A DNA stretch of 23,088 nucleotides from a virus, in IMG/VR virus record IMGVR_UViG_3300044956_001184, positions 1 to 23,088 of that record; one strand, given 5' to 3'. The position numbers and the translations under genes were made by a program. Shown here piece after piece: positions 1 through 23,088 of this stretch; the stretch's first letter is position 1, and each line of letters opens with the position of its first letter. The notes beneath the pieces were generated by a model. The model made no database searches. It was not told the DNA's origin and saw only the letters and a program-made list of their open reading frames with translations.

Positions 1-345
1 TGACCATCGTGGTTGGTTGTACGGTTTTTCCGACCAAAGAACTTTACTATTTTCTAAAAGCTCATCTAACTTTTCTGGTAAGTCTTTCCAAAAAGGAATT
101 AATTCTTGAGGAGGTTTAACAGTCAAACCTCTAATATGGTTTTCAACTGCACCGTGTATCCAAGAACCTCTGGCTGTCGCTGTATCTGACATACCAGGGT
201 TAAGCACATTCCAATGGGCTAGCTTTCGCTGCGTATCTTCTGATTGTGTAGCAGATAAAACACTTGTTACTGAAGGTAATGGTCGGTGTACTCCATCACA
301 AACGTAATGACGTAAACCATCAATTGTTAGACGAGTTTGGGACAC
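1..345 (-). CDS. Phage exonuclease, PD-(D/E)XK (RecB/Cas4-like) type, N-terminal part
   Basis: Reading the minus strand from 345 to the window edge gives 115 open codons with no stop; the gene continues beyond position 1. The fragment has the N-terminal pattern of phage exonucleases of the PD-(D/E)XK superfamily: a short strand, then LPSVTSVLSAT, a Trp (HWNVLNPG), and the conserved TARGSWIHGAVENHIRGL helix, where Arg-Gly, His and Glu form the first nuclease motif. The later D and ExK catalytic residues would lie outside the window. Such enzymes degrade DNA during phage replication, recombination or host-genome breakdown. The start is uncertain: no ATG precedes the conserved region, so GTG at 345 is used, while in-frame ATT/ATA codons just upstream (358-363) are alternatives. 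It lies 39 bases downstream of the acidic small gene and probably shares its transcript. The family call is from motif memory, not a search. Confidence 0.7.
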   Translation of the reverse strand, partial: MSQTRLTIDGLRHYVCDGVHRPLPSVTSVLSATQSEDTQRKLAHWNVLNPGMSDTATARGSWIHGAVENHIRGLTVKPPQELIPFWKDLPEKLDELLENSKVLWSEKPYNQPRWS

Positions 346-384
346 AATCTTGTGTCGAATTATTTTTACTCTAGCTTATTTTTA

Positions 385-756
385 TCAGAAAGCATTAACA
401 GGACATCTATTAGTATTGAACTCTTGTGAGTTATCGTCATCATCGTCATCCTCTTCGTCTTGTGATTCATCTATATCTGAATCATTATCAATAAAAAATT
501 CTGACTTTTGATACTCAAATTCTTTACAACGACTGTTAAGGTCTTCCGCTAGACATATTCCAGCCATAAAACTATCTACAACTATTTCACCGCACTCGTC
601 TGCGGTTCTAGCGCTACCGTCCGGACCAACACACTCTTGAAGTAGTTGGTTTGATACGGTTAAGGCGCAAAGCTTGTCTATTTTTTCGTTTAGCTTTATC
701 AGATTTTCTATAACAGATTTCTGAAAGAGCTCAAATTTTACAATACGGGATGTCAT
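385..756 (-). CDS. Small protein with acidic Asp/Glu tail, function unknown
   Basis: This 123-aa protein starts at the ATG at 754-756, which overlaps the TGA of the upstream methyltransferase-like gene (ATGA), a typical arrangement for translational coupling. A longer reading from 858 would run 100 bases into that gene and is rejected. The N-terminal third is helical (IENLIKLNEKIDKLCAL) and could form a short coiled coil. The C-terminal third is strongly acidic, with a run of about ten Asp/Glu residues, then a short QEFNTNRCPVNAF end. Acidic tails occur on ssDNA-binding proteins and on DNA-mimic inhibitors, but nothing else here identifies either. The gene sits between a methyltransferase-like protein and an exonuclease, so a DNA-metabolism role is plausible but is only inference. 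Confidence 0.7.
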   Translation of the reverse strand: MTSRIVKFELFQKSVIENLIKLNEKIDKLCALTVSNQLLQECVGPDGSARTADECGEIVVDSFMAGICLAEDLNSRCKEFEYQKSEFFIDNDSDIDESQDEEDDDDDDNSQEFNTNRCPVNAF

Positions 757-1295
757 GTTGGGAGTTCCGGAAGGGATCCGATGTTTTCCCAATTTACTGC
801 GTAACTGATCATCGTGCCATCCATCCACTCGTCTGGTTTTTGAAAAACAAACCAACAAGCTGTAACAGAGTCTTTAGCGGATCCTACTGCTCGGAATTTT
901 GGCCGTGGTGATAAAACTACCATGTTTGATAATTTATTTTTTAAAAGAAATGTTCTACGCTTAAATACAGGTTCTAAGAAAGATAACCTATCTAAAATGG
1001 CAATTCCGTTTATTGCTATTGAAATGCCATATTCCATAATGTATTCGCTATGATCTTTTAAACCCATGGTTGAGCACACAACCCAGTCATATTTTTTTTC
1101 TCGCATAGATACCCACCAGATTGGATCGAGTAAGTTGTTTAAATCTTCATTTGTTGTAACTGTATTTTTATGTTTTTGAAGTTGTGTGCTTAAAACATGA
1201 TTAGGATCATAAGGTACCAAGATATTTCCGGTGATAAAAGTGTGTTGAATTAAAGTATGTGTTACGGCCTCTGGAACATTATAAAACTCAGTCAT
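753..1295 (-). CDS. Methyltransferase-like protein with degenerate catalytic and SAM motifs
   Basis: The 180-aa protein matches the layout of short class I SAM-dependent methyltransferases found in phages and plasmids. Residues 4-16 resemble the opening helix (FY..PE..T..L), 69-78 the strand leading to the catalytic loop (YDWVVCSTMG), 98-115 the IAILDRLSFLEP strand and helix, and 125-152 the VVLSPRPKF....DSVTACWFVF ending. In active members the loop reads NPPY; here residues 75-78 are STMG. The Gly-rich SAM motif expected near 24-36 reads ILVPYDPNHVL, without the usual GxG. The fold therefore appears kept while catalysis and perhaps cofactor binding appear lost. It could be a structural, decoy or regulatory relative. 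It overlaps the next gene by ATGA. No Shine-Dalgarno is evident before the ATG at 1295. Confidence 0.6.
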   Translation of the reverse strand: MTEFYNVPEAVTHTLIQHTFITGNILVPYDPNHVLSTQLQKHKNTVTTNEDLNNLLDPIWWVSMREKKYDWVVCSTMGLKDHSEYIMEYGISIAINGIAILDRLSFLEPVFKRRTFLLKNKLSNMVVLSPRPKFRAVGSAKDSVTACWFVFQKPDEWMDGTMISYAVNWENIGSLPELPT

Positions 1296-1352
1296 GAGGA
1301 TCGTGTGGGGATCTATAGTTTAATGGAAGGAACGTTGCCTGTCTAGCGAAGA

Positions 1353-1664
1353 ATGATTATGATCGACATATTCCAGGTTTACCAAATGTTAAATCTTGAG
1401 TGGCTTGACACAGAACAGAATTTTTTACATCAACGTGTTCTCATGGACGCTAAAAAATTAAATAAAGAGCAACTCTTAGAGATTTTTGTAGCTACACATA
1501 AACAGCAACTGATACATAAACGTCTATTTTCTTCTTTAATTTCTTGGTGCGCTCGGTCCGGAGTAATTCTTCCTCCTTTAACTGAGCTTTTATCCCCACG
1601 ACAAATAAAACACCCTTTATTAAAAGACAAGCCTAAATGTGCCTCCAATTTATCCGATGAATGA
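1353..1664 (+). CDS. nblA-like: NblA/Ycf18-like protein (phycobilisome degradation adaptor family)
   Basis: A plus-strand gene isolated among minus-strand genes. Residues 12-62 fit the small helical NblA family: a start close to L-x-x-E-Q-x-F (LDTEQNF), then a K-L-x-x-E-Q turn (KKLNKEQLLEIF) and a second helix ending QQLIHKRLFSSLI, with the usual spacing and no gaps. NblA proteins guide phycobilisomes to Clp protease during starvation, and several freshwater cyanophages carry copies. Here about 40 extra residues follow the NblA-length core, which is unusual. Either the ATG at 1353 or the one at 1386 (MLNLEWL, with AGG eight bases upstream) could be the start; 1386 would put the core right at the N-terminus. 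The 3' end overlaps the convergent zinc-ribbon gene by 32 bases. The similarity is by eye and the protein is short, so the family call is moderate. Confidence 0.5.
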   Translation: MIMIDIFQVYQMLNLEWLDTEQNFLHQRVLMDAKKLNKEQLLEIFVATHKQQLIHKRLFSSLISWCARSGVILPPLTELLSPRQIKHPLLKDKPKCASNLSDE

Positions 1665-1986
1665 TTCTATGTATCTGGGAAAGACTCATCCCATATAAAA
1701 TACTTAATTCTTTTTGAGTTTTACCTTTTCTATACAAAAACCTAAGTTGTCTAACATTTGTTTCTGTTAAAATTGCTCCTGGATTGTTCGTTCCTTGTTT
1801 ACTTTTGTAATTAGTTTTAAAAGGATTTATAAGTTTGTGTCCATCTTTAACTAACAAAATCTCTTCTGTTGTAAATTTTAAATTACATATAGGACATACT
1901 CGTCGACGAGTTTTTCCGTTTTTCTTTTGTCGGACGCTTAAAACCGACGTGGTGATGCTAATGCAATTTGGATTTGGGCAAAACAT
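1633..1986 (-). CDS. NrdR-type zinc ribbon plus C-terminal HTH DNA-binding protein
   Basis: The 117-aa protein has two parts. Residues 1-42 form a four-cysteine zinc ribbon (C3, C8, C31, C34) with the RRRVCPIC..KFTTEE pattern known from the N-terminus of NrdR, the ribonucleotide reductase repressor. The NrdR ATP-cone domain is absent. Residues 73-117 form a helix-turn-helix of the kind seen at the C-terminus of phage HNH and intron-encoded proteins: ILTETNVRQLRFLY, then GKTQKELSILYGMSLSQIHRII, ending NWRHI. Together they suggest a small sequence-specific DNA-binding protein, perhaps a phage transcription regulator. No nuclease motif is present. It lies downstream of a terminator (2012-2037), so it needs its own promoter or read-through. 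Start is the ATG at 1986. Confidence 0.65.
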   Translation of the reverse strand: MFCPNPNCISITTSVLSVRQKKNGKTRRRVCPICNLKFTTEEILLVKDGHKLINPFKTNYKSKQGTNNPGAILTETNVRQLRFLYRKGKTQKELSILYGMSLSQIHRIIHRINWRHI

Positions 1987-2011
1987 TTTAGAAACTTAAA
2001 AAATTTAAAAC

Positions 2012-2037
2012 AAAAAGCGCCGGTATTACCGACGCTT
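2012..2037 (-). terminator. Rho-independent terminator, leftward
   Basis: On the minus strand a 10-bp stem (AAGCGTCGGT with ACCGGCGCTT, one G-U pair) closes a three-base loop and is followed by five T and then more T-rich sequence. It lies 25 bases after the stop of the 270-aa gene and before the zinc-ribbon gene, so it would end the transcript carrying the SSB-like cluster. Confidence 0.8.
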
Positions 2038-2062
2038 AATTAGCTTGAATTGCAATTCTACA

Positions 2063-2875
2063 TTAAAAATCTACTCCTAAAACTTTAGCTTGTTCTTCAG
2101 TTAACTCCACAGATTTTTTTCTTTTCGGTTGCGGAGGATCAGGTTTGACTACGATTACATCTTCTGAAGCTGGAGCTCCTACTGGATTAAACATACGGGT
2201 AGGATCATCCGATAGCTGCGGTCGGGCAGCCGCAAATTGTGCTTTAATTTCCGAGTGATCAGAACCTAAGGGAAGCTCAACTAAATCTGAACCAGGGATG
2301 TGAGATTTTAAACAATGAACGACTGAGTCAGTGCCAGTTGAGTCAAGCCACAAAATAATGTCCGCAATCAATTTTTTCTCCCTTTCATTTTGAGCAGGGC
2401 GATCCTTAAATTCTAAGGCGTTAAAATTAATTTTTGCACCATCTGCCCCTGTTAATGGGTCTCGTTCGTTGAAAGAACGAGTAACAAACTTGCTAGATGT
2501 AATTACGGATGCGCAATTTATTCTGTTGTTGTAAAGGGTTTGAAAATATGAGATAAAATTCTTTTGACTAGACTTACCCGAAATCATCGCAGTAGTTACA
2601 CAACGAGGAGGTAGTAAACGATGTTCTGGAGAAACCCCTATGAAAGCAATACGCATAAACTCTTCTTGGTTTCGCATCCCTAGATTTCCAAAATAAGGCG
2701 TAAAACCTAAGAGGATAAATTCAATCGGAATTCCATTGTCATTTGCATCGATAATCGCGGATTCGGAGTCTATATCCGACTTCCATCGTCTAGCTTGCAA
2801 GTCGATGCGCAACGTGTGAGGAGGAACATTTGCAAGAATTTCGTCTTCAGAAAATTTACCAGCAATGAAAACCAT
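2063..2875 (-). CDS. Unrecognised 270-aa protein in replication cluster
   Basis: I do not recognise this protein. It appears soluble, with no signal peptide or membrane segment. A central conserved-looking stretch (HRLLPPRCVTTAMISGKSSQ, about residues 87-106) precedes alternating strands and helices. The C-terminal 60 residues look disordered and charged (KPDPPQPKRKKS) and end in a short helix EEQAKVLGVDF. It is 15 bases downstream of the SSB-like gene and ends at a strong terminator, so the two are co-transcribed. That position suggests a DNA replication or recombination accessory role such as an ssDNA-annealing or SSB partner protein, but no motif proves it. Start is the ATG at 2875, without an obvious Shine-Dalgarno. 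Confidence 0.75.
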   Translation of the reverse strand: MVFIAGKFSEDEILANVPPHTLRIDLQARRWKSDIDSESAIIDANDNGIPIEFILLGFTPYFGNLGMRNQEEFMRIAFIGVSPEHRLLPPRCVTTAMISGKSSQKNFISYFQTLYNNRINCASVITSSKFVTRSFNERDPLTGADGAKINFNALEFKDRPAQNEREKKLIADIILWLDSTGTDSVVHCLKSHIPGSDLVELPLGSDHSEIKAQFAAARPQLSDDPTRMFNPVGAPASEDVIVVKPDPPQPKRKKSVELTEEQAKVLGVDF

Positions 2876-2890
2876 AATTAAGTACCAGAA

Positions 2891-3535
2891 TTAGAGGGAA
2901 AAATCAATTGAACCAATAGCCGCCGAAGCAACTTTTCCTTTTTCAGGATCAACTGCTTTTTTTGGGGCGGACTTTGATGACTTAGGTAGATACAAAATCT
3001 TGTCCAAAGTGTAATTTAAATAGTTTTTATCATCTTTCTCGCTCGTAGAAACTTTACCTACTGCAATAGTAGGGGTTCCTGGAGCTAATTCTGACAGTTG
3101 CTTTGAAAGCTCTGCCCATGCGGTCAGTTTAAACCAACAAGTTTCAGAATTTTCAGCCTGCCAAGCTAATGACCGGTTTGTAACGGTCGTGTCTGACAGT
3201 TCAACTTCGTCCGCTTTGGGACCTAGACCGCCTGCGGCTATAAAAAGGTTTATAGCAAGTAAGTCGTCAAAATTTTCTTTTGAGACAATCAGCATAGGTT
3301 GCATTTGTAGCACCCCATCTACCGTGGCCCTAGTAGGACCTATCGCTAACACAGAGTCATTTTTTTTAAGTTGCAGAAGAAGTTTACCTACATAATGGTT
3401 TTTGTCTTGTATTAACTGGACCTTTGTGACTACTTTTTTTTCGTTAGATGGGAGAGCTTCAGTCAACACGTTAATAATACCATCGTTATCTTGTGAGGGA
3501 TCTACGATTTTAAGACCCAGAAGAAAGATGTTCAT
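2891..3535 (-). CDS. Putative single-stranded DNA-binding protein (OB-fold-like)
   Basis: In this 214-aa protein, residues about 118-185 follow the strand order of bacterial SSB OB folds: TNRSLAWQAE, then ETCWFKLTAWAELSKQLSEL (compare the SSB pattern F-x-x-x-x-W-x-x-x-A-E), then GTPTIAVGKVSTSE and a closing strand LNYTLDKILYLP. A basic linker (KSSKSAPKKAVDPEKG) leads to a short tail ending SIDFSL, which recalls the D-x-P-F tails of SSBs but lacks their full acidity. The N-terminal 90 residues look like a second, more diverged beta-rich domain. It would coat ssDNA for the phage polymerase. The first codon overlaps the upstream gene by 26 bases, and GGAAA lies before the ATG at 3535. The assignment is from pattern, not search. 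Confidence 0.5.
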   Translation of the reverse strand: MNIFLLGLKIVDPSQDNDGIINVLTEALPSNEKKVVTKVQLIQDKNHYVGKLLLQLKKNDSVLAIGPTRATVDGVLQMQPMLIVSKENFDDLLAINLFIAAGGLGPKADEVELSDTTVTNRSLAWQAENSETCWFKLTAWAELSKQLSELAPGTPTIAVGKVSTSEKDDKNYLNYTLDKILYLPKSSKSAPKKAVDPEKGKVASAAIGSIDFSL

Positions 3536-4067
3536 GCTTTAATTTCCGGTAAATAGTCGAGCGGTGTACTTTTAATGCCTTAGCTGCTTGGTTTATACCA
3601 GAGCCTTGACTAATAAATGCTAACAACATATTGGTATCAGCGCTAGACAATTTTGAGTTTTTTCCAGTTTTGTATGAGAAATGATATGGATTTATACAAG
3701 ATTTACAATTACAGCTTGGACGAGCTATGACTCCTTCGCGTGGCACATCTAAATATTTTAAAATTAAATTTCTAACATAAAACCGGTTTTTAAATATGTA
3801 TAAACAAGGAACGTTATTACTAAAATTTCCATCCCAAGGATCACATAATTTATAATTAAATAAATTTAAAGCTAATTTTTTAAATAAATTTGACAGTTTT
3901 GTTTCCGCGCAATCACCATATTTTAGTTCGTAAGAATTTGCGTTTAATGACCGACAAATATCTTCTGCTTGAGCAACAGCGTGGTTATTATTATTAGCAC
4001 ATACGTGTAGTTTTAAAATGTTGTTTTTCTTTAATATTTTTATTTCGTAATCTTTTTTTAAAGTCAA
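3510..4067 (-). CDS. Zinc-loop (HNH/His-Me-like) protein with C-terminal HTH
   Basis: This 185-aa protein begins at a TTG. The choice is supported by a good Shine-Dalgarno, TGAGG (4075-4079), seven bases upstream and overlapping the stop of the DUF5648 gene; no ATG is available early in the frame. Residues 113-130 carry RPSCNCKSCINPYHF, the C-x-C-x2-C-x2-P-x-H zinc-loop pattern of HNH homing-type endonucleases. Residues 138-178 form a helix-turn-helix (LSSADTNMLLAFISQGSGIN, then AAKALKVHRSTIYRKLK). The N-terminal half is Lys/Asn-rich and I cannot place it. It may be a degenerate homing nuclease or a DNA-binding regulator. The same two C-terminal modules recur in the protein at 20301-20993. 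It overlaps the start of the SSB-like gene by 26 bases, suggesting coupling. Confidence 0.65.
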   Translation of the reverse strand: MTLKKDYEIKILKKNNILKLHVCANNNNHAVAQAEDICRSLNANSYELKYGDCAETKLSNLFKKLALNLFNYKLCDPWDGNFSNNVPCLYIFKNRFYVRNLILKYLDVPREGVIARPSCNCKSCINPYHFSYKTGKNSKLSSADTNMLLAFISQGSGINQAAKALKVHRSTIYRKLKHEHLSSGS

Positions 4068-4076
4068 TGCAAAACC

Positions 4077-5519
4077 TCAATAAAATTGGTCATAGCTTAT
4101 AAAACGTCCTTCATCGAGATCATAATAACCCTCTCTGTTTTGTCCATCATCATTCACTTGTTTTGTCTCTGGCGCACTGTTTGCAGCTTGCCAATATTGC
4201 TCAACAACACTAGGCTGTGATGCAGCAGCAGAATTATCTGGCTGTGATGGAGCAGAAGAATTTATTGACTGAGATGGTTGATCTGCAGCTTGAGTGGTTT
4301 GTGTAGGAGCATAGAAAGCAGTGCCTTCGTAAGTGTATCCTAAGCTTCCTAATGTTTGCTGTTCTTTAGGGTCAGTTGACAGTATGTGAGCTCCCGTAGA
4401 GGGATTGTAATAACGTTCTACTGCTTCAGTACCTTCTTTTTTTTCACTGTAGGCTGCACCAACAGTACCTTCTAGTACATAACCAGCTCTTGAAGCCGCA
4501 TCAATTTCTTCTTTACTGGAAGTCAATAAGTGATTGCCAGTTTGAGGGTTAAATAACCTAGATACATCTTTGGCGCCTTCAACTGAATCTTTGTTTGCGA
4601 AAAGTTTAAAAGAAGGTCCTTCCAAAACATAATTTTTTAAATTTTCGGCACTAGGATTAGAAGTATAAAGGTGTTTAGCTATTGTTGGGTCGTAATAACG
4701 ACTCATTGCCATTATTTGTGGTTGCTGTAAAGGTATATTTGGTTTTGGTGTAGTATCTGTAGCTGGTGGTTTATCATCTTTTTTAGGTTCTTCAGGAGGT
4801 TCTGGTGGCGCAAAAGGAATTTTATCTATAGGTTTAGTAGGCTCAACAAGAGGCTTTTCAGGCTTTGAATCATCATCTCCGCCCCCACCATCGTCTGAAC
4901 TTTCAATGTCAACTTTGGAGGATGCCGGATAATTTATATTAGGAGAGGAACCAGGAGGTGGAGAAAAAGTAGGTGTTGAAGGTGCTGAAGGTGCTGAAGG
5001 TGCTGAAGGTGTTGAAGGTGTTGAAGGTGTTGAAGGTGTTGAAGGTGTTGAAGGTGCTGTAGATATATTATTCGATTTAGGCAAAAACTCCGTATCTAAA
5101 GGTCTTGCGTAACGTATAACACCCCCTTTTTGATGCGAGGGTTTGTTATAGCTTAGTCTATCTCCCTTGATATTAAATTTGTCGCCAGCGTATTGGGGTT
5201 TAATGAATTGATCGAAAAAATCTTGTCCTAAAGAGTCTAAAAATTCTTTTGTTGAATCGTCTAAATTTGTCGATGTGGATGTTGCTTTTGATATACTTGT
5301 AGGTTGTGTCGTATTTGTTGTAGATAAATTGTTTTTTGCTGCTGAATCAGGTCCTTCGCCTGCCATTCTGATTGATTCTGTATCTTCTTGCTCTGTAATA
5401 CCAAGAGCTTTTCTTTCTTCCGGCGTGGAAAGCTCTAAATAATTCTTGGGAAACAATGTGTCACCAGCCGAAAATGACTCACCTGGTATTAATTTTTTTC
5501 CGCCTAGAAAGTAAGCCAC
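4077..5519 (-). CDS. Tail-fibre/adhesin-like protein with three DUF5648 repeats
   Basis: A 480-aa modular protein with a GTG start at 5519. Residues 1-41 (GESFSAGDTLFPKNYLELST, then PEERKALGI) resemble the N-terminal segment that opens many phage tail-fibre proteins. Residues 153-187 are a Ser-Thr/Ala-Pro tandem repeat, followed by Asp/Gly- and Pro/Lys-rich linkers to about 268. Residues 273-405 hold three DUF5648-type repeats, each with a RYYDP/RLFNP/RYYNP strand, a H-x-L-x-T-S/T turn, a Y-V-L-E-G or YTYEG strand and an aromatic end. The repeat occurs in secreted and surface proteins, often beside carbohydrate-active domains. After a Ser/Gln linker the protein ends EGYYDLDEGRFISYDQFY. A virion surface or receptor-binding role is likely. 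It lies oddly among replication genes, nine bases before the zinc-loop gene. Confidence 0.65.
   Translation of the reverse strand: MAYFLGGKKLIPGESFSAGDTLFPKNYLELSTPEERKALGITEQEDTESIRMAGEGPDSAAKNNLSTTNTTQPTSISKATSTSTNLDDSTKEFLDSLGQDFFDQFIKPQYAGDKFNIKGDRLSYNKPSHQKGGVIRYARPLDTEFLPKSNNISTAPSTPSTPSTPSTPSTPSAPSAPSAPSTPTFSPPPGSSPNINYPASSKVDIESSDDGGGGDDDSKPEKPLVEPTKPIDKIPFAPPEPPEEPKKDDKPPATDTTPKPNIPLQQPQIMAMSRYYDPTIAKHLYTSNPSAENLKNYVLEGPSFKLFANKDSVEGAKDVSRLFNPQTGNHLLTSSKEEIDAASRAGYVLEGTVGAAYSEKKEGTEAVERYYNPSTGAHILSTDPKEQQTLGSLGYTYEGTAFYAPTQTTQAADQPSQSINSSAPSQPDNSAAASQPSVVEQYWQAANSAPETKQVNDDGQNREGYYDLDEGRFISYDQFY
4972..5061 (-). repeat. 9-bp tandem repeat encoding Ser-Thr/Ala-Pro
   Basis: Nine consecutive units of GGTGYTGAA (plus-strand spelling) fill 4972-5052, with a tenth imperfect unit to 5061. 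The units differ only at the Y position (C or T), in blocks of like units: one T, three C, then five T. Each unit codes for Ser-Thr-Pro or Ser-Ala-Pro on the minus strand. Gain or loss of units keeps the reading frame and changes the length of the linker in the DUF5648 protein. Confidence 0.95.
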
Positions 5520-5546
5520 GAGATTTCTAATTAAAAAGTTTAATAA

Positions 5547-5717
5547 TTAAAGAATTGTCCGAGAGTCATAACTAGCGTCTCTTTTGGGTTGTTCTTTTCT
5601 GACCTTTATGGCTGGTTTGTATATCCTTTGTAAATCAGGAAAGTAGCGAGTTAAAAGGGAGGGATTATCTCCTTTTTGTTCTGTGGCCTGACTAAAAGTA
5701 TCCCCTGCAAACCGCAT
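5547..5717 (-). CDS. Small 56-aa protein, function unknown
   Basis: An ATG at 5715-5717 opens 56 codons ending in TAA at 5547-5549. The product starts MRFAGDTFSQATEQKGDNPS, continues LLTRYFPDLQRIYKP and ends in a basic stretch (KVRKEQPKRDASYDSRTIL). The composition looks protein-like, with mixed aromatic and charged residues, and the ORF fills the otherwise empty gap between the DUF5648 gene and the 78-aa gene in the same direction. I recognise no domain. It could be a small virion or scaffold protein, but that is a guess. No clear Shine-Dalgarno precedes it. Confidence 0.5.
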   Translation of the reverse strand: MRFAGDTFSQATEQKGDNPSLLTRYFPDLQRIYKPAIKVRKEQPKRDASYDSRTIL

Positions 5718-5751
5718 AGTTTTTTTTAGACTCTGTTTTATACTAGCAAAT

Positions 5752-5988
5752 CTACAAACTAATTCTTTGGACCATGGATCTATATAATTTATGTCCTTTA
5801 CGAACTACTATATCTAGAGTTTTTGCGTGGAGAGAAGCTTCTTCGTAAGTATTGAATCTTTTGGCATTATCTCGGTCTGCACAATAAGTCACTACTTCAT
5901 TTCCTTGTAAAAAAGAGCATAGGTATTCTCCATAAAGGTTTTGGATGACCCATGCCTCTTGGATTGTTAGTTCAGGTTTTAAGGCCAT
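5752..5988 (-). CDS. Small 78-aa protein, conserved-looking, function unknown
   Basis: The protein reads as one compact alpha/beta unit: AWVIQNLYGEYLCSFLQGNE, VVTYCADRDNAKRFNTYEEA, then SLHAKTLDIVVRKGHKLYRS. The pattern of an aromatic strand, G-x-Y-L, then D-N-A-K-R-F-x-T-x-E-E-A resembles small phage domains in which an N-terminal beta hairpin is followed by a helix starting at a Phe-Thr turn. I cannot assign an activity. It follows the polymerase gene by 41 bases in the same direction, so it is probably on the same transcript. The ATG at 5988 is the natural start. Confidence 0.7.
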   Translation of the reverse strand: MALKPELTIQEAWVIQNLYGEYLCSFLQGNEVVTYCADRDNAKRFNTYEEASLHAKTLDIVVRKGHKLYRSMVQRISL

Positions 5989-6029
5989 TTCAAGTTATAT
6001 TGAAGATAAAGATTTCTCTGAAAGTTTAG

Positions 6030-7925
6030 TCATTTTGCGGCCCATGAACTTCCTATTGAAGCGTCAGCAGAGGAAGGAACTGATTTTAAAACTGTTTCAG
6101 CCGCTTTGATCATGGTCCTTTCAAGTATTTCTTTATAAAACTCAGTTAATTCTTCCTTCACTTCTAAAACCAATTCATCGTGAATAGCAGCAACTAAACG
6201 TACATCTTTATTCAAGTGTGTATTTAAATTAGCAATTGCTAATTTTAAAATATCAGCTCCGCTTCCCTGAATAAGTGTGTTTGCACTACACATCATAGTG
6301 GCGTCGTCATAACTTAACAACCTCCTTCTGCCGCAAGCTGTTCTAATATAAGCCCATCCATCCTGAACTAAAGATGCTCTTTCTTGGTGCCAGGCACGCA
6401 AACGAGGGTAAGCCAAGTGAAACGCAGCGTGGGCAATTTTAGCTTCCGATAGACTGATCATTTTTCCACTTTGCGCCGCATATGTTTTGTACTTTCGATA
6501 CCCCATTCCATACAACAGTGCAAAGTTTAAGGTTTTTCCTTCCTGTCGTTGTTCCTTTGTAACTGCAGAAATGTCAATCTTATATATGAGACTGGCAGTT
6601 AAAGTGTGTAGATCAATCTCTTTATTAAAAGCTTCTTTCATCTGAGGTATATTTATTAATTCTGCGCCTAGTCGTAATTCGATTTGAGCCCAATCGCATA
6701 TTACCAATTTGTATCCAGGGGAGGCAATGAAACATTCCCTAAAATCTTTTGACCGTGGAACTTGTTGGATGTTTACTGCATAAACTGTTTTACTTTGTGT
6801 TTTATTTGTTTTAGGAGCGCCGTTGCTGGTAAACCTTCCTGAATTTGCACCTACTTGATTGTAACCAGAGTGTATTTTATGAGTTATTGGGTGTACATTA
6901 CTAATTAATTTATTGACATGCTCTAAACGAGTTTCAATTTTTGTTCGTTCACGATACAAAATTAAAGTCGAATCTTCACTATCAAACTCTGAAAGAGCGA
7001 TTTGATTAAGTGTTGTTTTACCTGTCGTGTTATCTTTTGGTAAATCTATACCGCAAGAGTTGAATACTTTGATGATCTGATTTGTCGATCCTGGATTAAA
7101 TTCCTTCTTTGGTTTTTTACCTACAGCAATAGAACCGTCACTAGATCTTGGAAGCTTGCATTCTTCTGGTAATCTTAAATCGAGTTCATCAATAAATTGT
7201 TTAGTTTTTGCATCTAATTCATCTTCAATTTTTTTACGTAAGACAGCTAATTTTGTTAAATCGACTCCAAAACCTATGTAACACATTAATGCCACAGGTC
7301 TAATACATTGTGATTCAACACCATAAATAGATATTAAATTTTCTTCACGTAACTCATTCAATTGGTCAGAAGCAATCTGTGGTAAAACATCAACATCTTT
7401 TGCAGCATATTCAATTTGTTCTAAAGTCAATTCTGTTTGAGACCAATCGGTTTTACGTTGTTCTTTATCTAACTCAATATTTAATCTTCTTTGTGTTATT
7501 GCTTTTAAACTACAAGAAATATCTGCAAAATAAGTTTTCTGAGCTTGAGGACTAATTTTTTTCTCTTTAAAACCAGAACGGAGAATACGTTCTGCGATGT
7601 ATGTATCAAAAATTTTATTTTTAAAGTCAATTTTTAAATCATATAAAAACTGTAAATCAAAATTTAAATTTTGACCAATAATCATCTCGCGAGATTCAAT
7701 GAGATTTTTTAATTCAACGTCAACTTTAATCTTAAATAAGTCAAGAACATGAATAATACGATCCTTATTAATTGGATCACTGTCACACAACTGCAGTAAG
7801 CGCGGTTTAGCCAGCCTTGCCTGCAATCCTGTAGTTTCGAAGTCAAGACAAATTTTTTGAGATTGGGTGAGAATTTCAATGGCTTTAGTGTAATTCTCTA
7901 GTGTTGTTATGTAATTGATTTTCAT
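6030..7925 (-). CDS. polA: Family A DNA polymerase with 3'-5' exonuclease domain
   Basis: This 631-aa enzyme replicates the phage genome. The 3'-5' exonuclease domain covers about 1-195: motif I LDFETTGL (D28, E30), motif II GQNLNFDLQFL (D90) and motif III YAAKDVDVL (Y173, D177). The polymerase domain shows GRFTS near 363-367, motif A DWAQIELRLGAELI (D411), motif B RQEGKTLNFALLYGMGY (R460, K464, F468, Y472) and motif C AAIHDELVLEV (H582, D583, E584). All catalytic residues appear intact. There is no 5' nuclease domain, as in T7-like and many other phage polymerases. The residue equivalent to E. coli Pol I F762 is Phe (F468), and the next residue is Ala instead of the common Gly. The ATG at 7925 sits nine bases after the T-tract of a terminator, and there is no visible Shine-Dalgarno. 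Confidence 0.95.
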   Translation of the reverse strand: MKINYITTLENYTKAIEILTQSQKICLDFETTGLQARLAKPRLLQLCDSDPINKDRIIHVLDLFKIKVDVELKNLIESREMIIGQNLNFDLQFLYDLKIDFKNKIFDTYIAERILRSGFKEKKISPQAQKTYFADISCSLKAITQRRLNIELDKEQRKTDWSQTELTLEQIEYAAKDVDVLPQIASDQLNELREENLISIYGVESQCIRPVALMCYIGFGVDLTKLAVLRKKIEDELDAKTKQFIDELDLRLPEECKLPRSSDGSIAVGKKPKKEFNPGSTNQIIKVFNSCGIDLPKDNTTGKTTLNQIALSEFDSEDSTLILYRERTKIETRLEHVNKLISNVHPITHKIHSGYNQVGANSGRFTSNGAPKTNKTQSKTVYAVNIQQVPRSKDFRECFIASPGYKLVICDWAQIELRLGAELINIPQMKEAFNKEIDLHTLTASLIYKIDISAVTKEQRQEGKTLNFALLYGMGYRKYKTYAAQSGKMISLSEAKIAHAAFHLAYPRLRAWHQERASLVQDGWAYIRTACGRRRLLSYDDATMMCSANTLIQGSGADILKLAIANLNTHLNKDVRLVAAIHDELVLEVKEELTEFYKEILERTMIKAAETVLKSVPSSADASIGSSWAAK

Positions 7926-7933
7926 TTGATTTT

Positions 7934-7980
7934 AAAAAAATAAAAAGGTGTCTAAGTGATCAAAATACAAAGACACCCTT
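7934..7980 (-). terminator. Rho-independent terminator/attenuator just before the polymerase gene
   Basis: On the minus strand a 10-bp stem (AAGGGTGTCT with AGACACCTTT, one G-U pair) has a 17-base loop and runs into a T-rich tract (TTTTTATTTTTTT). The ATG of the polymerase follows nine bases after the end of this tract. Because almost no room is left for a promoter, polymerase mRNA must come from read-through, from a start inside the hairpin, or from processing. A nearby 10-codon ORF (7992-8024) is too short to call. Confidence 0.8.
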
Positions 7981-8037
7981 AGTTTAAAATTAATAAACGT
8001 CGTCGTATACTTTTTGTTTCATATTTTATTCTTTCTC

Positions 8038-8184
8038 TTATTCGGACACCACATAACATAATAAGTCTATGTATTTCTTGATTTCTCCAGCATTATTATT
8101 AATGGTATTACAGAGTCTTTCCAGTAAGCAATCTACCTCAACACACCTTTCGGATAAAGTTTTTGAATTAGGTGTAGTAGTCAT
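8038..8184 (-). CDS. Small 48-aa helical protein, function unknown
   Basis: An ATG at 8182-8184 opens 48 codons ending TAA at 8038-8040. The product starts MTTTPNSKTLSERCVEVDCL and continues LERLCNTINNNAGEIKKYID, so it is mostly helical with four Cys residues. It lies 18 bases after the 259-aa gene on the same strand and before the 7934-7980 terminator, which fits the last gene of a short operon. No homology is recognised. Orientation, position and composition support it, but it is short. Confidence 0.45.
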   Translation of the reverse strand: MTTTPNSKTLSERCVEVDCLLERLCNTINNNAGEIKKYIDLLCYVVSE

Positions 8185-8202
8185 TTAAATCTGCCTGTAA
8201 GA

Positions 8203-8982
8203 CTAAACATGACGAGATTTATAAAATTTTACAAGATAATTTTCAATGTCTCCCCACGTTTCTTTAACTTCATTTCCTTTATCCGTTATTTTAAATGTAT
8301 AAAACATTCTTTTCATCGTTTCAGCCTTGGAGCTAGCGTTCTCTCGTCTTGAACCGCAGGAATACTGCTGACTAACAGACAACAGCCCATTATGGTCGCA
8401 ATATAACAAGCCCGAACGAAGAGAGATATATAAAGGGCAGACGTAGAAAGAATCACGGCGATTTACTCCTGAGTTTAATTCGATTGGATCAAACGTTTTA
8501 TCAGAATTTTTTTTAAAGCCACGGTATACAATCGATGTAGATTTAATTTTATAGTCAGAATAACACTTGTTTACAAATTCTATTGCTATGTCTCGTATTG
8601 CGCGATATTTTGTAGTTGAACACAGATTAAGCAGTAAAGCTGCTCCAACACTACGGTAACAAATAGATTTATTTAGTTCTTCTACGATATCAAGAGTGCT
8701 TTTAATTATATTACTTTTATTTTTGTCTGATTTTTTTTGAACTAAAGACGAATAATGAGGCGTGGCCTTTTCAGAAGTCGCAAGTTTAAATGCAAGAGAT
8801 GCAAGCGCAGAGCTCTTTTGATCTACACTAAGACTAAATAGCTTATCACTATCCATAACATTGAAACCGATTACGGTCTCAAGGTCAATTTCAAAAGGTT
8901 GTTTTGCTTCGGCAGCTTTCATTAAAGCCATTGCTTCTGGGTCTTCCAAGGTGCAACCTCGGTATTTGAACTTGACGTCCAT
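8203..8982 (-). CDS. Unrecognised 259-aa protein
   Basis: I do not recognise this protein. It appears soluble: an acidic-hydrophobic N-terminal region (DVKFKYRGCTLEDPEAMALM), a Ser/Lys-rich middle around 80-100, a helical central core (AALLLNLCSTTKYRAIRDIA) and a C-terminal part with strands (SFYVCPLYISLRSGLLYCDH) and a terminal helix. Several Cys and His residues are present (C189, C202, D203, H204), but they form no standard zinc motif. A good promoter (9005-9032) stands directly upstream and the 7934-7980 terminator follows, so it and the 48-aa gene form their own transcription unit. GGA lies seven bases before the ATG at 8982. Function cannot be inferred from the sequence. Confidence 0.75.
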   Translation of the reverse strand: MDVKFKYRGCTLEDPEAMALMKAAEAKQPFEIDLETVIGFNVMDSDKLFSLSVDQKSSALASLAFKLATSEKATPHYSSLVQKKSDKNKSNIIKSTLDIVEELNKSICYRSVGAALLLNLCSTTKYRAIRDIAIEFVNKCYSDYKIKSTSIVYRGFKKNSDKTFDPIELNSGVNRRDSFYVCPLYISLRSGLLYCDHNGLLSVSQQYSCGSRRENASSKAETMKRMFYTFKITDKGNEVKETWGDIENYLVKFYKSRHV

Positions 8983-9004
8983 AAAAAAATCCGTTTACAA
9001 GGTC

Positions 9005-9032
9005 AATGTAATAAGTGTTATAGATGTGTCAA
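9005..9032 (-). promoter_or_regulatory. Sigma-70-like promoter, leftward
   Basis: On the minus strand a perfect -35 TTGACA (9027-9032) is followed after 16 bases by TACATT (9005-9010), four of six matches to TATAAT. It points at the 259-aa gene, whose ATG is at 8982, giving a very short leader. Seen by eye only. Confidence 0.45.
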
Positions 9033-9136
9033 GTGGGTTTATAAAAATTTAATATTTCCTTGATTCTAAATCATATTGAATAACTCTTACGTTCGACAGA
9101 GTTTGCCTCAACTGGACCGGTAACACTTTATTAAAT

Positions 9137-12055
9137 TCATCTTCCAAATAACAATTCAGATAAACCAAACTCTCCTTTTCTAGGATTGAACCTTTCTTTA
9201 ATCAAGTCTGCCCGCCGTTGAAGCTCGTTGCGGTTTTGTCTACGAATCATCTCCATTTTACTTTGAGCGGATGGAGCACTAATCTCAGGAATTACAGGAA
9301 TTAATGGCTGATTCGGTTTCGGTAGTTCCCTATCTGCAATTCCACTTCTCTTTTTAGTCCCTAAAAACTGCCTCAGTTTAGGCAGTATGCCTTCACCAGT
9401 TTCTTGACGAACAACCTCATTTGCAGCTTCAGCAACAGCCGTCCCGATAAAAGCTAAACCCACACCAGGTGCCGCTCGTGCTAATAAAGGAGTGGATAAA
9501 GCTGCAGCTAAAGCTGTCCCTATAGGTAAACTTTCAATAAATTCACGGCCCATTTGTTTACCCATCTCAATAGGTCCTCGCTTATATCCTGTTTGAATTG
9601 CTTCTGGACTCGGGATTAAGTCTGAAACCCCTGGTAATAAAGAAGCTGGTGTTTTTTTAATTGCGCGGCCCATATCAAACGCTCCCCTAACACCTCCCAT
9701 TACTGGATCAAGTGAATAATAAGTCTTGTTACTTGGTAAACTACTTTGGTAAACTTCTGCTCGATCCCCTGTAAAGTACAATCCTCCTCGAATCGGTTTC
9801 TCAGCACGTTCCAGCTGTAATGGAATAACTTTTCCTTCTTTATTTATATATGCAGATTGCTTGCCCGTGTCCGCACTCACAGGTCCAAAGCCACCGCGCT
9901 GGTAAGCTATTCCTCTTTTATTTGCTGGAGTTCCAATAACCTCTTGTTGTTTGCGGAAAGTCGAACTTTCAATTCCTTTTCCTTCGGCAAGTTCTTCCAG
10001 ATCAAGCTCAGCTATTGGTGAATTTGTTACTAAAGTTCCAGGAGGCAGCCCAGCCAACGCATTCTTAGAAACAAACTCTGTGAATGCTTTAGAAACAGCC
10101 GGTGGTAAATCTTTGGCATCGTAACTAAAATCAGGGCTCTCTGGACTAAATGTTTGAAACCCTATTGTGGTCGTCCCTAAAATAGGATTTTTTGCGAGAA
10201 ACTTTAAAGCATTTTCTGAAAAATTATCGTAGCTTAAAGAAGAAGAGCCAGCTACAGATGGCTCCAAAGGCGAATACTTGTGAATCTTTAGTCCATACAT
10301 TTTATCATCATAAAATTTATTATCAGGTATTTTTTCTGGAGTTACTTCATCAGTCTCGGGATTGTATCTTACATATAATTCCAAAGGGTTATCTATTTCT
10401 TGGCTATATTTATCGAAAAGCCTGTCGCGAGCTTCAGGTGATAAATTCTTAAAGACTTCCCTAAAAACGCGAGCGCGTTCATCAATGTTCTCAATCAACT
10501 TTATTGCTGTTGAATCATTCCTTCCCAAATATTTGCCTCCTCCAATCAAAGGTCTGACACTGGATGCAGCTTGTGATGAAACCTTAGTTAAATCTTTAGC
10601 CGCTTCAGGATTTAACTTACTCAAACGTTCAATAGCTCTCTGCTGCCGTTCCGTATTTCCGCTAGTATAATCGGACTCTATTTCAAATAGATCAGACGAA
10701 GGTATCCCACTTTCTGTCATCAATCTGTTATAAATATTAGCTCGATCTTTTGGATCAGATACTTGTTGAGATGTATCTATAAAATCTGCGTATTCTAAAA
10801 TTTCTTTTTTACCTCCGACCGGAGCTTTTGTTTTAGGTGCCCTAGACAATAAAGGAATCATCTCAGGATACTGTTTTAAAGTCTTCTTCAATCCAGAAAT
10901 TGCCGCTTCTTCAAGGCTTTTTGTCACTTCTTTTTCTAAATTAGGTATAACGAATTGTCCAGTTCTACGAAAAAGTTCTCCTAAATTACCAAAACTATTG
11001 CGCAGCTCTGCTGGATTAAACTCCAACGATCTTCGCATGCGCGCAGAATCATCAGGTTCATATTGCTCAGAAGTAGGAAGAGGACGATTCTCCCTGCCCG
11101 AAATTGATTCAACAATTTCATCACCAAACCTAGATTCTCTAATTGAGGGAAGCACTTGATCGATTCGCTGCTGACGCAACACGCGAGGTTGTATCGTTCG
11201 TAGCCTACTTAAATCACGAGTAATTTGATACAATCGGTTAGTATACGACTCTAAATCGTCAAACGAAGGCGGAGGACCCTCTAATAACATTCTGTTTCCC
11301 TGTTCTCTCAATCTTATTTGGGGATTATCTTCACCAGGAAGATTCAATCTTAGTTGCCTTCTACGAGGCCTACTACGAGTTGCTAAACTCTGATCCTCAG
11401 ATAAATCACTTATTAAAGAGCCGCGAGATAGAAAGTAATTTTGTACTGGTCTGTCAACATCATTAAATATTTGTCTTATTTGTCGAGTTCTTTCATTTAC
11501 AGGTTGGTATAAATTTGCAATCGAAGGGGCCTCAGGTTGTCCACGTCCTACTCGATTTATTTCGTCAAGAATTGGTCCTGCCTCCTCGCCATAAGTATTG
11601 GTAAACGGATTATTACTGTAACGGTCTAAAGTATTCATAATTTCATTTATTTCTGACCGTGGAGCTCTTAAAAAACCTTCGTAAAAATTTTGAGAAACTT
11701 CAGGAGATATTATGCGTCTATTTAAAAAAGCACGAGCGTTTTCTGGTTGTGCCGCGGCAATGTTTGCAAGATCAAAATTAATATCATATGGGTTTATTTC
11801 TTCTCCGCGAAACGGAATATTATCAAAATTAGATGGGCGAGCTTCAGATCGTAGTTGGTCAATTGTATATCTTGGCGCTTCAACATCATCAAAAAATTGT
11901 CTTAGACGCAAATCTAATTCTCCTGCGTTTAGCGCCTCATCAAAAATATATCTTTCGCCTAATAAACGACTATATCTATTAGGATCTTCCGTCTCCTGTT
12001 CAACCTTACGTTGAATTCTTTGCAGATCTTCAAAATTTATAGGTGATGGAGGCAC
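9137..12055 (-). CDS. Large 972-aa probable virion protein (candidate internal/ejection protein)
   Basis: The longest protein of its transcript after the fibre, with a GTG start at 12055; no ATG lies near. The first 400 residues are rich in Arg, Asp, Glu, Asn and Pro with repeated helical patches (RLRQFFDDVE, RQIRQIFNDVD). The middle is mixed. Residues about 841-880 form a hydrophobic Ala/Gly stretch (GTALAAALSTPLLARAAPGV, then GLAFIGTAVAEA) that could insert in a membrane, followed by a basic C-terminus (RRQNRNELQRRADLIKERF). Size, charge, late hydrophobic segment and position next to tail-fibre genes fit a podovirus internal core or DNA-ejection protein, but I see no named domain and no lysozyme motif. 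Its last codons are duplicated at 12578-12663. Inference on role is weak; the ORF itself is certain. Confidence 0.6.
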   Translation of the reverse strand: MPPSPINFEDLQRIQRKVEQETEDPNRYSRLLGERYIFDEALNAGELDLRLRQFFDDVEAPRYTIDQLRSEARPSNFDNIPFRGEEINPYDINFDLANIAAAQPENARAFLNRRIISPEVSQNFYEGFLRAPRSEINEIMNTLDRYSNNPFTNTYGEEAGPILDEINRVGRGQPEAPSIANLYQPVNERTRQIRQIFNDVDRPVQNYFLSRGSLISDLSEDQSLATRSRPRRRQLRLNLPGEDNPQIRLREQGNRMLLEGPPPSFDDLESYTNRLYQITRDLSRLRTIQPRVLRQQRIDQVLPSIRESRFGDEIVESISGRENRPLPTSEQYEPDDSARMRRSLEFNPAELRNSFGNLGELFRRTGQFVIPNLEKEVTKSLEEAAISGLKKTLKQYPEMIPLLSRAPKTKAPVGGKKEILEYADFIDTSQQVSDPKDRANIYNRLMTESGIPSSDLFEIESDYTSGNTERQQRAIERLSKLNPEAAKDLTKVSSQAASSVRPLIGGGKYLGRNDSTAIKLIENIDERARVFREVFKNLSPEARDRLFDKYSQEIDNPLELYVRYNPETDEVTPEKIPDNKFYDDKMYGLKIHKYSPLEPSVAGSSSLSYDNFSENALKFLAKNPILGTTTIGFQTFSPESPDFSYDAKDLPPAVSKAFTEFVSKNALAGLPPGTLVTNSPIAELDLEELAEGKGIESSTFRKQQEVIGTPANKRGIAYQRGGFGPVSADTGKQSAYINKEGKVIPLQLERAEKPIRGGLYFTGDRAEVYQSSLPSNKTYYSLDPVMGGVRGAFDMGRAIKKTPASLLPGVSDLIPSPEAIQTGYKRGPIEMGKQMGREFIESLPIGTALAAALSTPLLARAAPGVGLAFIGTAVAEAANEVVRQETGEGILPKLRQFLGTKKRSGIADRELPKPNQPLIPVIPEISAPSAQSKMEMIRRQNRNELQRRADLIKERFNPRKGEFGLSELLFGR
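9154..9239 (-). repeat. Direct repeat copy A (3' end of the 972-aa gene)
   Basis: This 86-base segment, coding for the end of the 972-aa protein (NRNELQRRADLIKERFNPRK, then GEFGLSE), occurs again at 12578-12663 in the same orientation with five mismatches and no gaps. The match fades at both ends. Confidence 0.95.
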
Positions 12056-12165
12056 AACTCTATTGTTACACTAATTTTATAATAACAATAATTCCCGGTC
12101 GGTTAACCACACTTGCTTCTCCAACCCTGTAGCTCTACTGTACCTTTGCATTACTTTTTAATCAC

Positions 12166-12537
12166 ATGAACAACTCTATGCTCACCATTCAACTTTATAG
12201 ATTTGCAGGAACCTGGGCCTTTACAGATGAAGCTCGCGAATTAATGCACGAACCCTTTGTTTTGGGCATGCCTAAAATTATTGACAAAGTTTTAAAAGAT
12301 AACAATATTGTCTCAGATCAACCTAAAATTTTATTTTCAGCTAAACCCTTTCCTTTCCATCAAGGATACCTTCATTATAAAAACTTTGAATCTGGCGGAG
12401 TTTGGTATGATCTGTTTTCGAGAACAAACGAAGACAAAAAATATGTAAACCAAAATTTAACTGGTTGGCTTTGTCCTGCTACTTTAAAATATTTTCCAGT
12501 GCATCCAGAATATATTTATTTTAAACTTGAGGCTTAG
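12166..12537 (+). CDS. DUF6717-like protein
   Basis: A plus-strand gene among leftward genes. The 123-aa product follows the pattern I associate with the DUF6717 family of cyanobacteria and their phages: an opening strand and Trp (LYRFAGTWAFTDEARELMHE), EPFVLGMPKIIDKVL, a strand LFSAKPFPFHQGYLHY, the GGVWYDLF core, and the ending TGWLCPATLKYFPVHPEYIY. The family's function is unknown to me. The ATG at 12166 has no Shine-Dalgarno; MLTIQL at 12178 is a second candidate. It starts 110 bases from the divergent 972-aa gene and ends just before the duplicated relic, so it looks like a moron-type cassette inserted between structural genes. Confidence 0.7.
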   Translation: MNNSMLTIQLYRFAGTWAFTDEARELMHEPFVLGMPKIIDKVLKDNNIVSDQPKILFSAKPFPFHQGYLHYKNFESGGVWYDLFSRTNEDKKYVNQNLTGWLCPATLKYFPVHPEYIYFKLEA

Positions 12538-12575
12538 CCAAAAGCAAGCTGTTTCTTACTTTGCATCTTAAATAA

Positions 12576-12663
12576 CTATTCAGATAAACCAAACTCTTCT
12601 TTTCTAGGATTAAAACTTTCTTTAAACAAATCTGCCCGCCGTTGAAGCTCGTTGCGGTTTTGT
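12576..12663 (-). pseudogene. Relic of a second copy of the 972-aa gene's C-terminus (repeat copy B)
   Basis: On the minus strand this segment reads NRNELQRRADLFKESFNPRK, then EEFGLSE and TAG. It is nearly identical to the end of the 972-aa protein, but stops six codons' worth of homology earlier. Upstream the frame is open for only about 15 more codons before a stop, with no ATG and no further similarity. It is therefore a broken leftover of a duplication, recombination event or lost paralogue. It lies between the DUF6717-like gene and the 232-aa gene. The 86-base match is 12578-12663; the extra two bases complete the stop codon. Confidence 0.85.
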
Positions 12664-12690
12664 TTATGGTGATTTCTATTCAAAGGTTTT

Positions 12691-13389
12691 TTAATTTTTT
12701 TGCTCCTGACTGATTAAATCAGAACTTTTTACGAGGTTGCTATCCCGTTCTTGTGCCGTTTTCCAAAAATATTCGTTTTCATAACCAATTCCAAGTCGTT
12801 CATAACCACTTTCAACTTGATAGTAGCATGTAGAGACCTTAAAATCGGGTGTTTTTGGTTCCTTGGGAGTCAAACTGTTGTCATAGATGCGTATTCTATT
12901 GTTAGGGTAAAGTGCAAATTGACCATTTTGCAACTCAATCAGATTATGCGACTTGTGTTCTGCTGGATTTTCACTCGTTGCATAATCAATTACATCAGGA
13001 TCGTGATGATAATTATCTAAAGTACAAATATATATACCTCTCTGAGTTCCAAAATCGCGTGTATAACACTCATAATCCATAGATCCAATAAATTGTTTTT
13101 GAACTGCAACTACTCCATAATCCATACAATTCCAAAATTGTAAATTAGGTAGGTTTAAATTAGGAGTAGGTGTTTTAGGACGTGCTACAAAGGCACTAAT
13201 TGGTAGTTTATCATACATTGCAGCATACTCTGGTAAATATGTTTCAAAATAAAAAACACGTCCGGGTATCGATTTAGCTGATACCCAAATACCTTTAACA
13301 AACTCTCCCCATCCACTTTGATGGTCAGTTAAATATTCTTTACGAACCCAGACTTCTTGTGAAGGAAGATTAGCAATTAAACAAGACAT
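12691..13389 (-). CDS. Conserved cyanophage-type 232-aa protein, probable virion-associated
   Basis: The sequence begins MSCLIANLPSQEVWVRKEYL and holds dense aromatic, conserved-looking blocks: GWGEFVKGIWVSAKSIPGRV, FYFETYLPEYAAMYDKLPIS, LQFWNCMDYGVVAVQKQFIG and RDFGTQRGIYICTLDNYH. From memory, proteins with these blocks recur in cyanobacterial podoviruses next to structural genes, where they are annotated as hypothetical; I could not verify this. It looks soluble and beta-rich, with no signal peptide. It lies between the 37-aa membrane protein and the gene relic, on the late transcript. The ATG at 13389 has no clear Shine-Dalgarno. A minor virion or tail protein is the best inference. Confidence 0.6.
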   Translation of the reverse strand: MSCLIANLPSQEVWVRKEYLTDHQSGWGEFVKGIWVSAKSIPGRVFYFETYLPEYAAMYDKLPISAFVARPKTPTPNLNLPNLQFWNCMDYGVVAVQKQFIGSMDYECYTRDFGTQRGIYICTLDNYHHDPDVIDYATSENPAEHKSHNLIELQNGQFALYPNNRIRIYDNSLTPKEPKTPDFKVSTCYYQVESGYERLGIGYENEYFWKTAQERDSNLVKSSDLISQEQKN

Positions 13390-13408
13390 ATAATTATTAT
13401 TATTTAAA

Positions 13409-13522
13409 TTATTTACCTTTATGAAAGGCTGCGCTGAATAATCTAAGAGCTAAGATCTGAAACAGATTCACTAAAATGGTAAGTAAATAATCACCTGAAC
13501 GCAAATCTTCCACAGTAGTCAT
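13409..13522 (-). CDS. 37-aa single-span membrane protein, holin-like candidate
   Basis: An ATG at 13520-13522 opens 37 codons ending TAA at 13409-13411. The product is MTTVEDLRSGD, then a hydrophobic helix YLLTILVNLFQILALRLFSA, then AFHKGK. One transmembrane span with an acidic N-terminus and a basic C-terminus matches the general size and charge layout of small phage membrane proteins such as T7-type class II holins, though it is shorter than most. It starts nine bases after the stop of the 1060-aa fibre gene and precedes the 232-aa gene, so it is in the late operon, where lysis genes often sit. Only shape and position support a holin role. No endolysin was found in the window. Confidence 0.5.
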   Translation of the reverse strand: MTTVEDLRSGDYLLTILVNLFQILALRLFSAAFHKGK

Positions 13523-13531
13523 GTTCACTAC

Positions 13532-16500
13532 TTACCTGGCGCGGGCATATTTAAAGGGTGATTCGGCAAAGGCAGCGTAGATGTAGGTGCCTCCATTTTG
13601 GTTATACTGCGTGCCGGTATTCCTCGATTTAAACCCATTACTTAAGAGATCAATATGCCAACCGCTCGATTCAGCATTGGCTGAGTTTGCTTCCAGTGCG
13701 TATTCAGCCAAGTTATAAGGAGTACGGCTTGTGTCCCAAATAATGAAGCTTCCCGCCGAATCGCTTCGTTTGATCATTAACCATCTGGGCTTAAAACCGC
13801 CGGTAAATACAAACGGACCATCTGTGCTGCCATTGCCGGTGTAACTACCAAAAGAAGAGTACCCGGCTACTGGGGCGAAGCAGTAGGCGACGCTATTACC
13901 AGCACCCGCAAACGTGCTCCCTAAGGTAAATACGGTTGAAGTTGGCGTGGTGCTATTCCAGGCATTTGAAGTATTGTCCTGCCCGGCAGTGGAATTGAGA
14001 ATTAAGTAGTAAGCATTAGATGTTAGGTTTTTATGATAAACACCCCAGTTATAGGTTTGCGCCCTTGATTTAAAGATGATAAAATAGGGCTCGACACCTA
14101 AACCGTGGCCAATAGTTGCGTTGCCGCTTGACTGAGCGGTAAAAGTAACAATCGAGAACCCCGCACTGGTGTTAGCCCTCACCTGACTAGTGATGGAGCC
14201 TTGTGTGTTGGGTACGGTGGAACTGCCAGCATCCCAGCACCAGGCGACGTAGGTTCGGCCTGTGTAGTTGGTATAGCCATCGTTATCACCACCAAGGGTG
14301 AAGCCGTTAGCGTTGAACGCTGTAATGCCGGCAATATTCGTATCAGGATTTGTTGTACTGCTGAATAGACCAAGCGTTCCTCCACGAACTGAATCAATCC
14401 ACGTTGGAGCTGCCGCTTGGTTTCGACTTTTGATAAATACTAGATCTGGATTAAAATTGAGCCCAGTAATCGTCTGCGTGCTGCTATTTCCTGTGTACAA
14501 CAGTACATCAAACACCGTAGAAGGCTGTGCAACTACTGGGTCGGTCAGGTTTTGTGTGCAGAGTGCTTTGTGATCAGCACTGGGACGGTTTGTGCCAGGT
14601 GTTTGGTAGGCAAAGGGGCGTTGGCCGAAGTTGGCTGCAATTGTAACGTTAATTCCACCAAGCACGATAGGAACCGCAGTACCAATGATGCCGGAAAATG
14701 CTTGGCCTTGGCTTACGCCATTCTTGTAAAAGGTAATCGTACCTGCATCCATATCAAGGGCCACTCCCATAATATCACCACCAGCAAATGAGGCACCATA
14801 AGCCGATTGAGTTAATGCATTCACTTTGTTCCCTGAAGGGATATAATAGTAGTCAGCAGAACTCCCTGCCGAAAGATCAGTTTGTCGATTTAGGTCTGTG
14901 CAAATCCCCATTCCTGGATAAAAATTACTATATACGTTATTAATAGTAACTTCCCAGTACCACTTCCCAGACGAAAGGCCCCACGTACCATAAATAAAAG
15001 TTGCGTTAGCACTGCCCTGGCATAGTGCATCAAGATTTCCGTTTAACAGCGTGTCAAATGAAGACTTTTTAAGTGGATTCCAAGTGCAATAATTCCCCCG
15101 CACCTCACCACCAACGCCTGTATCGGTGCCGTAATTAGTCGGGGTGTCTACGAGGCTGTCGTTGCCTGCAGCAATCGTGGCGTTTTGTGTGGAGCTGGGT
15201 GGATTGAAGTTGCCGGTGTATTTTGCAACACCTTTGTAGATACGCAAATCGCTGATGTAGCCATTTGTGTTGTACGAAGCAGAACCAATTGCAGGTGTGT
15301 TGCCTACATACGCTGTGGTTTGCGCAGTTACGTTGGTCGAGTTTGTGAAACTTCCCTGTTGAACACCGTCAACAAATAAAAGCAGTGTCGTTCCGCTGCG
15401 CGTTACAGCCCAATGCTGCCATACACCATATTGAACTACTGCGTTGGTAGTCGTAAATGTGTTAGAACCTATCTCGACAGTGGGCTTTTCGTATCCCCAT
15501 GAAAGACCCTGAAAAAAGGCAATATGTGTTCCGCCTGATGTGTCTAGTACAAACTGGTTAAAGCCGGTGGTGCGACTCGTCATCTGCACCCATGCCTCAA
15601 TTGTAAAGTCTCCCGTGCCAAAGTTCGTTATCGTGCCGGGATTAAAGCTCAGATATTTTGCCGTTGAAGTCCCATCAAAATTCCCAGAACTGCCATAAAA
15701 TTTTGACTGGCTTGTAGAGGTAGTTGCGTTTGTTCTTGTTAAAGTTACTGCGCTACCACTACCTTTGATCGTCGCGCTTTCATCCGTGAACGTCGTGCCG
15801 TTGTTGATGCCATCCATCGGGATAGCCAGCACAATCGAACTGCTGTTGCTATCCGTCCGAGTGCCAGTGCCCTTTGTTGTGCCGTAAGTATCGGTGGTGT
15901 TATAAATTGGCAGTGCGCCTGATGCTGCCGCCACCGATGTAGGACCGCCCGTCGTTGTTTGCAAATTGAACGGCGTCCAGTTATTTCCATTGCCACTAGT
16001 GTCCGCCCCTAATGTGGCAGCAGTATTATTACTGTTATCAGAGAAGGTAAGCTTAAAGCCATTTACAGCGCCAGCACCAACGTTGTAACTGCCAGTATAT
16101 GTTTTTGGAATCAATTGCCCAGTAGTGGCATCAGTTTCGGTGAAACTGCTCGGAGTAAGAGCAGCACCGTCGATGAAGTGGATGTCGGCGAGGTAGCCGG
16201 AGAAATAACCAGAGCTTCCGTATGAACCTTTACCAATAGTTTGTGGATTAACCGAACCAAAGTTTGTATCTACGTTTTGACCGGGGTAAGCAGCGATCGA
16301 AAACGTAGTTACCTGCGCTCCATTCACATAAAGCTTGAAACGTTCTGTAGATGTTGCACTTGCTGTATTGGCGACAAAAACTAAGTGATACCAAGCTGAG
16401 GGATCTCTAAAAACCTGAGTCGTTTGTAAAATCGTATGACCAGATACGCCGTTGTACAAACCTGCGATTAGAGTATCGTCTGCAAGAAAAACGCAAAGAT

Positions 16501-16714
16501 TGTCAATTACATCTTGGCGGACGCCTACCGCTCCTCTTTTAATCCAGCAGCTCAGTGTATAGACGTCGCGATTTGCTGCTGTTAAGTTGCAGGACAAGTA
16601 GGCACTGTCACTACTATTGAATCGCAGAGATCTGCTGATTTGGTACGCCGCTGACCCACCTCCCGTTGCTTTAGAGGCGCCGAGAAAAAACTGTTGAGAC
16701 GCACCTATTGTCAC
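13532..16714 (-). CDS. Tail fibre/adhesin with two LamG-type domains, SPRY domain and C-terminal beta repeats
   Basis: A 1060-aa surface protein. Residues about 28-190 form a concanavalin/LamG-like domain (LRFNSSDSAYLSCNLTAA, TLSCWIKRG, WYHLVFVANTA, RFKLYVNGAQV, IHFIDGAALTPSSF). Residues about 293-505 form a second (FDGTSTAKYLSFNPGT, FTIEAWVQM, WQHWAVTRSGTTLLLFVDGV, YISDLRIYKGVAKYT). Residues about 578-700 are SPRY-like (SSGKWYWEVTINN, GMGICTD, VALDMDAGTITFYKNG). The last 300 residues hold repeated strands with VFIKSRNQ/FIIFKSR/WLMIKRS and end YIYAAFAESPFKYARAR, as in DUF7483-type ends of marine phage fibres. Such proteins bind host surface sugars. The gene overlaps the next upstream gene by ATGA. 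Its DNA is visibly GC-richer than its neighbours, hinting at recent exchange. Confidence 0.85.
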   Translation of the reverse strand: MTIGASQQFFLGASKATGGGSAAYQISRSLRFNSSDSAYLSCNLTAANRDVYTLSCWIKRGAVGVRQDVIDNLCVFLADDTLIAGLYNGVSGHTILQTTQVFRDPSAWYHLVFVANTASATSTERFKLYVNGAQVTTFSIAAYPGQNVDTNFGSVNPQTIGKGSYGSSGYFSGYLADIHFIDGAALTPSSFTETDATTGQLIPKTYTGSYNVGAGAVNGFKLTFSDNSNNTAATLGADTSGNGNNWTPFNLQTTTGGPTSVAAASGALPIYNTTDTYGTTKGTGTRTDSNSSSIVLAIPMDGINNGTTFTDESATIKGSGSAVTLTRTNATTSTSQSKFYGSSGNFDGTSTAKYLSFNPGTITNFGTGDFTIEAWVQMTSRTTGFNQFVLDTSGGTHIAFFQGLSWGYEKPTVEIGSNTFTTTNAVVQYGVWQHWAVTRSGTTLLLFVDGVQQGSFTNSTNVTAQTTAYVGNTPAIGSASYNTNGYISDLRIYKGVAKYTGNFNPPSSTQNATIAAGNDSLVDTPTNYGTDTGVGGEVRGNYCTWNPLKKSSFDTLLNGNLDALCQGSANATFIYGTWGLSSGKWYWEVTINNVYSNFYPGMGICTDLNRQTDLSAGSSADYYYIPSGNKVNALTQSAYGASFAGGDIMGVALDMDAGTITFYKNGVSQGQAFSGIIGTAVPIVLGGINVTIAANFGQRPFAYQTPGTNRPSADHKALCTQNLTDPVVAQPSTVFDVLLYTGNSSTQTITGLNFNPDLVFIKSRNQAAAPTWIDSVRGGTLGLFSSTTNPDTNIAGITAFNANGFTLGGDNDGYTNYTGRTYVAWCWDAGSSTVPNTQGSITSQVRANTSAGFSIVTFTAQSSGNATIGHGLGVEPYFIIFKSRAQTYNWGVYHKNLTSNAYYLILNSTAGQDNTSNAWNSTTPTSTVFTLGSTFAGAGNSVAYCFAPVAGYSSFGSYTGNGSTDGPFVFTGGFKPRWLMIKRSDSAGSFIIWDTSRTPYNLAEYALEANSANAESSGWHIDLLSNGFKSRNTGTQYNQNGGTYIYAAFAESPFKYARAR

Positions 16715-17817
16715 TGAGATCCTCCAGAATAAGCTGCGGTAAGAATACCTACAACGCGAGTTGGCGCAACAACATAATAGGCAAGAACATCTATACCACT
16801 AGCTGCGGTAGTTAAAGTTGGAGCCGTTCCTCCTTGAAAGGCCCAGCTACCGCTATATGCCAGGGTACGACTTCCAGTGTTATCTTGACGAATTGTTATG
16901 GCACCACACTGGCCCCCGCTAGCATTTATAGGGCCGGCAAAAGTAGCATTCGATGCTAAAGTTACTGTAAAATTATTACCTGTCGAAAAATCGACTAGTA
17001 AAACACTAGAGCTTGTAATTGTATTAACAGTGCCAAACGACTGTTTGTTAACAATGACTGTGCCACTGAGCACACCACCTGTCTTATCATATTTATTATC
17101 TAAAGAGCTTAGGGCTGCGTTACCGCTAGATAAAGCATTTGCACCTACGACTAAGGCGGCGTTACCAGAAGCCTGCGCTGTTTGTGCCGCACTAATCCCT
17201 GCATTACCAGAAGCCTGCGCTGTTTGTGCCGCACTAATCCCTGCATTACCAGAAGCTAGAGCATTTATCGCACCATTATCAACTATATAGAAAGAACCTC
17301 CCATACTACTATGGGAAGTACATTGATAATAAAGAGTATTAGGCGCATCGAATTGAACATTCCAAATCAATGTTCCGTTAATAACATCATTATTTGTAAT
17401 TCCAGCATTGTATTGAGTTCCAACAGAACCATTAGGAGTTGTTTGCACCCTAAAAGGATGCGCTCCCATCGTGTTAGTAAATTTATATTGTTGACCTCTT
17501 ACCAATGTTATTAAAGGATCGTTTTCACCCCCACTAAACCCAGGCCCAGTAAAAGTATAATCATTGTTTCCGTTCGCCCCAATAAGCCATTCAGCCGTGA
17601 AAATTCCTTTGTCCAACGCTGCATTACCAGAGGCTAGCGCTCTTACCCCTTGGCTAATACCCGCATTACCACTAATTTGAGCTGAACCATCAATGCCCAG
17701 CGAAGACCCTACGTAGATAAGACCACTAGGAGCAGATGCAAGAGCTACCGTAGTATCACCAGCAGGTAGCTCTGAGAAGAGCCCGCTAATAATAACCAGT
17801 GGTTTACGAGTAGGCAT
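16711..17817 (-). CDS. Tail-fibre protein with embedded cupredoxin-like domain
   Basis: The 368-aa protein starts with MPTRKPLVIISGLFSELPAG and a beta-rich head, then has Ala/Gly/Ser-rich shaft segments built on the motif ASGNAxL/I, found at about 49-68, 188-234. Between them, residues about 75-180 form a plastocyanin-like domain: a strand YKFTNTMGAHPFRVQTTPNG, then TLYYQCTSHSSMGGSFYIV. H120, C166, H169 and M172 are placed like the His-Cys-His-Met ligands of type 1 copper sites, although Cys-x2-His-x2-Met is tighter than plastocyanin's Cys-x2-His-x4-Met. The C-terminal part (about 245-368) is another beta domain (GTVIVNKQSFG, FTVTLASNATFAGPINASGG, GILTAAYSGG). It is co-transcribed with the 1060-aa fibre and is likely a fibre or fibre adaptor. 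Copper binding is inference. Confidence 0.75.
   Translation of the reverse strand: MPTRKPLVIISGLFSELPAGDTTVALASAPSGLIYVGSSLGIDGSAQISGNAGISQGVRALASGNAALDKGIFTAEWLIGANGNNDYTFTGPGFSGGENDPLITLVRGQQYKFTNTMGAHPFRVQTTPNGSVGTQYNAGITNNDVINGTLIWNVQFDAPNTLYYQCTSHSSMGGSFYIVDNGAINALASGNAGISAAQTAQASGNAGISAAQTAQASGNAALVVGANALSSGNAALSSLDNKYDKTGGVLSGTVIVNKQSFGTVNTITSSSVLLVDFSTGNNFTVTLASNATFAGPINASGGQCGAITIRQDNTGSRTLAYSGSWAFQGGTAPTLTTAASGIDVLAYYVVAPTRVVGILTAAYSGGSQ
17162..17245 (-). repeat. Two exact 42-bp tandem units
   Basis: Two identical 42-base units (17162-17203 and 17204-17245) lie end to end, with the first 11 bases of a third following. Each codes for 14 residues, GISAAQTAQASGNA in phase, in the shaft of the cupredoxin-containing fibre. 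Perfect identity suggests recent duplication or frequent recombination. Confidence 0.95.
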
Positions 17818-17849
17818 GATTCTATAATTCTAAATGTAGTATAGCGACG

Positions 17850-18356
17850 CTAAGTTAAAAGAGTTGGAGGTAAAATTTCAACTTCAATCTCTGTTGTGCT
17901 AAATGCTTTACCTAAACCAACTAAAGCTTGATATTGATCAGTACCAGAAGCAGTAATTGAGCCGGAAGCTGTAGTGTAACGAGTTAGCTGACCAGTATAT
18001 TTTGACAAAAAGTAAAACTCGCCGGGTACGAGCGAAGATTCAGCAGTAATATTTGCTGCAGATACAACAGCTATATCATCCACGTTCACAGCCACGCCGG
18101 AGGTAACTCCTGCATCTCCTGCTGTAATTCCTATAGCACCGAAGTTAAAATGTGCAATTCCACTCAGTGCGCTAGCTGGAAAAACTAAGGCTCCACTTAC
18201 GTAAACAACTTGACCTTGAATTAAATTTGAACCGGCTGTAAAGTTTTGTGTTGTAGGTAGAGACGTTGTAACCCCGACGCCATTTATCAGAAAAACTTCG
18301 ACTCCAGCAGGAGAAAACGACGTATATTTACGATTAAAAATGGACCTATCGGTCAT
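17850..18356 (-). CDS. Beta-rich virion/tail-associated protein, paralogue of the next gene
   Basis: A 168-aa protein rich in Val, Ser, Thr, Ala and Gly, without charged helices. It reads as a series of strands: NFTAGSNLIQGQVVYVSGAL, GIAHFNFGAIGITAG, AVNVDDIAVVSAANIT, VPGEFYFLSKYTGQLTRYTT and ALVGLGKAFSTTEIEVEILP. The layout of an AGS/GQ-V-Y-V-S-G strand, a P-G-E-F-Y-F-L-S strand, and an L-V-G-L-G-K-A-F-S-T-T-E-I-E-V-E-I end matches small capsid-decoration or tail-fibre-associated proteins of phages (DUF2190-like in spirit). The 129-aa gene downstream of it in sequence shares the layout. AAAGG sits just before the ATG at 18356. Role as a virion surface protein is inferred from context. Confidence 0.65.
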   Translation of the reverse strand: MTDRSIFNRKYTSFSPAGVEVFLINGVGVTTSLPTTQNFTAGSNLIQGQVVYVSGALVFPASALSGIAHFNFGAIGITAGDAGVTSGVAVNVDDIAVVSAANITAESSLVPGEFYFLSKYTGQLTRYTTASGSITASGTDQYQALVGLGKAFSTTEIEVEILPPTLLT

Positions 18357-18406
18357 GGCCCTTTAAATAATTACTTCTAGTTTAATCATATCACTAAGGT
18401 AAAGCA

Positions 18407-18796
18407 TTAAAGAGGGGTAGTAACAAAAACAGGACGCCCAATTTCAATATTTATACCAGAACTAGAAACAGCTCGGCCAAGAGGGACAAGATATGCGGAA
18501 GAAAGAGCAGAAGAATTAAGTTCTGTTTGAAAGTCAGTATAAGAGGCTTGAATAGTCCCGGATATTATGGAAAGATAAGGAATATTTCCTGTGGTTTGAC
18601 CCGAAAAAATATATTGGATACTGTCTTTATCTACACGGACAAGTCCTTGTTCAGACGCAGAATCCAGTGCGATACCAATGCATTTAGCATTATTTAAATT
18701 TGCAGCAGAAGAGGGAAAAATTGTTCCACTTGACCCTACAGTCACGGGCTGACCTGCAGTTATAGCTGTTAGAGCCCGAAAACTTACAAGCGCCAT
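18407..18796 (-). CDS. Small beta-rich virion/tail-associated protein
   Basis: A 129-aa protein of the same type as its neighbour at 17850-18356: ALTAITAGQPVTVGSSGTIF, then AKCIGIALDSASEQGLVRV, IQYIFSGQTTGNIPYLSIIS and YLVPLGRAVSSSGINIEIGR. The corresponding blocks (GQ-V-x-V-S/G near the start, a P-Y-L-S strand in the middle, L-V-x-L-G-R/K-A-x-S-S/T-x-x-I-x-I/V-E-I at the end) suggest a gene duplication. It lies between the 40-aa basic gene and the 168-aa gene and is surely part of the late leftward operon. Start is the ATG at 18796. The exact role (decoration, fibre base) cannot be told. Confidence 0.65.
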   Translation of the reverse strand: MALVSFRALTAITAGQPVTVGSSGTIFPSSAANLNNAKCIGIALDSASEQGLVRVDKDSIQYIFSGQTTGNIPYLSIISGTIQASYTDFQTELNSSALSSAYLVPLGRAVSSSGINIEIGRPVFVTTPL

Positions 18797-18820
18797 ATCA
18801 AAAGTATACCTAATTAAATT

Positions 18821-18943
18821 TTAGCCTTTACCTTGACCACGTGATTTTTTACGCCCGTGATTTGGTTTTGAGTGAAGTCCATTACCTTGCCTGGTCTTCT
18901 TAGGTTTAAATTCAATTTTATTAGTGGGAGATTTGGTTGTCAT
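18821..18943 (-). CDS. 40-aa very basic protein
   Basis: An ATG at 18941-18943 opens 40 codons ending TAA at 18821-18823. The product is MTTKSPTNKIEFKPKKTRQG followed by NGLHSKPNHGRKKSRGQGKG, with about one third Lys/Arg and no hydrophobic core. The two motifs TRQGNG and KSRGQG look deliberate. I have an unverified memory of similar short basic proteins beside tail or structural genes in cyanophages. A nucleic-acid-binding or virion role is possible. It lies between two structural genes on the same strand, fills an otherwise empty gap of about 170 bases, and is likely real despite its length. Confidence 0.6.
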   Translation of the reverse strand: MTTKSPTNKIEFKPKKTRQGNGLHSKPNHGRKKSRGQGKG

Positions 18944-18970
18944 AAAAAAATGGTAAAATAAACAATACTA

Positions 18971-19735
18971 TTAAACCCAAGACGAGCCATTCCAGACTTT
19001 TAGAACACTTGCACCGCTGTCGTACCAAAGATTACCTTGCTGACTAGGTGCTGGAGCAGCAACACCATAAGCGGCGTTTCTAACGGAACCAGTTTCGTAC
19101 CAACCAGAACTGGCGGCATCATAGATGAACAAATTGCCTAGTAGCTGGTTAAACCACAAGGTACCATCCCTTGGGGGTGAATTAAGACCAGCACCGGATG
19201 GAGGTAGTTCTGACTTAACTGCAATTGCTTCGGAGTTGGTTTGGTACCAACCATCATAATCTATTCCAGTTCCACTTGCATAAATAAATAGACGCCCCTC
19301 ATTAGTGTCAAACCAAAGGGCACCTGGGTTGTATCCTGAACCAGGTGACCCAGAAACAACTGTTGGACTGGTAACTAGACCAGAAACGCTGACAAGACTA
19401 CCACTATACACAACATTTGTACTCCCTTGACCAACAACACCAATATTTATCAGAGATGACCCACCACTAGTTGTTATATAAACACCAGAACCGCCAACAA
19501 CACCTGAAACTACAGCCGAGGCCTCAGTAGAAATACCTGATATTGTAATATTTAAATCTTCTAAAACTTGAACAACACCATCAAAATTAGCGGCATAACC
19601 ACTAGGGTCCATCATAAAACTTACAGTTCCCACACCGCTGACCGTGTAAATGATGTCCTGAACAACATCAATTATACCCCGAAAATTAGCTTCATGAAGC
19701 GCTTTCCTAGCAGGGTAGTGAATACACGCCGACAT
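18971..19735 (-). CDS. Tail-fibre-type structural protein with repeated G-x-L-W-(F/Y) motifs
   Basis: The 254-aa protein has an N-terminal pair of similar segments (NFRGIIDVVQDIIYTVSG at 17-34 and NFDGVVQVLEDLNITISG at 50-67), a central Ser/Gly/Val-rich beta region, and three copies of a short repeat: GALWFDTNEGRLFIYASG (138-155) ending DGWYQ, GTLWFNQLLGNLFIYDAA (191-208) ending SGWYE, and GNLWYDSGASVLKVWNGSSW (234-253). The repeat is common in phage tail fibres and fibre-associated proteins. It is the first larger gene of the leftward late operon after the promoter at 19987-20016. ATG at 19735. Specific function (fibre, tail tip or chaperone-like adaptor) is not decidable from sequence. Confidence 0.7.
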   Translation of the reverse strand: MSACIHYPARKALHEANFRGIIDVVQDIIYTVSGVGTVSFMMDPSGYAANFDGVVQVLEDLNITISGISTEASAVVSGVVGGSGVYITTSGGSSLINIGVVGQGSTNVVYSGSLVSVSGLVTSPTVVSGSPGSGYNPGALWFDTNEGRLFIYASGTGIDYDGWYQTNSEAIAVKSELPPSGAGLNSPPRDGTLWFNQLLGNLFIYDAASSGWYETGSVRNAAYGVAAPAPSQQGNLWYDSGASVLKVWNGSSWV

Positions 19736-19791
19736 CGTATATTTACCCGAAGATACTTTAGTTTAGACAATACCTTAGTATTCTAAAGATT

Positions 19792-19956
19792 TTACTCCTT
19801 CTTGAGACTATGTAAATCAAGGGGATGATTAAAACCATCTTCAGCAATTTTCCAAGCTGGAATATTTAAAAGATTAGCCCAGCGTTTGCACTCATCCCAA
19901 AAAATTAAATCAGGAATTGCTTGCTTTTCTAAAACAGCAGGGGGCATTACGACCAT
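19792..19956 (-). CDS. Small 54-aa protein, first gene of the leftward block
   Basis: An ATG at 19954-19956 opens 54 codons to TAA at 19792-19794; a second ATG three codons later is also possible. The product starts MVVMPPAVLEKQAIPDLIFW, continues DECKRWANLLNIPAWKIAED and ends in HSLKKE. The aromatic, mixed-charge composition (four Trp/Phe clusters) looks like a small folded helical protein. It is the first ORF downstream of the TTGACA/TAGTAT promoter, with a leader of about 25 bases, and points the same way as all the structural genes. I recognise no family. Confidence 0.6.
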   Translation of the reverse strand: MVVMPPAVLEKQAIPDLIFWDECKRWANLLNIPAWKIAEDGFNHPLDLHSLKKE

Positions 19957-20300
19957 GGTTTGTTAAAGAAATGAAGGGATAACTACATACTAACAGAAAA
20001 TCTAAAGATATGTCAAATTTTTAAAGCCCCACATGGTGTTTTGCTTCAAACTAAATTCAAAAACCTTGCTGTGACTCAAATATAGTCTTAAATTGCACCT
20101 AAAATCAAATCTTTAAATATATTTAAAATTAAATTAGTAAAAATACTTTAAATGCAGACTTACTTCCGACTTTAAATTATATAAATAATTCTATTGCTTA
20201 GCAGTTTTTGACTCAGAAAGGAATAGTAAAAAAGAAGTTTAAATTCCATGTCGAAGCAAGAAGCACTATGGTATGGTGAGTCACATACTTCACAAAATAC
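19957..20300. promoter_or_regulatory. AT-rich divergent control region with repeated (A/G)CTTTAAAT-like words
   Basis: No gene is supported in these 344 bases, which separate the leftward and rightward halves. The left part holds the leftward promoter (19987-20016). From about 20083 to 20247 a TTTAAAT-centred word recurs five times: GTCTTAAATTG (about 20085), ATCTTTAAATA (20109), TACTTTAAATG (20144), GACTTTAAATT (20169) and AGTTTAAATTC (20236). TATATAAATAAT near 20177-20190 could be a rightward -10 or an unwinding element. Repressor operators, early promoters or a replication origin are all possible; nothing decides between them. Confidence 0.45.
19987..20016 (-). promoter_or_regulatory. Sigma-70-like promoter for the leftward structural block
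   Basis: On the minus strand TTGACA (20011-20016) is followed after 18 bases by TAGTAT (19987-19992), four of six matches to TATAAT. It stands about 30 bases before the first leftward ATG (19956), in the only sizable gap at the divergence point. Host RNA polymerase could use it. Confidence 0.5.
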
Positions 20301-20993
20301 ATGGTCTCCCTTGATCCCTACGTCTCCGTTTTCGGGCTCATTGTCCGTACACCTCCGGATCCGCCAGACGGTCCTGTCTTAAAAGAATACGATTTGGACT
20401 CATTTAGAGTCGTTGAACAAGCTGCAACGGCCACCTTGCATTGCAAATGTGGTCGTAGCGACCCTTTTACCCTGTCCATTCCCGACCTTTCGCGAATTCA
20501 TCCGGTAAGGGGGTTTTACGCTTGTCCAACGTGTCTAAAAGAGCTTCACTCGGCTCGTACAGTCGCTCAAAAGGTTGCGGTCTGGCTACGGCAAAACAAC
20601 TCGGTTATCACCCCACTCAAACATCTTTTTTTACCTAATAATTTGACAAGATTTATGGATCCAGACTCTAGATTGGCCACGAGGCCGCGCCGGTTTATTT
20701 ATAGTAGTTACTATGACGTCGATCTTAGTTCTAAAGAAAACATTATTTCTACTTGTAATGAATCTCATTGTGTAAATCCTTTACATTGTCAAATAGCAAA
20801 CAGCCCTGCTACTAAAATTACATCCCAAATGGTTGAGGACACCGCAAAATGGATAAAAAAAGGTATATCAAACAAAACTTTGCAGGAACTTATAGAAATA
20901 AAATACGGGGTTTCTTTGAGTATGCGCAGCATAAGCAACATAAAACGGTCAGCGACCTTATTGATCGAAACGCAGACTTATTGTACGTGCTAG
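20301..20993 (+). CDS. Zinc ribbon + zinc-loop + HTH protein, probable DNA-binding regulator or nuclease relative
   Basis: First gene of the rightward block, 230 aa. After a Pro-rich start, residues 48-78 form a four-cysteine zinc ribbon (HCKCGRSDPF at C48/C50 and YACPTCLK at C75/C78). Residues 150-163 carry STCNESHCVNPLHC, the C-x-x-x-x-C-V-N-P-x-H loop of HNH homing-type endonucleases. Residues 172-216 form a helix-turn-helix (KITSQMVEDTAKWIKKGISN, then LQELIEIKYGVSLSMRSISN). The zinc-loop plus HTH arrangement matches the protein at 3510-4067, suggesting a common ancestor. It may control early transcription, or be a remnant of a mobile endonuclease; no clear catalytic His-Asn-His set is seen. 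The ATG at 20301 has no Shine-Dalgarno. The last ten residues are low-information. Confidence 0.65.
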   Translation: MVSLDPYVSVFGLIVRTPPDPPDGPVLKEYDLDSFRVVEQAATATLHCKCGRSDPFTLSIPDLSRIHPVRGFYACPTCLKELHSARTVAQKVAVWLRQNNSVITPLKHLFLPNNLTRFMDPDSRLATRPRRFIYSSYYDVDLSSKENIISTCNESHCVNPLHCQIANSPATKITSQMVEDTAKWIKKGISNKTLQELIEIKYGVSLSMRSISNIKRSATLLIETQTYCTC

Positions 20994-21199
20994 TCTACCA
21001 ACGGGTAATGTCCGCCAATGAACTTATTAAATTTTTAGAGTTCCCAAAAGCTAGAGTATTTAAAAGTCTCAAAGAACTAAAAAATTGCAAATTTGTAATT
21101 CAGGTAAACTTTGAAAACCATACTCTATATGCAATAAATGGCCATTATCTTCACTTTATAAAAACCCTACTTCGCTATGATGAGCTTACCCGAATCTAA
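20987..21199 (+). CDS. Small winged-helix-like DNA-binding protein
   Basis: The reliable part reads VLVYQRVMSANELIKFLEFP, then KARVFKSLKELKNCKFVIQV, NFENHTLYAINGHYLHFI: helix, recognition helix with K-A-R-V-F-K-S-L-K-E-L, then a beta wing and a last helix. This is the outline of winged-helix regulators of the ArsR/MarR kind. The frame is open back to an ATG at 20849, but that would overlap the HTH-coding part of the previous gene by 145 bases, and the extra residues look like out-of-frame translation. GTG at 20987, overlapping the previous stop by seven bases, is chosen; TTG 20981 or ATG 21008 are alternatives. The 3' end overlaps the next gene by 23 bases. Confidence 0.55.
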   Translation: MLVYQRVMSANELIKFLEFPKARVFKSLKELKNCKFVIQVNFENHTLYAINGHYLHFIKTLLRYDELTRI

Positions 21200-21596
21200 A
21201 CCTTGTCTTTGGAACGAAAAATATGTTATTGAAAATTTACCTTCTTGGTTATATTCCGACAACCAAGAACCTAATTCCGCCAAAGAATGCAGAGCTAAAA
21301 TTTCAGCTTTGAAATATACAATTCAAGACATTGATTTACAAATTGAAATACGTGAACTTGAATTAAAAAATGGTCTCAGTCGCCATGGGTCGTCTTTTGA
21401 GTTTGAAAAGTGGAAAGTACAAGCACTAAGAGCAAAACAGACACATACCTACCTTCTTAATGCTTATAGCTATTGGCTACTTTTAAACGAACAAGATACT
21501 AGTATTACTAATATTTCAGAAATAGTGAAAAAACTAATAAAACTTTTAATTGAAGAACCTAAAGATTTTACCGCTCAGTTAGAAGAATTGCTCTAA
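21177..21596 (+). CDS. Coiled-coil 139-aa protein, function unknown
   Basis: After PSWLYSDNQEPNSAKECRAK the protein continues as a long helix (ISALKYTIQDIDLQIEIREL), a break at GLSRHGSSFEF, then a second helix (EKWKVQALRAKQTHTYLLNA) and a C-terminal helix (IVKKLIKLLIEE). The two helices could pair as an antiparallel coiled coil. The pattern of a short N-terminal W-x-x-x-L-P-x-W box and a K-x-x-I-x-D-I-x-x-Q-I helix recurs in small phage proteins of unknown role. It overlaps the winged-helix gene by 23 bases (ATGATGAG region), so it is part of the same operon. No catalytic motif is seen. The start may be either of two adjacent ATGs (21177 or 21180). Confidence 0.7.
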   Translation: MMSLPESKPCLWNEKYVIENLPSWLYSDNQEPNSAKECRAKISALKYTIQDIDLQIEIRELELKNGLSRHGSSFEFEKWKVQALRAKQTHTYLLNAYSYWLLLNEQDTSITNISEIVKKLIKLLIEEPKDFTAQLEELL

Positions 21597-21600
21597 AATA

Positions 21601-21727
21601 GAGCTGCCGGTTATTGAAAGAAGGGTTGTTAACCGGTAACGTGGAGGTGCTAGGTCTTTTCACCCTTTCGGCTTAGCAGTAAGTGATCTCTTGTGCCTGG
21701 TGCCAGGTGCCGGAGCGGCCTCCACAC
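21601..21727 (+). ncRNA. Structured RNA candidate in the leader of the 21741 gene
   Basis: Between two AT-rich genes lies a clearly GC-richer, non-coding stretch with nested complementarity. CCGGTTA (21607-21613) pairs perfectly with TAACCGG (21630-21636). GTGGAGG (21641-21647) pairs perfectly with CCTCCAC (21719-21725), enclosing TGCTA/TAGCA (21648-21652 with 21674-21678) and CCTG/CAGG (21696-21699 with 21704-21707). The outer 7-bp stem closes a multibranch fold of 85 bases. No T-tract follows, so it is not a simple terminator. It ends 15 bases before the next ATG, which lacks a Shine-Dalgarno. It could be a cis-regulatory leader, an RNA processing site or a free small RNA. I match it to no known riboswitch. 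Confidence 0.5.
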
Positions 21728-21740
21728 GACTTCTAGATTC

Positions 21741-22085
21741 ATGTACTTTATTAAAGAAAAACTTATGTCCTCCCTCCCAATCAAAGATATTCTTGAAATT
21801 TTTAGAAGCATAGATACTTCTTTACAGATTTTAGCGAATACAAAATCTGGGAATGTAACCACAGCATTTATTAGCAAAAAAGCTATAGCAGAGCGAATGG
21901 GAGTAAATCCCGTCACAATAGATAAATTGATTTATCAAGGTATCACTTCAAAAGGAAAATCTGGTCTGGTCGAGGGCAGACATTACTGCAAAATAGATTT
22001 GACGGAAAACAACACCAGTAATTTTCTTTACGACTCTGCTAAAGTCCTAGCAGACGCTTGGAAATCGTTCCAAAACTATGATTAA
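21741..22085 (+). CDS. Small HTH (excisionase/MerR-like) DNA-binding protein
   Basis: The product reads MYFIKEKLMSSLPIKDILEI, then an amphipathic helix (FRSIDTSLQILAN), a helix-turn-helix AFISKKAIAERMGVNPVTID, then KLIYQGITSKGKSGLVEGRH and YCKIDLTE as the wing, and a tail LYDSAKVLADAWKSF. The K-x-x-I-A-E-R-M-G-V-N-P-V-T-I-D core with a following E-G-R-H-Y box is typical of excisionase or MerR-type small phage regulators. ATG at 21741 is used; ATG at 21765 (MSSLP) is an alternative. An upstream in-frame ATG at 21693 lies within the structured RNA and its residues look non-coding. It overlaps the next gene by eight bases. Confidence 0.65.
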   Translation: MYFIKEKLMSSLPIKDILEIFRSIDTSLQILANTKSGNVTTAFISKKAIAERMGVNPVTIDKLIYQGITSKGKSGLVEGRHYCKIDLTENNTSNFLYDSAKVLADAWKSFQNYD

Positions 22086-22494
22086 TCTTGGAGAAAGAGC
22101 AAAGAAACTCGCTTCCTCATTATTTGGGGGAAATGAAGTCAAAAATCGTATTGCAAAAAGCACAATCAAGCTCTTAATAAATGATATTATAACCTTAAAC
22201 GCAGAATTTGCTGACGCAAAAGGAGAAGGAGCTTTATTTTTTAATCCAATTTTCCCAAATTGTAGTCAGTATTTAACTTTAAAAGAGATTCAAAATGATA
22301 TCTCTTTAGCCGAAGAGGTATATGATAATTACATGGCAGATTTTTTGAAAAAACTTATAAATATGATTCAAAAAGAAGATGTAAAGAAAAGTCCCGTTGT
22401 GGTTATGGTTAACTTCACAGGTTTGTCGGCTCATCGTTTAAGTTTAGAAAGTCTTGACAAAAGGATTGACACTTTAATAAATGCCGTTAGCTGA
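22078..22494 (+). CDS. Unrecognised 138-aa protein
   Basis: A mainly helical protein: INLGERAKKLASSLFGGNEV, a helix KSTIKLLINDIITLNAEFAD, then AKGEGALFFNPIFPNCSQYL, TLKEIQNDISLAEEVYDNYM and a helix to LINMIQKED. A C-terminal strand (SPVVVMVNFTGLSAHRLSLE) follows. The G-E-G-A-L-F-F-x-P and Y-L-T-L-x-E-I-x-x-D-I-x-x-A-E-E blocks look conserved and resemble unassigned proteins in other phages, by memory only. It overlaps its upstream neighbour by eight bases and its downstream one by 14, so it is tightly coupled within the early-type rightward operon. I cannot suggest a function. Confidence 0.7.
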   Translation: MINLGERAKKLASSLFGGNEVKNRIAKSTIKLLINDIITLNAEFADAKGEGALFFNPIFPNCSQYLTLKEIQNDISLAEEVYDNYMADFLKKLINMIQKEDVKKSPVVVMVNFTGLSAHRLSLESLDKRIDTLINAVS

Positions 22495-23059
22495 TCGAGA
22501 TTTTGTTTCACCTCCGGAAATAATCGGTGTCACCACTTCATTTTTTGGTGGTCAGATCGAACTTGACCCTGCATCTAGTGATACAGCTAATGAGTTAGTG
22601 TGCGCGAATAAGTATTTTACACATGAACATAATGGCTTAAAACAAATATGGAAAGCAAAAAACATATATCTTTACCCTCCTAGGGATTTTTTATTTAGTA
22701 GTGAGCAACCAATAGACACAAATGTATTCTATAAAAAAAGAAGATTTGTCAAGTCAGCTCAAAGAATTTGGTTAGAAGAATGTTTAAAAAAATATAGAAA
22801 GAACGAATTTGACGAAAGTATTGTCTTTTTAACTTCCACAGAAGTAGCTTTATTGGTTACACAACGTTTAAAAATAGATGTGCCTGTTTGCATTTTGAAC
22901 AAACGGCCAGAACTTTATATTGACACTCCCGGCCTACCTAAGTTAAATAACGCAAGATGTTTTGGCTTTATATTTTATTTTCCTCGATTAATAAATCCAA
23001 AAGATAGAATTTCAGAATTTATCGATTTGTATAGTAATCTGGGTCGTGTATATTGTTAA
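22481..23059 (+). CDS. Dam-like phage adenine-methyltransferase family protein with altered catalytic motif
   Basis: The 192-aa product follows the phage N6-adenine methyltransferase (DNA_N-6-adenine-MT) layout: a V-S-P-P-E-I-I start (9-15), GGQIELDPASSDTANELVCA (23-42) with the SAM-linked L-D-P-A-S, NKYFTHEHNGLKQIWKAK (43-60), then the strand ending in the catalytic loop (IYLYPPRD, 62-69). Active members have D/N-P-P-Y; here residues 65-68 are Y-P-P-R. Later parts, QRIWLEECLKKY, SIVFLTSTEVALLV and CFGFIFYFP, fit the remaining strands. It ends LYSNLGRVYC. Either this clade uses a different motif or it is inactive. It could protect phage DNA from restriction if active. The ATG overlaps the upstream gene by 14 bases. 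Confidence 0.65.
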   Translation: MPLADRDFVSPPEIIGVTTSFFGGQIELDPASSDTANELVCANKYFTHEHNGLKQIWKAKNIYLYPPRDFLFSSEQPIDTNVFYKKRRFVKSAQRIWLEECLKKYRKNEFDESIVFLTSTEVALLVTQRLKIDVPVCILNKRPELYIDTPGLPKLNNARCFGFIFYFPRLINPKDRISEFIDLYSNLGRVYC

Positions 23060-23088
23060 TTTTTTCTTTAGTGTCAAAAGAATCGTCA

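Follow-up and report, generated by a model that had tools for sequence, protein, structure and literature searches.

Background

Structured leaders and oligomerising phage RNAs are, as kinds, already known. Natural RNA homomers are rare, with the known cases being mostly large RNAs or retroviral genomes. GOLLD, a natural homo-oligomeric RNA, is known from phages. The pRNA of phi29 is likewise encoded by a phage; it is approximately 120 nt long, contains a three-way junction, shows loop-loop pairing and is capable of forming oligomers (PMC5340915, PMC7357161).

The stretch of viral DNA analyzed here (23,088 nt, referred to as the window) contains an element of approximately 120 bases that is almost certainly a conserved structured RNA. 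It is similar to phi29 pRNA in its size of ~120 nt, its three-way junction and its complementary loops, which are able to interlock and are paired in 59/59 sequences here. Unlike in pRNA, the kissing interaction joins the 5’ outer hairpin with P3, and the third arm bears a palindrome; in addition, the element is encoded in a predicted mRNA leader far from TerL, is absent in Synechococcus phage S-EIV1 and lost in one relative (L166), and has neither a sequence match to pRNA nor a match to the Rfam pRNA model. With GOLLD, ROOL and OLE the element shares a symmetric loop that switches between palindromes (PMC12286853), although the multimer is predicted from sequence here, and these RNAs are several hundred nt long, whereas the element described here is ~120 nt long, has another fold and one putative self-contact, and is linked in cis to a regulator gene.

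Two leader RNAs offer further points of comparison. Like the HIV-1 dimerisation initiation site, the element has a self-complementary hairpin tip in a 5’ leader (PMC4066764), but the tip is four bases within a 12-nt palindrome and belongs to a DNA phage mRNA, which is not known to be packaged. The Guanidine-II riboswitch also has a short palindromic loop contact, of two central bases, in a leader RNA (PMC7357161); the element differs from it in having no ACGR loops, another architecture and no guanidine-related genes. Finally, the operon downstream of the element has a counterpart in S-EIV1, where the order of the homologous HTH, DNA-binding and Dam-like genes is identical and a -10-like box immediately precedes them, but the leader is short and lacks the RNA.

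Fold and conservation of the element

Folding of the window together with comparison of relatives showed an anatomy of ~120 nt in which the P1 hairpin comes first and is followed by P2, P3 and P4, arranged as a three-way junction (Table 1). Two perfect stems had been reported in a previous sequence-only reading of this DNA, and both were found in place; CCGGTTA (21607-21613) pairs with TAACCGG (21630-21636), and GTGGAGG pairs with CCTCCAC to close an 85-nt domain with two hairpins inside. P1 exceeds the earlier description by two extra closing pairs, which bring it to 9 bp, and P3, at 9 bp, exceeds it as well. The stretch is non-coding, as had been proposed; the open reading frame before it stops at 21596, the HTH frame begins at 21741, and the indels of the relatives are not multiples of three. 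The sequence-only reading was correct but undersold the element; the promoter box had been missed, as had the pairing between the loops and the palindrome at the tip of P4.

Table 1. Features of the element and of the operon downstream of it (positions in the window)
Feature	Positions	Strand	Description and evidence
-10 promoter box (predicted)	21594..21599	+	TAAAAT, overlaps the upstream stop TAA; consensus match only
P1 hairpin	21605..21638	+	stem 21605-21613 / 21630-21638, loop 21614-21629; covariation
Kissing helix, 5’ half (P1 loop)	21621..21626	+	AAGGGT; pairs with 21662-21667
P2, 5’ strand	21641..21647	+	GTGGAGG, closes the three-way junction; rich in purines in nearly all relatives; 7/7 pairs change on both sides
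P3 hairpin	21648..21678	+	stem 21648-21656 / 21670-21678, loop 21657-21669 UUUUCACCCUUUC; 8/8 modelled pairs covary
Kissing helix, 3’ half (P3 loop)	21662..21667	+	ACCCTT; pairs with 21621-21626
J3/4 junction strand	21679..21687	+	GUAAGUGAU, unpaired, conserved; consensus GYAAnYGAn
P4 hairpin	21688..21715	+	21688-21700 / 21703-21715; 10/12 pairs covary
Palindromic P4 tip	21696..21707	+	CCUGGUGCCAGG, pairs with itself when G.U is allowed; presumed site of a symmetric homodimer contact; comparison
P2, 3’ strand	21719..21725	+	CCTCCAC, its end lies 15 nt upstream of the HTH start codon; sequence
HTH gene	21741..22085	+	114 aa; only weak signals, MerR-like or terminase-small/excisionase-like; follows every RNA found
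Second gene of operon	22078..22494	+	138 aa; weak match to phage DNA-binding family phrog_4151 (E=0.003); S-EIV1 homologue AHV82251
Third gene of operon, Dam-like	22481..23059	+	192 aa; phrog_111 (E=8e-7); S-EIV1 homologue AHV82250

The folding energy in the window was modestly unusual (z = -1.9, with 4 of 200 shuffles folding equally well), and the mean across 59 relatives was z = -2.4. With z values of only about -2, single-sequence folding energy was dropped as proof; it is the comparative evidence, in the form of covariation, that sets the element apart from chance. In an alignment of 42 sequences that was built from sequence alone, covariation scored on a hand-drawn structure was 0.596; shuffling the partners gave 0.202±0.010, and sliding them gave no more than 0.167. 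Covariation was 0.721, with 39 of 43 pairs varying on both sides, in a covariance-model alignment of 59 sequences, which leans towards the nested stems and whose model contained neither the kissing helix nor the palindrome. All 10 modelled pairs of P1 vary on both sides among relatives, and 91.5% of the alignment cells in P4 are paired. Across paired positions, G.U cells clearly outnumbered A.C cells (299 vs 69), and selection therefore acts on the + strand RNA. The view of the element as a real functional RNA is supported by this strong covariation, by the lack of a protein-coding explanation and by the lack of an Rfam match. Because covariation is strong and no protein-coding explanation was found, two findings that had been named as speaking against an RNA, a lack of compensatory changes and a match to a coding region, fall away.

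Conservation was also found outside the stems. Unpaired blocks around the kissing helix and the junction (GUAAGAA, UUUU...UUUC and GYAAnYGAn) are conserved, as is UUUUnnCCnUUUC in the P3 loop across the aligned relatives.

Two peculiarities of the stems were observed in addition. The 5’ strand of P2 is 89% purine in relatives vs 35-56% in P1, P3 and P4, and it remains Shine-Dalgarno-like (GGAGG, GAGG or GGGG), whereas the other stems flip freely; this bias perhaps keeps G-rich sequence off the start codon, or lets the strand touch 16S rRNA. In P4, a tandem wobble (21694-21695 with 21708-21709) flanks the palindrome, with U.G in 59/59 and G.U in 50/59 sequences, and could possibly be a metal or protein site.

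Loop-loop pairing and the palindromic tip

The P1 loop sequence AAGGGU is complementary to ACCCUU in the P3 loop, giving a kissing helix of 6 bp in which all six positions are paired in each of the 59 sequences. Compensatory changes were found at four of the six pairs, with the third pair occurring as A-U, G-C, C-G or U-A. Divergent loci, which were read for kissing pairs once the rule was known from the first set, contained the new compensated pairs AAACGG/CCGUUU, AAGCGC/GCGCUU and AACCGG/CCGGUU. Since the linker between P1 and P2 is short, the kissing helix likely forms within one molecule rather than between two.

P4 ends in a 12-nt palindrome, the central four bases of which occupy the site of the tetraloop in an ordinary hairpin. 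When G.U is counted, the tip is self-complementary in 58 of the 59 relatives; the strict rule holds over the 12-mer in 46. The central 4-mers were GCGC (20 relatives), GUAC (17), ACGU (9), GAUC (4) and AUAU (3), along with the wobble forms GUGC (4, including the window) and AUGU (1), and one odd 13-nt tip. At least 16 changes of the central 4-mer are required on the HTH protein tree, several branches of which are long or unsure. As adjacent bases cannot pair within one hairpin, the self-covariation of the tip indicates a symmetric contact between two copies, suggesting that the palindromic P4 tips probably join two RNA molecules as a symmetric homodimer. The predicted energy of the P4 homodimer averaged -16.9 kcal/mol vs -6.1 with randomised loops. 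A requirement for a pyrimidine-purine step alone was also considered and fits the tips less well, as AU centres occur and CA never does. The same palindrome-switch argument, with fewer switches, has been used for intermolecular contacts in a cryo-EM study of OLE and GOLLD (PMC12286853).

Relatives, and genomes without the RNA

The RNA was found on 97 viral contigs, including the window, and the HTH gene was directly downstream every time. When the HTH protein, and thereafter its alignment, served as the query, 56 viral contigs with the gene were identified, all of which carry the element directly upstream. Two RNA-pattern searches that were blind to protein added 12 further true loci, and in all 12 the HTH gene is next; the third gene of the operon, when used as query, led to 28 additional loci, many of them more divergent (51-116 bits). 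Real copies of the RNA numbered one per genome in the 28 records counted. These phages are relatives of S-EIV1; TerL of G014, an 87-kb relative, is 52% identical over its whole length to that of S-EIV1.

Other matches were rejected. An exact 16-mer of the P2/P3 junction matched six contigs, none of which scored with the covariance model. Three matches were attributed to chance; the one in L325 (25 bits) sits inside a terminase-like coding region, the one in L314 is only partial, and a second one in G008 reached 21.5 bits. Bacterial genomes gave chance matches only, including two pattern hits (13.7 and 8.8 bits) that were rejected by the covariance model, and a DNA similarity search of a named-phage collection gave chance matches only as well. 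No tRNA or tmRNA was found. Rfam 15 yielded no match at gathering score in the window or 7 relatives, and at E up to 10 nothing was found in the window, ribozyme families included; permissive searches of L046 and L066 returned only sub-threshold matches to unrelated lncRNA and snoRNA families. No description of the element was found in the open-licence literature. The element is a new RNA family, absent from Rfam.

While S-EIV1 has the homologous operon, none of 80 S-EIV1-type HTH loci carries the RNA. In L166 the RNA is cleanly missing, with a -10 box (TAAACT) being followed by what remains of the P2 3’ strand and by the HTH leader, and the 82-kb record holds no copy elsewhere. This is probably a natural, near-exact deletion of the RNA that spares the -10 box and the HTH gene, although an assembly error is possible. 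Given its loss in L166 and its absence from the S-EIV1-type loci, the RNA gives the impression of a control element that can be dispensed with and was inserted between promoter and gene, rather than of a core component of the virion or the packaging machine. If ever cultured, L166 would provide a ready-made natural comparison for the loss of the RNA.

Predicted promoter and translation start

A TAnnnT box (mostly TARAMT) was found 24 nt (22-26) upstream of the P1-loop motif in 41 of 42 relatives; in the remaining one, L056, TAAACT lies one base further off, at 25. In most relatives the box overlaps the upstream stop codon; in 8 of the 42 the two lie apart, which indicates that the box is conserved in its own right. 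No clear -35 box was found among the sequences with the -10 box. Transcription probably starts at the foot of P1, judging from the sequence, and the near-fixed box directly upstream suggests that the RNA is a 5’ leader beginning with P1. By box and spacing, this leader lies between the predicted promoter and the HTH start codon, which is 6-27 nt (median 11) from P2 in 40 relatives.

The HTH gene had been described as lacking a Shine-Dalgarno sequence, which is true in the window, and 37 of 40 relatives scored have none of reasonable strength; the mean Shine-Dalgarno hybrid energy of the HTH genes was +0.26 kcal/mol vs -3.2 kcal/mol for the other genes of G014. As Shine-Dalgarno sequences are mostly weak also in S-EIV1-type HTH genes that have no RNA, this feature is not specific evidence for the RNA, and the idea of the RNA as a Shine-Dalgarno replacement was dropped. 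No intrinsic terminator was identified, as the window has ACGACUUCU after P2 with no T-run, and a terminator is not conserved in relatives; the DNA after P2 is T-rich in many relatives, with U-runs in only some. Inspection of the relatives showed no conserved anti-P2 fold or terminator, so that a classical riboswitch expression platform is not apparent.

Proposed function and rival explanations

The best explanation is a 5’ leader RNA, possibly a dimer, that acts in cis on its operon; taken as a whole, we give this account about an even chance. Transcription initiated at the foot of P1, driven by the -10 box, would produce the ~120-nt 5’ leader of the HTH–DNA-binding–Dam-like operon, P1 and the three-way junction would fold and be locked by pairing of the P1 and P3 loops, and the palindromic P4 tip would pair with a second copy of the RNA. 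P2 would close 6-27 nt before a start codon without Shine-Dalgarno sequence, where the initiating ribosome must land, so that the rate of HTH translation could be set by whether the RNA is folded and/or dimerised, or by a ligand or protein favouring that state. Two points speak against this account: no riboswitch-type expression platform is apparent, and symmetric dimer contacts are seen more often in RNAs working as assemblies than in leaders. Taking the fold, the kissing helix, the self-complementary tip, the HTH linkage and the conserved -10 box as established by sequence comparison, we infer actual transcription, dimerisation in the cell, translational control and a signal. Regulation of the next gene, one of the roles proposed before, is favoured by the strict HTH linkage and by the element lying between the predicted promoter and the HTH start codon. 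Another, separation of upstream from downstream expression, holds only insofar as a new transcript start is predicted from the -10 box just ahead of the element. The comparison neither favours nor contradicts a third one, processing into a small RNA. More tentatively, and with somewhat less than an even chance, the RNA may belong to a novel class of small RNAs of phages, selected to form, by P1/P3 kissing and palindromic P4 tips, a symmetric homodimer or larger RNA-only assembly whose state is coupled to expression of the regulator operon; it would then be a dose-sensing leader based on quaternary structure.

The main rival is a trans-acting phage non-coding RNA that forms a homodimer or larger assembly in the manner of phi29 pRNA or GOLLD/ROOL, with read-through from its promoter feeding the HTH operon. 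We consider this rather unlikely, but it would account for the elaborate self-contained fold with one symmetric self-contact, for the predicted 5’ end exactly at P1 and the closing of the domain by P2 with T-rich DNA thereafter in many relatives, and for the single real copy per genome (28 records); the switching of adjacent loop bases in the palindrome is also as seen at OLE and GOLLD intermolecular contacts (PMC12286853). However, on all 97 contigs the RNA is found with the HTH gene and nowhere else, no terminator recurs consistently, with the window lacking a T-run, and the absence of a copy in L166 and in S-EIV1, despite the 52% identity of its TerL to that of a relative, speaks against a core role in packaging or the virion. 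The linkage itself would be expected of a trans-acting RNA too, since the gene order of the island is conserved as a whole.

The other readings rank lower. A ligand-binding riboswitch, which would be a sub-case of cis action by the leader, would use the conserved unpaired blocks as a pocket, with the ligand stabilising P2. The strong conservation of unpaired bases around the kissing helix and junction and the 5’ leader position are consistent with this, but the operon contains no metabolic gene, no alternative fold is visible and there is no resemblance to Rfam families, making this reading improbable. Self-cleavage by a new ribozyme, trimming the leader or releasing an RNA, is very unlikely; while the compact pseudoknotted fold and conserved unpaired bases would suit a ribozyme, and crystals of the hatchet ribozyme show a palindromic kissing loop of four nucleotides (PMC7357161), no Rfam family, ribozymes included, matched the window at E up to 10 and no conserved cleavage site was recognised. 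Least credible, to the point of being nearly negligible, is a DNA-level element (a palindromic operator or a replication or packaging site) that mimics RNA structure by inverted repeats. A palindrome is present and the targets of the HTH and Dam-like proteins may be DNA, but the letters of the palindrome vary with only self-complementarity being kept, the loop-loop pairing covaries, and the excess of G.U over A.C fits a + strand RNA, not DNA.

With ~120 nt, the RNA is small enough for direct structure determination, and the evolutionary evidence is exceptionally clear both for its pseudoknotted fold and for its self-pairing tip. It comes from cyanophage relatives, a widespread group whose members are mostly uncultured. 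Should dimerisation control the operon, the leader of an mRNA would be sensing in a new way how abundant it is during infection; whatever the function, the RNA family is one that Rfam is missing, and the loci found here allow its covariance model to be rebuilt.

Operon products and genomic neighbourhood

The possibility that the HTH protein is a TerS encoded beside TerL was rejected, as TerL of G014 is >20 kb off and on the opposite strand. An AlphaFold model of the HTH protein had a mean pLDDT of 56.6 and was left out of the evidence. N6-adenine methyltransferases usually carry [DN]PP[YFW]; in the alignment, the Dam-like protein has Y/F-PP-R/N at this site, suggesting that it may be catalytically inactive.

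Many relatives have an extra HNH-like gene (~140 aa) directly before the RNA (e.g., L007:5423-5848), which the clade of the window lacks (none lies between 21596 and 21606). Whichever gene precedes the RNA, HNH-like or other, its stop codon overlaps the same -10 box. In the window, 20301-23059 forms a rightward gene island amid mostly leftward tail and replication genes, and the same island, on the opposite strand, is also found among the structural genes of relatives and S-EIV1. Elsewhere in the window, positions 4077-5519 encode a protein of 480 aa that contains an extended Ser/Thr-Pro repeat (STPSTPSTP...).
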